Shown: positions 1 to 64,000 of the stretch, piece after piece
Numbering within the stretch: position 1 is the first letter of the stretch
How the letters are laid out: each line of letters opens with the position of its first letter
DNA from: Gracilinema caldarium DSM 7334
GTDB lineage: Bacteria > Spirochaetota > Spirochaetia > Treponematales > Breznakiellaceae
Assembly (NCBI RefSeq): GCF_000219725.1
Contig: NC_015732.1
Location: 3,168,972-3,232,971 of the forward strand
Length of the DNA: 64,000 nt
Direction: 5' to 3'
Notes under the pieces: model-generated
The model's input: only the letters and a program-made list of their open reading frames with translations
What the model was told of the DNA's origin: nothing
Databases searched by the model: none
Position numbers and translations under genes: made by a program

Positions 1-1167
1 AACGGCGTTGCAGCGCTTCACACGGAAATTCTTAAAAAACGGGAACTCCGGGACTGGTATGAATGGAAGCCCCAGAACTTTAACAATAAGACCAACGGGG
101 TTACCCAGCGTCGCTGGCTGAAACTGGCCAACCCCGGCCTCTCAGCCCTCATCACCGAAACCATTGGTACCGGTTGGGAAACGGATCTTTCAAAACTTAA
201 GGCTCTGGAACCTTATGTAGAGGACCCCCAGTTCCGCAAACGTTTTGCGGAGATTAAACGGAACAATAAGGTACAGCTTGCAGCCTACCTGCAGAAAACC
301 CAGGGGGTTACCATAGATCCAGACTCTATTTTCGATGTTCAGGTAAAGCGGCTCCATGAATACAAGCGCCAGCTCCTCAATATTTTCCATGTGATGTACC
401 TGCACAATAAGCTTGCCGATGACCCCACCATCGAAATGCCGAAACAGACCTTTATTTTCGGCGCCAAGGCCGCTTCAGGATACCGGCGGGCTAAGTCGAT
501 CATCTCCCTCATCTGTGCAGAGGCCGCCCGGATCGACGCCGATCCCCGTGTCAAGGGCCGGCTCAAGGTAGTTTTCGCAGAAAATTACCGGGTAACCCTG
601 GCAGAGAAAATCATTCCCGCCGCAGAGGTCTCCGAACAGATTTCCACCGCCGGTAAGGAAGCCAGCGGCACCGGCAATATGAAATTCATGATGAACGGTG
701 CCTTGACCCTGGGGACCATGGACGGTGCCAATGTCGAAATTGTCCAGGAAGTGGGCCGGAAAAATGCCTTCATTTTCGGTCTTACCGCCGAAGAAATTGC
801 CGCAGTCGAAGCAACCCACTCCTACGATCCTCACCTGTATCTGGGACGCAATCCCGCCCTCGCTCGGGTGGTTCACCAGCTTGTGGATGGCACCTTCGGC
901 CACGAATTCCAGGCAGCCTTTAAGGAACTCTATGACTCTTTAGTACATGGGGTTGATGGCAGCCGCCCGGATTCCTACTACGTTCTTGCCGATTTCGATG
1001 CCTATGTGCAAGCCCACGAAAAAGTAGTCAGCACCTACGCCGACCAGGACACATGGAACAAAATGGCCATCATCAATGTGGCCCGCTCGGGAATCTTCTC
1101 CACCGACCGGACCATTGCTGAATATGCCAATGATATTTGGAAAATAAAGCCAATCGCAGTAAAATAA
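1..1167 (+). CDS. glgP: Glycogen/starch phosphorylase, C-terminal part (5' end outside window)
   Basis: The reading frame is open from base 1, so the gene starts upstream of the window; 388 codons are visible. It removes glucose-1-phosphate from glycogen or maltodextrin ends using pyridoxal phosphate. The signature EASGTGNMKFMMNG is present, and the lysine that binds PLP is encoded at 682-684. The segment VKRLHEYKRQLLN (about 348-386) and the tail with DxDAYVxAxE are typical of GT35 enzymes. GlgX, encoded at 35.8-38 kb, is the matching debranching enzyme. A hairpin with a T-run follows 113 bp downstream. Identity is firm; only the N-terminal half is unseen. Confidence 0.96.
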   Translation, partial: NGVAALHTEILKKRELRDWYEWKPQNFNNKTNGVTQRRWLKLANPGLSALITETIGTGWETDLSKLKALEPYVEDPQFRKRFAEIKRNNKVQLAAYLQKTQGVTIDPDSIFDVQVKRLHEYKRQLLNIFHVMYLHNKLADDPTIEMPKQTFIFGAKAASGYRRAKSIISLICAEAARIDADPRVKGRLKVVFAENYRVTLAEKIIPAAEVSEQISTAGKEASGTGNMKFMMNGALTLGTMDGANVEIVQEVGRKNAFIFGLTAEEIAAVEATHSYDPHLYLGRNPALARVVHQLVDGTFGHEFQAAFKELYDSLVHGVDGSRPDSYYVLADFDAYVQAHEKVVSTYADQDTWNKMAIINVARSGIFSTDRTIAEYANDIWKIKPIAVK

Positions 1168-1279
1168 AATGGAAGGTTGATGAACTGCGCGGGGCTCCTG
1201 AAGTGATCTCCCCTGTGGGAGACCCTTTGGGGGGACCATAAGGGAAATCCCTCGGGAGTCCCGCACACCGTAGAAAGCC

Positions 1280-1317
1280 AAAAAGGCCCTGGGACAGTAC
1301 AGTCCTGGGCCTTTTTT
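1280..1317. terminator. Bidirectional intrinsic terminator
   Basis: The stem AGGCCC...GGGCCT plus GGAC/GTCC closes a short loop. It is flanked by an A-run on the left and a T-run on the right, so it can stop transcripts from glgP (+) and from the convergent NifX-like gene (-). Confidence 0.75.
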
Positions 1318-1345
1318 ATGTCTTGTATGGTAATGCAGATACTCG

Positions 1346-1768
1346 TTAATGCAGATACTCGGTGTGATCCTTAAGATTGCCCGCAATATAAGCCTGAACC
1401 GCCTCATCGATCGTTGCAAAATCGGTAACCACCGGGGTAATGCCTGCCTGTTTCATGCTTTCATAGGCACCATAGCCCATGCCGCCTGCAACCAACATAT
1501 TACAGTCAGTGATCGCCTGAGCCATCCGAGCATGTCGGTCCTGAGACGCCGGATCAAAGCCGTGCCGTTCACCGTGACCAGCACCATGATGGTCATGGTG
1601 GTCGTGATGGCCATTATGCCCCCCTGCGAACTGGGCATGGCCCATTTTTTCCCGTTGCTCCCGGGCAACAATTTTGCCATTTTCTATAGTCAGAACTTCA
1701 TAAAAGCGTGCCCTGCCGAAATGCTTACTGATGGTTTTGCCATCATCGGTTACAAAGGCTATTTTCAT
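1346..1768 (-). CDS. NifX/NifB-type dinitrogenase iron-molybdenum cofactor-like protein with His-rich insert
   Basis: This 140-aa protein begins MKIAFVTDDGKTISKHFGRA, the usual start of the small NifX/NifB-like (PF02579-type) domain, and ends with the family's CNMLVAGGMGYGAYESMKQAGI region. Between the two halves, residues about 51-69 form a run rich in His, Gly and Asp that could bind metal. I chose the ATG at 1766-1768 because GGAGG lies 8 nt upstream; an ATG 15 nt further up overlaps that ribosome site. No nif genes are in view, so a nitrogenase role is not implied. Many anaerobes carry stand-alone members of unknown role. A good promoter (TTGCCA, 17 nt, TATAAT) lies upstream. Metal binding is inference. 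Confidence 0.8.
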   Translation of the reverse strand: MKIAFVTDDGKTISKHFGRARFYEVLTIENGKIVAREQREKMGHAQFAGGHNGHHDHHDHHGAGHGERHGFDPASQDRHARMAQAITDCNMLVAGGMGYGAYESMKQAGITPVVTDFATIDEAVQAYIAGNLKDHTEYLH

Positions 1769-1800
1769 TGTATCATCCTCCATATTATTAGCATATGCTC

Positions 1801-1829
1801 ATTATAATAACCCCATATCATTATGGCAA
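1801..1829 (-). promoter_or_regulatory. Sigma70-type promoter of the NifX-like gene
   Basis: On the minus strand TTGCCA (1824-1829) and TATAAT (1801-1806) are separated by 17 nt. The implied start leaves a leader of about 26 nt carrying GGAGG. Confidence 0.65.
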
Positions 1830-1848
1830 GAGGGATATTCCTTTTTAC

Positions 1849-1877
1849 TTGCAGAAGCGGAGTACACCTGTTACCTT
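1849..1877 (+). promoter_or_regulatory. Putative promoter of srkA, leaderless arrangement
   Basis: TTGCAG (1849-1854), 17 nt, TACCTT (1872-1877), then exactly 6 nt to the ATG at 1884. No ribosome site is seen. It fits the pattern found at many genes in this window. Confidence 0.45.
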
Positions 1878-1883
1878 TATAGT

Positions 1884-2915
1884 ATGAAGAACCAAAGGCC
1901 TCCGACAATGCGTATAATGCAGGCCCCATTTAACTGTCTCACCCCGGATCTTATCACGGATTCTATAGAAGAAGCCTTTGGTATAAGCCTCGAAAACCTC
2001 ATCTATCCCTATCCAAGCTATATTAATCGTGTATACGGTCTACAAGACACCGACGATAAAGAATATGTTGCCAAATTTTACCGACCAGGCCGCTGGTCCC
2101 AGCAACAAATTCGAGAGGAACACCAATTTCTGCAAGATCTATACCTGGGAGAATGCCCGGTAGTACTTCCCATTCCCGACCAGGAAGGGGCAACCCTGCA
2201 GACCCTGAACCTCGAAACCTATAACCCCAACTCAGATCAGATTGATGAATTGATTTTTCATTTTGCTCTTTTTCCCAAGCAGACAGGACGTGCCTTTGAT
2301 CCGGAAACTGATGAAGACTGGATCCGGCTGGGTTCTCTTGCAGGCCGCATCCATGTAAGCGGCCGGAAATCCCCAAAATTATCCCGGTACCGACTCGATG
2401 CCTTTCGTTTAAAATATTATATTGATGAACTTCTTAAGGCTGGGCTTATCCCGGAGGAGTCTTTGTCCGACTTTTTATTTATTACAACAAAAGCCTTCGA
2501 ACTCTTAAAAAACCATAACGAATCTATCCAGAGTATGTGTCTCCATGGCGACTTTCACAGAGGGAACCTCATCTACAACAGTGAAACGGGCCTTTCCATT
2601 ATTGATTTTGATGACATGTGCGAAGGACCTGCAGTCCAGGATCTCTGGCTTTTACTGCCGGGTCACCACCGTGACAGTAGACGTGAACTGGAACTTATTC
2701 TCGAAGGATACACCGAGTTTATGGAATTTAACCAAGAAGAACTGAAGCTCATAGAGGACCTCCGGTTTTTCCGTATGATCCATTTCCTTCACTGGCAGAG
2801 CCAACAACGCTTTGACCGGGCTTTTTACCAGCATTTTCCCGATTGGGGCAACCATGCCTTCTGGATTAAGTGCATAGAGGACCTGCAGGACCAGCTATTG
2901 GAAATGGGGGGCTGA
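1884..2915 (+). CDS. srkA: Stress response kinase A (YihE/RdoA family)
   Basis: The 343-aa protein resembles E. coli SrkA (YihE), a eukaryotic-like Ser/Thr kinase of the APH/ChoK fold linked to envelope and oxidative stress. Conserved stretches include YVAKFYRPGRWS with REEHQFL, the catalytic loop HGDFHRGN (residues 221-228) and the metal-binding IDFDD (240-244), followed by GPAVQDLWLLLPG. The frame is open further upstream, but similarity begins near here. The ATG at 1908 would align best with E. coli and is a possible alternative. I prefer 1884 because a -10-like TACCTT ends 6 nt before it. It is convergent with argC, 14 bp away. Confidence 0.88.
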   Translation: MKNQRPPTMRIMQAPFNCLTPDLITDSIEEAFGISLENLIYPYPSYINRVYGLQDTDDKEYVAKFYRPGRWSQQQIREEHQFLQDLYLGECPVVLPIPDQEGATLQTLNLETYNPNSDQIDELIFHFALFPKQTGRAFDPETDEDWIRLGSLAGRIHVSGRKSPKLSRYRLDAFRLKYYIDELLKAGLIPEESLSDFLFITTKAFELLKNHNESIQSMCLHGDFHRGNLIYNSETGLSIIDFDDMCEGPAVQDLWLLLPGHHRDSRRELELILEGYTEFMEFNQEELKLIEDLRFFRMIHFLHWQSQQRFDRAFYQHFPDWGNHAFWIKCIEDLQDQLLEMGG

Positions 2916-2929
2916 AAAACCTCTGTTTC

Positions 2930-3877
2930 CTATAACCCCAGCCCTTCATCGAGGCCCAGGGCAATATTCATACATTGTAAGGCCGCCCCGGACGCCCCTT
3001 TCCCGAGGTTGTCGAGCCGGCAGATCAGCAGGGCCTGGGCGTCGTTGCCGAACACAAAGATCTCTGCCCGGTTGGTCCCGTTGCAGGCGGTCGGATCAAA
3101 GTAGCCAGCTTCGGGTAACGACGCCTCTCCAAGGGGCATCGGCCGCACAAAGCGGCTGTGGCCATACCGCTCAGCATACACCTGCTGCAACGCTTCAAGA
3201 TTTGCTTTTTTTGCCAGGGTATCCAGATGGAGTGGTATGGCCACTGCCATACCCCGCTCAAAATTCCCGATAATAGGGGTAAAAAGGGGCGTCCGGGAAA
3301 GGCCCCCATGGAGCCTCATCTCCGGAAGGTGTTTGTGCTGCAGGCCCAAGGCATAGTGCCGCCCTGCCTCCATCCCGGTACCTGCCCCGGATCCTGCCTT
3401 GTAGGCATCGATGAGCTTGTGGCCGCCCCCGGAATAGCCGGTAACCGAATGGCAGGTTACGGGATAGTCGGGACCGATAAGCCCAGCATCCACCAGGGGG
3501 CGGACCAGGAGTACAAAACCCGTAGCATGGCAGCCCGGCACAGCAATCCGGCAGGACTGGCCAATGCGTGACCGCTGATCGGGAGACAGCTCCGGCAGCC
3601 CATAGGTCCAATCCGGCAGGGTCCGATGGGCCGTGCTTGCATCTATGACAATCGTGTCAGGATTGGTTACTAGGGAAGCTGACTCCCGGGCGGCATCATC
3701 GGGAAGGCAGAGGAAGACCACATCGGACAAGTTAATAAGCCGGCGCCGTTCATCAATATCTTTCCGCAGTTCGTTTTCTATAGTAAGGACTTCGACATCA
3801 CTGCGGCGTGCCAGCCGTTCCCCGATCTGTAGCCCGGTGGTCCCCGCATTTCCATCCACAAACACTCGATAGCTCAT
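2930..3877 (-). CDS. argC: N-acetyl-gamma-glutamyl-phosphate reductase (short type)
   Basis: ArgC reduces N-acetylglutamyl phosphate to the semialdehyde in arginine synthesis. The 315-aa length and the start RVFVDGNAGTTGLQIGERL mark the shorter type-2 ArgC. The catalytic cysteine is Cys116 in VPGCHATGF. GYSGGGHK and the C-terminal LDNLGKGASGAALQ match the family. No other arg gene is in view. The ATG at 3875-3877 has no Shine-Dalgarno sequence. Instead TTGTAC, 17 nt, CATAAT ends 6 nt upstream. Confidence 0.93.
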   Translation of the reverse strand: MSYRVFVDGNAGTTGLQIGERLARRSDVEVLTIENELRKDIDERRRLINLSDVVFLCLPDDAARESASLVTNPDTIVIDASTAHRTLPDWTYGLPELSPDQRSRIGQSCRIAVPGCHATGFVLLVRPLVDAGLIGPDYPVTCHSVTGYSGGGHKLIDAYKAGSGAGTGMEAGRHYALGLQHKHLPEMRLHGGLSRTPLFTPIIGNFERGMAVAIPLHLDTLAKKANLEALQQVYAERYGHSRFVRPMPLGEASLPEAGYFDPTACNGTNRAEIFVFGNDAQALLICRLDNLGKGASGAALQCMNIALGLDEGLGL

Positions 3878-3883
3878 GGGGCT

Positions 3884-3912
3884 ATTATGACAAAATATTG
3901 CGGGGTGTACAA
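3884..3912 (-). promoter_or_regulatory. argC promoter, leaderless arrangement
   Basis: On the minus strand TTGTAC (3907-3912), 17 nt, CATAAT (3884-3889), then 6 nt to the ATG. Transcription is expected to begin at or next to the start codon. Confidence 0.6.
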
Positions 3913-3929
3913 GAATAGATTAAGAAATC

Positions 3930-3962
3930 GGGGACCATAGGATAGAATTCCTTAAAGTCCCC
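3930..3962. other. Hairpin downstream of the gguB operon
   Basis: GGGGAC pairs with GTCCCC around an inner AGGA/TCCT pair. It lies 18 bp past the gguB stop. There is no clear T-run, so termination is only possible. Confidence 0.35.
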
Positions 3963-3979
3963 TAATAATATTTACTATT

Positions 3980-5149
3980 TTATCTTGATGTATTCCTCGA
4001 TTTGGTATATACATCAAAACAGACTGCACCGAGCAGAACAAGACCTTTAATAGTCTGCTGCCAGTCCACACTTACCCCCAAAATAGACATACCATTGTTC
4101 AAAACACCCATCACAAGCCCACCAACAATAGTACCTACCACAGTACCCACGCCGCCAGAAGCTGAAGCCCCGCCGATATAGCATGCAGCAATCGCATCCA
4201 ATTCAAAGTTGGTTCCCGCTTTTGGCGTCGCTGCATTGAGCCGGCCTGCAACAACCAAACCAGCTATGGCGGCTAGGAAACCCATGTTTGCATAGACCCA
4301 GAACATTACCTTTTGGGTTTTGACACCGGAAAGCCGGGCAGCCTTTTCATTGCCCCCCAGGGCGTAGATATGCCGCCCCGCAATGGTGCGCTGGGTTATA
4401 AAGGTATAGATAAATATGAGAAGGCCCAACAGGATCAGCACAATAGGAATACCGTTGTATGCAGCCAGGTTAAATGTTAAGAGATTGATTGCTACAACGA
4501 TTAAGGTAATTTTTGCTATTTCCAGACCGATGGGCAGTACTTCAAAATCATACTTCTTCTTTTTTGCCCGACTATTCAACTGGGAAACAATAAAGAGAAT
4601 CGACATAACAATACCGATAACAATTGCAATCCCATTCAAACCACCAATATGCCAGTCTCCCGGGATAAAACCGGCAGCGATGTTCTGAATCGATTTATCG
4701 AATGGGGCTTTTGTTTGTCCCTTTAATATAACCATGGTAAGACCGCGGAATATCAACATACCTGCCAGGGTAACAATAAAGGGCGGGATTCTCAGGAATG
4801 CGATGAAAAATCCATGAAATGAACCGACCATAAGCCCTATTAAAAGTGTTAAAAAAACGCCCGCAACAACAGGGATCTTAAGGTCTATCATTAATACTGC
4901 TGAAACCGCTCCAACGAAGGCAACTACCGAGCCGACAGAAAGATCGACATTACCCGTAACTATACAGAGCAGCATACCAACACCCAGGATGAGCACATAA
5001 CTATTCTGCAGAACCAGGTTGGTAACATTCATCGGCTTAAAAAGAATACCCCCGGTGATGACCTGGAAAAACAACATGATAAATAAAAGGGCAATAACCA
5101 TGCCATATTGACGAATATTGCTTTTAAAGAAGCTCGTTAGCTTTCCCAT
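3980..5149 (-). CDS. gguB: Multiple-monosaccharide ABC transporter permease
   Basis: This 389-aa, strongly hydrophobic protein belongs to the BPD_transp_2 (RbsC/XylH/GguB) permease family. It has about ten membrane segments and the typical stretch GNEKAARLSGV, followed by the Gly-rich AGLVVAGRLNAATP and CYIGGASASGGVGTV. A cytoplasmic insert (SRAKKKKYDF) lies in the middle, as in the longer XylH/GguB permeases rather than RbsC. It is the last gene of chvE-gguA-gguB, 23 bp after gguA. The permease forms the channel for sugars delivered by ChvE and driven by GguA. In this locus L-arabinose is a likely substrate, by context. Confidence 0.85.
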   Translation of the reverse strand: MGKLTSFFKSNIRQYGMVIALLFIMLFFQVITGGILFKPMNVTNLVLQNSYVLILGVGMLLCIVTGNVDLSVGSVVAFVGAVSAVLMIDLKIPVVAGVFLTLLIGLMVGSFHGFFIAFLRIPPFIVTLAGMLIFRGLTMVILKGQTKAPFDKSIQNIAAGFIPGDWHIGGLNGIAIVIGIVMSILFIVSQLNSRAKKKKYDFEVLPIGLEIAKITLIVVAINLLTFNLAAYNGIPIVLILLGLLIFIYTFITQRTIAGRHIYALGGNEKAARLSGVKTQKVMFWVYANMGFLAAIAGLVVAGRLNAATPKAGTNFELDAIAACYIGGASASGGVGTVVGTIVGGLVMGVLNNGMSILGVSVDWQQTIKGLVLLGAVCFDVYTKSRNTSR

Positions 5150-5172
5150 TTAATTGCTCCTTATAATTCAAT

Positions 5173-6726
5173 TCAGGCTGAAATCCTCTGACGGCTCAAT
5201 TTCTGATGTTCGATAATTTTCTTCATAATCGCTTCCTGAGATGCTTCGTGCTGGGATAGTTCTCCCACGATCTGGCCCTCAGTAATCACATAAATCCGGT
5301 CACACATACCAAGCAGTTCCGGCATCTCAGAGGATATCATCAATATAGCCTTGCCTTCAGCGGCCAATTTATTGATGATCGTATAAATCTCATATTTTGC
5401 GCCTACATCGATACCGCGGGTGGGTTCATCAAGAATTAGTATATCAGGATTTGCCATAATCCACTTTCCAAGGACTACCTTCTGCTGGTTCCCGCCGGAA
5501 AGGTTTTCTACTTTCTGGGAAAGGCTGGCACATTTTATCTTCAGTTTATCCCGATATTCATTTGCAATCTGAGTTTCCCGGTTCTCATCGATAACCGCCA
5601 GGGTGCTCACCGATTTTAGGCTTGCCAGGGACACATTAGTTCGTATGTCATCGATAAGGACCAGGCCGTAATTTTTACGATCTTCTGTTACATATGCAAT
5701 GCCATGTTCAATGGCTTCCGGTACTGTGTTAATACGCAATTCACGGCCATTTTTTATAATTTTACCTCGATGGTGGATACCATAGGACTTACCGAAAATA
5801 CTCATGGCAATTTCAGTCCTGCCGGCGCCCATAAGGCCTGCAAATCCCACCACTTCACCTTTTCGAACATTAAAGGAAACATTTTTAATTACCTGCCGAT
5901 CTTCATTATTTGGATCATGGACCGTAAGGCCTTCTACACGGAATACCTCTTCTCCAATTTCCACCGATCGTTTGGGGAAGCGGTCTACAATTTCCCGGCC
6001 GACCATGCTTTTTATGATTCGGTCTTCATCCAGGGACCGCTTATCATTCTGCAATGTTTCTATGACCCGTCCATCCCGGATAACTGTTACTGCATCGGCA
6101 ACTTTAGTTATTTCGTTCAACTTATGAGAAATAAGAATTGATGTAATACCATGCCCTTTGAGCTCTACCAGCAAGTCGAGTAATTTATTGGATTCCTCAT
6201 CATTCAAAGCTGCAGTGGGCTCATCCAGTATCAAAAGTTTTACATTTTTAGAAAGGGCCTTAGCTATTTCCACAAGCTGTTGTTTTCCAACACCGATATC
6301 TGCAATTAATGTGTTCGGATTTTCATCCAAACCTACTTTTTTTAATAATTGCTTCGCCTTCGCTACCGTTTCATCCCAATTGATGACCCCATTCTTTGCC
6401 TGTTCGTTACCTAAAAAAATATTCTCTGCGATGGAAAGATAGGGAATCAGTGCCAGTTCCTGATGAATGATCACAATGCCCATATGTTCACTGTCGCGGA
6501 TATCCCTGAACTGGCATTCTTTGCCTTTAAAATAGATGGTTCCCTCATAGGAACCATGGGGATACACACCACTCAGGACCTTCATCAACGTAGATTTTCC
6601 TGCCCCATTTTCACCAACGAGGGCATGTATCTCATCATCAAATACGGTAAGGCTGACCCGATCCAGAGCACGGACACCTGTAAAGTTTTTGGTGATTTCC
6701 TTCATTTCAAGAATAATTTCAGCCAT
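5173..6726 (-). CDS. gguA: Sugar ABC transporter ATPase, two nucleotide-binding domains
   Basis: The 517-aa protein has two ABC domains in tandem, as in MglA/XylG/GguA. The first Walker A is GENGAGKST (residues about 38-46) and its Walker B is [11 protein letters not shown]. The second domain has the [11 protein letters not shown]-type Walker A of this family, LSGGNQQKV, and [15 protein letters not shown] chose the ATG at 6724-6726 ([15 protein letters not shown]) because GAGG lies upstream and domain similarity begins there; the open frame extends 22 codons further. It powers import through GguB. A long hairpin separates it from chvE. Confidence 0.9.
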
Positions 6727-6763
6727 TGTCTGTGACCTCAAATGTATGTATCCACTCATGAAC

Positions 6764-6802
6764 ATAGGGCACTTTGACGAAATTATCGTCAAAGCACCCT
6801 AT
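6764..6802 (-). terminator. Intercistronic 17-bp hairpin between chvE and gguA
   Basis: In the minus-strand transcript two 17-nt arms ending in TTTGACGA/TCGTCAAAG pair completely, with two G-U wobbles, around a 5-nt loop. There is no T-run. Such hairpins after binding-protein genes usually protect the upstream mRNA or cause partial termination, giving more ChvE than GguAB. Confidence 0.7.
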
Positions 6803-6818
6803 CCTCTCACAAATTATC

Positions 6819-7907
6819 TTACTTTAACTGGTCTTCGGTATAATAGCCGCTACCGATGAGCACTTGTTTGTAATTCGAAATATCCACCGATACGGGTTCG
6901 CACAGATAGGAAGGAACAACCTTTACGCCGTTATCATAGGTTTTTGTATCGTTCACTTCTGCAGGTTTTCCCTGAAGTACTGCATCGACCATATTTGCGG
7001 CTTTCTCGGCGAGTACACGGGTATCTTTGAATACGGTATGAGCCTGTTCACCGGCAATAATGGATTTTACTGAAGGAAGTTCTGCATCCTGTCCGGTCAC
7101 GATGGGAAGCTTCTTGCCGCCACGGCCATAGCCAGAGCTCTTGAGTGCGGAAAGGATACCAATAGAAATTCCATCATAGGGGGAGAGCACTGCATCAACA
7201 TTGGCTGAGGTATAGTAGGCGGTCAGGATGTTATCCATCCGCTGTTGAGCGGTAGCACCATCCCAACGGAGGGTTGCGACCTTGGCAAATTCAATCTGTC
7301 CGGACCGCACCACCAGTTTCCCGCTTTTAATATAGGGATTCAGCTGATCCATAGCACCGTTATAGAAGAAGTAGGCATTGTTATCATCAGGGGAGCCCGC
7401 AAAAATTTCAATATTATATGGCCCCTTTCCTTCCTTCAATCCCAGTTTCTCCACGATATAACCGCCCTGCTGAACGCCGACCTTATAGTTATCGAAGGTC
7501 GCATAGTAGTCGACATGGGGACTGTTACGGATAAGCCGGTCATAGGCAATTACGGGGATTTTTGCCGCCGCAGCTTTCTTCAGAACATTAGTCAAAGATT
7601 CTCCGTCAATTGATGCAATAACCAGACAATTCACACCCTTGGTAATCATGTTTTCAAGCTGGGCAATCTGAGCATCAATATTGTCTTCTGCATACTGGAG
7701 ATCTACTTTATAGCCTCGACCTTCAAGAATCTTTTTCATGTTTCCGCCATCCTGAATCCAGCGCTGAGAAGACTGGGTTGGCATGGCAATACCGACATAA
7801 TTTTTCTTTGCCCCTGCATTTTTTTGACAACCGACCATTAGCAAAACGCTAACAGCAACCAGTGAACTGACCAGTAACAGACTGGCAAATCGAATAAAAC
7901 GTTTCAT
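6819..7907 (-). CDS. chvE: Multiple sugar-binding lipoprotein ChvE
   Basis: This 362-aa periplasmic binding protein is of the ChvE/xylose-binding type (Peripla_BP_4). The N-terminus is a lipoprotein signal with lipobox VGC (Cys27). The mature start [18 protein letters not shown], then [22 protein letters not shown] and VTGQDAE, are characteristic of ChvE-like proteins. The start at 7905-7907 is set by AAAGGAG 7 nt upstream and by the signal peptide. It heads the chvE-gguA-gguB operon. The promoter is flanked by two operator-like palindromes similar to one before araA, so expression probably answers to arabinose. Confidence 0.9.
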
Positions 7908-7933
7908 AGGCACTCCTTTTCCTAGGATTGATT

Positions 7934-7982
7934 GTTTTAGAACATTTATGCGAGCGGTAACGTACACGCATTGTTCTAAAAC
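7934..7982 (-). promoter_or_regulatory. chvE leader: operator inside an 11-bp inverted repeat
   Basis: GTTTTAGAACA (7934-7944) and TGTTCTAAAAC (7972-7982) are perfect inverted repeats. Inside them lie ATGCG/CGCAT arms and the palindrome GCGGTAACGTACACGC (7954-7969), which matches the araA operator. All of it lies downstream of the predicted chvE -10, so it can act both as an operator and as a leader hairpin. Confidence 0.6.
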
Positions 7983-7998
7983 TTTCGTATATGATTGT

Positions 7999-8027
7999 AT
8001 CGTACACCCAGTTTTCGAATCTGTCAA
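7999..8027 (-). promoter_or_regulatory. chvE promoter
   Basis: On the minus strand TTGACA (8022-8027) and TACGAT (7999-8004) have a 17-nt spacer. Operator-like palindromes lie on both sides. Confidence 0.7.
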
Positions 8028-8036
8028 ATAAAAAAT

Positions 8037-8050
8037 GCGTTTACGTACAC
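8037..8050. promoter_or_regulatory. Second operator-like site upstream of chvE
   Basis: GCGTTTACGTACAC shares the TACGTACAC core with the sites at 7954-7969 and 12668-12683. It lies just upstream of the chvE -35, between chvE and the divergent DeoR gene. Confidence 0.5.
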
Positions 8051-8133
8051 TTTTTTTAATTATCTTAATTGCTTAAATTCTGAGGCACGATGTATGATAA
8101 AATTATTATGATATAATCATAGAGGAGCCCTGT

Positions 8134-8919
8134 GTGTTTGCCTTAGAACGACACCGTCTTATCCGCAACTACCTGCTTGAACATAAACAGGTCGATGTCC
8201 GCACCCTCACTGAACTACTTTCTGTGTCTGAGGTAACAATTCGCCGTGATCTGGAAAAACTTGAAGAAGACCGATTTCTGGTAAGAACCCACGGCGGAGC
8301 AATTATTGTAGACTCACCTCATGATACCTATACTGCAAAAAAGGCAAACAACACCCTCGATATGTATGGTATTGGTAAAACCGCTTCCCGGTTAATCCAA
8401 CCAGGCGACACTGTTTTACTGATAGCTGGGATACATTGTCGGGCAATTATCCAGCATATTCAAACTATAGAACCCCTTATCATACTTACTAACGACCTTT
8501 CCATTGCAATGGAAGTTGAAACTCATAAAAATAAGCAGGTAGTGCTTCTGGGTGGAGACCTTTCTCAGAAAGAACCAGCGGTCTATGGAGCCCTAACACT
8601 GGATGACATGAAACGGTTTCATGTTCATAAAATGTTTGTAACCATAGATGGTTTTTCTGAGCATTTTGAATTATCGGTCTCTTCTCAGGAAAAGGCTCTG
8701 TTGATTCGGGAAGCAAGGAACAACACCAAGGATCTCATCATCCTCTGTAGTGCTGAGCACTTTAACCGTCCTGCATTCTATTCTTTTGGTGCAGCTAAAA
8801 ATGGAGATACTATTGTTACGGACAGAAAAATCTCAGAAAGCCTCAAACAGCATTTATTTAAGGCTAATCTCAGACTTTTTACCACCGTGGATATTTATGA
8901 AGGGCCTAAACATGGATGA
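8134..8919 (+). CDS. DeoR/GlpR-family transcriptional regulator
   Basis: The 261-aa protein has the DeoR winged helix-turn-helix at the N-terminus (LSVSEVTIRRDLEKLEEDR, then THGGA), followed by a sugar-phosphate sensor domain of the ribose-5-phosphate isomerase-like fold (IILTNDLSIAMEV, VLLGGDLS, FVTIDGFS). The start is GTG at 8134, with AGAGGAG about 6 nt upstream. It is divergent from chvE and overlaps the next gene by 8 bp, so both are probably made together. It is a candidate regulator of the sugar genes here. However, the palindromes at chvE and araA look more like AraR/LacI-type operators, so the match is not proven. Confidence 0.88.
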   Translation: MFALERHRLIRNYLLEHKQVDVRTLTELLSVSEVTIRRDLEKLEEDRFLVRTHGGAIIVDSPHDTYTAKKANNTLDMYGIGKTASRLIQPGDTVLLIAGIHCRAIIQHIQTIEPLIILTNDLSIAMEVETHKNKQVVLLGGDLSQKEPAVYGALTLDDMKRFHVHKMFVTIDGFSEHFELSVSSQEKALLIREARNNTKDLIILCSAEHFNRPAFYSFGAAKNGDTIVTDRKISESLKQHLFKANLRLFTTVDIYEGPKHG

Positions 8920-10369
8920 GCATCCCATCATCACGTTAGACCATGTATCGAAACGAATTTCGGAAGAGTTCTCCCTTTCTGACATCAACCTGAGCTTATA
9001 TCCCGGAAAAGTGCACGTATTAATCGGTGAAAATGGTTCTGGAAAAACCCGTCTCCTGCACATTATGGCAGGCATTGATATTCCTGACTCAGGGGAGCTG
9101 TTTCGTAATTGCCCAGCCAACTCAATTCTCTTCCTTCCTCAGGAACCCCAGGTTTTTGAGAATCTATCAGTGGCAGAAAACATTTTCTTTAACTGTTACC
9201 CCCGCTCATGGAATGGTTCTATTGAGTTCATGAAAATCATACAAACTACTAATAGTTTATTTCAGGAACTCGGCATACTCCTGGATCCCAAAGTACTGGT
9301 CCGTCAGTTAGGGTATGCCCAGCGACAGCTCCTGTCCGCTGCAAAGGCTCTTGTGCATGATTGGAATCTCGTGATTTTTGATGAACCTTCTGCAGCCCTT
9401 GGAGAACCGGAGCGGAAAATTCTCTTTACCATAATCCAGAAATTAAAGACCAAAGGGACCGGCGTTCTCTACGTATCCCATCGTCTGGATGAAATTTTTA
9501 AAATAGGTGATGAGGTTTCTGTTATACGACAGGGTAAAATTCTTGGCACCAAAACGGTAATGGAAATTGACCGAAAAAGTATTGTTAGGTTGATGTCAGG
9601 CAAATCCCTTATTGAACGGTATCCCCGTTTTACACGCCCCATCGGAAATCCGGTGCTCGAGGTTGAAAAACTTTCTTCCTCTCCTATATTAAATAACATT
9701 TCTTTTTCGTTATACAAAAGAGAAATCCTGGGCATTACTGGTCTTATGGGTTCAGGCCGTACCAAACTTGCCCACTGTCTCTTCGGCGAAGAACCTGTTT
9801 CTTCAGGAACCATTAAAATTCATGGAAGAGATATCATTTTCAGATCCCCCATTGATGCACTGAGACAGGGAATTGCCCTCATTCCCGAGGATCGGAGCGT
9901 TAATGCTATTCTGCATTATCAGAATTTAATTCTTAATATCACCATAGCATCTCTTCCGCGCTTTAAGGGCTTCACAGGTTTACAAACAGGCCGCATGTTC
10001 CATACAGTACGGAAATACAGCGATCACATTGGTATTAAGACCGGAAATGTCAATGATTATCCGGATAACTATTCAGGGGGAAACCAACAGAAGGTTGCCA
10101 TTGCACGATGGCTCGCCTACCGGGCAGACATCTATATATTCGATGAACCGAGCCGCGGCATCGATGTTTCGTCCAGAATTGACCTCTATAATGCCATTAA
10201 TGATATTGTAGCAAAGGGCGGCTCAGTAATTCTGATATCATCAGATATCGAAGAAATCATCGGCATGTGCGACCGAATCCTGGTACTCACCGGCGGCACC
10301 ATCGTGGCTGAACTATCCCACGAAGCGGCAAGCCCGGAACGTATTCTAAAATACGCGACCCGGGCCTAA
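8912..10369 (+). CDS. Second sugar-type ABC ATPase (two domains) without its own permease
   Basis: This 485-aa protein has the RbsA/MglA two-domain layout. The first Walker A is GENGSGKTRL, with LVIFDEPSAAL as Walker B. The second domain has [26 protein letters not shown] and IYIFDEPSRGIDVS. The N-domain signature is LGYAQRQLLSAAKAL, a loose form normal for this family. The ATG at 8912 overlaps the DeoR stop by 8 bp; AGGG lies about 7 nt before it. No permease or binding-protein gene follows. It may share GguB with GguA, serve a distant transporter, or have a regulatory role. The next gene, araD, is convergent. Confidence 0.85.
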   Translation: MDEHPIITLDHVSKRISEEFSLSDINLSLYPGKVHVLIGENGSGKTRLLHIMAGIDIPDSGELFRNCPANSILFLPQEPQVFENLSVAENIFFNCYPRSWNGSIEFMKIIQTTNSLFQELGILLDPKVLVRQLGYAQRQLLSAAKALVHDWNLVIFDEPSAALGEPERKILFTIIQKLKTKGTGVLYVSHRLDEIFKIGDEVSVIRQGKILGTKTVMEIDRKSIVRLMSGKSLIERYPRFTRPIGNPVLEVEKLSSSPILNNISFSLYKREILGITGLMGSGRTKLAHCLFGEEPVSSGTIKIHGRDIIFRSPIDALRQGIALIPEDRSVNAILHYQNLILNITIASLPRFKGFTGLQTGRMFHTVRKYSDHIGIKTGNVNDYPDNYSGGNQQKVAIARWLAYRADIYIFDEPSRGIDVSSRIDLYNAINDIVAKGGSVILISSDIEEIIGMCDRILVLTGGTIVAELSHEAASPERILKYATRA

Positions 10370-10387
10370 CCGTATTTATTTCTGCAA

Positions 10388-11089
10388 TTACCGCTGCCCG
10401 TAGTAGGCATTAGCTCCATGCTTCCGGTCATAGTGCTTCTGCACAATGTAAGCCGGTAAACCCTTTATATCATCGGACAGCACCCCGGTGAGATAGGCCA
10501 TTTTGCAGATTTCTTCTAGAACTGCTGCATGATACACCGATTTGGCCGCAGAAGCCCCCCAGGTAAAGGGGCCATGACCGGCCACCAGCACCATAGGAAT
10601 TTCTTCCGGATCCAGTTGCTGGCTCCGGAAGGTTGCCACAATCAGGTTTCCTGTCTCCTGTTCATAATCATGCTTAAGAGCTTCTTCACTAATATACTCT
10701 GTACAGGGGATTGGATGGGTGCAGTGGTCCGCATGGGTGGTTCCCAAAACCGGAACCGACCGCCGGGCCTGAGCCCAGGCAACCGCATAGGTGGAATGGG
10801 TGTGGGTAACCCCGGCAATACCGGGGAAGACTCGGTAGAGCACAATATGGGTTTTTGTATCCGATGACGGATTCAGCTTTCCATCAACCTTTTTACCCTC
10901 AAGATCCATCACCACCATGTCACTAACCTTCAGGGCCTCATAGGCAACCCCGGAAGGTTTTATCGCAAGGATTGCCCGCTGTCGATCAAAGGCTGATACG
11001 TTACCCCAGGTATAGAGAGCTAAAGCTCGCCGAGGTATTTCCATATTCGCCTCATAGGCCTCTTCTCGGAGGCTTTTATAGGGATCCAT
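10388..11089 (-). CDS. araD: L-ribulose-5-phosphate 4-epimerase
   Basis: AraD converts L-ribulose-5-phosphate to D-xylulose-5-phosphate, the last step of the bacterial L-arabinose route. The 233-aa protein carries the zinc ligands His96 and His98 (VTHTHSTYA) and His172 (AGHGPFTWG), with GNVSAFD and KPSGV near the N-terminus and TTHADHCTHPIPCT in between. It lies 7 bp after araA in the same direction, so it is the second gene of an araA-araD operon. No L-ribulokinase (araB) is in view. Confidence 0.95.
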   Translation of the reverse strand: MDPYKSLREEAYEANMEIPRRALALYTWGNVSAFDRQRAILAIKPSGVAYEALKVSDMVVMDLEGKKVDGKLNPSSDTKTHIVLYRVFPGIAGVTHTHSTYAVAWAQARRSVPVLGTTHADHCTHPIPCTEYISEEALKHDYEQETGNLIVATFRSQQLDPEEIPMVLVAGHGPFTWGASAAKSVYHAAVLEEICKMAYLTGVLSDDIKGLPAYIVQKHYDRKHGANAYYGQR

Positions 11090-11096
11090 AGTACAC

Positions 11097-12596
11097 CTAT
11101 CTCCTGGACCAATAGGCTTCTGCCCACCTCAATTCATCCCGAAGCCTGACCGGGTCAGTGTGCTTGTTGATGACCACAAGTTCTATTCCCATTATTTCTG
11201 CCCAGTCCCGGAGGTATTCGGTCGTTATGGCAAGCGAAAAGGCCGAATGATGGGCTCCGCCGGCCAAAATCCAGCTCTCGGCAGCATCCTGCAGATTCGG
11301 ATAAGGTTTCCAGAGGACCCGAGCTACGGGCAATTTCGGCATATCCTTTTCTATTTTAATCGATTCAACCTCATTCACCACGAGCCGGAACCGGTCTCCT
11401 AGATCGATCAGGGATGCACAGACTGCCGGACCTGAGGCTGCATCAAAGACCATCCGGGCCGGATCCTTCTTTCCCCCAATACCGAGGGGATGTACCTCAA
11501 TCCGCGGTTTTCGAGCCGCAATAGAGGGGCACACCTCTAGCATGTGGGCGCCCAGAATTGCTTCCTTTCCCGGCTCAAAGTGATAGGTGTAGTCTTCCAT
11601 AAATGATGAGCCCCCGGGTAACCCTGTGGCCATCACTTTAACTGCCCGCACGAGCTGGGCAGTCTTCCAGTCACCCTCGGCGCCAAAACCATAGCCCTGC
11701 TCCATGAGCCGCTGAACCGCAAGCCCCGGAAGCTGTTCAAGCCCGTGAAGATCCTGAAAAGTGGTGGTAAAAGCCCGGGCATTCTGAAGCTCGAGGAACT
11801 GTTTCATTCCCAGTTCATACCGGGCCTGTTCCCGAATAGCCTTCATGGCATCCTTATTGGCTTTTAGTTCAGCACCAATTTCATAGGCTGCTTCATATTC
11901 TGCAACCAGGGCATCTATCTCTTGATCTGGTATCTGGGCTACTACAGCTGCGAGGTCGCCGATACCCCATCCATTTACCTGCCAGCCAAACTGGATCTGG
12001 GCAGAGACCTTATTTCCCTCGGTAACGGCAACCTCCCGCATATTGTCACCCCAGCGAACCACCGTCGTCCGCTCGCCATCCGCAGCAGCTGCAGCAGCCC
12101 GCATCCACACACCAATTTTCCGCCTGACCTCTGGATCTTCCCAGTGGCCGACCACGATTTTTCTCGGCAGCCGCATCCGGGCATGAATGAACCCATGCTC
12201 CCGGTCTCCATGGGCAGACTGGTTCAGGTTCATAAAATCCATATCGATGCTCGCCCAGGGAATATCCCGGTTGTACTGCGTATGTAAATGCAGAATCGGC
12301 TTCCGGTTAATTGCAAGACCGGAAATCCACATCTTGGAGGGCGAAAAGGTATGCATCCAGGTGATAATCCCCGCACAGAAGGGATCCGCATTAGCCTGTT
12401 CAAAGAGCGTTCGGATTCCCAGGGGGGTTAACACGGTAGGTTTTAACACCAGGGTGCCTGGCAAAAGGGGATCGCCCTCCATGCCGGCTACCATTTTCTT
12501 TGCATGGTCCGAAACCTGCTGTAAGGTTGCTTCTCCATACAAGTCCTGACTGCCCACCACAAACCAGAAAGCAAATCGTTTTAATCCAGTATTCAT
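11097..12596 (-). CDS. araA: L-arabinose isomerase
   Basis: AraA converts L-arabinose to L-ribulose. The 499-aa length is normal. FWFVVGSQDLYGEATLQQV at the start, GWQVNGWGIGDL, GLPGGSSFMEDYTYHF and the C-terminal AGGAHHSAFS are family signatures that include the Mn-binding Glu and His residues. The start has GGAGG 7 nt upstream. A strong promoter with a palindromic operator precedes it. It forms an operon with araD. Confidence 0.96.
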   Translation of the reverse strand: MNTGLKRFAFWFVVGSQDLYGEATLQQVSDHAKKMVAGMEGDPLLPGTLVLKPTVLTPLGIRTLFEQANADPFCAGIITWMHTFSPSKMWISGLAINRKPILHLHTQYNRDIPWASIDMDFMNLNQSAHGDREHGFIHARMRLPRKIVVGHWEDPEVRRKIGVWMRAAAAAADGERTTVVRWGDNMREVAVTEGNKVSAQIQFGWQVNGWGIGDLAAVVAQIPDQEIDALVAEYEAAYEIGAELKANKDAMKAIREQARYELGMKQFLELQNARAFTTTFQDLHGLEQLPGLAVQRLMEQGYGFGAEGDWKTAQLVRAVKVMATGLPGGSSFMEDYTYHFEPGKEAILGAHMLEVCPSIAARKPRIEVHPLGIGGKKDPARMVFDAASGPAVCASLIDLGDRFRLVVNEVESIKIEKDMPKLPVARVLWKPYPNLQDAAESWILAGGAHHSAFSLAITTEYLRDWAEIMGIELVVINKHTDPVRLRDELRWAEAYWSRR

Positions 12597-12667
12597 AGTT
12601 CAACCTCCAGAAACAACAATTCTATGCCACCCAGCACCGCTCTTGATAACCAGGTGCCTCGCATAAA

Positions 12668-12683
12668 GCGTGTACGTTCACGC
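12668..12683. promoter_or_regulatory. Palindromic operator at the araA promoter
   Basis: GCGTGTACGTTCACGC is a 16-bp palindrome with one mismatched pair. It begins 3 bp downstream of the araA -10 and shares GCGTGTACGTT with the chvE leader site. Its GTACGT core recalls AraR operators of Bacillus. Confidence 0.65.
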
Positions 12684-12686
12684 ATA

Positions 12687-12715
12687 ATGGTAAAACAGAA
12701 TACCAGACTTGTCAA
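12687..12715 (-). promoter_or_regulatory. araA promoter
   Basis: On the minus strand TTGACA (12710-12715), 17 nt, TACCAT (12687-12692). Confidence 0.65.
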
Positions 12716-12721
12716 TGCTGA

Positions 12722-13225
12722 TTATTCGCTTATTTTGCCATAACGCATAAAGTATTGATTACATAATGAGGTAAGCTCATCAAACTTCATTTTGAGTGTG
12801 TTAGATGTTATTACAACAGGACTGCCGCAAAGATTGTAGTTTGCTTTGTTGATTATCCGTTTTAGGGGGCTACTATGTTCGATATACTTTTCCGGGTTTC
12901 GAATACCAACTACAAGCATTTTCTGCTTTTGAATCTCAAATATTGAAAACCCTGTCACCTCAGACCAGGGAATAAAGCCAGCACTCACAACGCTTGAATT
13001 ATCGATTAAACCCTTTCCATTCAGTATAAGACCAGGTTTTTTATCAAAGAGTTTTATTACACTGAACACAAGGCAAAGGCCAAAAAAACCTATCGCTAGT
13101 ATCCCAACGATAAATTGCAATTGGAGCAACCAGATACCAAGGGCAACAAATATGCTAGCCCCTATGGTCAGCAAAACCACTTTCTTTTTACTTAATTCTA
13201 TCACCGTTTCATGTTCAGAGATCAT
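12722..13225 (-). CDS. STM3941-like membrane protein
   Basis: This 167-aa protein has two membrane helices near the N-terminus (about residues 15-33 and 37-58), then a soluble PH-like domain with LILNGKGLIDNSS, FIPWSEVTGF and KMLVVGIRNPEKYIE. This layout matches the STM3941 family of small proteins of unknown role. It lies 4 bp after the MATE gene and is likely its operon partner. Confidence 0.65.
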   Translation of the reverse strand: MISEHETVIELSKKKVVLLTIGASIFVALGIWLLQLQFIVGILAIGFFGLCLVFSVIKLFDKKPGLILNGKGLIDNSSVVSAGFIPWSEVTGFSIFEIQKQKMLVVGIRNPEKYIEHSSPLKRIINKANYNLCGSPVVITSNTLKMKFDELTSLCNQYFMRYGKISE

Positions 13226-13229
13226 AGTT

Positions 13230-14606
13230 TTACTCCTTCACTGCAGACATTCGGATCTTTAATCGACCTGTTTCAAGGGCTCGAAAAAACAGAAGCCCTG
13301 CAAACATCCCACTACCCAGGGTGAGCAGAGAGGCCAGTACGATGGCCCCAAGTACCGAAGTCATCGTCTTTCCGATCACATAGGCGCCAAGCATACAGAA
13401 GGGGACATTGAGAAAATATATTCTATACGCAGTGAATGCCAAACTCATACCGGCAAAACCTGCGGTAGACATAATAGTAGTAATCATGAAAACCGGAAGT
13501 ACAAAGAATGTTGCCGTAGCCATCCATGGGGTAATCTGTCCCGCAGTAGCCAGCACCTGTGAATCGGTCTGGAATGCAGCAAAGAGCCAGGGAGATACAA
13601 GTACATAGCCAAGGAGCAGCAAACCACACACCAAAATCCCCATCCATGTTGAAGTCATTAAGGTCTGCTTCATCCGTTTAATATCCCCGGCGCCTGCAGC
13701 CTGTCCTGCGATAGCTGCGACTGCACTCGATAAGGACCAGATCGGAATAAGAGCAATCTGTTCAAGTCTCGAATACAACGTAAAAGATGTCAGTACAACC
13801 GGATCTATATCAGTCATAATCCGGTTATAAAAAATAAAACTGATTGATGAGAGAAGATTAAGTACACTTTGGGGTAAACCGACACGGAGTATCTCAACAA
13901 TAACAGAACTTGATATATTCGATATTTTCCAATGTATAGTGACATTAGATGTGCGTATTAGAAACACCACAACCAGATACACCAGACTGAGTGCATTGCT
14001 CAAACAGGTCGCGAAAGCTGCGCCTGCAATTCCCATACGGGCCCCAAAAATCAATAAGGGATCAAGCACAATATTTGCGATAGTACCGATCATCATCGCC
14101 ATCATCATGTGCTTTGTTCGGCCTTCACCCTGAAGAATCCCAGTGAACACTGCACCGGCCAGCATAAAGGGCACCGTTGGGAGCAACCATAAAAGATACT
14201 CAAGACCATACTCCAATAAGAGCCCCTTACCACCAAAGAGCTGTAATAAAGGAACTGCAAAGGGATACATGAAAAGCATGATCACAGTACTGGCACTGAG
14301 AGCAAGGGCAAGGGCACTTTCAGCAGTCTGGTCAAGTTCCTTCGCACGACCAGCTCCAATTGCTCGGGCAACAAGAGAAGATACACCACCTGAAATACCG
14401 AAGCTCGCTGCAAGAAAAATAAAAAATAACGGGAACACAAGCCCTGTGGCACCCACAAGATACGGGTCAGATGGATTTATTTGGGCAATAAACCAGGTAT
14501 CTACAATGTTGTAGAGAAGATTAAATGCCTGACCTGCAAGAACCGGCAGACCTAATCTGATAAGTAACGGACTAATTGGACCAGATCGTAGATTGATAGT
14601 ATTCAT
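13230..14606 (-). CDS. MATE-family multidrug/Na+ efflux protein
   Basis: The 458-aa protein has about twelve membrane segments and the MATE start SPLLIRLGLPVLAGQAFNLL with YNIVDTWFIAQ. GGVSSLVARAIGAGR and VLDPLLIFGARMGIAGAAFAT are also family patterns. MATE proteins export cationic compounds using a Na+ or H+ gradient; the substrate here is unknown. The frame is open 13 codons further up from a TTG. I chose the ATG at 14604-14606, which lies 10 nt after a TTTACT -10 with TTGACT as -35, so the leader would be only a few nucleotides. Confidence 0.88.
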   Translation of the reverse strand: MNTINLRSGPISPLLIRLGLPVLAGQAFNLLYNIVDTWFIAQINPSDPYLVGATGLVFPLFFIFLAASFGISGGVSSLVARAIGAGRAKELDQTAESALALALSASTVIMLFMYPFAVPLLQLFGGKGLLLEYGLEYLLWLLPTVPFMLAGAVFTGILQGEGRTKHMMMAMMIGTIANIVLDPLLIFGARMGIAGAAFATCLSNALSLVYLVVVFLIRTSNVTIHWKISNISSSVIVEILRVGLPQSVLNLLSSISFIFYNRIMTDIDPVVLTSFTLYSRLEQIALIPIWSLSSAVAAIAGQAAGAGDIKRMKQTLMTSTWMGILVCGLLLLGYVLVSPWLFAAFQTDSQVLATAGQITPWMATATFFVLPVFMITTIMSTAGFAGMSLAFTAYRIYFLNVPFCMLGAYVIGKTMTSVLGAIVLASLLTLGSGMFAGLLFFRALETGRLKIRMSAVKE

Positions 14607-14616
14607 ATGGTATAAC

Positions 14617-14645
14617 AGTAAAACCGGTACTAATATATTAGTCAA
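14617..14645 (-). promoter_or_regulatory. MATE gene promoter with near-absent leader
   Basis: On the minus strand TTGACT (14640-14645), 17 nt, TTTACT (14617-14622), then 10 nt to the ATG. Confidence 0.45.
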
Positions 14646-14704
14646 TAATTATATTCATACTGTAAACCGCTGGTTAACAAATCAGACAAAAATGAAAGCA
14701 CCGG

Positions 14705-14854
14705 TTGGTGGCATTTCTACTGCAGATTTTACACTATCTCAAAGATAACGGATATAAACAAAAAATGGTGGAGGATGTTCTTTCTTGTTTTGAACATGTA
14801 TATCAGGCTGATGGTATCACCTTGATGGACGTGTATATTAATGTACTTAAGTAG
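14705..14854 (+). CDS. Small ORF of 49 aa, possibly the tail of a lost gene
   Basis: From TTG at 14705 (or GTG at 14708) an open frame runs to TAG at 14854. The peptide begins VAFLLQILHYLKDNGYKQKM and ends MDVYINVLK. Its composition is protein-like (amphipathic, no low complexity). There is no ribosome site, and a TGA lies just upstream in frame. I do not recognise it. It may be a remnant C-terminus in a gap between two minus-strand genes. Confidence 0.3.
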   Translation: MVAFLLQILHYLKDNGYKQKMVEDVLSCFEHVYQADGITLMDVYINVLK

Positions 14855-14883
14855 CTCTATCGTTTGTAGCTTGTGCAACCGAT

Positions 14884-15723
<840 letters not shown>

Positions 15724-15800
15724 CTATTTCTTACCAGATTTTAAACTTGAAAATATCGTCCTGACAAGTCAAAGGATTAAAATAATTAACACCACACAAC

Positions 15801-16115
15801 TTGAAAGCAAACATAAAAACTACTACACTTATCGAACTACATCGGTGGATGCCCCTCGCAAATAGCGTAATACTCACCATCCCGCTTATCCTCTTTTACG
15901 GTTCTATTTATGTGCTGGTGCGGGCGTGGCGGGAATATCATTATCAGGGTCAGGTTGATGAATGGCTGGCGCATATCATACACCGTGCTCCACGGATTGC
16001 AGCCATCCTCATCATCCTATTTGTTAGCCTTTTTTCACTTGATGTGTTTGAAATGGATGCCAGTCCCCTAAAAATACTGGGCGCTTTTCTTATTCACAAC
16101 ATTCCTTCCTTATAA
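15801..16115 (+). pseudogene. Truncated small membrane protein
   Basis: About 104 codons encode two hydrophobic segments (NSVILTIPLILFYGSIYVLV and AAILIILFVSLFSLDVFEMD). The second, with LGAFLIHNIPSL, resembles the C-terminal half of a widespread small membrane protein that normally continues with another helix. Here it stops at once, next to the decayed DUF362 gene. No convincing start exists: TTG at 15801, or ATG at 15849. I read it as a gene that lost its end, but a functional short form cannot be excluded. Confidence 0.4.
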
Positions 16116-16118
16116 CAT

Positions 16119-16744
16119 TCACGATCGTTTTCTAAATAGCCGGTACAGAAGGGGACTTTCCACATCTATTGCTTTCTTGGGGCACATTTCCTGACAGCAA
16201 AAACAGCGGATACACTTGGAGTAGTTATAAACGGGCGGGCTTGTTCGTTTGCCATCATTGAACTGCAGAGCCTTGCCTTCGACGGGGCAGGCATCGACAC
16301 AGATACCGCACTTAATACATTTCTGGGCCACAATGCGGGGCCAGGACGACCAGCGCTGGGCTGCATGTTTCCCGAGGGTAAGAAGCGCCTGCGGAACGAG
16401 GGTATGGTTGCCATTATCGTGTTTCAGGTGCAGGGGTTTGCGTACCACATCAAAATCGGGGGCCATGAGGGACGGGAGGGGATCCCCCAAAAATTCTATT
16501 TCATCCTCCAGATAGGTTCCAAGGCCGTATTCCTTTCCATAAAAATTGGTTGGTACAAAGGATGGGTCGTTACCGCTTCTTCCGGCCGGGAAGATGCCAG
16601 GTTATTGACCTTAAAGAGGACCCGTTCATCGAGGTTGATGAGCGATTCCAGCCCGCCGAGGAGTTCCAAACCCTGGCGGACCCTTTCATAGACCGTGTTT
16701 TCATCATAGCTTTCGCAGCGCAGCAGTACTACCTGAGATTTCAT
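16119..16744 (-). pseudogene. DUF362 / 4Fe-4S protein with internal out-of-frame deletion
   Basis: Two frames together give the ends of a DUF362 protein. The 5' part (from ATG 16742-16744) reads MKSQVVLLRCESYDENTVYE and reaches EEAVTTHP, the usual residue-65 region. The 3' part, in another frame, begins VPTNFYGKEYGLGTYLEDE and continues through GDPLPSLMAPDFDVVRKP to two ferredoxin clusters (CIKCGICVDACP and CIRCFCCQEMCP). In intact proteins of about 370-390 aa these stretches are about 180 residues apart. The junction near 16556-16566 therefore marks a deletion that also shifted the frame. The end of the gene is only 3 bp from the truncated gene on the other strand. Confidence 0.8.
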
Positions 16745-16805
16745 ATAGTGCATGACTCCTGTTTTACCTATTGCTTGCCCCTCGGCTCTCGTACCCCGAA
16801 ACGGC

Positions 16806-16895
16806 TTATTTCTGCATGGCCCGCTGGCGGCGGGCTTACTTTTGCGCGACCCTCTGACGGAATACTTATTTCTCTCTAGCCCGCTGGCGGCGGGC
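16806..16895 (-). repeat. Three tandem 30-bp copies of the rlmB tail, stop codon included
   Basis: Read on the minus strand in the rlmB frame, three consecutive 30-nt units end in TAA: ARRQRAREK-stop (16866-16895), VFRQRVAQK-stop (16836-16865) and ARRQRAMQK-stop (16806-16835). Units 1 and 3 are nearly identical in DNA; unit 2 has diverged. Confidence 0.85.
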
Positions 16896-17594
16896 TTCGT
16901 AGAGGAGCACCCCGGCGGCTACGGACACATTGAGGGAATCGACCTGGCCGCTAGTGGGAATCGAAACCATACCATCGCAGGTTTCCTTAAGGAGCCGCGA
17001 TATACCTGAGCCTTCGCTCCCCATGATAAGAACGGTCCTGCCCCGGAGGTCCTTGTCATAGACCGCTTCTCCCTTCATATCAGCCCCATAGACCCAGAAA
17101 CCTGCATCCTTGAGCTGTTCCACAGAACGAACCAGATTAGACACGATGGCAATAGGCACCCAGGCGACGGTACCGGCACTGGTTTTAGAAACCACTTCCG
17201 CATCCTTAGCGGACCGGCGGTTTGCAACAATAACCAGATCTGCACCAAACTGGTCACAGGACCTGAGGATGGCCCCATAGTTATGGGGATCCGTTATGCC
17301 ATCCAGAACAACCACCAGGGCATCCTGGCCTTCCTCGAGACCTGCAAGAAAGTCCTGAACCGTCGTCTCATTGCTCTGGTCCTTACCTTCCACATAAAGG
17401 GCTATACCCCGGTTCCCCGGAGCGAGCCGGTTGAGTTCATATTCACCCACCCGGTCAATTCGTATCTTATTATCCGTCGCCAGAGACATGATCGTTCGAG
17501 CCCGGGGGCCTGCATTGGCCACCAGCAGGGGCCCCTTAGCCTTGCCCGAACGGATTAATTCTTCTATTACGTGAAAGCCTGTCAAATATGCCAT
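16866..17594 (-). CDS. rlmB: 23S rRNA (guanosine-2'-O-)-methyltransferase (TrmH/SpoU type)
   Basis: The 242-aa protein has an N-terminal substrate-binding domain (FHVIEELIRSGKAKG) and a SPOUT knot domain with the three SpoU motifs: DGITDPHNYGAILRSC, VLIMGSEGSGIS and VSIPTSGQVDSLNVSVAAGV. It methylates a guanosine ribose in 23S rRNA, G2251 in E. coli. The ATG at 17592-17594 has GGAG 6 nt upstream and lies 3 nt after the nuclease stop, so the two form an operon. Its last ten codons, including the stop, are repeated twice more downstream. Confidence 0.93.
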   Translation of the reverse strand: MAYLTGFHVIEELIRSGKAKGPLLVANAGPRARTIMSLATDNKIRIDRVGEYELNRLAPGNRGIALYVEGKDQSNETTVQDFLAGLEEGQDALVVVLDGITDPHNYGAILRSCDQFGADLVIVANRRSAKDAEVVSKTSAGTVAWVPIAIVSNLVRSVEQLKDAGFWVYGADMKGEAVYDKDLRGRTVLIMGSEGSGISRLLKETCDGMVSIPTSGQVDSLNVSVAAGVLLYEARRQRAREK

Positions 17595-17597
17595 CAA

Positions 17598-19010
17598 TTA
17601 CTCCACATCGTAGCTTACACCATAGCGCACAATTTCCACATTAGTAAAACCGTTATCTGCCAGGTGCCGGCTGAAAACCTTTTGGGCATCCTTTTCACCG
17701 TGAACCAGGAATATCTTTTTAAGCCGAGAGGTATCGATCGCTTTGAGCCAATCGATGGTTTCCTGGTAGTCCGCATGGGCACTAAAGGCATCGATAGCCT
17801 CCACCTGGGCACGCAGTTTGAACCACTCGCCATGAATTTTCACTTCCCCTTCCCTGTCCCGGATCCGCCGGCCCAGGGTGTCTTCAGCCATATACCCCAC
17901 AATGAGGATCGTAGTATTGGGATCCTCGATGCTGTGAATCAGATGATGCTGAATCCGGCCCGCTTCGCACATACCATCGGCGGAAATGATAACCAGCGGG
18001 CCCTCCATATCGTTCAGGGCCTTCGATTCATCCACACTGGTGGTGAAATGGAGGGCATTAAACCCAAAGGGATTCTTATGATGTTTTATAAACGCCTCGT
18101 GGGTTTCTTCATCATAGCACTCCGGATGTACCTGAAAAATCGTAGTTGCATTGGTTGCCATGGGGGAATCCACATAAATGGGGATTTCAGGGATTTCCCC
18201 CCGGTCCGTAAGCATATGAAAGTAGTACACCAGTTCCTGGGTTCGTTCGATGGCGAAGGAGGGGATAAGAATACGGCCCTTTGTTTTAACCGCCCTGCGG
18301 ACAACCTCTGCAAGCCGTTTCATCGCATCTTCGGTCCCATCGTGCCGCCGATCGCCATAGGTGCTTTCCAGAACCAGATAGTCCGGCGCAGGGAGGTTCG
18401 TAGCCGGATCCCGGATAATGGGTTTTCCCTTGCGTCCCAGGTCTCCCGTATAGGCAATAATCCGTTCAGAGCCATTCTGTTTTATCTTGATGACCGCCAT
18501 GGCGGATCCCAGAATGTGGCCCGCATCGTAAAACTCAAGCTGTACCCCGTCGCCGATCCACATTGGCCGCTGGTAGGACACGGACACAATCTGTCCTGTC
18601 GCCGCAATGGCATCCTGTTCGGTATACAGGGGCTGCCAGGTAAACTTTTCCCCCTTTTTAACCGCCTGTTTTCCTAAATATTCGGCGTCCCGGGCCTGTA
18701 TCCGGGCGGAGTCCATCATGACCAGACTGGAAATATCCCTGGTAGCTGGGGTAGCATAGATCGTCCCTTTGTAACCGCTTTTAGGTAATAGCGGCAAGAG
18801 CCCGCAATGGTCAAAATGCCCATGGGTCAGCACCACCGACTCAATCCGGTCCGTATCGATGCCGAAGTCCCGGTTTTTCCGGTCCGCCTCAGCCCGCTTG
18901 CCCTGAAAGGCACCACAATCGATCAGGTATGACCTGCCATCAACTTCGAGCACATGCTTGGAGCCCGTTACTTCCTCGGCCGCACCGAGGGAATAGAGTG
19001 TAATCGCCAT
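17598..19010 (-). CDS. Metallo-beta-lactamase / beta-CASP RNA-processing nuclease (CPSF73-like)
   Basis: The 470-aa protein carries the zinc motif HGHFDHCG (residues 63-70), the AGHILGSAM and TGDLG ligand motifs, a beta-CASP domain (IPSFAIERTQELVYY, YVDSPMA, ISADGMCEAGR) and the C-terminal RMMBL motif with FSAHADYQETIDW and FLVHGE. These are hallmarks of CPSF73/YsfE-type ribonucleases. The likely role is endonucleolytic RNA cleavage. It is co-transcribed with rlmB. The start lacks a ribosome site; TAAGAT lies 6 nt before the ATG. Confidence 0.92.
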   Translation of the reverse strand: MAITLYSLGAAEEVTGSKHVLEVDGRSYLIDCGAFQGKRAEADRKNRDFGIDTDRIESVVLTHGHFDHCGLLPLLPKSGYKGTIYATPATRDISSLVMMDSARIQARDAEYLGKQAVKKGEKFTWQPLYTEQDAIAATGQIVSVSYQRPMWIGDGVQLEFYDAGHILGSAMAVIKIKQNGSERIIAYTGDLGRKGKPIIRDPATNLPAPDYLVLESTYGDRRHDGTEDAMKRLAEVVRRAVKTKGRILIPSFAIERTQELVYYFHMLTDRGEIPEIPIYVDSPMATNATTIFQVHPECYDEETHEAFIKHHKNPFGFNALHFTTSVDESKALNDMEGPLVIISADGMCEAGRIQHHLIHSIEDPNTTILIVGYMAEDTLGRRIRDREGEVKIHGEWFKLRAQVEAIDAFSAHADYQETIDWLKAIDTSRLKKIFLVHGEKDAQKVFSRHLADNGFTNVEIVRYGVSYDVE

Positions 19011-19016
19011 ATCTTC

Positions 19017-19069
19017 ATCTTACTACACTTGTTGATGGTTTGCACCATCTGAGCCCTTCAGTGTATACT
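19017..19069. promoter_or_regulatory. Divergent promoters sharing one -35 hexamer
   Basis: TTGCAC at 19040-19045 serves the plus-strand gene (18 nt, TATACT at 19064-19069, 6 nt, ATG at 19076). Its complement GTGCAA serves the minus-strand nuclease (17 nt, TAAGAT at 19017-19022, 6 nt, ATG at 19010). Polymerase can occupy only one side at a time. Confidence 0.5.
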
Positions 19070-19075
19070 TAGTGC

Positions 19076-20035
19076 ATGGAGCATATTGCGTTTATTGGTA
19101 CCGGAGTCATGGGAAACAGTATGGCCGGACACCTGCTTGCTTCGGGATATCCGGTTACAGCTTTTACGAGAACAAAAAGTCGGGCAGAACCTTTGCTGGC
19201 CCAGGGGGCCCGCTGGGCCGACTCGGTGAGGGAAGCGGTACAGGATGCGGACATGGTCATCACCATGGTTGGCTATCCCCAGGATGTGGAAGAACTCTAC
19301 CTTGGCCCCGATGGAATCATCGCCTCGGCAAAACCCAAAGCCCTTCTTATCGACATGACCACCTCAAGCCCCCAGCTGGCGATACGCATCACCGCCGCCG
19401 CCAGGGAACGGGGACTGGAAGCCCTGGATGCTCCTGTTTCAGGGGGTGATGTAGGAGCCCGCAACGCCACCCTTTCGATCATGGTGGGGGGCAGTGAAAC
19501 TGCCTTTAACCGGGCAAAGCCTCTCTTTGAAAAGCTCGGTAAAACCATTGTCCTCCAGGGTGGCCCCGGAAGCGGCCAGCACTGCAAGATGTGCAACCAG
19601 ATTGCCATCGCCTCAAACATGATGGGTGTGGTAGAAGCTCTAACTTATGGGCTGACCGCAGGACTTGATCCCCGGACCATGCTTTCCAGCATCGAATCCG
19701 GAGCGGCAGGGAGCTGGTCCCTTTCCAACCTGGTACCGAGAATGCTCGACGGCAATGTAAAGCCTGGTTTTTATATCAAACATTTTATTAAAGACATGGG
19801 TATAGCCCTGGAAAGTGCCCGCCAAATGGGACTGAAACTTCCTGGCTTAACTCAGGCCGAGGCTTTATATCAAAAACTAGCCGCCCTGGATACGAAAAGC
19901 CTGCAACAGATTGCTCGGGATATCGCGGCAGGAAATCAGGGCCTTACAGAGCCTCATATTCCTGCAGAAGCCCTTTCTGGTTCTGAATTGGGAACTCAGG
20001 CCCTGTACATATTATATTTAGCGAGGCTTATTTAA
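19076..20035 (+). CDS. 3-hydroxyisobutyrate dehydrogenase-family reductase
   Basis: The 319-aa protein has the Rossmann motif GTGVMG (residues 8-13) and substrate motif DAPVSGGDVGARNATLSIMVGG, typical of the GarR/GlxR/MmsB family that reduces or oxidises beta-hydroxy acids such as tartronate semialdehyde. The catalytic lysine region reads GSGQHCKMCNQIAIA. The substrate cannot be read from sequence. It heads a three-gene operon; its stop overlaps the next ATG as TAATG. No ribosome site is seen. Confidence 0.88.
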   Translation: MEHIAFIGTGVMGNSMAGHLLASGYPVTAFTRTKSRAEPLLAQGARWADSVREAVQDADMVITMVGYPQDVEELYLGPDGIIASAKPKALLIDMTTSSPQLAIRITAAARERGLEALDAPVSGGDVGARNATLSIMVGGSETAFNRAKPLFEKLGKTIVLQGGPGSGQHCKMCNQIAIASNMMGVVEALTYGLTAGLDPRTMLSSIESGAAGSWSLSNLVPRMLDGNVKPGFYIKHFIKDMGIALESARQMGLKLPGLTQAEALYQKLAALDTKSLQQIARDIAAGNQGLTEPHIPAEALSGSELGTQALYILYLARLI

Positions 20036-21084
20036 TGTATATTCGCGATGTAAGTCCACCACGTTCAAGTCCTATAGAAAAAGGAACTCCTATTTTTGGT
20101 ACCTGGACCCGACCTTTTGATGATGTAGATCTAATCAGTATCAAACATCCTTTTCATTTTCCAACTATGAAATGGATCAAAAACCTTAGAGTTAAGGAGT
20201 GGCAAACCTTTCATGTTCAGAATGATACATACTTTCTCTTGGCTGTATTAACCAATGTAAAGTATTACCGCCTCGCTCAGGTGTTTCTGTGGAATAAAGA
20301 AATCAGAGAACGACTAATTTTTCGAAAAGCCTTACCCTTTGGTGCATGGAAGCTTCCCCGTTCCCTTTCTAATTCTTCTATTACCAGTAGTAGTTATGGA
20401 TTCTATCTACGTATCCATGATTGGCTCGATGCAGATCTCATCGAACTTGATCTAGATATCGAACCTAACCGGAAACGCCCCTCATTTACAGCCCATCTTG
20501 AATTCGATTTTTCCCAACTTAAAACCACACCACTCGTTACATGTCTTCCTTTTTCAGACCGCCGGTGTATGTATAATTATAAAGCTATGGTTCCAGTACG
20601 AGGCGATATAGTTTTTGGCGGTAAACATGTAAGCCTTTCATTGAACACTACCTTTGGTATGTTCATGGATTATAAAGGCTATTTCCCCTACCGTATGAGG
20701 CAGACCTGGTGTACCGGCCATGGATACCATAATGATGGTCGCCCATTTGGTTTTAGCGTAGTAGAAAGTCAGACGAAGGACAGCTTTCGCTACAACGAAA
20801 ACGGTCTCTGGCTCGCAGGTCAGCTCACTCCATTACCACCTGTACGTATTACTATGCCTGAAGGACCAGATTCTGATTGGGTTATTCAAGACCTAGAAGG
20901 TATGGTGGATCTCATCTTTACCCCTAAGGAGCCCATCAAAACAGGTTTCGACTTCTTCCTTACCCGTAGTGAATATATTGCCCCCTTTGGTATATATAAT
21001 GGTATGCTACAAACCAAGGATGGAGAAAAGATCAATCTCCGCAATGTGTGGGGAACCGGTGAGCAAATTTACTTAAGAGTTTAA
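20035..21084 (+). CDS. DUF2804 family protein
   Basis: This 349-aa protein begins with the DUF2804 region (FGTWTRPFDDVDL, WIKNLRVKEWQTF) and ends with WVIQDLEGMVDLIFTPKEP and APFGIYNGMLQTKDGE, conserved in the family. No signal peptide or membrane segment is seen. The fold is thought to be a lipocalin-like beta barrel; the function is unknown. The start overlaps the previous stop by one base, which implies coupled translation. Confidence 0.8.
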   Translation: MYIRDVSPPRSSPIEKGTPIFGTWTRPFDDVDLISIKHPFHFPTMKWIKNLRVKEWQTFHVQNDTYFLLAVLTNVKYYRLAQVFLWNKEIRERLIFRKALPFGAWKLPRSLSNSSITSSSYGFYLRIHDWLDADLIELDLDIEPNRKRPSFTAHLEFDFSQLKTTPLVTCLPFSDRRCMYNYKAMVPVRGDIVFGGKHVSLSLNTTFGMFMDYKGYFPYRMRQTWCTGHGYHNDGRPFGFSVVESQTKDSFRYNENGLWLAGQLTPLPPVRITMPEGPDSDWVIQDLEGMVDLIFTPKEPIKTGFDFFLTRSEYIAPFGIYNGMLQTKDGEKINLRNVWGTGEQIYLRV

Positions 21085-21097
21085 AATAGGGAATACT

Positions 21098-23143
21098 ATG
21101 GCAAAAAGACCAAAGGCTATTTACGAACCGGGAGAACTTGAACAAACAAGACAGCGCCTAGGAGATCTCGATCCAGAAGAAGCTCGGGCTATTGCTGAAA
21201 AATTGGGAGGCGAAATAGGGATTGAAAAATCACCCGAACCACCAAAACAAACTCGGAATAATTTTAATAGAAGCGAAACAGTTAACGTAAGCGTCAAGGG
21301 AGGTCTTCGTTCAAGTGTTCCAAAACACCGTGTAGAGGTTTTAGAAACTAAAGAACCCAACCCTCTTACAATAAAACGAACGAGTCGTATTGATAAGGGC
21401 GATGATCCAGACCAACCTTTTAAAACCAATTACCGAGAACGGATAAAAATGGATAAGTTAGCCGCCCAGGTAGAATTTGAAATTAAAACCCCTATGCAAG
21501 TATTAATTTCACGGCTGTCTCTTTTTTCTGATCCTCCAGATATGCTGAATCCCGATTTTGTAACCCATAGAATGAATGAATATTATAGCCGATTCGAATC
21601 TTTAGTAACCTCTACGAGAAGTCTTCTTCCCCGTCAGAACATACGTCGTACTGAGCACTTTAAAAAGGTTTACCCTGAAGCCTTTGCAATCATAGATACT
21701 ATAAGATTCTGGAATATTGATCTTATCAATACAGAATTAAGCCGCCTCCAAGCGCACCCCAGAAATGTAAAAACTTCAGATTTTTCTGATATTCTCAAAG
21801 CTATTTATAAACCTATACTTTTATTAGAACATCTTGATATAGAAAATGACATCAAAGAGGCTTATAAACGACTTTATTCTATTTTGGTAGAAGAAGACCC
21901 AGTTGAAGCCAAGGAAAAATATCAGGGATATATTAAATCCGCAATTGTTGCCTATTCAATAATAATAAAAAGTATTCGATATCTTCTTTTCCCTCTTCTC
22001 ATGAAGCTTGTATCAGACACCTGTTACTCCTATGAAAGCCTCTTTAAAGCTCGGCGAAAAAGGATTTTTTCATTCCTTAACATTTCTGAAAAAGACCGGC
22101 TCCAGCCAGTACCACCCCGGGAAACACAACATAAAGAACAACCTGCTGCCAATGAATCTCACAACAAAGAAGAACCAACAGAAGCTAAACATAAAGAACC
22201 GGATAAAGAACCAGAACCGATCAGCAAGGGTGTTCTACGAGGGCTCGAAACCCTGGAGAGTCTCTTTCCTGGGCTTCCCTGGCAAAAACTTTCGTCCTAT
22301 CCTGACCTGTATCCATATTTTTCTAAACTTTTTTATTTAAAAAAGGAATATGAACTTATTGCACCTACAGATCCACTCCAACAAGTTGCAATACTTATGC
22401 ACATTCTTGAAGAGCTCTATTATGGCCTACGGTATGTTTCATTCAGTGCAATTCAGGTTACAGATCAGGAAGTTGAACCAGTTGATATCATTATTAATAG
22501 AATCATCTCAAACTGGCCTCAGTATCAGGAGCAAATACTAGAAAAAGAATATTTACATCGACTGAATGAATACTGCCAAATTCTTGAGAATTCAAGTGAG
22601 TCTAGAACTGGTTCTTATCCCAAACGGATACTTATGGACTTACATTGGATAAAACGGCTCTTCTTCCTACCCTATTATAAATTTGATTCTTTTTCAGCCC
22701 CAACAATCCATAAATTGGATATTCCCTCCTTTTATTCAGAAGTTCATACACTAAAACGCTTGCTCACAACTGTGGCAGCTTCCATCGACAAAGCAAAAAA
22801 GGCGGGAGGACCTGAAACGGGTGTAAATTGTGATGGGATTGATAATCCCTGGGATCCGTACCTATTCCAGGTACCGAATCCACTTTCGGTAAGAATCGAT
22901 GCACTACTGGGGGGTAAAAACTCCAAACAGAGAACTAATGCAGCTCTGGTCTATTTTACTCTAGCAGTTACGACAGTCCTTGATTATATTATCAACAACC
23001 AATCTAGCTGGGCTTACACCAATGATGCAGGTATTATCTTTAGAAGTGTTGACGGCGAAGGTGCCATACCACTGTATGGCACCCAGACAGATATAGATCC
23101 AGACCTTCTATTTAAAGAAGCATTAAAAAACCGAAAATCTTAA
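21098..23143 (+). CDS. Unrecognised 681-aa protein, probably cytoplasmic and lineage-restricted
   Basis: I do not recognise this protein. The first 110 residues are polar and probably disordered, followed by a mainly helical domain (about 115-330). A charged, Glu/Lys/Pro-rich linker (about 335-375) leads to a second helical domain of about 300 residues. There is no signal peptide, membrane segment or cysteine motif. The region ITNELY-like sequence is absent; the most distinctive patches are FEIKTPMQVLISRLSLF and NPWDPYLFQVPNPLSVRID. It follows the DUF2804 gene by 13 bp with AGGG before the ATG, so it is co-expressed with it. A spirochaete-specific structural or regulatory role is possible, but this is a guess. 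Confidence 0.75.
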   Translation: MAKRPKAIYEPGELEQTRQRLGDLDPEEARAIAEKLGGEIGIEKSPEPPKQTRNNFNRSETVNVSVKGGLRSSVPKHRVEVLETKEPNPLTIKRTSRIDKGDDPDQPFKTNYRERIKMDKLAAQVEFEIKTPMQVLISRLSLFSDPPDMLNPDFVTHRMNEYYSRFESLVTSTRSLLPRQNIRRTEHFKKVYPEAFAIIDTIRFWNIDLINTELSRLQAHPRNVKTSDFSDILKAIYKPILLLEHLDIENDIKEAYKRLYSILVEEDPVEAKEKYQGYIKSAIVAYSIIIKSIRYLLFPLLMKLVSDTCYSYESLFKARRKRIFSFLNISEKDRLQPVPPRETQHKEQPAANESHNKEEPTEAKHKEPDKEPEPISKGVLRGLETLESLFPGLPWQKLSSYPDLYPYFSKLFYLKKEYELIAPTDPLQQVAILMHILEELYYGLRYVSFSAIQVTDQEVEPVDIIINRIISNWPQYQEQILEKEYLHRLNEYCQILENSSESRTGSYPKRILMDLHWIKRLFFLPYYKFDSFSAPTIHKLDIPSFYSEVHTLKRLLTTVAASIDKAKKAGGPETGVNCDGIDNPWDPYLFQVPNPLSVRIDALLGGKNSKQRTNAALVYFTLAVTTVLDYIINNQSSWAYTNDAGIIFRSVDGEGAIPLYGTQTDIDPDLLFKEALKNRKS

Positions 23144-23188
23144 GACCATAAGCTCAAGCTGCATTTTCGTCATGGTATTGTTTATTAA

Positions 23189-24166
23189 TCAATAGCCCAG
23201 GTCTTTATTAATGACATTTTTCAGTACTTCTCCCCGGTTATAGCGATCAAGATTTTCCAGGAATACCTGGAAGGCAAGCTCGTCATACTGGGGATGAAAG
23301 CCTGAAAAATGGCTCGTCAGCATCAGGTTTGGAAGATCCCAGAGGGGGGACCCGGCAGGTAATGGTTCTTCTGCAGTTACATCTAAAAGAGCGCCTTTAA
23401 TGAGACCTGTTTGCAAGGCTTCCACCAGGTCATCCTCATTTACTGAACCGCCCCGGCCAATATTCACAAAGAGGGAAGACCGCTTCATAGCATGAAAAAC
23501 ATTCTTGTTATAGAGGCCCTTGGTTTGGGGGGTAAGGGGCAAAATATTTACTACAATATCTGCTTCACCAAGCCTGGGATACAGGTTTTCAAACACATCC
23601 AATGTGACACCATAGGGATCCGGTTCTGTGGGAGGAGTCCGTTTTACCCCAATAACATTCATATCAAAGGCATTCGCCACTCTTGCCACCCGCTGGCCTA
23701 TGGTACCATACCCCACAATGAGCATCGTTTTATCAGCAAGAACGTCCATATCAGGATAGGAAAACGTGAGCCATTCATGCCGGCCCTGGGCTGCAAAGGC
23801 AGCAGGGAATTTTCGATACCAAGCTATGAGCATACCGAAAAGGTGTTCCGACATTTGAACCCCATGAATACCAGATGAATTAGTCAGTACAAAAGGATTA
23901 CTTTTTGCTTCAGGAAATTTCTGGAGCCAGTCTGCCCCGGCATACCAGGACTGATACCATTTCAGCTGAGGCATCCGGGAAATGAATGGGGGCGGTACTT
24001 CGCCGCCAGCAATCTCAATACGATCCAGAAGCGGTTCAAGCTGATTTTTATCGGTAATAATCATAACCAATCTGCCTCTGGCATGGTCCTGAAGCCGTTT
24101 CTGAGCATCCCTGGGGACACGATGTTCTGGAAGTACCAGAACAAGCAGTGATTGTTTAGTGTTCAT
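23189..24166 (-). CDS. D-2-hydroxyacid dehydrogenase (NAD-dependent)
   Basis: The 325-aa protein has the D-isomer-specific dehydrogenase layout: NAD motif GYGTIGQRVA, NILPLTPQTKGLYN, then VNIGRGGSVNEDDLVEAL and the catalytic His in LTSHFSGFHP. It most resembles glyoxylate/hydroxypyruvate or phosphoglycerate dehydrogenase-like proteins; the natural substrate is not evident. It is a single-gene unit. TATAAT lies 6 nt before the ATG and there is no ribosome site. Confidence 0.88.
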   Translation of the reverse strand: MNTKQSLLVLVLPEHRVPRDAQKRLQDHARGRLVMIITDKNQLEPLLDRIEIAGGEVPPPFISRMPQLKWYQSWYAGADWLQKFPEAKSNPFVLTNSSGIHGVQMSEHLFGMLIAWYRKFPAAFAAQGRHEWLTFSYPDMDVLADKTMLIVGYGTIGQRVARVANAFDMNVIGVKRTPPTEPDPYGVTLDVFENLYPRLGEADIVVNILPLTPQTKGLYNKNVFHAMKRSSLFVNIGRGGSVNEDDLVEALQTGLIKGALLDVTAEEPLPAGSPLWDLPNLMLTSHFSGFHPQYDELAFQVFLENLDRYNRGEVLKNVINKDLGY

Positions 24167-24172
24167 AGGTCT

Positions 24173-24178
24173 ATTATA
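24173..24178 (-). promoter_or_regulatory. -10 box (TATAAT) 6 nt before the dehydrogenase ATG
   Basis: A perfect TATAAT on the minus strand precedes the start codon by 6 nt, which predicts a leaderless transcript. The -35 is weak. Confidence 0.55.
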
Positions 24179-24282
24179 ACATCATTTTCATAGTATTGGA
24201 AATTTTACATTTGTATTTTAGTAATGTATATGAGTATATTGATGAAATGCAGGCCCGATCTTTATGGGCCAGCTCATTCTGT

Positions 24283-27200
24283 TTACAGCCTTCCGATTCT
24301 GTCCCGAGCATCTTCTATAGAAATGCCCTTTCGCCGAGCCCAATCCTCAAGCTGATCCTCACCTACACGGCCCACACCAAAATAATAGGAGGCTGGATGG
24401 GCAAAATACATACCACACACCGAAGCGGCAGGCTGCATCATGGAAGATTCAGTTAATTTGATGCCGCACCGCTGTTCTGCTTCCAGCACCTTGCAGGCGA
24501 TCCGTTTATCATGGTGATCGGGGCATGCGGGATAACCGAAGGCTGGCCTGATTCCCCGGTATTTACCTTCAAAAAGTTCCTTAGCATTAAGGTTTTCCTC
24601 TGCGACATAGCCCCACAGCTCGGTCCGCACGAGGGCATGCAGTTTTTCGGCAAAGGCTTCCGCCAGCCGGTCAGCCAGGGATGCCGCTAAAAGGGCGGTA
24701 TAATCGTCTCCCCGGGCTTTACAGTCAGCCACAAAGGTTTCCAGGCCATGACCAGCAGTTACAGCAAAGAGACCAATCCAATCGGTTCTGCCAGATGACT
24801 CAGGAGCAATAAAATCTGAAAGACAGGGATTAAAACCGCCAGCCAGTTTCTTTTCCTGGTTCCGCAAAAAGGAGAACCGGGCGATGGGCGTACCGAAACC
24901 ATTTAAATCCGCCCCGGAAGGATCCGCGCTAAACAAGAGAATATCATCTCCCAGCGACTGAGCAGAGAAAAAACCAGCTACCCCGTGGGCAGTAAGGATA
25001 TGTTCCGATACAAGACGATCAAGCAGGACCTGAGCATCATCGTACAGTTTCCTGGCCGCCTCCCCCTTTTCAGGATCTTCCAGTATCCGCTCAAAACCAT
25101 GGCCTAAATCCCAGCCATAAAAAAAGTAGGACCAGTCGATATAGGGTACCAGGGATTCGAGGGGGAAATCATGAAAAGTTACCAGCCCTTTCTGCCGGGG
25201 CTCGACAATTTCCATATGGGACCAGTCTGTGGGAAGCTTATTGCTGCGGGCTTTTTCTATGGGTATCAGTTCTATCCGGTCCTGAATGGTTTCATGACGG
25301 GTAATTGCTTCAGCATATTTAGTTTCCAGTTCCTCAAGGAATCGTGCTTTTTCGGTATTCGAAAGGAGTGCGCGTACCACCGCAGCCGCCCTACTCGCAT
25401 CCTTCACATATACCACCGGCCCCGAATAGGCTGGTGCAATCCGAAGAGCCGTATGGGCTTCACTGGTGGTTGCGCCTCCTATCAATAGAGGAATAGATAC
25501 CCCCCGACGTTCCAATTCACGGGCAGTGTGAACCATCTCATCAAGGGAGGGAGTGATAAGCCCCGACAGCCCTACCAAATCGGCCTGTTCCCGAATGATA
25601 GCCTCGGCAATTTCGTCGGGAGGTATCATGACCCCCAAATCGTGCACCTCATAGCCGTTACAACCGAGCACAACGCCGACGATATTTTTACCAATATCAT
25701 GAACATCGCCTTTGACAGTAGCCATGATAATTTTGGTCGCCCCGGATTTTCTCTTAGGCTCGGATTTTTTCTCAGATCCATCCTCAGATCTTTTCACCGC
25801 ATCCTGGGATGTGAGCCTTGCGTCGGCGAGCTTTTCCTCCTGAATAAAGGGTTCTAGGACCGCCACAGCCTTTTTCATTACCCGGGCACTGCGGATAACT
25901 TGGGGTAAAAACATCTTACCAGCGCCGAATCGGTCCCCCACTTCATTCATCCCTTTCATTAAAGGGCCTTCAATTACATCGAGGGAACGTTGATACCGGC
26001 TCCGGGCTTCCAGAATATCAGGTTCAATATAATCCTCGATACCCTTTACCAAGGCATATTGGAGCCGTTCCTCCACCGGGAGGGTGCGCCAGACATTTTT
26101 ATCGGCAGCACTGTGGGTGGAGCCAGTGCTTGAATCGCTACCAACGGTTCCATGCCCATCAGCAACATCAGAAGCTTCTTTCAGTTCCAGTGCCAGCGCC
26201 AACAACCGTTCTGCGGCATCGCTTCTGCGCGCCAGAACCACATCTTCCGCAACTTCCCGGAGCCGCGGTTCCAGTTCATCATAGGGAACGAGGCCTGCAG
26301 GGTTTACAATGGCCATCGTAAGACCCGCTTCAATGGCATACTTCAGAAACACCGCATGCATCGCTTCCCGAACGAGATCATATCCACGGAAGCTGAAAGA
26401 TAGGTTAGACACGCCTCCCGAAATCTTTGCACCGGGACAATTAGCCCGGATCCAACGGCAAGCCTTAATAAAATCAAGGGCATACCGGTCATGTTCAGGG
26501 ATTCCCGTTGCAATGGCCAGCACATTAGGATCAAAAATGATATCCTCACCCTTCATCCCATCCTGAATCAGAAGCTGATAGGATCGCTGAGCTACCTCAA
26601 CTTTCCGCTCATAGGAATCGGCCTGGCCCCGCTCATCAAAGAGCATCACCACCACCGCCGCACCCATCCTGCGGGCAATACGGCTTTTCCGTAAAAACGC
26701 TTCTTCTCCCTCTTTCAAGCTGATTGAATTGACAATCCCCTTTCCCTGCAGGCATTTAAGTCCTGCTTCTATGGCCTCCCAGCGTGAACTGTCTACCATA
26801 ACCGGAAGGCGGGCAATTTCTGGATCCGCAAGAGCCAGGTTCAAAAACTTTTGCATTGCCCTGGGCGCATCCAGAAGAGCATCATCCATACACACATCGA
26901 TGATAGAAGCTCCGGCTTCGACCATGTCCCGGGCTATGCTCAGGGCTTCGTCATAGCGTTCTTCTTTAATAAGCCGTAAAAATTTGCGGCTCCCCGCCAC
27001 ATTGGTCCGCTCCCCCACATCGATAAAACCGATAGCTGGGTCCACCACCAGGGGTTCAAGCCCGGCCAGCACCGTCTTACGGGGCAATGCAGGGATCACC
27101 CGGGGCTGATAATTCATGGTTACACGGGCAATTTCAGCGATATGCGCCGGGGTAGAACCGCAGCAGCCCCCCACAATGTTCACGAGCCCGTCCCGCAGGA

Positions 27201-28095
27201 AGGCTTCTATAAAGCCTGCCATGGTTTGGGCGGACTCATCATATTGGCCAAAACGGTTCGGAAGCCCCGCATTAGGATGGGCACTCACCAAACAGGGGGC
27301 AATTTCTGAGAGGGCTGCCACATGGGGATAGAGCCGTTCAGCACCGAGGGAACAGTTTAGACCGATGGACCAGGGCTTGGCATGCATGACCGATACACAG
27401 AAGGCTTCCACGGTCTGACCGGAAAGGGTCCGGCCTGCGGCATCGACAATGGTCCCGGAAATCATAATCGGAACCTCAGGAAGTCCCGCCGAAGCCCGCG
27501 CTTCGAAAAGCCGTTGGATGGCGGCGATGGCGGCCTTCGCATTCAGGGTGTCAAAGATCGTCTCAATCATGAGGATATCCGCGCCACCGGCCAAAAGGCC
27601 CCGGGCATTGTCATAATAGGCTGCTTCCAGCTCTTCCCAGGTAACCGCCCGGGCTCCCGGATCATTCACATCCGGAGAAATACTTGCGGTTTTACTGGTA
27701 GGCCCCAGGACCCCCGCGACAAAACGGGGCCGTTCCGCAGTGCTGTACAGATCCGCCGATTCCCGGGCGACACGGGCAGCAGCACGGCTTATTTCAAACG
27801 CATAGGACTCAAGGTTATAATCGGCCAGGGAGATTGCATTGGCATTAAAAGAATTGGTCTCGATAATATCAGAGCCCGCCCTAAGATAGGCCTGATGAAT
27901 CGATGCAATAACACTAGGTTTGGTAATGCACAAAATATCATTACAACCAAGGAGCGGCTTGGGGTGGTTTTGAAATTCAGCACCCCGAAAATCTGCTTCT
28001 GTTAAACCAAATTTTTGTATCATAGTACCCATGGCACCGTCCAATAACAGGATCCGTTTTGCTGCCAGGACATCTAATTGTTCGCGTACCGTCAT
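24283..28095 (-). CDS. metH: Cobalamin-dependent methionine synthase
   Basis: All four MetH modules are present in 1,270 aa. The homocysteine methyltransferase domain includes [15 protein letters not shown] and zinc ligands in [11 protein letters not shown]. The pterin domain carries [16 protein letters not shown] and [14 protein letters not shown]. The B12 domain has [12 protein letters not shown] with the axial ligand His799, and the AdoMet activation domain has [14 protein letters not shown] and [18 protein letters not shown] low-complexity Ser/Gly/Asp linker near residue 660 and a charged Lys/Glu linker near 780 are local oddities. A MetF-like gene lies nearby and metK at 58.9 kb. TACAAT lies 6 nt before the ATG; no B12 riboswitch fits in front. 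Confidence 0.97.
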
Positions 28096-28101
28096 ATAAT
28101 T

Positions 28102-28107
28102 ATTGTA
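28102..28107 (-). promoter_or_regulatory. -10 box (TACAAT) 6 nt before the metH ATG
   Basis: TACAAT on the minus strand is followed by 6 nt and the ATG. This predicts no leader, hence no space for a cobalamin or SAM riboswitch. Confidence 0.5.
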
Positions 28108-28198
28108 CCGAAAAGCTTAATCATTAAAAAGATAAGCCCCAACTTTTCTCTGCCTTATTGACGTTATGCCGTCATTTTGTCACCATACCTGTATACTT

Positions 28199-28999
28199 AT
28201 GAAAGCGTTATGGACAGAACAATTTACCGTACGAACCTGGGATGTGGACCGAAACAACCGATTAAGTCCCTCATCACTGTTTAATTATTTTCAGGAAGTG
28301 GCCGGGAACCATGCCACAGAGCTCGGCGTCGGAAAAGATGCCCTGCTGCGGGGCAACCAGGCATGGATACTTTCCCGAATGACGACACTCCTCTATCGGC
28401 GCCCTGGTTGGGGAGAAACCATAACAGTCCGCACTTGGCCCCGGGGCACAGAAAAGCTTTTTGCTATCCGGGACTATGACATTATAGACGGCTTTGGCAG
28501 TACCATAGCCCAGGGCCGCAGTGCATGGCTGTTAGTCGATGTAGAAAAACTCCGTCCTCTGCGACCACAAAGTCTGACAGAAAACTTGCCAACCAATACG
28601 GATATGCCCGCCATACCAGACGGAGCGCAGGCTCTTACTGCACTGCCCGAACTCCAGGCTGCAGGTACAAGAACCGCTGCTTATTCCGATATCGACTACA
28701 ACGGCCATGTTAACAATGCCCGCTACATCGAGTGGATACAGGATATACTAGATGCATCGATTCTAGAACAGACCAATCATTTTCGAATTGATATCAATTA
28801 CCTGGCTGAAATTCGTCCCCAGGAAACCATAAGTCTCTGGAAAGAACCTCTTCCAAACCAGGATGCAGGAACCGAGGAGCATGCGGGGGAGAGACCCCCC
28901 TTTACGCCCTTTGAAGTAACCGAACTTTGGGCCTTCGAAGGCAAACATATCGATTCCGGCCAAAGTTCCTTCCGGGCCGAATTACGCTGTGGAGCATAA
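28199..28999 (+). CDS. Acyl-ACP thioesterase (FatA-like)
   Basis: The 266-aa protein has two hot-dog domains. The first contains VDRNNRLSPSSLFNYFQEVA and WILSRMTTLLYRRPGWGE; the second contains AYSDIDYNGHVNNARYIEW with the Asn/His residues of the active site. Such enzymes release fatty acids from acyl carrier protein. The ATG at 28199 is chosen because similarity begins there, although an in-frame ATG lies 33 nt upstream. It is followed by the MetF-like gene after 3 bp. Confidence 0.87.
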   Translation: MKALWTEQFTVRTWDVDRNNRLSPSSLFNYFQEVAGNHATELGVGKDALLRGNQAWILSRMTTLLYRRPGWGETITVRTWPRGTEKLFAIRDYDIIDGFGSTIAQGRSAWLLVDVEKLRPLRPQSLTENLPTNTDMPAIPDGAQALTALPELQAAGTRTAAYSDIDYNGHVNNARYIEWIQDILDASILEQTNHFRIDINYLAEIRPQETISLWKEPLPNQDAGTEEHAGERPPFTPFEVTELWAFEGKHIDSGQSSFRAELRCGA

Positions 29000-29002
29000 C
29001 CA

Positions 29003-29737
29003 ATGAATATATCCCTTGAACTCGTGCCCCGGGATACACAGGCCGTCACCGAGGGCCTTGCGGTAGTTTCCCGCTATCCCGATATCAGCCTCATCAATAT
29101 CCCGGACTTGCTCCGTTTCCCCATCCGTTCATGGCAAGCCTGCACCCTTATTCCGCCGCAGTACCATACCATACCCCATCTGCGGGCCATCGATTTTAAT
29201 CTCGAAGAACCCTTTCCCCTGACCGCATATTTTAAAGAACACCATATTGATACGGTGCTGGTTGTTGCCGGCGACCCGCCCCAGGATATGAAACACCGGG
29301 TGTACCCTACCCACACCACGGATTTCATCAAAAAATTAAAACTAGAGATGCCACAGCTCACCATTTACGCCGCCTTTGACCCCTATCGCTCCAATATCCG
29401 CTATGAACTGGATTATCTCAATGCAAAGGAAGACAGCGGTGCCGACGGTTTCATGAGCCAGCCCTTTTTTGATGTACGGCTCCTGGAGATTTATGCCGAA
29501 TACCTGGAGGGCCGCAGGGTCTTTTGGGGTGTATCACCGGTGCTGTCGGAAAAAAGCCGCAACTACTGGGAAGCCCGCAACAGAGCTATCTTTCCCCGTT
29601 CCTTCCGGCCGGACCTGCACTGGAACATCAGCTTTGGCCGGCAGGTCCTGCAGTTCTGCAAAACCCATCACTTTGATCTCTACCTCATGCCCATCAAGGT
29701 CGATCTGGATACCTACCTGCAGGGCCTGTTCAGTTAA
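29003..29737 (+). CDS. Short methylenetetrahydrofolate reductase-like protein
   Basis: The 244-aa protein has the MetF barrel pattern: SLELVPRD at the start, VLVVAGDPPQD with the YPTHTTDFIKKL segment, and SGADGFMSQPFFDVRLLEIY, matching the usual GADxxxTQxFF strand. It is about 50 residues shorter than E. coli MetF. It would make 5-methyl-THF for MetH, which is encoded nearby on the other strand. A divergent MetF-like role is also possible. It lies in an operon with the thioesterase and overlaps the convergent radical-SAM gene by 8 bp. Confidence 0.75.
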   Translation: MNISLELVPRDTQAVTEGLAVVSRYPDISLINIPDLLRFPIRSWQACTLIPPQYHTIPHLRAIDFNLEEPFPLTAYFKEHHIDTVLVVAGDPPQDMKHRVYPTHTTDFIKKLKLEMPQLTIYAAFDPYRSNIRYELDYLNAKEDSGADGFMSQPFFDVRLLEIYAEYLEGRRVFWGVSPVLSEKSRNYWEARNRAIFPRSFRPDLHWNISFGRQVLQFCKTHHFDLYLMPIKVDLDTYLQGLFS

Positions 29738-31158
29738 AAACTATCCAGTTCTCAAGGGCCTGCCGCAGGGCACTGCGGTCTATGCCCCAATTTTTACCAA
29801 AACGGCGCAATAAAAAGCGGGATAGTTCGATAAAGGCTTCAAAGGCATTACCCTGTTCCGGAATAAGCCGGGGAAGCAGGTCTTCAAAATGCCCCCGATT
29901 TACAATGAGCTCCCAGAAACGGGCAAAGTTCTTTACCTCATCCAGTTCCGATCGGGAAAAGCTCCCCGTTTCCAGCACTTCGTAGGGAGGCTGGTCCACA
30001 TAGTGCATCCCAAAGGGCCCATCATGACGGGCAATGGGTGTGCCGGGGAGCTTTTTCAGAATCCCCAGCTGAATTTCACCGGGCCGAACCTGCCAGAGCT
30101 GGTTAAAACTCCTTGCAAAACTTTCCAGCGTTTCTCCCGGGAGACCTGCAATAAGGTCCGCATGAACAATCGCCTGGGTCTTTTCTCTCAGGAACCGTAA
30201 AGCTTCCTGTTCCTTTTCAGGATTGCTGGGCCGCCCAATTGTTCGAGCCACCTCAGGAGTAAAGGTTTGAATACCCACCTCAAGCCGCAGGGTACCCGCT
30301 GGGAACTGCTCTAAAAGGGTCCTCAAACGGTCAGGAAACCGGGAGGGGACCATTTCAAAATGCACATATCCCGGCGGTTTTATTCGTTCAAGGAAAAAAC
30401 GAAGAATCTGCTCTGCCCGCTCATAGTCGAGGTTAAAGGTCCGGTCAAGGAATTTAAAAGACCGCCCCCCCCCGAGCAAGAAGTTCTTCCATATCAGATA
30501 AAAAGTCACCCAGGGGAAATTCCCGTACACGCCGGTCCAGAGAGCTCAGGCAAAATTCACAGCCAAAGGGACAGCCCCGAGAGGCTTCTACATAGATGAG
30601 TTTTCTCGAGATATCCTCATCGGTATAGAGGTGATAAGCTGTCTTTATGTCCGACAAAACTACAGGCTTTGCGATAATCCATTTCCCTTCTATGACACCA
30701 TAGGGTTCGAGGGCATCGAGCGGCCTTCCAAGCAGGAGGTGCTCACAGAGCAGTCGAAACACCGCTTCTCCCTCTCCGCGGACAATCCAGTCAGCTTTGC
30801 GCACCAGCGGCGCATCTTCCGGCAGATAGGAAACTTCTGGACCGCCCAGGACCACCACCGGCTTCGTCCAGCCCGGTCCTCCCCGGGTCCTTGCCCCAGA
30901 CCAGTAGGTTTCCAGCTCTTCGAGCAACGCAAGTGTCGCCTCATGGTTCCAGATAGAAACAGAGAGGGCAAGGACCCGGGGCGCCGCCTCAACAAGAGGG
31001 GCGACCTTTTCTTCCAAAGGCTGCCGCAGGGCAAATTCGAAGATCCGGCTCCGTTCAGCCAAGGGGCCCAAATTCGCCTGTAACAGGCGCAATGCGAGAG
31101 ATGGATGTATCCACTTCGCATTGATGGTTGCAAGAACAATATCGGCCATACAAGACAT
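29730..31158 (-). pseudogene. B12-binding radical SAM protein (DUF4080-type), frameshifted at a G9 tract
   Basis: Two overlapping frames make one protein. The first (from ATG 31156-31158) has the B12-binding domain (VLATINAKWIHPSLALRLLQ, VVLGGPEVSY) and the radical-SAM cysteines EASRGCPFGCEFCLSS. It runs out after EELLARGGAVF. The second continues from RSFKFLDRTFNLDYERA to the C-terminal DUF4080-like domain. The break lies in nine consecutive C (plus strand, 30465-30473); eight would restore the frame exactly. The cause may be mutation, slippage or a sequencing error. The start overlaps the upstream stop as TGATG. The substrate is unknown. Confidence 0.85.
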
Positions 31159-31784
31159 CAGCGGGGAAAACTGGAAGCCCCAAAGAGATTCAGCGTACCG
31201 GTACGCCATTCATCATAGGCTTCCATCACCAGCCGTTCCACATCCTGCCAGGTATCGGCCCGAGGACCCGGAAGTTGCAGATTGGTAGAATTGGAAAACA
31301 CAATAGTGCGGCATCCCTGTTCCCGCAGGCGCTCCACATTGCTTGGGGAATCATCAATATAGACATGGGCTCCGACGGCTCCCTTATCCTTCATGAAGCA
31401 GAGATCCCAGTAGGGGATATCATGGGCGTCGAGCCACTCCACGGTCTGAGTAATGGAGGTTTTATGAAAATATTTTAAAAAAAGCCGGTGGGTGATAATC
31501 CGAATCCGGATACCCCGAACTGAAAGCTTCCTGAGGGTCGCCGGGGCATCCTTTATGGGCTTCATCACCCGAAAGAGGTCCCGCTGGGTAACGGCAAAGC
31601 GGTGCAGCCGGTCATATCCCCCGTACTCATCAATACCCCATTCATGAAGCCCGAAGGAAACCTCTTTTTTAAGACTTTCAAGGGGCCGGTCGAGCCATTC
31701 GGCGGCTATTTCCCGCATGGCACCATAAAAATCTCCGACCACGCCGTCTAGGTCTACGCCAAGGATAAAACTACTCTCATCCAT
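31158..31784 (-). CDS. HAD-family 5'-nucleotidase-like protein (NT5C type)
   Basis: The 208-aa protein begins LGVDLDGVVGDFYGAMREIA, the Asp-X-Asp nucleophile motif of the deoxy-5'(3')-nucleotidase group (PF06941). IRIITHRLF supplies motif II, and VYIDDSPSNVERLREQGC is the motif IV region with acidic metal ligands. It probably removes phosphate from nucleotides or a related metabolite. It is the middle gene between the ABC ATPase (17 bp) and the radical-SAM gene (1-bp overlap). Confidence 0.8.
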   Translation of the reverse strand: MDESSFILGVDLDGVVGDFYGAMREIAAEWLDRPLESLKKEVSFGLHEWGIDEYGGYDRLHRFAVTQRDLFRVMKPIKDAPATLRKLSVRGIRIRIITHRLFLKYFHKTSITQTVEWLDAHDIPYWDLCFMKDKGAVGAHVYIDDSPSNVERLREQGCRTIVFSNSTNLQLPGPRADTWQDVERLVMEAYDEWRTGTLNLFGASSFPR

Positions 31785-31801
31785 TATTGATTTATCTCCA
31801 G

Positions 31802-32653
31802 TTAGTTAGTCCCCGGTTCACCCTGCTGTTGAGATGCACCTTGGCTCGTTTCTTCTTGCTTTTGCGATACAAGCAGGTCATATTCTTCTTCAAGTTTTTT
31901 CCGATCCAGATATTCCTTTTGTTTCAGCATCGCTGCAGGAACCCCATAGGCTTCTTCTAGATGGGACGGAGTCAAGAGTTCCGCAGGACTTCCCATATCA
32001 ATTGACCGGTCTTTTTTAAAGAGGAGCACCGTTTCGGCATACTTCTTGGTGAGATCCAGTTCATGGAGGGACACATAGATGGTCACCCCCGTAGCTTTCT
32101 GATAGGATCGGAAAAAGTCGAGGGCCGCTTCCTTTTGCCGATCTTCCATTGCAAACACAGGCTCATCCATAAAAAGTGACCGGGATCCGTAAAGTGCAGA
32201 AAAGGCAAGAAGGGTCCGCTGCATTTCACCCTTGGAAAGCCGGGCCAGGGGCCGAGTAAGAAGCCCTGTCAACTCAAAGACCGAGAGTACCTCTTTGTAA
32301 AAGTCGTCCCCTTTCAGGGCATGAAAACCGCCAGCATAGATCTGCTCAAGGAGCTGTCCCAGAGGATCTTCGGTTTCGAATTCCATATTTTGATATATGA
32401 ACGATGCATAGGCATTCCGTTCATCCTCGCTGACAAAAAGCCGGGTATCTCGCCCCAGTAAGCTTATGGTTCCTTCCTGAGGGAGCAGCCGCCCTGCTGC
32501 AAGAAGCATCAGGGTTGATTTACCAGCCCCATTAGGCCCTACGAGGCTCACAAAGCCCGAGGGTAAGGTTGCTGAAAAGCCGGAAAATATCGGTTCAGCC
32601 GATTCCGGGTACTGGAATCGCACCTGGTGAAACACAGAAAATCCATTACTCAT
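31802..32653 (-). CDS. ABC transporter ATPase, single domain
   Basis: The 283-aa protein has Walker [11 protein letters not shown], signature LSKGEMQR, Walker B SLFMDEP and the His switch in YVSLHELD. It resembles FepC/metal-type ATPases, with an extra charged, Gln-rich tail of about 40 residues. No permease is adjacent, so the partner is unknown. The start has no ribosome site; TAGAAT ends 6 nt upstream. Confidence 0.85.
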   Translation of the reverse strand: MSNGFSVFHQVRFQYPESAEPIFSGFSATLPSGFVSLVGPNGAGKSTLMLLAAGRLLPQEGTISLLGRDTRLFVSEDERNAYASFIYQNMEFETEDPLGQLLEQIYAGGFHALKGDDFYKEVLSVFELTGLLTRPLARLSKGEMQRTLLAFSALYGSRSLFMDEPVFAMEDRQKEAALDFFRSYQKATGVTIYVSLHELDLTKKYAETVLLFKKDRSIDMGSPAELLTPSHLEEAYGVPAAMLKQKEYLDRKKLEEEYDLLVSQKQEETSQGASQQQGEPGTN

Positions 32654-32659
32654 AACAAT

Positions 32660-32665
32660 ATTCTA
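32660..32665 (-). promoter_or_regulatory. -10 box (TAGAAT) 6 nt before the ABC ATPase ATG
   Basis: TAGAAT on the minus strand, 6 nt, ATG. There is no Shine-Dalgarno sequence. Confidence 0.4.
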
Positions 32666-32711
32666 GCATGAAGGACCTTCTTATCCTATACTTTTATAAA
32701 GAAGGGTAAGG

Positions 32712-33797
32712 ATGATGAAACACTTCATGTTAAGACTGATGACAGTCCTATGTATGACATTTTTAACGAGCTGTATTCAGCCTTCGATACAAGTCGCCCT
32801 CCTTACGAAGCTCGATGCCGGTTCTATCATTGGAACCAGCGAAATCGCTGCAGTAAAAGAGTTTGAGAGGACCCATCCCAATAGCCGTATACAGATTATC
32901 CCCTTCGATGATGGATGGGATCCGGAACGGACAAAACAGGCCTATAAAGAAGTTCAAAACATGAATATCCAGTTCCTAATAACCAGTCACACCTCAACCT
33001 GTGCCATAGAGATCGCCAAAGATATCAATCTAGATAAACGACTTACCATTATCGCCGGAGCGACCACCACAGTTTTAAGCGATAAGGATGATTATATCCT
33101 GCGCATCATTCCCGATTTGAACCAAGAACAGGCTGTGATTGCTCAAAAAATAAGCTCATTACAACCAAAAAAACTACTCATCATTCGGGATCTTTCTAAT
33201 TCCGGGTATACCATACCCGCACAGGAAGCCTTTTTAACAGAATTGAACCGTGTATCGCCAAACATAACAGTTCGCACCTTTGACTTCGACGCAAACCAGT
33301 TCAATATAGAGGAGCTGGATCCTGTACTACAGGCTGAGATTTTTAATGTCCTGTACCTGCTTATTGGGGGTTATAAAAATATTGCAGGCAACATTGCCCA
33401 ATATAGTTATCAATTCCAGCCTCAAAGTACCATTGTCTTTACTCCCTGGATGCACAATAGAGAGCTAGTGAATTCCGCTGGGCCTGCAATCAACCATGCT
33501 CTGCTTCCCTCGCTTTTTCCTTCTCGAAAAATAGATCCTAAAATAGAAGCATACATGTCCGCACTTGAAACCAATTTTCATGTAAGTCCGACTATTATTA
33601 GCCTCAAAGTTTACCAGGCTCTCGAACTTCTCGATCAAGCATTTAAAGCCAAAGCGGTGACACCCGATCAGGCAAAAAAATGGCTTCTTTCCAAAAAAAT
33701 TTTATCAACCCGACTGGGGACTATCACCTTTAATGCTTTCGGTGAAACAATAGAAGATTATTACTTTATCACCGATATTTCAGGAGAATTTCATTGA
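32712..33797 (+). CDS. Periplasmic ligand-binding lipoprotein (Peripla_BP_6-like), sensor partner
   Basis: The 361-aa protein has a lipoprotein signal (MLRLMTVLCMTFLTSC, Cys 21) and a two-lobe ABC-type receptor fold. KFLITSHTSTCAIEI-like and KKLLIIRDLSNSGYT patches resemble branched-chain amino-acid-type binding proteins. Its stop overlaps the start of a histidine kinase (TGATG), and no transporter genes follow. It is therefore probably a sensory binding protein feeding the kinase, as LuxP feeds LuxQ. The ligand is unknown. AAGGG lies 5 nt before the ATG. Confidence 0.75.
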   Translation: MMKHFMLRLMTVLCMTFLTSCIQPSIQVALLTKLDAGSIIGTSEIAAVKEFERTHPNSRIQIIPFDDGWDPERTKQAYKEVQNMNIQFLITSHTSTCAIEIAKDINLDKRLTIIAGATTTVLSDKDDYILRIIPDLNQEQAVIAQKISSLQPKKLLIIRDLSNSGYTIPAQEAFLTELNRVSPNITVRTFDFDANQFNIEELDPVLQAEIFNVLYLLIGGYKNIAGNIAQYSYQFQPQSTIVFTPWMHNRELVNSAGPAINHALLPSLFPSRKIDPKIEAYMSALETNFHVSPTIISLKVYQALELLDQAFKAKAVTPDQAKKWLLSKKILSTRLGTITFNAFGETIEDYYFITDISGEFH

Positions 33798-35785
33798 TGA
33801 AAAAGCCCCAGAGTCTCCGATTTTATCTAGTAACACTCGAAATAATAACTATTTTCCTGGGGATACTGTTTATCTTTGGTTCCTTTAATTTTATACAATT
33901 AAAAATCTCTCAGGATTTTTCACAACGGAGAAAAGCAGAACTATCGGCCATAGAAATGCTCTTTTATTCAAAATTACAACAGGCAGTTACTACTCTTGAA
34001 TCTTTGGCTGCTTCCGACACCTTATTGGGGGCACAATTTATTAGTGAATTTTCAGATATGTATATTATTTCGGATAATACAATTACCCACATACTTAAAA
34101 AAAGTCCCCAATCAGCCCTGTTCACCGGCTTTCAATTTTCACAAAATCTTACTTCGTTTTTTTCTTATCATTTTTTTACTACTGTACGAAAATCCAAGGT
34201 GTTCTATGCTCCAGAAGACGAGAAACCAAGCATTTATCTTTCAATCCCTATACATCAGGATTTACTGGTAGGACGCCTTAAAATTGATTCGATCAATAAC
34301 GATATAGCCCGGCTTGTTCAGTTCGATGGATCTATTGTGGTGATAACCAATTCAGACGGTATACCTTTTTCAAGCATAGGTGGAAATTTACCTAGTCTCA
34401 TTCTAAATCAGCCTAATGGTTCTGCACTCACTATAAATCAAAAACAATTTGTTTTAAATCGAATTTCAAGTGTCTGGCTTTCTACAGATATTGTATTACT
34501 TACTCCAACCAATCAACTCCAATACTTTTTTTCTCAAATTCAAATCCTCACTTTATTTACTTTAACAGCAATTATTGGTCTCCTCTTCTTAAGATTTTTC
34601 TTACTACATTGGTTACTTATCAAGCCAATCGAACAATTTATTAAAGCATTAAATCAATGGGAAAGTTCCCATAATCTTCCGGAAGTACCTGTAAGTATTC
34701 AGGGAGTAACAGAAATACAACTCTTGGCAAAAACTTTTTATAATAAAGCACAGGAAATAACCAAAATGAATGAAAAACTTGAAAAGCAGGTACATGATAT
34801 GGGCGAGCAACTTGCAACTGCATTGGATAAGGTTTTGGTTTCAGAAAAGCTCGCTGTTCTTGGAAATCTTACCGCAGGACTGGCCCATGAATTAAATACG
34901 CCTTTAGGAGCTATAATATCTACTGCAGAAACTATAAAAAATGCGATTTCTAGAATAAAACAGGATCTTTGTAATCTTTTAACTAAAAACGATCCTGAGG
35001 AAAATAATTTTTTTATTCAATTATTAGATGCTTCTGGAAAAACCAAAGCAAGTCTTCGCGAGCGAATGACCTTTATCAACACTATTGAATTAAAACCAAT
35101 ATCAAATGCAGAAGAAATTGCTGATGATCTTATTGATATGGAAATATCTCTGAAGGATCAGAAACTAACACAAAAAATATTAACGCTTAAACAAGCACCA
35201 AATATTATTAAAACAGCCTATTATTTTAATATTTTAGAAAAGGACAATGCTATTATTCAGAATGCGGCTGAACGGGCATCTTTGACCCTTAAGGCTCTAA
35301 AACAATGGACCTATGAAGAAAAGGGGTATGCTGTTCCAGTATGTATTAAAAATGAAATGGAAACCATCCTTACCATGTACTATAACCATACAAAATATAC
35401 TATTCAGATAATACGTAATTTTCTCGATGAAGGATGGGTTTTAGCAAACCCAGAACGACTAAATGCCGTATGGGTAAACCTCATCAACAATGCCCTGCAA
35501 GCCATGGAACAGGGTGGAACTTTAACGATACAAATCAAAAAACTACATCATGAAAGTGATATAATTCAGGTTCAAGTAACCGATACTGGTATAGGGATTC
35601 CTGAAGAGAATAAACCTAAAATTTTTACTCCTTTCTTCACGACAAAACCTCGAGGTACCGGAACTGGGATTGGTCTAGATCTCAGCAAGCGAATTATTGA
35701 AGGATTTTCCGGAACCATATCCTTTACCAGTGAGCCTGGACATACTACTTTTACGGTAACCTTACCTGCTTACATAACTGAATAG
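33797..35785 (+). CDS. Membrane sensor histidine kinase
   Basis: The 662-aa protein has a membrane helix near residues 12-34, a periplasmic sensor domain of about 210 residues, a second helix near 250-275, and a HAMP-like linker with coiled coil. The dimerisation motif LTAGLAHELNTPLGAI places the phospho-acceptor at His364. About 190 residues follow before the N-box NLINNALQAME (Asn564/565), longer than usual; then DTGIGIPEENKPKIF, FFTTKPRGTGTGIGL complete the ATPase domain. No response regulator is next to it. It is translationally coupled to the lipoprotein. Confidence 0.9.
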   Translation: MKKPQSLRFYLVTLEIITIFLGILFIFGSFNFIQLKISQDFSQRRKAELSAIEMLFYSKLQQAVTTLESLAASDTLLGAQFISEFSDMYIISDNTITHILKKSPQSALFTGFQFSQNLTSFFSYHFFTTVRKSKVFYAPEDEKPSIYLSIPIHQDLLVGRLKIDSINNDIARLVQFDGSIVVITNSDGIPFSSIGGNLPSLILNQPNGSALTINQKQFVLNRISSVWLSTDIVLLTPTNQLQYFFSQIQILTLFTLTAIIGLLFLRFFLLHWLLIKPIEQFIKALNQWESSHNLPEVPVSIQGVTEIQLLAKTFYNKAQEITKMNEKLEKQVHDMGEQLATALDKVLVSEKLAVLGNLTAGLAHELNTPLGAIISTAETIKNAISRIKQDLCNLLTKNDPEENNFFIQLLDASGKTKASLRERMTFINTIELKPISNAEEIADDLIDMEISLKDQKLTQKILTLKQAPNIIKTAYYFNILEKDNAIIQNAAERASLTLKALKQWTYEEKGYAVPVCIKNEMETILTMYYNHTKYTIQIIRNFLDEGWVLANPERLNAVWVNLINNALQAMEQGGTLTIQIKKLHHESDIIQVQVTDTGIGIPEENKPKIFTPFFTTKPRGTGTGIGLDLSKRIIEGFSGTISFTSEPGHTTFTVTLPAYITE

Positions 35786-35812
35786 GTAGTTTTATTTAAA
35801 TCGGTAACATAT

Positions 35813-37966
35813 CTATATCCATTTAGACATGAGAATAACCGTTGTTCGTTCATGAACATAATAATCTTTTTGGGATGAGATTGCCTGTTCAAGCCCGGGA
35901 TGTACTATATCTTCTGGAGATGGGCGACTTGTGTCCACCACTCGGAACCATTTTTTCCCCTTGGGGGCTTCTGCAATAGTAAAGAGACAGCCTTCTTTGC
36001 TCGCATTGAACATGATATAAAAATCATTATCATCTCGATCGGCAAAGGTGTCCGCTTTACTACCATCTAGCCGATATGCTAAACGTTTATCAATCTTTGC
36101 CCAATCGGGGCTATTACCATGTTCATCGAACCAAGTAATATCAGGGATAGCATTATAATCACCATCTTTGCCAGTAAAAAACTCAGGACGTAAAAATGCC
36201 GGGTGTTTTATTCTGAATGCAAGCATTTCCTTCACAAAGCGGAAAAAATCCCGATTTTTATCGAGCAGTTTCCAATCATACCAGGAAATCTCATTGTCCT
36301 GACAGTAGGCATTGTTATTTCCCCGTTGGGTCCGACCTATTTCATCACCTCCTAAAAGCATCGGAGTACCCAACGAAATCATAAGGGTAGTTATAAAGTT
36401 ACGCATCTGCCTAAAGCGGATTGTTTCAATAGCTGGATTTTCTGTAGGTCCCTCAAAACCATAGTTGCAACTGAAATTTGCCCCATGACCATCCCGGTTT
36501 TCTTCTCCATTTTCTTCGTTATGCTTTTCTGCATAGGACACCAAATCTCGAAGAGTAAATCCATCATGACTTGTCACAAAATTGATAGAATGGAAGGGTT
36601 TTCTACCATCCCGGAGATAAAGATCCGAACTACCGGAAAGCCGGGTCGCAAAATGCCTGGCCTCGTAAGCATCACCCCGCCAGAATTTTCGTACATCATC
36701 TCGGTACCGATCATTCCATTCTGCCCAGCGGCCTCCAGGAAACCATCCTACCTGGTATGCACCTCCTGCATCCCAGGCTTCTGCTATAATTTTTGTATTT
36801 CGGAGGACAGGATCCTCTGCAATCCGTTCAAGCATGGGTGGGTTCTCCATAAGATGTCCCTGCTGGTTTCTACCTAATATGGAACCAAGATCAAAGCGGA
36901 ATCCATCTACATGCATTTCAATTACCCAATAACGCAGACAATCTAAAATAAAGGTACGTACCACCGGGTGATTACAGTTTAAGGTATTACCACAACCGGA
37001 GTAGTTTTTATAATATCGTTTATTTTCATCAAGCATGTAATAGATCGTATTGTCGATCCCCCGAAATGAAAAGGTTGGCCCCAGTTCATTTCCTTCGGCA
37101 GTATGATTAAAGACTATATCAAGAATAACCTCGATACCTGCCCGATGTAAGGCCTTTACCATTTCTTTAAATTCTCGAACCTGCGCACCAGGAGTCCGGT
37201 CGGCAGAATAGGATCCTTTCGGAGCAAAAAAGGCCACCGTAGAATAACCCCAATAATTTTTTAATGGTTCCCCAGTCCGAGGATTTATTCGGGGGATTTC
37301 TTGCTCATTGAATTCCTGAATTGGCATAAGTTCAAGACTGGTTATCCAAAGTTCCTTAAAATAGGGTATTTTTTCTATGACACCCCGATACGTTCCTGGG
37401 TGCTCCACTCCAGAACTTGGATGCATGGTAAGTCCCTTTACATGGGTTTCATATAACACGCTAAACCTTAAGGGATAGTTAAGGGGCTTATCCCCTTCCC
37501 AGTTAAAAGTATCATCGATAACAATACATTTCGGCTGGTAAGGTGCATCATCTTCATACGAAAAGGAGAGGTCAGCATCGGGCATATTAGGGTTATAGCC
37601 CATACATTTTGTCAGATCCCAATTTGATAAATCCGTTAATGCCTTTGCGTAAGGATCGATAAGCGTTTTATTCGAATTAAAACGAAAGCCCTTTTCTGGT
37701 AAGTAAGGGCCATCAACTCGATAGAGATATAAAGCTCCTGCTGCAAGTCCCCGTACATGACAGTGCCAGATGTCACCGGTCCGATTTTTATGGGGGTCCA
37801 GAATAATTTCTTCTATAGGCTCAGTAGTATCTGGATCTTCAAAAAGTACTAAGGATACAGCAGTAGCATGTCGAGAAAAAAGAGAAAAATTAACCCCTGT
37901 ACTGGTAATTTCTGTACCCAGGGGTAGGGGTTTACCGTTTTCTATGCTATATTGGAGTTTAGCCAT
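35813..37966 (-). CDS. glgX: Glycogen debranching enzyme GlgX
   Basis: The 717-aa GH13 (isoamylase-like) enzyme has an N-terminal CBM48-type domain (PLPLGTEITSTGVNFSLFSR) and the catalytic barrel. Motifs are DIVFNHTAEG, VDGFRFDLGSILGR (nucleophile Asp), IIAEAWDAGG (acid Glu) and FVTSHDGFTL. It cleaves alpha-1,6 branches left after glycogen phosphorylase, which is encoded at the left end of the window. TATTAT lies 6 nt before the ATG. Confidence 0.95.
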   Translation of the reverse strand: MAKLQYSIENGKPLPLGTEITSTGVNFSLFSRHATAVSLVLFEDPDTTEPIEEIILDPHKNRTGDIWHCHVRGLAAGALYLYRVDGPYLPEKGFRFNSNKTLIDPYAKALTDLSNWDLTKCMGYNPNMPDADLSFSYEDDAPYQPKCIVIDDTFNWEGDKPLNYPLRFSVLYETHVKGLTMHPSSGVEHPGTYRGVIEKIPYFKELWITSLELMPIQEFNEQEIPRINPRTGEPLKNYWGYSTVAFFAPKGSYSADRTPGAQVREFKEMVKALHRAGIEVILDIVFNHTAEGNELGPTFSFRGIDNTIYYMLDENKRYYKNYSGCGNTLNCNHPVVRTFILDCLRYWVIEMHVDGFRFDLGSILGRNQQGHLMENPPMLERIAEDPVLRNTKIIAEAWDAGGAYQVGWFPGGRWAEWNDRYRDDVRKFWRGDAYEARHFATRLSGSSDLYLRDGRKPFHSINFVTSHDGFTLRDLVSYAEKHNEENGEENRDGHGANFSCNYGFEGPTENPAIETIRFRQMRNFITTLMISLGTPMLLGGDEIGRTQRGNNNAYCQDNEISWYDWKLLDKNRDFFRFVKEMLAFRIKHPAFLRPEFFTGKDGDYNAIPDITWFDEHGNSPDWAKIDKRLAYRLDGSKADTFADRDDNDFYIMFNASKEGCLFTIAEAPKGKKWFRVVDTSRPSPEDIVHPGLEQAISSQKDYYVHERTTVILMSKWI

Positions 37967-37972
37967 ACTTCT

Positions 37973-37978
37973 ATAATA
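37973..37978 (-). promoter_or_regulatory. -10 box (TATTAT) 6 nt before the glgX ATG
   Basis: TATTAT on the minus strand, then AGAAGT and ATG. The -35 is weak. Confidence 0.4.
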
Positions 37979-38033
37979 ACATATTTATGATGGTTTGTTA
38001 CATATTACGTTATAATTAAGAGGGGTTCTGAGC

Positions 38034-39422
38034 ATGTTTCGAGTACCAGTTATTACCAAAGATATTGAACTGATAGAACAAATCCAATCAGCTGCTTATA
38101 CCTTACAAACAAATCTGCAGCCCGTGTTTATCTCTGGTGTAGAACCTGTACTCGAATATTTAAAATATGAACTACCTGAACTGAAAATTCTTGATTTTTG
38201 TGGGGAAGGGCCATGTAAAGATGCGGCTATCGCAATACTCGAAGCAATTAAAGAAGACCCTTGGCTTCACTACGGCGGACTCATTGTTATTCATACTATA
38301 GAAAATGATAAAGAATTAGCTGAACATCTTCATGAATCAAATATTATTGCGGTTATTCACAAAAGTGAATTTAGAAACAACTGTGAGCGACTCCTTCGTA
38401 TCCTTGCCCATAACAAACAATTCCTCTTTCAACGGGGTATGCAACAACATTTGCTGAGAACTATTTCTGGGACTTTTATTATTGATAATGATCCCCTGGA
38501 TATTGTGGTATACACCAATTTGGTTACGAATTATCTATATAACGCAAACCTAGTAAACCGGGATGACCGGGAAAAACTCCATGTAGCATTACAAGAGCTT
38601 TTAGTAAATGCTATTGAACATGGTAATTGTAAAATTAGCTTTGACGAAAAGTCAGCTTGGCTAGAAAAAGGCAAGAATGCCATGGAGCTTATCCGAGAAA
38701 AAAACAAGGACCCAAATATTTCTGCAAAAAAGGTTCGTCTTTCATATACGATCCGCCCTGACAAATCTACCTTTACAATAACCGATGACGGCGATGGTTT
38801 TGATTGGCGAAGTAGAATGAATGCAAAACCAACTCTTGGGCTTCATGGTATGGGAATTCGAATGGCTGGTGTCTATGTGCAGGATTTGTCTTATAATGAT
38901 AAAGGGAACGAGGTGCGTTTTTCGATTAATCATCAAAAAGATGCAAGCAATATGGTTCCTCGTATATTTAGCGATCAGGAGGAAGTCCATTTTAAAGTCA
39001 AGGAAATTGTTGTTCGGGAAGGAGATACTTCGGACTACCTGTACTATATTGTTTCAGGCAGGTATCTTGTTTTCTCTGGAAACCGCTGTGTTTCTTATTT
39101 AACTCCCGATGATATGTTTATCGGGGAAATGTCCTTTTTACTTTCAAACCAGAGGACTGCTACAGTTGTTGCTAAGGATGGAGGAACCTGCATTAAAGTG
39201 TCGAAACAGGACTTCGTGGACCTTATAAAGCGAAATCCCCACTATGGTATCTTCCTGGCACGACTCCTTGCCCAACGGCTTACCCGACTGAACGCACGAA
39301 CGGTAAAACTGAATGCAGAATATATGAAAGTAAAAGAGGAACTAAAACAGTTAAAAGCCCTTTCAGCTACTGAGAAGACTCAAGAACCGGTTGGATCATA
39401 CGGGCCTGACGAAATTGGTTAA
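38034..39422 (+). CDS. Receiver-like / HATPase / cyclic-nucleotide-binding fusion protein
   Basis: This 462-aa protein joins three parts. Residues 1-130 resemble a response-regulator receiver (central strand KILDFCGEG) but lack a clear acidic pocket. Residues about 150-300 form an RsbW/SpoIIAB-type ATPase: ELLVNAIEHGNCKI (N-box), ITDDGDGFDW (G1) and LGLHGMGI (G2). Residues about 315-435 form a CRP-like cyclic-nucleotide fold with FIGEMSFLLSNQRTATVV, then a coiled-coil tail. The layout suggests a switch kinase tuned by a small molecule or by the receiver. GAGGGG precedes the ATG. The 3' end overlaps the convergent gene by 56 bp. Confidence 0.8.
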   Translation: MFRVPVITKDIELIEQIQSAAYTLQTNLQPVFISGVEPVLEYLKYELPELKILDFCGEGPCKDAAIAILEAIKEDPWLHYGGLIVIHTIENDKELAEHLHESNIIAVIHKSEFRNNCERLLRILAHNKQFLFQRGMQQHLLRTISGTFIIDNDPLDIVVYTNLVTNYLYNANLVNRDDREKLHVALQELLVNAIEHGNCKISFDEKSAWLEKGKNAMELIREKNKDPNISAKKVRLSYTIRPDKSTFTITDDGDGFDWRSRMNAKPTLGLHGMGIRMAGVYVQDLSYNDKGNEVRFSINHQKDASNMVPRIFSDQEEVHFKVKEIVVREGDTSDYLYYIVSGRYLVFSGNRCVSYLTPDDMFIGEMSFLLSNQRTATVVAKDGGTCIKVSKQDFVDLIKRNPHYGIFLARLLAQRLTRLNARTVKLNAEYMKVKEELKQLKALSATEKTQEPVGSYGPDEIG

Positions 39423-40080
39423 TAAAGCGACTGCGATTTAGATTTTCTGCCCCCAATCGTTCCTTATATTCAAGGGGCATCCCAAAATCCCAGAATATAT
39501 ATCCCATTTTTTCAAGATACTGGGCAGTCAGAATCATTTGTACAGTACCAGCACAGTTTTCCCAATAAAAACCGGAATAGCTTGTATACACCCCACCACA
39601 AAACACCCCAAATTCCCCTGCTACTAATCTTGAATCTCGATATAAACCAAAGGCAGAACAGAAGGGCACCCTTGGCATGTAAATAGCCTGTTCAGAAAGG
39701 GATGGATTCCATTCCAAATAATTTAATACTTCCTGTAAAGGTGGTGTCAACCAATCTTCACCGTGAGACTCAACACAGGCTTTTATAATTGGTTGCAAAG
39801 CATCAAAGGGTTTTAAGGTGTACCGGCTAAGCCTGCTTTTTACCGATTTAGGAATATGCAGGTTATTAAAAAGGAGCACACAACGTTCAAGATGTAATTT
39901 CGGTATTAGAAGGCTTGTTTCCTTATTCTGAATGGACATAATCAGAAAACCAGCCCACATAAGCTGCTGTAAAAATTGCATATCAAATGATTGGACGAGG
40001 CAAAATTCATTTGGATAATCTTGCTGTATAAGAGTATCGACTACCTGATCACAATCCATCCCTGGCTCAAGATAAAGCAT
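39367..40080 (-). CDS. Leucyl/phenylalanyl-tRNA-protein transferase-like protein
   Basis: The 237-aa protein follows the Aat pattern: LLIPKLHLERCVLLF, DWLTPPLQEVLNYL, then FGLYRDSRLVAGEFGVFCGG with the GFYWENCAGTVQMI and ERLGAENLNRSRFINQF region (compare E. coli Aat GMYGVAQGTLFCGESMFS and HTASLGA). Aat adds Leu/Phe to proteins with basic N-termini and marks them for ClpAP. The sequence is divergent, so a related GNAT-fold role is possible. It lies 2 bp after ktrA in one operon. Confidence 0.7.
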   Translation of the reverse strand: MLYLEPGMDCDQVVDTLIQQDYPNEFCLVQSFDMQFLQQLMWAGFLIMSIQNKETSLLIPKLHLERCVLLFNNLHIPKSVKSRLSRYTLKPFDALQPIIKACVESHGEDWLTPPLQEVLNYLEWNPSLSEQAIYMPRVPFCSAFGLYRDSRLVAGEFGVFCGGVYTSYSGFYWENCAGTVQMILTAQYLEKMGYIFWDFGMPLEYKERLGAENLNRSRFINQFRQARMIQPVLESSQ

Positions 40081-40082
40081 AC

Positions 40083-40793
40083 CTATTTCTTAGAAAAAAT
40101 CTCCCTTATTGAGTTAAAGATACTACGTTTTGCTCCTTCTTTTTCAAGCCGGCCAGTAAACTGGTCCACATCGAACTCAGTTCCCGAAACAAGGGCGATA
40201 TCTTTTTCCTGAAAGCGGTACTCAGGGGTAAACAAAGTATACTCTGTTTCAGATGACCGGACTGATATAAGATTAAGACCAAATTTCTTACGCAGATCCA
40301 ATTCTAATACAGTCTTACCTATAAAAGAATCAGGTATTTCTATTTCCGCTATCACCAGGTTCCCGCCAACGGGAAGGTAGTTTAAAACCAGGTTAGAAAC
40401 AATCTGGGGTACAATCCTTTTTGCGGCCTCCCGATTTGGAAACACTACTTTTGTAGCACCCACTATACCAAGAATTTCACCATGCGCATCGGTTTCTGCC
40501 TTAGCGATGATGGTTCCAATCTCCAATTTTTTACAATAGCTTGCAGCCAAAATTGAGGCTTCGATATTTTTACCCATATCGATAATCACTGCATCAATAT
40601 GTTTTGGAAGCGTCTTTTCTAGAGCTTCCTGGTTAATAACATCCATACCGATGGCTGCAGACACCGTATCCCGATACCGGTCAAGTACTTCCCGATCTTT
40701 ATCTATGAGAAGGATATCTACATCCATTTCTAATAATTCATCTAAAACAGCTTGTCCAAAATAACTTAAACCTAAAATTGCAACCTGTTTCAT
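40083..40793 (-). CDS. ktrA: Potassium uptake regulatory subunit (KtrA/TrkA type)
   Basis: The 236-aa RCK protein has the NAD-binding motif GLSYFGQAV near residue 8 with the acidic LLIDKD end of strand 2, and a C-terminal RCK_C domain (SFIGKTVLELDLRKKFGLNL). It gates the KtrB/TrkH channel from the cytosolic side in response to nucleotides. It follows the channel gene by 15 bp and precedes the Aat-like gene. Confidence 0.9.
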   Translation of the reverse strand: MKQVAILGLSYFGQAVLDELLEMDVDILLIDKDREVLDRYRDTVSAAIGMDVINQEALEKTLPKHIDAVIIDMGKNIEASILAASYCKKLEIGTIIAKAETDAHGEILGIVGATKVVFPNREAAKRIVPQIVSNLVLNYLPVGGNLVIAEIEIPDSFIGKTVLELDLRKKFGLNLISVRSSETEYTLFTPEYRFQEKDIALVSGTEFDVDQFTGRLEKEGAKRSIFNSIREIFSKK

Positions 40794-40808
40794 TGTTTAC
40801 CCCACTAT

Positions 40809-42143
40809 CTATCCCAATAAGACCGATCCTTCCGGATAGGTGATATCATAGTTTTTAGCCCGTATCAGAGAAAAAGAAAGCGCTACGAGTCCTATTCTGC
40901 CAGCAAACATAATACCGATAATCACCATTTTACCTGCCACAGAAAGCTGGGGCGTTAAACCAAGGCTGAGTCCTACAGTACCAAACGCAGACACCACTTC
41001 AAACACAATAGCGTCAAAGGCCACACCCCGGTGACCTTCGATAAGGCTCAAGGCCAGAGCACCCAACAGCAAGAGACTCAGGGCCTTTAAAAAATAAACC
41101 GTCGCTCTGTTTAACGTATAACTTGTAATACGGTGCTTACCGATACGAATATCCCCTGCAGGATCAGGATATCGAATCATCAATATAATGATGATAAAAA
41201 TTGTAGTTACCTTAATTCCTCCAGCAATTGATCCAGGGCCAGCACCAATAAGCATATAGAGAATGGTAAATACTTTCGATGGTTGGCTTAATGCATATTG
41301 GGGAATCGTATCAAAACCAGCAGTTCGAGGCGTTACTGATTGAAATAACGCGTTCATAATACGATCACGCAAAGAGAAATCAGACAAAGTTCCTTTACTT
41401 TCAAAAAAAAAGAATATTAAAAATCCAAATAGTATTAAACCAGCAGTCATTCCCAATACCACCCGGGAATGATAATTTAAATATCTACGTTTTCGGGTAA
41501 TACGCTGATAAACATCCTGTAAAACAATAAATCCCAGACCACCAGAAATAATAAGCAACATAATGATTGTTAAAATAGCAGGATTTTTAGAAAAACCTTC
41601 AAGGCTATCCGAAAAAAGAGAAAACCCAGCATTACAAAAAGCAGAAACAGCATGAAATACCCCATAATAACCATAGTTTAAAACACCTGCTTGCATAAAA
41701 AACCAAGCAAGCAATAAAGCACCAATCGCTTCTATACCCAGGGTGGTTACCACAATAGTGCTAATAATTTTTTTTGGATCATACTCGACCCCATCAACAT
41801 AAAAACTGCGAATGGTCGATATACGCCGGAAAGGGATACGGCCTCCTGGCAAAATGAGCAGCAGTGATGTAAAGCTAATAATGCCAAGCCCACCTAACTG
41901 GATAAGAAGCAGTAGTACGGTTTGGCCAAAGAGACTGAAGGTGGCCATATCTACTGTGGTAAGACCGGTTACACAGACCGCAGAGGTGGCCATAAAAAGG
42001 GCATCAATGTAGGAAATATGGGTTGCATTACCCGGGTATCCAGCCTGTGATAGGGGTAATACCAACAGTATACTTCCAACACTGATCAGTGTTATAAAAA
42101 GGGCAACCAGATACCAAGAGTCGGAACGAAACCGGGGCCGCAT
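40809..42143 (-). CDS. ktrB: Potassium uptake channel subunit (KtrB/TrkH type)
   Basis: The 444-aa membrane protein shows the four P-loops with selectivity-filter glycines: AVCVTGLTTVD, FCNAGFSLF, TPRTAGFDTI and AFGTVGLSLG. The length fits KtrB rather than the longer TrkH. With KtrA it forms a Na+-dependent potassium uptake system. TATAGT lies 6 nt before the ATG and there is no ribosome site. Confidence 0.92.
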   Translation of the reverse strand: MRPRFRSDSWYLVALFITLISVGSILLVLPLSQAGYPGNATHISYIDALFMATSAVCVTGLTTVDMATFSLFGQTVLLLLIQLGGLGIISFTSLLLILPGGRIPFRRISTIRSFYVDGVEYDPKKIISTIVVTTLGIEAIGALLLAWFFMQAGVLNYGYYGVFHAVSAFCNAGFSLFSDSLEGFSKNPAILTIIMLLIISGGLGFIVLQDVYQRITRKRRYLNYHSRVVLGMTAGLILFGFLIFFFFESKGTLSDFSLRDRIMNALFQSVTPRTAGFDTIPQYALSQPSKVFTILYMLIGAGPGSIAGGIKVTTIFIIIILMIRYPDPAGDIRIGKHRITSYTLNRATVYFLKALSLLLLGALALSLIEGHRGVAFDAIVFEVVSAFGTVGLSLGLTPQLSVAGKMVIIGIMFAGRIGLVALSFSLIRAKNYDITYPEGSVLLG

Positions 42144-42149
42144 AGTAAA

Positions 42150-42155
42150 ACTATA
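42150..42155 (-). promoter_or_regulatory. -10 box (TATAGT) 6 nt before the ktrB ATG
   Basis: TATAGT on the minus strand, TTTACT, ATG. It predicts a leaderless ktrBA transcript. Confidence 0.4.
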
Positions 42156-42203
42156 TGCAAATTTTATCGGAGCGTCTATAATAAAAACAACACGGAGGAT
42201 ACC

Positions 42204-43169
42204 ATGAAAGACATTGAACGAGTATTGGTTGTTGGGTCTGGTGCGGTTGGTACCGCTATTGCTTCAATCATTTCAGAACATATACCGGGTTCAGTCTCCG
42301 TACTTGCCGATGGAGAACGCTTTGAACGGTATAACCGGGACGGTTTTATCGTAAACGGGAAAACCTACCATTTCCCCGTGATATCCCCCGTTTCAACCCA
42401 CAGCCACTATGATCTTATTATTGTAGCGGTGAAACATCATCATCTTCCAGAAGCTATCGAACAAATGAAAGCCCATGTAGGGGACAATACTAGTATTCTT
42501 TCGTTGATGAACGGTATTTCCAGCGAAGAACAGTTGGGAGCCCGATTTGGCGCCGGGCCCGGTGCGCCCGATGGCGTCCGGCTTCCCCCTTATGCTATGA
42601 TTTTAGGGATTGATGCGGTTCGAATCGGCAATGAAACCCGTTTTGCCTCTACAGGAAAAATATTTTTTGGTGAAGCTACTAACAATACATCGGCCTTAAG
42701 TCCCCGGATCCAGCGGATTGCCGCCTTTTTTGAAAAAGCCTGCGTTCCCTATGAAATTCCAGAAAACATGCTTCGAGCGCTCTGGTTTAAATTTATGATC
42801 AATGTGGGCATTAATCAGGCCTCAGCTATACTCCGTGCACCCTACCGGCTGTTTCAGACCAACACTAACGCCAAGGCTGTTATGGAAACCCTTCAGCGGG
42901 AGGTTATTGCTCTCTCCCAGGCCATGGGCATTAACTTGAACGAACAGGACCTCGTAAATTGGGAAAAGACCCTGGCAGGACTGCATCCAGACAATCTGAC
43001 TTCCATGTGCCAGGATGTGCTGGCAAACCGTAAAACAGAAGTTGAGATGTTTGCCGGAACAGTGGTCCACCTGGGTAAGCAATATCAGGTTCCTACACCA
43101 GCGAACGAACTGGTCTTTAACCTTATCAAAGCAATCGAAGCCTCGTACAACCCGACGGTTATCCCTTAA
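42204..43169 (+). CDS. panE: 2-dehydropantoate 2-reductase (ketopantoate reductase family)
   Basis: The 321-aa protein has the NADP motif VLVVGSGAVGTAIAS, VAVKHHHLPEAIE, LMNGISSEE and the catalytic Lys/Asn region LWFKFMINVGINQAS, as in PanE/ApbA. It makes pantoate for coenzyme A; paralogues act on other keto acids and no pan neighbour is present. It has GGAGG before the ATG and TATAAT further up. Its 3' end overlaps the convergent permease gene by 11 bp. Confidence 0.85.
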   Translation: MKDIERVLVVGSGAVGTAIASIISEHIPGSVSVLADGERFERYNRDGFIVNGKTYHFPVISPVSTHSHYDLIIVAVKHHHLPEAIEQMKAHVGDNTSILSLMNGISSEEQLGARFGAGPGAPDGVRLPPYAMILGIDAVRIGNETRFASTGKIFFGEATNNTSALSPRIQRIAAFFEKACVPYEIPENMLRALWFKFMINVGINQASAILRAPYRLFQTNTNAKAVMETLQREVIALSQAMGINLNEQDLVNWEKTLAGLHPDNLTSMCQDVLANRKTEVEMFAGTVVHLGKQYQVPTPANELVFNLIKAIEASYNPTVIP

Positions 43170-43977
43170 CCGCACCCATGGTGAGGCCCCGGACCACATA
43201 TTTCTGAAACAGCATGGTCAGAATAATTGCCGGGGCAATGATCACCACCGTTGCGGCCATCACAGCCCCCCAATCGACTTCTGCATAGGAAACAAAATTG
43301 TAAACTGCAATGGGGAGCGTTTTTGTTTTTTCCATGCTGAGCACCTGGGAAAACATAAAATTGTTCCAGGAAAAAAGAAATGCCAGGGTTGTAGAAGTTA
43401 CAATGCCCGGTGTAGAAACAGGAAGCACAATTTCTAAAAACGTTCGTTGATGGGTTGCACCATCAACCCGGGCAGATTCTTCTATTTCCAGAGGTACCGA
43501 AGCAAAAAAACTCGTCATTATCCAGACTACAATGGGTAAACTTATAAGCATGTGACTTAAAATAAGAGCAACATAGGTATCTACTAGCATTAAACGGGAA
43601 AACAATAAATACCAGGGTAAGAGCAGGGCAATACCCGGCATGAGACGGGCTACCAGAATGAGAAGTCCGAGTTTTTCTTGTTTATATCGGGCAATAGAAT
43701 AAGCCGCAGGAAGTCCCAAAATGAGAGAAAAAACAACAGCAGTTACACCAACAACGGTCGAATTATAAAAAAATTGAATAAAATTCTGTTCGGTAAATAC
43801 CCTGCTGTAATTTTGTAACGTAGGTGTAAAGATCCATTTTGGAGGATAGGCCGTTATATCAACCTGTGTTTTTATTGATGAAATGAATATCCAAATAAGT
43901 GGAAACAGAACAGGAACAACAATACATAATATGAGAATGAAAAATAAAAGTTTACCTGCAAATCGTTTTGCTGTCAT
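43159..43977 (-). CDS. Carbohydrate ABC transporter permease (MalG type)
   Basis: The 272-aa protein has six membrane segments and the EAA loop EIEESARVDGATHQRTFLEI, with the C-terminal VVRGLTMGAVKG typical of MalG/UgpE-type permeases. It is the last gene of the binding protein-MalF-MalG type operon (3 bp gap). Confidence 0.92.
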   Translation of the reverse strand: MTAKRFAGKLLFFILILCIVVPVLFPLIWIFISSIKTQVDITAYPPKWIFTPTLQNYSRVFTEQNFIQFFYNSTVVGVTAVVFSLILGLPAAYSIARYKQEKLGLLILVARLMPGIALLLPWYLLFSRLMLVDTYVALILSHMLISLPIVVWIMTSFFASVPLEIEESARVDGATHQRTFLEIVLPVSTPGIVTSTTLAFLFSWNNFMFSQVLSMEKTKTLPIAVYNFVSYAEVDWGAVMAATVVIIAPAIILTMLFQKYVVRGLTMGAVKG

Positions 43978-43980
43978 TCC

Positions 43981-44862
43981 CTATTCCTCCAGTTTCTGCC
44001 GCAGACGGGCTACCAGATAACTCATAATCATAACCACCACAAAGAGGAAGAATAACACTACTGAAGCATGTCCAAGACGGAAATAGTTAAAGGATAAATT
44101 ATATGCGTATATATTTAATGTTTCTGATGCAAAACCAGGGCCACCGTTAGTCATGGAATAAATAATATCGTAAGTTTTCAGTGCATCGATAGAACGAAGC
44201 ACCACAGCAGTCAGAACTACTGGAGCTACCATCGGAAGGGTAATCTTCCAGAAGATTTGAATACTATTTGCTCCGTCTACCCTAGCTGATTCATAGGGTT
44301 CAACAGAAAGTCCCGCGAGCCCTGCAAGCATGATAAGGGCCATCATGGGGGTCCATTGCCAAATATCAACAATAACTAACGAAGGTATTACAAGCTGTTT
44401 GTCAGCGATCCATTTCAGAGGACTTAAACCGGCACTCCTTAAAACCCAGTTAGCCAATCCAATAGTGGGTTCATAGAACAGGGTCCAGGCAATACCAATG
44501 GCTACAGGTGTAGAAACCATCGGAAGTAAAAGACTCATTTTAACCAGGTTTTTCCCTAGAAATTCTCTATTTAATATGAGGGCCCAAATCATTCCCAGTA
44601 TCGTTTCAACACTCACTGCAAAAGCGGTAAAATAAAAAGTACGTCCCAGAGCAGCCCAAAAACGTGGTTCTTGCAAAATAGAAAGATAGGTTTTTAAACC
44701 GACAAATCGAGGGGGTAAACCAGAGGTTAAATTCCAGTTAGAAAAACTGATGGTAAAGGTGTAAAAAACAGGAAATACCATCATGAGGGCAACAAACAAT
44801 ACTGCCGGCAAAGGAAATAAAACCTTAATATGTCGATCTATAAAAGAACTCTCTAACATCAC
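43981..44862 (-). CDS. Carbohydrate ABC transporter permease (MalF/UgpA type)
   Basis: The 293-aa protein has six membrane segments, VFYTFTISFSNWNLTSG near the start, the EAA loop PYESARVDGANSIQIFWKI, and TNGGPGFASETLNIYAYNL, usual for MalF-like permeases. It pairs with the next gene to form the channel. No ATPase gene is included; as in many Gram-positive and spirochaete systems, a shared MsmX/UgpC-type ATPase probably serves it. Confidence 0.92.
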   Translation of the reverse strand: MMLESSFIDRHIKVLFPLPAVLFVALMMVFPVFYTFTISFSNWNLTSGLPPRFVGLKTYLSILQEPRFWAALGRTFYFTAFAVSVETILGMIWALILNREFLGKNLVKMSLLLPMVSTPVAIGIAWTLFYEPTIGLANWVLRSAGLSPLKWIADKQLVIPSLVIVDIWQWTPMMALIMLAGLAGLSVEPYESARVDGANSIQIFWKITLPMVAPVVLTAVVLRSIDALKTYDIIYSMTNGGPGFASETLNIYAYNLSFNYFRLGHASVVLFFLFVVVMIMSYLVARLRQKLEE

Positions 44863-44930
44863 CTCTCCTTAAAAACACAACGGGGGTTTATAATATTACA
44901 CTATAAGCCCCCATTCATCTCATTTATTAT

Positions 44931-46214
44931 CTATTTACCTAACTCACCCGCCGCATCCAATAATTCATTTACTTTCTTTGCAGCATTTTTAGCTGCAGTA
45001 GCTATATCTCCGGTCCCACCTGTTTCAATAGCTAGAACAATGACATCGCCAATGGCATCACGGGCTTCGCCAACAGCAGTCATGAGCGGTCTATCATAGG
45101 GTGTACCAATGGGGCCCATTTTAACTGCAGTTGTAGCCAGTTGCTGATCAAATTTAGCGAGAATATTAGCATCGGTCCAAACAGAATTCCGAGCCATGGT
45201 AATACCCTTATCTATCATTGCCTTAATCGCAAGCTCTTTGCTGGTAGCCCACATGAGGAAGTCATAGGCTAGATCTTTATTTTTTGACTGTTTAGAAACA
45301 GCCATTCCCCAGGAAACAACAATAAAGGGATGATTCCCCTTTGGACCTGCTGGCATCAACGCTACACCAACCTTATCTGCAACCTGGGATTTTGTCGGAT
45401 CTTTAAGGTTCCCCAGGAATACACTCGCATCGGTCCACATGGCAACCTGACCAGCCTGGAACAGAGCCTGTCCCTGAGCCCAGCTCATATTAGTAACACC
45501 CGGAGGCCCATATTCTTTGAGCATTTTGCCGTAAAATTTAAATGCTTCTATTGCTTCAGGGCTGTCAATCACTGCTTTTCCATTTTTTAAGAAATCACCA
45601 CCGAAGTTATAAAGATATGTAGAGAATTGAGTAACCGCCGCACCACGCTGACCACGAGAAACGATACCGTAAATATTTTTATCTGGATTATGAAGTTTCT
45701 TCGCTGCTGCTAGCAGTTCATCAAAAGTTGTTGGCGGTTTCAAACCAGCCTGATTGAATAAGTCGGTCCGATAATAAAGGACTTGCCACTCAGTGACCAG
45801 CGGGATAGTATAAACTGACTTTGCATAGGTAACCGCATCTACAGCACTCTTGGAATAGTCGGCAAAATTATAATTAGCTGGTGTTTTTTTTGCATTATTG
45901 ATGTAAGGCGTCAGATTTTCGTACCATCCATTTCTGTAGAATAATTTGCCTTCCTGCAGAGGACGGGTCATGAAAACATCTACTGTGGAGGACCTGGTTG
46001 CAAATTCGGTGGTAAGCTTCTGGGTAAGTTGATTCTCATCATAGCTTTCCACATTCACTTTAACACCTGTTTTTGCTTCATATTCTGCAATCAAAGGTTT
46101 TAAAGTTTCCGCATAGGGATGATTCGCCAGCAAAACCCGGATTGCCTTGGTCTGTGCGGTGACGCCAAAGACGACTCCTATCGTCATAATTAGAATGATT
46201 AGTCTTCGTTTCAT
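44931..46214 (-). CDS. Carbohydrate ABC transporter substrate-binding protein
   Basis: The 427-aa protein has a Sec signal peptide (MKRRLIILIMTIGVVFGVTA) and a cluster-B binding fold: AIRVLLANHPYAETLKPLI, YYRTDLFNQAGLKPPTTFDE, and WAQGQALFQAGQVAMWTDAS. The fold suits oligosaccharides, polyols or glycosides. GGAGG lies before the ATG. The promoter, TTGACG-17-AATAAT, overlaps a perfect palindrome likely bound by the divergent RpiR regulator. Confidence 0.92.
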   Translation of the reverse strand: MKRRLIILIMTIGVVFGVTAQTKAIRVLLANHPYAETLKPLIAEYEAKTGVKVNVESYDENQLTQKLTTEFATRSSTVDVFMTRPLQEGKLFYRNGWYENLTPYINNAKKTPANYNFADYSKSAVDAVTYAKSVYTIPLVTEWQVLYYRTDLFNQAGLKPPTTFDELLAAAKKLHNPDKNIYGIVSRGQRGAAVTQFSTYLYNFGGDFLKNGKAVIDSPEAIEAFKFYGKMLKEYGPPGVTNMSWAQGQALFQAGQVAMWTDASVFLGNLKDPTKSQVADKVGVALMPAGPKGNHPFIVVSWGMAVSKQSKNKDLAYDFLMWATSKELAIKAMIDKGITMARNSVWTDANILAKFDQQLATTAVKMGPIGTPYDRPLMTAVGEARDAIGDVIVLAIETGGTGDIATAAKNAAKKVNELLDAAGELGK

Positions 46215-46247
46215 AGAGCCTCCTTTCTCAAAATTGAGCTTAATACA

Positions 46248-46305
46248 ATTATTAATCGATTTTATTGAACCGTCAATAAAATATTGAAATAAAATTTTAT
46301 TGTAT
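46248..46305. promoter_or_regulatory. Divergent promoter/operator region of the RpiR locus
   Basis: ATTTTATTGA-ACCG-TCAATAAAAT (46259-46282) is a perfect 10-bp inverted repeat over the -35/spacer of the transporter promoter (-35 46271-46276, -10 46248-46253, minus). A second palindrome, AATAAAATTTTATT (46288-46301), overlaps the -35 (46300-46305) of the RpiR gene. The half-site ATTTTATTG occurs in both. Confidence 0.65.
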
Positions 46306-46334
46306 GAAACTATTTTTCATGCTATGATATACTT

Positions 46335-47180
46335 ATGCTTCATAGTAGCTGTATTATTAAAATCCACGAAGCCCGTTCTTCTTATAGTGCCAAAGAGACG
46401 ATAATCGCAGACTATATCCTGCAACATCCCCAATCTTCGGTTTATCCCACTATTGAAGAATTGGCTGAACAAATTGGGGTTTCTGAGGCAACTCTGTTTC
46501 GCTTTGTAAAAAAATTAGGTTATTCAGGATACCAACAATTCAGAATTGCTCTTGCCACCGACATCGCCAGCCCCCAGCAACGAGTTTATGAAACAGCTCT
46601 AGAAAACAATCATGGTTCAACGGTATCCTTGGTTTTCAAAACCAATATAACCGCACTGGAAGAAACCCAAAAACATTTAAACCCGGATCAGATTGAACAA
46701 ATTGCCCGCTTATGCATTACTAGCAGAGGACTCTACTTTTTTGGTCTCGGAGGTTCATCAATTGTTGCTCTCGATGCATACCATAAATTAGTACGAACCG
46801 GTCTCACTTGCTGTGCCCCTATGGATTTTCATATGCAATTGATGCAGGTATCACAGCTTACATCTAAAGATACGGCGTTCCTCATTTCTCACACTGGTGT
46901 AAATCGGGATGCCTTGCATCTTGCAGAAACAATTCAAGAACAGGGAGCTCATCTTATTGTCATTACCGATGCAAAACGATCTCCCTTGTTAAAACTGGCC
47001 CAATACAGTCTGTTTGCTTACTCACAAACCTCTCCCTATGTCTCTGAAGCTTTTTCGGCCAGAATCGTACAACTGGCCATCATCGATTGCTTGTATGTAT
47101 CAATAATGAAACAGTTGGGTCAAAGAGGTTTTGAAAATCTTGAGCGGATGCGGGCAGTTATTGCCCAACGGAGAATTTAG
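46335..47180 (+). CDS. RpiR/MurR-family transcriptional regulator
   Basis: The 281-aa protein has the RpiR helix-turn-helix (ELAEQIGVSEATLFRFVKKL) and a C-terminal SIS sugar-phosphate domain (GLYFFGLGGSSIVALDAYHK, AFLISHTGVNRDALHLAE). Such regulators sense phosphosugars or amino sugars. It is divergent from the ABC transporter and heads the operon with the dehydrogenase and Gfo enzyme. TTGTAT, 17 nt, TATGAT ends 6 nt before the ATG; no ribosome site. Confidence 0.92.
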   Translation: MLHSSCIIKIHEARSSYSAKETIIADYILQHPQSSVYPTIEELAEQIGVSEATLFRFVKKLGYSGYQQFRIALATDIASPQQRVYETALENNHGSTVSLVFKTNITALEETQKHLNPDQIEQIARLCITSRGLYFFGLGGSSIVALDAYHKLVRTGLTCCAPMDFHMQLMQVSQLTSKDTAFLISHTGVNRDALHLAETIQEQGAHLIVITDAKRSPLLKLAQYSLFAYSQTSPYVSEAFSARIVQLAIIDCLYVSIMKQLGQRGFENLERMRAVIAQRRI

Positions 47181-47207
47181 ACTAATCATAAATGATCAGA
47201 GGTACCT

Positions 47208-48239
47208 ATGAAAGCCTTGCTATTAGATAATGTTAAGCACTTCAGTTATACAGATGTACCAGAACCATCGATTACTGAGCCAGACCACGTGTTGATACAA
47301 ATAAAAGCAGCATCTATTTGTGGCAGTGATGTTCATGGAATAGATGGTTCAACAGGACGGCGTATTCCACCCATCATCATGGGCCACGAAGCATCCGGGA
47401 TTATAAAAGCAACAGGGCCAGCAGTTCATCATTTTAGTCCTGGAGATCGGGTTACCTTCGATTCCACTATATATTGCGGCAATTGTTTTTATTGCCGTCG
47501 TGGAGAGGTAAATCTCTGTGATGATCGCCGGGTTATCGGGGTTTCCTGTAAGGAATATAAACAGGATGGAGCATTCGCAGAATACCTCGTTGTACCAGAA
47601 CGAGTTCTCTATGCACTACCCGATGAGGTGGATTTTATTCATGGAGCACTTACTGAACCGGTAGCGGTTGTAGCCCATGCGTTACGTCTTGCCAGACTTA
47701 GTCCTGGCGACTCGGTTCTCATCGTAGGAACCGGTCTTATTGGGTTATTGCTCCTTCAACTTGTTCGGCTTCACACATCCGGTCAGATTATTGCTGTGGA
47801 TATCGATGAAAAACGGCTTAAACTCGCAGAAAAATTAGGAGCCGATGCAGCTATTCTTGTTGGACCTGATGTTAGCTACCAGATACAATCCTTAACACAT
47901 GGTCGTGGCGTTGATCAGGCTTTTGAAGTGGTTGGATCAGAAAAAACCGTTACTACTGCCATAGAAGGGCTTCGAAAAGGAGGGCATTTAACCTTAGTAG
48001 GCAATGTCAGTCCATCAATCAATCTCCCCCTCCAGGCTGTGGTAACCCGTCAACTTGATTTGCAAGGTTCCTGTGCTATTTCAGGAGAATATGAGTTTGC
48101 CCTCCAACTCATGGCTTCTCAAAAAATTAATGTAGATTCTATTATCAGTGCTGTAGCGCCCCTCAAGGATGGAGCTCTCTGGTTTGAAAGGCTCTATAAT
48201 CGGGAACCAGGGTTATTAAAGGTTGTACTGGAGCTTTGA
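47208..48239 (+). CDS. Zinc-dependent sugar/polyol dehydrogenase (sorbitol dehydrogenase-like)
   Basis: The 343-aa medium-chain dehydrogenase has catalytic zinc ligands Cys38, His60 and Glu61 (SICGSDVHG, MGHEASGII), structural zinc cysteines 90, 93, 96 and 104, and the NAD motif VGTGLIGLLLLQ with the acidic AVDIDEKRL. It oxidises a polyol or sugar alcohol, substrate unknown. It lies 27 bp after the RpiR gene and 1 bp before the Gfo gene. Confidence 0.9.
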   Translation: MKALLLDNVKHFSYTDVPEPSITEPDHVLIQIKAASICGSDVHGIDGSTGRRIPPIIMGHEASGIIKATGPAVHHFSPGDRVTFDSTIYCGNCFYCRRGEVNLCDDRRVIGVSCKEYKQDGAFAEYLVVPERVLYALPDEVDFIHGALTEPVAVVAHALRLARLSPGDSVLIVGTGLIGLLLLQLVRLHTSGQIIAVDIDEKRLKLAEKLGADAAILVGPDVSYQIQSLTHGRGVDQAFEVVGSEKTVTTAIEGLRKGGHLTLVGNVSPSINLPLQAVVTRQLDLQGSCAISGEYEFALQLMASQKINVDSIISAVAPLKDGALWFERLYNREPGLLKVVLEL

Positions 48240-48240
48240 A

Positions 48241-49314
48241 ATGAACAAAGTACGATTTGGTATCCTTACCTATGGAAAAGTTGCCCACCTCCACGCTCAG
48301 GCAATTCGGTCCAATCCAGAGCTTGAGCTTGTTGCAGTATGGGGCCGTGATCGACAAAAACGAGAACAATTTGCAGCAACCTATGGAATCCAAGCTTTCA
48401 ATAGTATTTCAGAGATGATTCAAAGAGCTCACCTTGATGCAGTGCTAGTCGCATCACCTCATCCTCAGCACGTACAACATAGCCTGGAAGCCCTCGAAGC
48501 GGGAGCCCACGTTCTCATTGAAAAGCCGATGGCCCTTACAAAAACCGATTGCGATAGGGTTATTGAAACCGCCGAAAGATTTGGACTAAAGGTTGGAGTT
48601 ATAAGCCAACGCCGCTGGTATCCAGCGGTACAACGAATTAGGGAAGCTATAAATGCAGGGAAAATAGGTACACCCATGATTGGCCAGGTGACCATGCTTG
48701 GCTGGCGCGATGAAGCTTATTATAAAAGTGATCCCTGGCGCGGTAGTTGGTCTAGAGAAGGTGGCGGAGTCCTCGTTAATCAGGCACCTCATCAATTAGA
48801 CCTGCTGCAATGGTTTATGGGACCGGCAACGGAAGTTTTTGCCTATTGGGACAACATCAATCATCCATACATTGAAGTTGAAGATACAGCGTTGGCCCTC
48901 ATCCGCTTTACTTCAGGAGGAATGGCTACAATTTTAGTGAGTAATTCTCAAAAACCCGGTATCTATGCCAAGGTCCATATACACGGCTCTTCAGGTGCCT
49001 CGGTCGGTGTTCAAACCGATGGTGGGGCTATGTTTGTAGCAGGGCTTTCAAAAATAACCGAAGCTCCCTTTAATGATATTTGGACCATACCAGGAGAAGA
49101 AGACAACCTGAAACTATGGAAAGCTCAGGATGCAGATTTCTTTGGTATTATTGATACAACACTCTATTTTCATGGGCTTCAAATTAAGGACTTCGCAGAT
49201 GCCATAGTTCAAAATCGTCCACCCCTTGTAGATGGCAAAGAAGGTAGAAAAACAGTAGCCCTTATTGAAGCAATCTATCAATCCGGAAAGGAACGTCGAC
49301 CAATTAGCCTATAA
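48241..49314 (+). CDS. Gfo/Idh/MocA-family oxidoreductase
   Basis: The 357-aa protein has the Rossmann start RFGILTYGKVAHLHAQAI, ASPHPQHVQHSLEALEAG, and the EKP motif HVLIEKPMALT. The C-terminal domain carries GWRDEAYYKSDPWRGSWSRE and NQAPHQLDLLQWFMGPA with the catalytic His. Likely substrates are sugars or inositols taken up by the adjacent transporter. The ATG at 48241 has GGAG upstream and lies 1 bp after the previous stop. Confidence 0.9.
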   Translation: MNKVRFGILTYGKVAHLHAQAIRSNPELELVAVWGRDRQKREQFAATYGIQAFNSISEMIQRAHLDAVLVASPHPQHVQHSLEALEAGAHVLIEKPMALTKTDCDRVIETAERFGLKVGVISQRRWYPAVQRIREAINAGKIGTPMIGQVTMLGWRDEAYYKSDPWRGSWSREGGGVLVNQAPHQLDLLQWFMGPATEVFAYWDNINHPYIEVEDTALALIRFTSGGMATILVSNSQKPGIYAKVHIHGSSGASVGVQTDGGAMFVAGLSKITEAPFNDIWTIPGEEDNLKLWKAQDADFFGIIDTTLYFHGLQIKDFADAIVQNRPPLVDGKEGRKTVALIEAIYQSGKERRPISL

Positions 49315-49317
49315 TTA

Positions 49318-49346
49318 TTGAAAGCTGCTGCTCATAATGCTATGCT
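49318..49346 (+). promoter_or_regulatory. Promoter of the MoxR operon
   Basis: TTGAAA (49318-49323), 17 nt, TATGCT (49341-49346), then 9 nt to the ATG at 49356. The leader would be about 2-3 nt. Confidence 0.5.
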
Positions 49347-49355
49347 GGAAGCATA

Positions 49356-50303
49356 ATGGATTATAAAGACGTCCCTTCGGCACTGTTGCAGGGTGCTAGT
49401 CAAGTAATTAAAGGAAAGGAAACCTTCCTCGAATATCTCATTAGTGTACTGCTTGCTGGTGGTCATGTTCTTTTAGAAGACCTGCCAGGCCTCGGGAAAA
49501 CAACGGTAGCAAAAACCATCTCCCGTTTAATCGCCGCTGAAAATGGGGGCTTTTTAGCCTTTAAACGTATTCAATTTACTCCCGACTTGTTACCTTATGA
49601 TATAACCGGCGTTGATATTTTTGACCCGGACCTACATAGCTTTCGTTTTGTACCGGGACCAATTTTTGCAAATCTTATCCTAGCCGATGAAATAAACCGT
49701 ACAACACCCAAGGTTCAATCGGCCCTCCTTGAGGTTATGGCAGAACTACAGGTTACAGTTGGTTCGGTCACCCGCCCGGTACCTGCTCCCTTTATGGTCA
49801 TTGCAACACAGAATCCAGTAGAAAGCGAAGGCACCTTTCCCCTTCCCGCGGCTCAGCTCGACCGGTTCATGATGCGACTTTCCCTGGGATATCCCCCAAA
49901 AGAAGCGGAACTGGAAATTCTGGATACCAATCCGGCTGAGCTGGTATTAACCCACCTGGAGCCGATTATTTCGATACAAGATTTTCTCCAAGCTCGGGCT
50001 TTTGTTGACCAAGTATACTGCCACCCCGGACTTAAGGAAACGATAGTAGACCTGGTCAGGGCAACACGAAACCATAGTGACATACGGCTTGGTGCAAGTT
50101 CCCGTTCTGCCCTTCACCTCCTGAAAACAGCCAGAGCCTACGCCTTTGTGAAAGGCCGGGATTATGTGATAGATGAAGATATTATCAACTTAAGTTCCCT
50201 TGTCCTTGCTCATCGGATAAAAATGACAGATCCCCGTACTGATCCATCCCCCCTCCTCAGGAGGCTTGCCCTTGAAAACTGTAAAAAGCATGATTTCCAA
50301 TAA
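49356..50303 (+). CDS. MoxR-family AAA+ ATPase
   Basis: The 315-aa protein has Walker A EDLPGLGKTT (41-50), Walker B ILADEINRTTPKVQSALLE and sensor ATQNPVESEGTFPLPAAQLDR, diagnostic of MoxR ATPases. These act as chaperones for partner proteins. It heads a MoxR-DUF58-transglutaminase operon with overlapping genes. Confidence 0.93.
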   Translation: MDYKDVPSALLQGASQVIKGKETFLEYLISVLLAGGHVLLEDLPGLGKTTVAKTISRLIAAENGGFLAFKRIQFTPDLLPYDITGVDIFDPDLHSFRFVPGPIFANLILADEINRTTPKVQSALLEVMAELQVTVGSVTRPVPAPFMVIATQNPVESEGTFPLPAAQLDRFMMRLSLGYPPKEAELEILDTNPAELVLTHLEPIISIQDFLQARAFVDQVYCHPGLKETIVDLVRATRNHSDIRLGASSRSALHLLKTARAYAFVKGRDYVIDEDIINLSSLVLAHRIKMTDPRTDPSPLLRRLALENCKKHDFQ

Positions 50304-51489
50304 AACTTCTCATATAGAGCTTACCATTACATCCTGGGCTGTCGCCATGATAATGCTTATAACGGGGCTATTTCTTAAAGAAAGTGTGCTTACCCTTATA
50401 GGGCTATTCTCATTGTTTGTATTAAGCTATGCGCTAATGAGTATCCTAGTGCTCACCCTACTCTCCAGGGAAGTAATAAAGGGGCTTTCTTATGTCATTA
50501 TACCTGAAGATGCACCAGCTGGCGATCCTATCGAATTTATCCTTAGAATAATCTCAACTAATCTATCATTCTGTTTTAAGCTAGCAGGTGTTATTGCTTT
50601 TTGTGAAATCAGACTAAGCACCAGGGACAATAAAGCTATCGAAGCAATCTTACCTCTTTCATCTACAGTGATTCAAAAAGGTATCGATTCATTTCATATT
50701 ACAACAAATCCTGCTTCTCGAGGTGTATACGTTCCTGAATATGCACAAGTTTCTCTCTATGATGTTTTTGGTTTTTATCATATTGCTATTCCTCTTATAC
50801 ACAAAACTACCGAAGAACTCATCCTGAGGCCAAAACCTGCACAGAATGGAACCCCGATCACTTTTCATTCGGGTGGTACAACTCATCGAGAAGAACAGAC
50901 TTATCAGCGAACCGAAGAATTAACGGAACACCGCCCTTATGTTCCTGGGGATGATCCACGGCGTATTAACTGGAAACTATTTGGACATTCAGGAGACCTT
51001 TTCATCAGGCAGGGAGAACAGGAACCACCGCCTGTTGCAGAATATGTATTGGTACTAGATACTTCGATAGACTACACAATCTTTTCGCAGGAAGAGGGAC
51101 GTCTTTTAGTTGATGGCATCTGTCAGGAAGCTTTGACCTTAGCCTTGGAGCTTTCACGCAAACGCTATGCTATTACCCTTTGTTACCCTGGGAGCGCGCT
51201 TCTCTCTGCAGATGAATCTACTATATCCAGATTATTAGCCTATCCAGTCGCAATTGATATCACTTTTGCTCAACCATTCCCTGTAATTCCACCTTCAACA
51301 AGCCTTCTTATTATATCAATTCCCCGTACCATACAACAAAACAGTACGCTACTCGATGAAATCCTTTCGAGACCTGCACAGGCTAAAAAAGTAACTTTTA
51401 TAAATCCTACAAAACTACTCGCTACAAGCAAGTACCAGAACTATTATGAAGCCATCATTCGCTACTATGGACAGGTCCATGGAACATAA
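50290..51489 (+). CDS. DUF58 membrane-anchored protein
   Basis: The 399-aa protein has two membrane helices near the N-terminus (about 12-60), then a domain with the DUF58 motif YVPGDDPRRINWKLFGHSGD and a von Willebrand A-like part with VLVLDTS. The ATG at 50290 overlaps the MoxR stop by 14 bp; a TTG at 50266 is in the same frame. Together with MoxR and transglutaminase proteins it forms a widely conserved module thought to act at the cell envelope. Confidence 0.87.
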   Translation: MISNKTSHIELTITSWAVAMIMLITGLFLKESVLTLIGLFSLFVLSYALMSILVLTLLSREVIKGLSYVIIPEDAPAGDPIEFILRIISTNLSFCFKLAGVIAFCEIRLSTRDNKAIEAILPLSSTVIQKGIDSFHITTNPASRGVYVPEYAQVSLYDVFGFYHIAIPLIHKTTEELILRPKPAQNGTPITFHSGGTTHREEQTYQRTEELTEHRPYVPGDDPRRINWKLFGHSGDLFIRQGEQEPPPVAEYVLVLDTSIDYTIFSQEEGRLLVDGICQEALTLALELSRKRYAITLCYPGSALLSADESTISRLLAYPVAIDITFAQPFPVIPPSTSLLIISIPRTIQQNSTLLDEILSRPAQAKKVTFINPTKLLATSKYQNYYEAIIRYYGQVHGT

Positions 51490-54400
51490 ACGTCCGCCTT
51501 TGGTAAGTACCATTTTTTATGGACTTTCGATAGGGCTTATCCTGCTGCATATTCAGCAACTTACGATTCCCCTTGCGAACCTTACTTTTTTCATAAGTGC
51601 CTTAACACTTGGTTGTATCCTCAGCCTTTTCTGTCTACGGATACCGCAAAAAAACCACCGCTGGAAACTTCTCATATTGTTATCGTTTCCCTGGATTATA
51701 AAAAGCGCACTTGTAGGCATCAGCTTTTTTATTGCACCAATGGACGTCGGCTTTGACCGGCGGTTACTTTTCTTTGACCGTAATTTTCTCATCGTCCTGT
51801 TCCCCTGGTATTGGATTACCCTAAGCACCTATATGGCAGGAAGTTCCTATTCTGGTTTACATTGGAATAGAATTTTAAATGGTATTTTCCTTATATGCTT
51901 CTTTATCATTATAAAAAGCCGCCAGTTTATCTTGTATACCTGGCCCATGGAGCTGCTTGCAATTTTTGCACTGATCATGCTCCTCCAGTTTCTCGCTCTT
52001 ATGCTGGCCCATCCATTACAAACCAGAGGTTTCAAGTATAATAGTATCGCCACATTAGTGGTTTTACTGGTTCTTGGACTTTTTTCTGTGGTTTTGTTAC
52101 GGAAGCCCGCAGAAGAACAAGCAACCGAACAAGGCGGCGGTCTTATCAAACCGGACCTTTTCCGTTTTGACTTTTCCCAGTTTCTCCGTCTCGAAAGTGA
52201 AATATCCCTAAAGGAGGATATGGTCCTCATTGTCCATAAAGATCCTGAGGCTTCCTCTATTTTTATTCGTCGCTACATACTGTCCGGTTATGATACCAGA
52301 AAGGGGTTCTATCGGGCCCCTGAACTTGATGATGCAGAACATCCCCAGGAACTCCCCCCTGCGGAGCTTGAATTATTCATTCCCCAGTGGCAGGATCGGC
52401 GAACAACAGAGCAGGAATATTTCCTCGTCAACTTTGATCCATCAGCCTTTCTGGGGATGAATACCCCCCGGCTCATCAGCCCCCTTAAAACCTGGGACAC
52501 CACCTCATTTTCATCGGCCTATCGGGTACTCAGTGAAACCAGTGAAGCTCTGCCCTTCGAACTCCTCGATGCGGTATCTGACAAGGATTATGCCCGCACC
52601 AAGATTGGTCTCACGGAACAGGAATACCAGTGGTATACCAACTATGGGAAGGACCAGCGGATCAAGGATCTGGGAGACCGTATTACCGAAGGTCTTGAGC
52701 TGTATTGGGAAAAAGTTCAGGCTATTTATGAATATTTAAAGAACGGCGAGTACCGCTACAGTCTTAAACCGGGACTTGCATCCGATGGGGACCAGCTCGG
52801 CAGGTTTCTTTTTGATACAAAACGAGGCTACTGTTCCTATTTTGCCTTTTCTATGGCGCTCCTCCTCCGTTCTCAGGGCATACCTGCCCGGGTGGCGGTG
52901 GGCTTTTTCATCGATCCCGATTCAGGGGCGTTTAACTACTATCCGATTCTTTCCAATATGGCCCACGCCTGGGTAGAAGTATACTATCCTAAGTATGGAT
53001 GGATAGACTACGACCCTACCACCACTTTTCTTGCGGAAGGAGAGACCTTCCGTTTTTCCCAGGGAGCTCAACAACAGACCTTTGAGCGGCTCCTCGGTGA
53101 AATTCTGCAAAATCGGGACAAACTCGCAGTAATGAATAATGAAACAGTTACTCCAGCAGCACAGGGTTTCTCTGTAATTGTACGGAGTACAGGCCTCTGG
53201 CTTAAAGCGCATTGGCCCGGTTTCGTGTTCTTTTTCTATGTAATAACCATGATATGCCTTCGATACGGTTATTACTTGTTGTATTGGTACCATCTAACAA
53301 TTTCAAGAAACTACCGGCATGCGGCACAGAAAGGCTTCTCCCACAGTCTCCGGATACTTCGCCTTGCGGGCATCTATCAACCCAAACTGAATCAAACCCA
53401 ATCGTTACAGGAACAGGTTCAAATAATAGAACAAAACCAGGGACTCATCATTATCCCGCTTTTTAATATATACGAAGAAGCACGCTTTACTTTTCCCAGT
53501 CACTCCATCTCAGTGTCATCCATTCAGGAGAGCTATGCCCACTTTATAGGTTCCTATAAACAGCACATTCCTCTTACACGGCGAATCTTTGCCCAGGCTT
53601 TTCCTTTTATCACGATGGCACTTCCCCCAAAGCGTAACACCAACAGCATCTTTTTAATCATCCTTTTAACCGCAACCCTTTTCCTGGGCCGTTCAAGTCT
53701 TATTGCAGAAAGCTCTTCTGAATTGCTTCAGAATACTATGGCCCAGGAACTCCTACGCACAGCCCAGGAGTTACGCCAGGAAGAACGATGGGAACAGGCT
53801 ATTGAACTGCTTCAAAAGGGAGAAAAGCTGTACCCATCAGACAGCCGTTTCCCTGCTGCATTGGGAGACATCTACCAAAACCGAGGACTCTACAGTCTTG
53901 CATGGAATGAATACCACCGTGCTGAAGCCCTCGACCAAAACAATAGAGAACTGTGGTATGAATTATCTATTGTAGCTGGTCGGCTTAATAAAAATGATGA
54001 ATCTATCTGGTATCTGGAACGACTACTCTCAGAGGAGCCTAATAACAAGGATGCTATCGGAGACCTTGGCTGGATGTACTTTAAAACCCATCGTCTATCA
54101 GAAGGTGAAGAACTACTGCGAAAAGCCCTGGAACGACTCGGTCCCGATCAGGGACTGGAGATGACCCTGGCAACCATTTATTCCGATCAATACCGTTATG
54201 ATGATGCAAAGCATTACTATATAAGCGCAATACAGCATGCGGAAAAAAGCGGCTTTAAACTTTTTCTCGCCGTAGCTTATTATAATCTTTCTATACTAGA
54301 ATCCCGTTTTTATCGTTTCGCCGATGCCTTTAACAGCACTCACCATTCTCTGCAATATACAGAACGAGCTTCAGGGCATCTGGCTCGGGGTGAATTATTC

Positions 54401-55441
54401 CAGCGTAGACTCGATTTCTCTAAAGCTCATGGTGAATACACAGCCGCCTATGAGCTCGATACATCACCCCTGTCAAAAATTAACATAGCCCAGCTGTACC
54501 AACAGACCGGAAATCTCAAGGAAGCAAAAACCTATGCAGAAAACACCCTGCAACAGCGGGACCTTTCCTGGATGCTCAACTATGGCACCGATATCGACCG
54601 GTATCACAAGGATCTGCACCAAATTCTCCGCGACGTCTATCGCGGTCTCGTAAATACGGAAAAACTGAGCTATAGGGGAAATCTCTGGCAGTATGTGCAA
54701 AGCCATATTACCACATTGAAATACAGCATCCACGCTTTTTGGCAGGATCAACTCTTTACCTATTACACTCTGCAAGCTGCCGACGCCTATGGGGTCGAAA
54801 ACCAGCGGCTCGATGCCCTACTCCATTATTATCTCGCTTTACAACAATACCCCTGGCGGGCAAAACCATACCTGCAAGCGGCTATGGACTATGAAACTCG
54901 CCTTATCGAAGCATCCCGGCCCAGCTATCTATATGAAATGGGCAAGCTCGAACAAAAGAGCAGCCTGCTCCTGCAAGCAATCGACCTGTTTGACCCGATC
55001 TGGGAACGGGACATGATTGCCGATGCTTATGCAGAACTGGCACATATATATCAGAAACAGGGTAATATTGATGGAATTCAGGCAAGCATCGAAGCCCTCT
55101 ATGCCCTGAACCGGGGAGCCCTGCTGCAACGGGGGCTCAGGCTTCCCATCAATCTGGAAATAGACGGAGTTTTTACAACCCCTACAGAACAGAGGAACTA
55201 CCAGAACATCATTACCACCGTTGTAAACAAATCGGGCTTACGAAGCCTGAACGCCACCCCTGCCCGTTTCAAACTCATCCTGAACTATCACGGTGATACC
55301 ATCAAAGCTACACTGTGGGATTCAGTAAAAGGCACAAACATCCGGGAGCACCTAATCCCGCTCTCCAACCTGTCCCCCGAAAACCTGCAGCAGTTCAGCC
55401 GTGAACTGCAGAAAACACTCTTTTCTGAATTAGGCCAATAA
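51446..55441 (+). CDS. TgpA-like membrane transglutaminase fused to a TPR domain
   Basis: The 1,331-aa protein begins with about seven membrane helices (to residue 215), an extracellular linker, and a transglutaminase-like domain with Cys463 (YCSYFAFSMALL), His507 (AHAWVEVYYP) and Asp523 (DYDPTT). More helices follow near 575-600 and 735-755. From about 760 to 1,180 comes an array of TPR-like helices (ALGDIYQNRGLYSLAWNEY and similar), then a C-terminal domain with RFKLILNYHGDTIKATLWD. TgpA proteins normally end after the second membrane part at 650-750 aa, so the TPR half is a fusion. Starts at 51467 or 51479 are also possible; the first hydrophobic segment follows all of them. Confidence 0.85.
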   Translation: MKPSFATMDRSMEHKRPPLVSTIFYGLSIGLILLHIQQLTIPLANLTFFISALTLGCILSLFCLRIPQKNHRWKLLILLSFPWIIKSALVGISFFIAPMDVGFDRRLLFFDRNFLIVLFPWYWITLSTYMAGSSYSGLHWNRILNGIFLICFFIIIKSRQFILYTWPMELLAIFALIMLLQFLALMLAHPLQTRGFKYNSIATLVVLLVLGLFSVVLLRKPAEEQATEQGGGLIKPDLFRFDFSQFLRLESEISLKEDMVLIVHKDPEASSIFIRRYILSGYDTRKGFYRAPELDDAEHPQELPPAELELFIPQWQDRRTTEQEYFLVNFDPSAFLGMNTPRLISPLKTWDTTSFSSAYRVLSETSEALPFELLDAVSDKDYARTKIGLTEQEYQWYTNYGKDQRIKDLGDRITEGLELYWEKVQAIYEYLKNGEYRYSLKPGLASDGDQLGRFLFDTKRGYCSYFAFSMALLLRSQGIPARVAVGFFIDPDSGAFNYYPILSNMAHAWVEVYYPKYGWIDYDPTTTFLAEGETFRFSQGAQQQTFERLLGEILQNRDKLAVMNNETVTPAAQGFSVIVRSTGLWLKAHWPGFVFFFYVITMICLRYGYYLLYWYHLTISRNYRHAAQKGFSHSLRILRLAGIYQPKLNQTQSLQEQVQIIEQNQGLIIIPLFNIYEEARFTFPSHSISVSSIQESYAHFIGSYKQHIPLTRRIFAQAFPFITMALPPKRNTNSIFLIILLTATLFLGRSSLIAESSSELLQNTMAQELLRTAQELRQEERWEQAIELLQKGEKLYPSDSRFPAALGDIYQNRGLYSLAWNEYHRAEALDQNNRELWYELSIVAGRLNKNDESIWYLERLLSEEPNNKDAIGDLGWMYFKTHRLSEGEELLRKALERLGPDQGLEMTLATIYSDQYRYDDAKHYYISAIQHAEKSGFKLFLAVAYYNLSILESRFYRFADAFNSTHHSLQYTERASGHLARGELFQRRLDFSKAHGEYTAAYELDTSPLSKINIAQLYQQTGNLKEAKTYAENTLQQRDLSWMLNYGTDIDRYHKDLHQILRDVYRGLVNTEKLSYRGNLWQYVQSHITTLKYSIHAFWQDQLFTYYTLQAADAYGVENQRLDALLHYYLALQQYPWRAKPYLQAAMDYETRLIEASRPSYLYEMGKLEQKSSLLLQAIDLFDPIWERDMIADAYAELAHIYQKQGNIDGIQASIEALYALNRGALLQRGLRLPINLEIDGVFTTPTEQRNYQNIITTVVNKSGLRSLNATPARFKLILNYHGDTIKATLWDSVKGTNIREHLIPLSNLSPENLQQFSRELQKTLFSELGQ

Positions 55442-55459
55442 CATTTTGCCAGGGCTACG

Positions 55460-55837
55460 CTACAGCCAAAAACGTCTTACAAGACACCATATAACCAGCA
55501 ACCAGATGCACAGAATAACGAGGGCCACCCCCCACTGCTTTTTCAGGGAAACCGGGTGCGCCTCTGCTTCTGCTGCACAGACCGATAGGAGTTCCTTTGG
55601 CACAAGCTTTATGGCAAGCCCCACCAGGAGGGGCAGAATGATAAAATCATCAAGATAGCCAAGAAGAGGAATAAAATCCGGTATCAGATCGATGGGCGAA
55701 AGGGCGTAAGCAAGAGCAATACCGGTAAGTAGTTTAGCAAGCCAGGGTGTTTCAGGATGTTTTGAAACATAATAGAGCGTACCGATGGTCTGTTTTGCCC
55801 AGGAAGCAAGGGATTTAAAAAAGTGCTTTATGTTCAT
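55460..55837 (-). CDS. YkvA/DUF1232 family membrane protein
   Basis: The 125-aa protein carries the DUF1232 core: TPWLAKLLTGIALAYALSP with IDLIPDFIPLLGYLDDFIIL, plus a C-terminal membrane helix. The function is unknown. GAGGGGAGG precedes the ATG, and the terminator T-run of the upstream gene overlaps this region. Confidence 0.88.
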   Translation of the reverse strand: MNIKHFFKSLASWAKQTIGTLYYVSKHPETPWLAKLLTGIALAYALSPIDLIPDFIPLLGYLDDFIILPLLVGLAIKLVPKELLSVCAAEAEAHPVSLKKQWGVALVILCIWLLVIWCLVRRFWL

Positions 55838-55849
55838 ACACCTCCCCTC

Positions 55850-55890
55850 AAAAAAAATCCTGCAGAAACCGTATTCGTCTCTGCAGGATT
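55850..55890 (-). terminator. Intrinsic terminator after the FMN-binding-domain gene
   Basis: AATCCTGCAGA and TCTGCAGGATT form a perfect 11-bp stem followed by a run of T on the minus strand. Confidence 0.85.
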
Positions 55891-55916
55891 CATTGTAAGC
55901 TGAGAACTCAATACCC

Positions 55917-56738
55917 TTATTTTGCAGCTTTCAGAGCATTTGCAGCCAGTTGCAGGAACGGAGCAACATGAATCGAAACCCCTGCGATAGCATCGGTTTT
56001 TCCATCGGCTTTCACCGCAATCTTAGCCGGATCCTGGGCGGCAATGAGGGCAGCCTGTGCCTTTGCAGCCTGTTCGTGCCATTCAGCTTGGGCATTGCCG
56101 AATTTCACCATGTTGTAGTTTCCGCTTACTGATTCTACAATCTTAGATTTTTTAGCACTGTCATTGGAAATACCGTTCCAGACCACATCCACAATCCGTC
56201 CATTGACAACAGTAAGCAGAACCGTATCCTTCCAGCCCGATTGTTTGTCAAACTCAGCTTGCTCAGCATAGTACCAGCCGTCTTTGGCATACAAACCCTT
56301 GGCTACAGGACCTGCGGCAATAGCCTTCTGAGCCAGGTCAAAAAATTCCTTTACATGGATTGATGCACCTGAAATGGCATCGGTATGTCCTTCTGCATCC
56401 TTATATTTATTAAATTTATAATCCTGGGTTTTGACCAGATACTGTTCGACTTTTTCTGCCTGCTGGTACCATTCAGCCTGGGCTTTACCGAATTTTACCA
56501 TGTTATATTTACCCGCTTTGTCGTGGGTTTTCTTGTCCTGTGCGCCGGCAATGTTGCTTACCCCATTCCAATTGGCAGCGGTGATTTTTCCACCCTTTAC
56601 TTCCAGAACAATCTGGCTTTTCCAGCCAGAGGAACCAAATCCATCCTGTTGAGCAAAGTACTTTCCATCTTTCAAAGTTTGCGCGCCTAAGGAAACACCA
56701 AAGGCGGCTAGCACTACAATAAATCCCCATCGTTTCAT
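55917..56738 (-). CDS. Secreted protein with two FMN-binding-like domains
   Basis: The 273-aa protein has a signal peptide (MKRWGFIVVLAAFGVSLGAQ) and two copies of one domain, at about residues 22-135 and 145-270. Each has DG-Y-A--Q--F---GWK, IVLEVKGGKI or VLLTVVNGRI, WNGVSN/WNGISN, YNMVKFG-AQAEW and H-DAISGASIHV/KTDAIAGVSIHV. The xG-TDAISGAS pattern is the FMN-binding (PF04205-like) motif, in which a Thr/Ser can carry FMN; here the residue is Ser in copy 1 and Val-Ser in copy 2. It may be an electron carrier or surface antigen. GGAGG sets the start at 56738. Confidence 0.78.
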   Translation of the reverse strand: MKRWGFIVVLAAFGVSLGAQTLKDGKYFAQQDGFGSSGWKSQIVLEVKGGKITAANWNGVSNIAGAQDKKTHDKAGKYNMVKFGKAQAEWYQQAEKVEQYLVKTQDYKFNKYKDAEGHTDAISGASIHVKEFFDLAQKAIAAGPVAKGLYAKDGWYYAEQAEFDKQSGWKDTVLLTVVNGRIVDVVWNGISNDSAKKSKIVESVSGNYNMVKFGNAQAEWHEQAAKAQAALIAAQDPAKIAVKADGKTDAIAGVSIHVAPFLQLAANALKAAK

Positions 56739-56999
56739 GTACGACCTCCATAGAATTGTTAATATATAATGCAATTCTTATCTATAAATTATAATCGATA
56801 TCTAAATACTTGTCAAGGCTGACTTTTTTAGTCTTCATTTGTGAGTATTTTTACGCTAGTGTATCAAGGTAGCCGTTTATAGTGGTTCTCAAACAAGTCG
56901 GTCAGATTTTGAAAACACCTAAGTAAATCGAGACGTGTACAAATATGAGATAAGTTGTTATAGTAGCACTATTACACGGCCACTCGAGAAGGAGATCCT

Positions 57000-58925
57000 A
57001 TGCGGCAAACATTATTCGAAATGGTTCGTCAAGCAAGCACTCGTTTTGGTGACAAACCATTTACCTTTAAAAAAACTGATTCCGGCTGGGTATCCAAAAC
57101 ATTCAATCAAAGTTTTCATGAAAGCCGCTGCTTTGCAGCGTTTCTTTTAGAACGGGGCTATTCATTAGAAGATAGGGTTGCCATTTATGCCGAAGGCAGT
57201 CCCAACTGGATTGTCGGTGAATATGGTATCATCATGGCAGGCATGATCGCGGTCCCCCTCTCATTTAAACTCCTGCCGGAAGAAATCTATTACCGCCTGG
57301 ACCATTCCGAAGCCCGAATGGTTCTGACCAATGCAAACCACCTGGAAAAAATCTGCCGGGTCGCCCAGGACATTCAGACAAAAACCGGTCGATCCATCGA
57401 TGTGGTATCCCTCGATGAAGATCAGGATCTTTCTACCAGCACCTACCCCCGGAATCAGCTCTTCAGGATTGATGAAGTGCTCGCACAAGGTGCGGCGGTA
57501 TTAGAAAAACATCGCCCCCGGCTTGATACGATAGAAGCAGAGTGCAGCGAAGACAGGGTCGTAACCATCTCCTATACCTCAGGAACGACAGGCAATCCCA
57601 AGGGGATCATGCTCACCCATAAAAACTACTATATCAACAGCCTCGACTCGGTAAACATCTTTAAGGTTCCTGAAACAGGCTACCGTAACTTTGTTATTCT
57701 GCCGGTGGACCACTCCTTTGCCCAAACCGTTGGTATCCATGCATCGATTCAGCGGGGCATAGAATTGTGGTTTGTCGATTCCCGGGGCGGCGGTATGGCC
57801 ATCCTGAGAAACATCCCCATCAATATGAAGGAAGCCGAACCGGTATTCCTTATGACCGTCCCCGCCCTTTCAGGGAATTTCATGAAAAAAATGCAGGCCG
57901 AGATTGATAAACGGGGTGGTATTATAAAGTTCCTGTTCGATACGGGTATTAAGGCCGGTATTTCCTACTGGGGCGATGGTTCCTTTCCTGAACGGAACCT
58001 GAAAACCTTTCTCAACGCTCTTGTTTATTTCCCCTTAAAAAAACTGGTACTCGATAAGGTTAAAACAGAAGTCTTTGGCAAACGGGCTCAATTCTTTACC
58101 GGTGGAGGCGCCAGCTTTGATATCGGTCAACAGCGTTTTTACCGGGCCCTGGGCATGCCTCTTTATCAGGGCTATGGTATGACCGAAGCCTCACCGGTTA
58201 TCTCTACCAATATCGAAGGCCACACCAAACTGGGAACTTCCGGCATTGCTCTGGACCACGTAGAAATCCGTATCATACGGGATGATGGTACCTTTGCAGA
58301 GCCCGGCGAAAAGGGTGAAATTTGTGTTCGGGGCCCCAATGTCATGAAGGGCTATTTTAAAAATCCCGAAGCAACCAGGGAAACCCTTGTCGACGGCTGG
58401 CTCCATACGGGAGACCTGGGCTGGCTCGATAAGGATGGCTATTTAACCGTCGCCGGCCGGGCTAAAGCCCTCCTTATTTCTGCAGATGGTGAAAAATACA
58501 GCCCCGAAGGGATCGAGGAGGCCATTGCCAATTCAGCCAAAGTCGTAAACCAGGTCATGGTCTGGAACGATCATAAACGGTTTACCTGTGCCCTCATCAC
58601 CCTCGAGGATGAGCAGGTGAAAAAGCTGATCAAAGAGCATCATCCTAAAACACGGGAAGCCCTTTTGGAACTGATCAAAGCATCTTTCTACAGTTTCCGG
58701 TCAGATCCATCCTATAAAAACATGGTACCCCTTAACTGGACCCCGGCTACGTTCCAGATTGTTCCGGAAGCCTTTAGTGAAAAAGATGGTCTCATCAATT
58801 CTACTATGAAACTGGTTCGTTATAAGGTGGTCGAAAAATACTCAGAACTGATTGAATATATCTATTCCGAGGGTTCAAGCTATAAAAACAATCGAAACCT
58901 AGAAGCCCTCTCAAAATACCTGTAA
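57000..58925 (+). CDS. Long-chain acyl-CoA synthetase (AMP-forming)
   Basis: The 641-aa protein has the ANL-superfamily motifs [18 protein letters not shown] (P-loop), [29 protein letters not shown] and [21 protein letters not shown]. It activates fatty acids as CoA thioesters through an adenylate. It resembles FadD15-type bacterial and spirochaete synthetases. AAGGAG at 56989-56994 sets the start. It heads a four-gene operon with metK, arfB and an M29 peptidase. Confidence 0.9.
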
Positions 58926-58935
58926 GGAGTGTTAC

Positions 58936-60108
58936 ATGGAAAACAGGACCTATCTGTTCACCTCTGAGTCTGTCGGCGAAGGCCACCCCGATAAACTCTG
59001 CGATCAAATATCCGACGCCATCCTTGACGCCTGCCTTGCCGAGGATCCTATGAGCCGCGTGGCTTGCGAAACCTTTGCATCTACCGCCATGGTCCTTGTG
59101 GGAGGAGAAATCACCACCAGCACCTTTGTAGATATTCAACAGGTGGTACGGGATGTGGTTAAAGAAGTAGGTTACACCAACCCTGCCTATGGCCTCGATT
59201 ACGAGTCTATGGCCGTCCTCGATATGATACACAGCCAATCGCCGGATATCAGTCAGGGAGTATCAGGAACAGGACTCGAAGAGTTTAAGGGCCAGCAGGG
59301 CGCAGGGGATCAGGGCATGATGTTTGGTTTTGCCTGTACAGAGACACCCAACTACATGCCTGCCCCTATCACCCTGGCTCATCAAATTCTCGATAAAGCA
59401 ACCCTCATGAGGAAAGCTAAAATCATTCCCTGGCTCCGGCCCGATGCAAAAAGCCAGGTAACCATCCAGTATGAAGGCCACAAACCGATACGGATTGATA
59501 CGGTTGTCGTCTCTCATCAACATGACGATGGCATTGCCTATGAAAACATCAAAGAAGCAATTATCGAGGAAATTATAAAGCCCGTACTCGAACCTACAGG
59601 ACTCCTGGATGCAAAAACCCGGTATTTCATCAATCCTACGGGCCGCTTTGTGATTGGCGGTCCCTATGGGGACACGGGGCTTACGGGACGGAAAATAATT
59701 GTCGATACCTATGGCGGTATGGGCCGCCATGGCGGCGGGGCCTTCTCCGGCAAGGACCCAACCAAGGTAGACCGCTCTGCAGCCTATATGGCCCGCTATG
59801 TGGCTAAAAATGTTGTTGCCGCTGGTTTTGCTGAACGCAGTGAAGTCCAGCTGGCCTATGCAATCGGCGTCCCCTTCCCGGTTTCCGTCATGGTCGATAC
59901 CTTCGGAACAAACACCGTGAGCGAGTCGGCCATAGAAAAGGCCATTCAGGAGGTCTTTGACCTATCTCCTGCAGGTATTATACAAACCCTTGACTTAAGA
60001 AAACCAGTATATAGAAAAACATCTACATACGGACATTTTGGCCGTGATGGCTTTAACTGGGAAAAAACCAATAAGGTCGAAGCCCTCCAGCGGGCTATTA
60101 CAAAATAA
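58936..60108 (+). CDS. metK: S-adenosylmethionine synthetase
   Basis: The 390-aa enzyme makes SAM from methionine and ATP. Signatures are [33 protein letters not shown] and the P-loop-like [25 protein letters not shown] precedes the ATG, 10 bp after the synthetase stop. SAM supports MetH reactivation and the radical-SAM and methylase genes in the window. Confidence 0.98.
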
Positions 60109-60109
60109 C

Positions 60110-60544
60110 ATGGATCCGGTTCGCCTGAGATCATCTATCGAGGAACATGCACAACTGCGTTTTTCCCGCTCAGGCGGACCTGGCGGACAAAATGTAAATA
60201 AGGTAAACAGCCGGGTCGAAATCCGCATCTCTATTGATGAACTTCAGGGGATATCCGATGCGGAACGACAGCGGCTTACTACCGTTCTTTCAAAGAGAAT
60301 CACTACCCAGGGAGAACTGATCCTCTTTGTTGATGAAGAACGTTCTCAACTGGAGAACCGATCCCGGGCATTTCAACGCCTGGAACAGATGATCCTGTCG
60401 GCTGCAAAGATCCCGAAAGCACGAAAACCAACCAAGCCGACCAAGGCTTCCCGGGAACAACGGCTGTTACATAAAAAACTGTCTAGTATAAAAAAATCTC
60501 GTCGAAGATTTCATCAACCTGAAGAATATGGATATAGCATATGA
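60110..60544 (+). CDS. arfB: Alternative ribosome-rescue factor ArfB (peptidyl-tRNA hydrolase)
   Basis: The 144-aa protein has the release-factor motif GGPGGQNVNKVNSRVEIR (GGQ at residues 25-27) and a basic tail of KARKPTKPTKASREQRLL type that enters the empty mRNA channel. It frees ribosomes stalled at mRNA ends. The ATG at 60110 is 1 nt after the metK stop, and the stop overlaps the next start as ATGA. Confidence 0.93.
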   Translation: MDPVRLRSSIEEHAQLRFSRSGGPGGQNVNKVNSRVEIRISIDELQGISDAERQRLTTVLSKRITTQGELILFVDEERSQLENRSRAFQRLEQMILSAAKIPKARKPTKPTKASREQRLLHKKLSSIKKSRRRFHQPEEYGYSI

Positions 60545-61659
60545 AAGATCCTCGTCTACAAAAACTGGCTCATATTTTAGTGAATTATTCACTGAAGCTT
60601 AAAGCCGGAGAAAAGGTGCTGATCCAGAACACGAATCTGGAACTCGATTTTGTTAAAGAACTCATCAATGCGGTGCATGATGTAGGGGCCATTCCCTTTG
60701 TGCAGCTCAGCGATAAAAACCTGGAACGGACCCTCTTCAGCCGGGCAACGGAAGAACAATTTAAATGGCAGGCGAAATTTGAACGGGACCGGATGAAAGA
60801 GATGGATGCCTATATTGGGTTTACTTCTCCCCGCAATGTCTATGCCTGGTCCGATATGCCCGCTGATAAACAGGATTTATATAATCGCTACATCACCAAA
60901 CTGGTCCATATGGAAGAACGGGTTCCCAATACCCGCTGGGTTGTTTTACGCTATCCTTCTCCAGCCTTTGCCCAGATGGCTTCAATGAGCGAAGATGCCT
61001 TTGAAGAGTTTTATTTTAATGTGTGCACCCTGGACTATCAAAGGATGTCAAAAGCGATGGACCCGCTGGTCGATCTTATGGAAAAGACAGACCGGGTTCG
61101 AATCGTCAGTCCGGGTACAGACCTTTCTTTTTCCATTAAAGGAATGCCCGCTATCAAATGTGATGGAACCATGAATATTCCCGATGGCGAGGTCTATAGC
61201 GCCCCCATTAAGGATTCAGTTAACGGAACCATTTCCTACAACACCCCTAACGATTATCAGGGTTTTGTGTATGAATCAATCTCCTTCGAATTTAAACAGG
61301 GGAAAATCGTTTCAGCCCGTTCAAATGATACGGAACGGATCAACCGGATCCTCGATATCGATGAAGGAGCCCGCTATGTGGGTGAATTCGCCATTGGGGT
61401 AAACCCCTATATCACCAACCCCATGAAAGAAACCCTTTTTGATGAAAAGATTGCCGGATCCATCCATTTTACTCCGGGGAATTCCTATGATGACTGTGAT
61501 AACGGCAATAAGTCGGCCCTTCACTGGGACCTGGTCCTCATACAGCGGCCTGAATGGGGCGGCGGCGAAATCTGGTTTGATAACCGCCTGATCCGAAAGG
61601 ATGGCCGTTTTGTCATTCCTGAGCTGGAAGGTCTTAATCCGGAAAATTTGATAAAGTAG
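60541..61659 (+). CDS. Aminopeptidase, M29 family
   Basis: The 372-aa protein resembles AmpS/PepS metallo-aminopeptidases: KLKAGEKVLIQ at the start, GTDLSFSIKG, CDGTMNIPDGEVYSAPIKDS and EFAIGVNPYITNP, with HFTPGNSYDDCDNGNKSALH and DLVLIQRP at the end, which hold metal ligands. It removes N-terminal residues from peptides. Its start overlaps the arfB stop by 4 bp. Confidence 0.92.
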   Translation: MKDPRLQKLAHILVNYSLKLKAGEKVLIQNTNLELDFVKELINAVHDVGAIPFVQLSDKNLERTLFSRATEEQFKWQAKFERDRMKEMDAYIGFTSPRNVYAWSDMPADKQDLYNRYITKLVHMEERVPNTRWVVLRYPSPAFAQMASMSEDAFEEFYFNVCTLDYQRMSKAMDPLVDLMEKTDRVRIVSPGTDLSFSIKGMPAIKCDGTMNIPDGEVYSAPIKDSVNGTISYNTPNDYQGFVYESISFEFKQGKIVSARSNDTERINRILDIDEGARYVGEFAIGVNPYITNPMKETLFDEKIAGSIHFTPGNSYDDCDNGNKSALHWDLVLIQRPEWGGGEIWFDNRLIRKDGRFVIPELEGLNPENLIK

Positions 61660-61677
61660 TTAGTATCCTAACATCTT

Positions 61678-61704
61678 GTCCCTCTTGGCTAAGCCAAGAG
61701 GGAC
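61678..61704. terminator. Hairpin after the metK operon
   Basis: GTCCCTCTTGGC-TAA-GCCAAGAGGGAC is a perfect 12-bp stem. No T-run follows, so it may stop transcription weakly or protect the 3' end. Confidence 0.6.
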
Positions 61705-61742
61705 CCCATCTTATTTATAACCAATGAACTTGCAGAGGGTTT

Positions 61743-62273
61743 ATGAATATCCGAACAGCAGAAACACGGGATTATGATGATATCAGAAGGCTCTATTTGT
61801 CTGCGTTCCCTGAAAGTGAAAACGAAATTGTTGCAAAACTTGCCACAGACCTGCTTTTTGAACATTCAAATCCCCCAATAATAGCTCTGGCTGCAGAAAT
61901 TGATGGATCAATAGTGGGTCACATAGCTTTCAGTCCTGTCAGGATAGATACTTTTGAGCAGTGTCAGGCCTATATTTTAGCACCCCTGGCGGTAAAACCT
62001 GATTTTCAAAAACAAGGCATTGGATCGGCTCTCATTACCTATGGTATGGAACAGTTATCCGATAGGGGTGTACATATCGTTTTTGTCTACGGTGACCCGA
62101 ATTATTATGGAAGATTCGGTTTTAAAACTTATCTTGCCCAAAACTATAAAACTCCCTACCCCCTGCAATATCCTTTTGGGTGGCAAGCCATCACAATCTG
62201 CGAATGTAACTTAAAAAACTCACCGGCATCTATACATTGTGTCAGCTCTTTATGCGATCCCCTATTATGGTGA
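61743..62273 (+). CDS. GNAT-family N-acetyltransferase (YhbS-like)
   Basis: The 176-aa protein has the acetyl-CoA motif LAVKPDFQKQGIGSALITYG, and GDPNYYGRFGF, typical of YhbS-type proteins. The substrate is unknown. GAGGG lies 5 nt before the ATG. The C-terminal ten residues look less conserved. Confidence 0.85.
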   Translation: MNIRTAETRDYDDIRRLYLSAFPESENEIVAKLATDLLFEHSNPPIIALAAEIDGSIVGHIAFSPVRIDTFEQCQAYILAPLAVKPDFQKQGIGSALITYGMEQLSDRGVHIVFVYGDPNYYGRFGFKTYLAQNYKTPYPLQYPFGWQAITICECNLKNSPASIHCVSSLCDPLLW

Positions 62274-62294
62274 TCTTGTTAAAGTACTGTTGAA

Positions 62295-62310
62295 TGTTTC
62301 ACGTGAAACA
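62295..62310. promoter_or_regulatory. parS-type ParB binding site 1
   Basis: TGTTTCACGTGAAACA is a perfect 16-bp palindrome equal to the bacterial chromosomal parS consensus, which ParB binds. It lies between genes. Confidence 0.9.
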
Positions 62311-62409
62311 GTATGACAGGTTGACCCATCGCACATAATGACAATAATGTTATCTATCAAGGTTAATCTTTCAAAATTTGTCTGCATTTTGAAAGATACT
62401 CTACATACT

Positions 62410-62955
62410 ATGAGTAATAATCATAAAGTTGTTTTGCTTATTATTACAATTCTATCTTTTCTCATTTCTAACTGTGCTATTAATTCAGATAATTTTTTAA
62501 AGCAAATTGAAGTTACAGATATAGAAGCAAAGCAAGCTTTAGATCTAGCATTATCAAAAATTAATAGTGAGTATCTATGGGGCGGAAATGGTCCTGATAG
62601 CTTTGATTGTTCAGGTTTAATTGTTTGGTCATATCAAAACATGTTTAAAGACAATTATATTTTTACTAATGGAATTGAACTAGTAAATGATGTAACAATA
62701 AATGAACTATATAATTTCAATGCCAACAACAGAACAAAGGATAATGTAAAACCAGGAGATATAATTTTCATATCAAACATGAATGATTTTATTACTCATG
62801 GAGGTCTAGTAATTGAAGCTAAAGAAAATAGTGTAAAATTTATCAATGCTTCTTCTTATTATGAAAAAGTGATAATTGACGAATGGGATTATAATGAGTT
62901 AGTTCGTGGTCAATGGATTGTTGGTTTCGGAAGATTTCTTAGAAGCAAAAAATAA
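62410..62955 (+). CDS. NlpC/P60-type peptidase lipoprotein
   Basis: The 181-aa protein has a lipoprotein signal (VVLLIITILSFLISNC, Cys22) and an NlpC/P60 domain with Cys67 in GPDSFDCSGLIVW, His130 in FITHGGLVIE and DNVKPGDIIFIS. Such enzymes cut peptidoglycan peptides. The frame is open 24 codons further up; I chose ATG 62410 for the signal peptide. The coding sequence is much richer in A/T than the genes to the left, so it may have been acquired. It lies exactly between two parS-type sites. Confidence 0.78.
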   Translation: MSNNHKVVLLIITILSFLISNCAINSDNFLKQIEVTDIEAKQALDLALSKINSEYLWGGNGPDSFDCSGLIVWSYQNMFKDNYIFTNGIELVNDVTINELYNFNANNRTKDNVKPGDIIFISNMNDFITHGGLVIEAKENSVKFINASSYYEKVIIDEWDYNELVRGQWIVGFGRFLRSKK

Positions 62956-63004
62956 ATTCACCAAAAAAAACTCCTTAAATCTTGCAATTATTCTTGTCAT
63001 GAAA

Positions 63005-63020
63005 TGTTTCACGTGAAACA
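63005..63020. promoter_or_regulatory. parS-type ParB binding site 2
   Basis: A second exact copy of TGTTTCACGTGAAACA, 710 bp from the first, on the other side of the NlpC/P60 gene. Confidence 0.9.
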
Positions 63021-63042
63021 CAATTAACATATCTAAACAGGG

Positions 63043-63200
63043 CTATTAGCCTGTCGGATTTGTAGTTTTTTAATCCCCAAAGTATATTTTGGGGATTAAA
63101 AATCCCGATTAACTGGGCTCCTTTGGCAGTTTGCGAGGTAAAAAATCGCGTATGCCCGCGATTTTTAATGATTAAACGGACAAGTCCGACAAACTGCTAG
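63043..63200. mobile_element. MITE-like element related to the IS at the right edge
   Basis: Imperfect terminal inverted repeats bound this 158-bp element: CTATTAGCCTGTCGGATTTGT on the left, and CTAGCAGTTTGTCGGACTTGT as complement of the right end. Inside are hairpins TTAATCCCCAAA/TTTGGGGATTAA and AAAATCGCG/CGCGATTTT. From about 63087 its right part matches, inverted, the 3' end of the IS at 63682-63806, including the last codons of the transposase. The 62956-63345 gap otherwise holds parS site 2 and nothing else I can name. Confidence 0.65.
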
Positions 63201-63333
63201 CCTTTTATATCATCTTTGAGGAAATCCTTACAAAGTTTGCTTTTAAGCTATGATGAACTTTTAAAATTTAAAGTTTTAGAATTCTTATCATTATAAAAGA
63301 ACCGTTATCGTTTCCTTTTTTACTGATAAATAT

Positions 63334-63339
63334 TATCTT
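63334..63339 (+). promoter_or_regulatory. -10-like TATCTT 6 nt before the YdeI-type ATG
   Basis: TATCTT, GTACTA, ATG. There is no ribosome site; the -35 is weak. Confidence 0.35.
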
Positions 63340-63345
63340 GTACTA

Positions 63346-63639
63346 ATGATAGATAAAATTCCTGGTGGTATAGCCCATGAGTTGCCAGAAGATATAGAGT
63401 CCGCTTTATCTTTAGATGCAACCCTGTTGGATGCTTGGGTTAGATTAACCCCCATAGCGAGAAATGAATGTTTTTGCTGGGTAATTTCTCCTAAAAAAGC
63501 AAAAACACGAGAACAACATATTAAACGCATGTTTTCTGAACTAAAAGAGGGTAAACATCGGCCCTGTTGTTGGATGGGATGTATCCACAGAACAGAAAAA
63601 GAACTAAGTCCATCTCAGAAATTTCTGCTTACTACCTAA
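63346..63639 (+). CDS. YdeI/OmpD-associated family protein (OmdA type)
   Basis: The 97-aa protein matches the small OmdA family: HELPEDIESALSLDATLLDA, the middle TPIARNECFCWVISPKK with AKTREQHIKRMFSELKEG, and the C-terminal RPCCWMGCIHR with paired cysteines. Members are annotated as bacteriocin-protection related, with little direct evidence. It stands alone between the MITE-like element and the inverted IS end. Confidence 0.8.
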   Translation: MIDKIPGGIAHELPEDIESALSLDATLLDAWVRLTPIARNECFCWVISPKKAKTREQHIKRMFSELKEGKHRPCCWMGCIHRTEKELSPSQKFLLTT

Positions 63640-63681
63640 ATTTTGCGATTCCATCCCAAATGGTGTGAGTTCAACCATATT

Positions 63682-64000
63682 CTAGCAGTATTTCGGTCTT
63701 GTCCGTTTCTAATAATAAAAATCTCAGGAATCTATGATTTTTACCTTGCTAACTGCTCAAGAAGTGAAGCTTCTCAAGAGCACAGTTAATCGGGATTTTT
63801 AATACCCAAAGCAGTACTGGTAACCTCAGGTATTTTTAAAATCATGCGGAGTCCATGATGAATAATCTGTCCCGCGATATCAAGCACCCCTTTTCTGAAG
63901 GTTTCGTTATACCAGGTTATTTCAATTACCGGTGAGTCAACATCGTATTTGAAGGATTCAAACAATACAGAGGTAATCTCATTGAGTATACCAAAATTGG
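63682..64000 (-). mobile_element. Right end of an insertion sequence (continues beyond the window)
   Basis: The terminal region starts at CTAGCAG (63682) and shares more than 100 bp, inverted, with the MITE-like element. It includes paired AACTG/CAGTT and TAAAAATC/GATTTTTA arms. The adjacent minus-strand frame encodes a transposase tail. The other IS end is outside the window. Confidence 0.65.
63786..64000 (-). CDS. DDE transposase, C-terminal fragment (5' part outside window)
   Basis: Seventy-one codons are visible (63786-63998), including NFGILNEITSVLFESF, ITWYNETFRKGVLDIAGQII and HHGLRMILKIP, ending GIKNPD. The final basic/hydrophobic helix of the form R-G-L-x-I-A-G-x-I-I-x-H-G resembles C-termini of IS4/IS1380-like transposases. 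The family is not certain from this fragment. The gene is open at the window edge, so its intactness cannot be judged. Confidence 0.6.
   Translation of the reverse strand, partial: NFGILNEITSVLFESFKYDVDSPVIEITWYNETFRKGVLDIAGQIIHHGLRMILKIPEVTSTALGIKNPD

Follow-up and report, generated by a model that had tools for sequence, protein, structure and literature searches.

In LuxP–LuxQ, a periplasmic type-I binding protein and the membrane histidine kinase on which it acts are encoded by neighbouring genes. LuxP is of another binding-protein family (Peripla_BP_4) than the receptor described below, and LuxQ is a hybrid kinase with a dedicated periplasmic domain and a C-terminal receiver. In TorT–TorS, it is the loaded binding protein that activates the kinase. 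The same is reported for BctC–BctE, where BctC serves transport too, and only about ten binding-protein/kinase couples were counted in that paper as characterised in 2022 (PMC9602780). CuaD–CuaS–CuaR of Ruminiclostridium cellulolyticum and XylFII–LytS, in which a stand-alone binding protein (a lipoprotein in the case of CuaD) is found with an adjacent sensor kinase, are described as three-component systems, and CuaDSR and CuaSR are both said to perceive cellobiose, CuaDSR better (PMC10384115). According to a further study, 10 of the 11 couples characterised have their genes together (PMC11113362). Gene neighbourhood alone is nevertheless not proof of coupling, since the same study reports for Pseudomonas aeruginosa no evidence that AgtS and AruS are activated by the binding proteins whose genes lie near theirs (PMC11113362).

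Here, we analysed a lipoprotein gene and a histidine kinase gene in a stretch of 64,000 nucleotides (the window) of the Gracilinema caldarium genome, which is a single contig of 3,239,340 bp. We consider the pair, with a probability of roughly 80%, to be a solute-binding-protein-dependent sensor kinase unit that would resemble LuxPQ in its working without being a LuxPQ homologue. The titles and abstract openings of the literature searched did not name the receptor/kinase family or the insert found in the kinase, a silence that does not prove absence.

The gene pair and its surroundings

The receptor gene (32712..33797, plus strand) encodes a lipoprotein of 361 residues, assigned by Pfam and alignments to the Peripla_BP_6/LivJ-type solute-binding proteins. 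Its signal peptide (32712..32774, plus strand) ends with the lipobox Cys21 (LTSC), and this cysteine is present in all 23 aligned receptors. The kinase gene (33797..35785, plus strand) encodes a two-TM sensor histidine kinase of 662 residues. The preliminary description had the two genes translationally coupled by a TGATG overlap (33795..33799, plus strand), and these coordinates hold: the receptor stop TGA (33795–33797) shares one base with the kinase start ATG (33797–33799). An RBS-like AGGAG within the receptor gene (33782..33786, plus strand) may serve the kinase, whose translation might alternatively begin at a TTG in the same frame (33794). Four relatives (L005, L006, L007 and L061) have overlaps of 1 to 4 bases between the two genes, and the L005 kinase would itself start with TTG. 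Promoter and terminator scans gave results at chance level only.

The earlier statements that the pair has neither a permease nor a response regulator next to it were borne out over the whole window, which holds neither a LivH/LivM-like ORF nor a receiver domain. The divergent neighbour (31802..32653, minus strand) is, by its Pfam content, a stand-alone ABC ATPase; the convergent one (35813..37966, minus strand) is a GlgX-like, isoamylase-type enzyme, and the pair lies antisense between these two minus-strand genes. Three further Gracilinema loci show the same gene order, as does G014, a genome of another genus. The isoamylase-type and ABC ATPase genes of G033 are separated by 12 bases, those of G016 adjoin, and neither genome has a receptor or kinase between them. 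Since the flanks are joined without the pair there, the receptor and the kinase are gained or lost together. Because the pair breaks up a co-directional couple, its gain in the Gracilinema/G014 line is a simpler reading than loss elsewhere. We also considered the ABC ATPase as part of the sensing unit and rejected it, as in both G033 and G016 it lies with the isoamylase-type gene at a site that lacks the pair.

The receptor and its relation to LivJ-type transport proteins

When compared with Pfam at E ≤ 0.1, the receptor matched only Peripla_BP_6 (E 1.5e-12) and ANF_receptor, and its closest relatives in fold and sequence are leucine- and Leu/Ile/Val-binding proteins. The possibility exists that the lipoprotein serves transport like any LivJ-type protein, using a LivHMGF permease encoded at a distance, and that the adjacent kinase senses alone. 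The fold is consistent with this, as are two complete Liv-type transporters in the same genome (L073 and L074), each of which already has its own binding protein, a point that speaks against borrowing. These two binding proteins are among the four Peripla_BP_6 proteins above the cut-off in the genome; the other two are found with kinases instead.

Gene context argued in the other direction. A receptor profile (A10, made from the five closest receptors) was searched against 296 Spirochaetota genomes at a cut-off of E ≤ 1e-25, and the homologues occupied 23 places in 22 genomes, namely the window, G014 (L061), 20 regions and L171. At 22 of these 23 places (the window, G014, 19 of the 20 regions and L171), the next gene downstream is a kinase gene on the same strand, the sole place without a kinase neighbour being L163; the kinases of L158 and L167 are read in two overlapping frames. 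LivH and LivM profiles built here matched no ORF at 26 receptor loci (L151–L171, L005–L007, L061 and the window), loci whose flanks differ and some of which lie on short contigs, and matched both Liv loci of the same genome and nine of 12 LivJ-like loci in the control. The preliminary description had named, as a finding that would refute its own reading, homologous loci in which a transporter takes the place of the kinase; no LivH/LivM permease was seen at any of the 26 loci scanned.

The binding pocket also differs from that of the transporter-type relatives. Residues invariant in all 23 aligned receptors are the lipobox Cys, Ser95, Asp126, Asp127, Arg131, Asn163, Gly219 and Trp246. Residue 245 aligns with Glu226 of Escherichia coli LivJ, which we take to be the contact to the amino group of the ligand. 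In alignment A7, this position is Asp in all seven transporter-type proteins, whereas in the nine kinase-linked receptors it is occupied by Pro, Gly, Ala or Met and the next residue is Trp; the change from acidic to neutral with the added Trp is thus seen in 9/9 kinase-linked and 0/7 transporter-type proteins, with the reservation that a two-residue alignment gap near residue 246 could move the Trp pairing by one. The window receptor has Pro245-Trp246 at this site (33444..33449, plus strand), and neither its segment 244–247 nor the corresponding segment in the four other kinase-linked receptors L069–L072 contains an acidic residue. Judged by these alignments, the signature appears to tell sensing from transport proteins independently of gene context. 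The loss of the acidic pocket residue together with the fixed Trp suggests a ligand that is not bound in the manner of an alpha-amino acid and is predicted not to be held by an alpha-amino group, for example a small or aromatic carboxylate. None of these statements draws on the receptor model (mean pLDDT 62.8, poor), because its comparison with LivJ-type proteins gave good E-values and yet a TM of ~0.4 and an rmsd of ~12. A search of plasmids with the receptor returned four records at ~20% identity only. With the acidic residue of the transporter-type relatives missing, 22 of 23 homologues adjoining a kinase and no LivH/LivM permease at the receptor loci, it is very unlikely that the lipoprotein works by lending itself to a distant permease.

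The kinase: one sensor, three transmitters and an insert

The kinase matched HATPase_c with an E-value of 2.2e-25 (residues 551–658; 35447..35770, plus strand). The phosphoacceptor His364 lies in the motif AHELNTP (codon at 34886..34888, plus strand), followed by the N-box at 561–565 with Asn561 and Asn565 (35477–35491, plus strand), the D-box (G1) at Asp596 and the G2 box at 622–626, and residues 354–661 of the model, compared as a whole, aligned to solved kinases with Z ~20. With the H-box, the other three motifs and the HATPase_c fold all present, the protein is a HisKA/HATPase_c histidine kinase. It is without the ordinary HisKA DHp hairpin, as the HisKA match ends at residue 388 after covering 29 of 66 model positions and the H-to-N spacing is 201. 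Its transmitter is most similar to those of AtoS/ZraS kinases, and no LuxQ-type periplasmic domain or receiver domain was found in it with Pfam at E ≤ 0.1.

The N-terminal sensor module (residues 1–275; 33797..34621, plus strand) consists of TM1, an extracytoplasmic dCache-like region and TM2, the dCache_1 match being weak and below the cut-off (E 0.0027). Of the 20 downstream kinases of L151–L171, 18 were scanned with Pfam (L167 and L169 were left out), and three kinds of transmitter were seen. Seven kinases are HisKA–HATPase–receiver hybrids with PAS (L151, L159, L164, L165, L166, L168 and L170), nine are HisKA_2 kinases, mostly with GAF or PAS (L152–L158, L161 and L171), and two, at L160 and L162, share their DHp insert with the window kinase, at E 2e-27 and 1e-29. 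A sensor profile made from the window clade (residues 1–275) matched L160 and L162, the hybrids L151 and L159 and all eight tested HisKA_2 kinases with E-values between 1e-22 and 1e-35. The match was weak for L164, L165, L166 and L169 and, in one pass, not significant for the most divergent hybrids (L170, E 0.037; L168, E 7.4), which joined only in an iterated sensor search and did so along with second receptor/kinase pairs. Among the controls, four unrelated kinases gave E > 0.6; the value for a fifth was not reported. Kinases with HisKA plus insert, hybrid HisKA–receiver and HisKA_2 transmitters have this extracytoplasmic sensor in common. Receptor and sensor distances over the 23 pairs were correlated with r = 0.93, a value reached by none of 2000 permutations and to which shared species history contributes. 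The second pair of the same genome, at 2.73 Mb, has a dCache–HisKA_2 kinase (L069), and further pairs of this type were found in G014 (L072) and G016 (L070 and L071).

It is also conceivable that the kinase binds the ligand directly through its dCache-like domain and that the lipoprotein only raises sensitivity or modulates the response, as has been proposed for CuaD/CuaS. The dCache_1 match, weak in the window kinase, exceeds 40 bits in several of the kinases that lie next to a receptor (L070, L071, L072 and L171), and the perception of cellobiose by CuaSR without CuaD points the same way (PMC10384115). The receptor pocket residues and Trp246 are, however, conserved over deep divergence, which suggests that the main specificity resides in the receptor, and we regard direct binding by the kinase as somewhat unlikely.

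The unusually long distance between His364 and the N-box that had been noted at the outset is real, but it is not a peculiarity of this kinase. The 201 residues between His364 and the N-box Asn compare with 112 to 152 in five kinases lacking the insert, and the ~90 extra residues lie within the DHp hairpin. Spacing, profile and model place the insert between the two DHp helices at approximately residues 399–466 (34991..35194, plus strand). The AlphaFold model, weak overall (mean pLDDT 54.8) and moderate in the insert region (61 to 79 per ten-residue block), predicts four short helices there (400–414, 420–432, 438–447 and 454–463), flanked by DHp helices at 351–398 and 467–505. With an insert-only profile, we found 63 places in 27 of the 296 Spirochaetota genomes. 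The spacing was 204 to 208 in 22 of 28 fetched spirochaete kinases, those in which both motifs were pattern-matched, the other six being unmeasured. Outside this main set, it was 211 in Leptospira, 213 in four Dyadobacter kinases and in Nostoc, 212 in Deinococcus and 211 in Paraburkholderia, and of these examples only the Leptospira, Dyadobacter and Nostoc kinases were hit by the insert profile itself. Long-spacing kinases occur in five phyla by measured spacing, or six with Actinomycetota, from which two sequences resemble insert kinases but miss the spacing pattern. The insert kinases thus appear to form a widespread class without a name, of which the window kinase would be one member. A protein of the SBP_bac_3 family is encoded upstream of an insert kinase in G097 (L065).

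At E ≤ 1, the insert gave only unrelated single-member matches in Pfam, and its profile found nothing convincing among solved structures (best E 0.032, an archaeal PolB1-binding protein); on these Pfam and profile searches, we rejected the reading of the insert as a known domain. A known dimerisation domain, which the preliminary description had named as a finding that would refute it, was matched in neither search. The insert interrupts the DHp hairpin, the dimerisation and phosphoacceptor element itself; shared by many other kinases, it is unusual in length but not unique. In HK853, response regulators dock near the hairpin end of the DHp domain. Because the insert sits at the end of the hairpin near this docking site, it is a reasonable guess that it may act in partner choice or in the control of phosphatase activity.

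Output of the pair and comparison with known systems

The proposed mechanism is as follows. The envelope-anchored lipoprotein would take up a small molecule between its two lobes and, once loaded, dock on the extracytoplasmic part of the kinase; docking would alter autophosphorylation on His364, and the phosphate would pass to a response regulator whose gene lies elsewhere. The receptor, together with the sensor domain, would then be a conserved front end behind which evolution attached three different transmitters. The idea of a receptor-coupled kinase is well supported by the comparative evidence. What the sequences themselves show is the structure of the gene pair, the joint conservation of its members, the common sensor, the exchange of transmitters and the lack of Liv-type permeases; the docking, the ligand class, the sign of regulation and the identity of the response regulator are what we infer.

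No receiver was located closer than 58 kb to the kinase domain. The genome has 13 receiver matches without HATPase_c within 5 kb, and the ten of these 13 proteins that were scanned comprise two sigma-54 activator regulators (L117 and L124), one receiver–SpoIIE protein (L119), one helix-turn-helix receiver (L118), two c-di-GMP enzymes and four proteins that are essentially receiver only. The partners of AtoS and ZraS are sigma-54 activators. Because the window transmitter is AtoS/ZraS-like, L117 and L124 may, as a guess by analogy, be taken as the first candidate partner regulators.

Alternatively, the output could follow a path without DNA binding, through the cNMP/HATPase_c_2 protein (38034–39422), whose N-terminus looks like a degenerate receiver, or through a stand-alone CheY-like or SpoIIE-type regulator. 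The cNMP/HATPase_c_2 gene lies two genes off in the window, in L005–L007 and in G014. A similarly starting gene follows the hybrid kinase in three relatives of one genus (L166, L168 and L169), the L166 copy being a HAMP–SpoIIE protein, and a CheY-like receiver gene comes after the L155 kinase. The cNMP/HATPase_c_2 protein, however, also occurs in G016 without the pair at that site, and its N-terminus, receiver-like by eye, gave no Response_reg match and does not conserve the Thr and Lys positions of receivers across its relatives. We rejected it as a dedicated regulator and consider the non-DNA-binding path as a whole unlikely.

Beyond the receptor-dependent kinase unit itself, a broader proposal can be made, which we hold tentatively and at a little short of even odds. 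In it, a LivJ-derived front end found across Spirochaetota would have given up amino-acid binding, been co-inherited with one sensor domain and been recombined onto three transmitters. One of these would represent an undescribed multi-phylum kinase class with a conserved four-helix DHp insert at the regulator-docking end, which could gate partner choice or phosphatase activity. As the same pair recurs with different output ends in distant spirochaetes, the receptor/kinase unit itself is a new branch, open to testing, of an established kind of sensor. More than 20 pairs occur in nature; their sequences are matched, their outputs are of three exchanged types and a signature predicts the class of ligand, which renders receptor–kinase specificity accessible to exchange experiments, and the analysis draws attention to a kinase insert of several phyla for which we found no Pfam model or solved structure.

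The receptor shares its fold and sequence family with LivJ and LivK, from which it differs in gene context, in the lost acidic ligand residue and in the gained Trp246; unlike a LivJ-type transport protein, it has no LivHMGF partner, LivH and LivM being absent from the 64-kb window. It is also set apart from BctC–BctE, as no transporter accompanies the pair. CuaDSR and XylFII–LytS have sugar ligands, and CuaSR is encoded next to cuaD (PMC10384115), whereas the window pair has a LivJ-type protein and no adjacent regulator. Compared with LuxP–LuxQ, the pair is a Peripla_BP_6 lipoprotein and a kinase with a weak dCache match and no receiver, although some relatives of this kinase are hybrids, and we rejected LuxPQ homology on the Pfam content of both proteins. 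What stood of the LuxPQ-like sensing unit proposed earlier is the receptor/kinase unit without a transporter of its own, seen at 22 of 23 places; LuxPQ itself serves as an analogy, in which a binding protein gene likewise adjoins a membrane histidine kinase gene.

Genes and intergenic sequence around the pair

On the minus strand of the window, domain matches identified two overlapping frames, radical SAM/DUF4080 (29730-30530) and B12-binding (30454-31209). Since a single ORF of 465-478 aa occupies this place in three other Gracilinema loci with the receptor-kinase pair (L005, L006, and L007) and in the G014 locus of another genus (L061), either the gene at 29730-31209 has a frameshift or there is an error in the sequence. 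The divergent intergenic stretch at 32654-32711 contains conserved segments, TTCTAGCATGAA and TCCTATACTT, which are shared across Gracilinema and G014; it possibly holds back-to-back promoters.

Domain matches also showed that 38034-39422 (plus strand) encodes a cNMP-binding and HATPase_c_2 protein, the N-terminus of which appeared receiver-like by eye, with Asp54 kept and the Thr and Lys not. Its position near the pair is conserved in five genomes; the gene is also present in the relative G016, where the pair is absent from that site.

Gene downstream of the hybrid kinase

In three spirochaete receptor loci of one genus, the gene 3' of the hybrid kinase (L166 220-2484, L168 275-2539, and L169 270-2534) has a like start in all three. 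Because the domain scan identified the L166 copy as a HAMP-SpoIIE phosphatase, there is a hint of a partner-switching output.

Other contexts of insert-type kinases

In genome G097 (L065 18-2535, contig C66), the DHp insert of the window kinase recurs in a kinase whose gene overlaps that of an SBP_bac_3 binding protein, and this kinase class is thus paired with a second binding-protein family. Outside spirochaetes, a redox-linked gene context recurs: an FAD-dependent oxidoreductase gene lies immediately 5' of the insert-type kinase on Streptomyces and Tsukamurella plasmids (L114 and L115) and in Deinococcus (L111), and a UBP-type zinc finger gene lies 3' of it in both actinobacteria.
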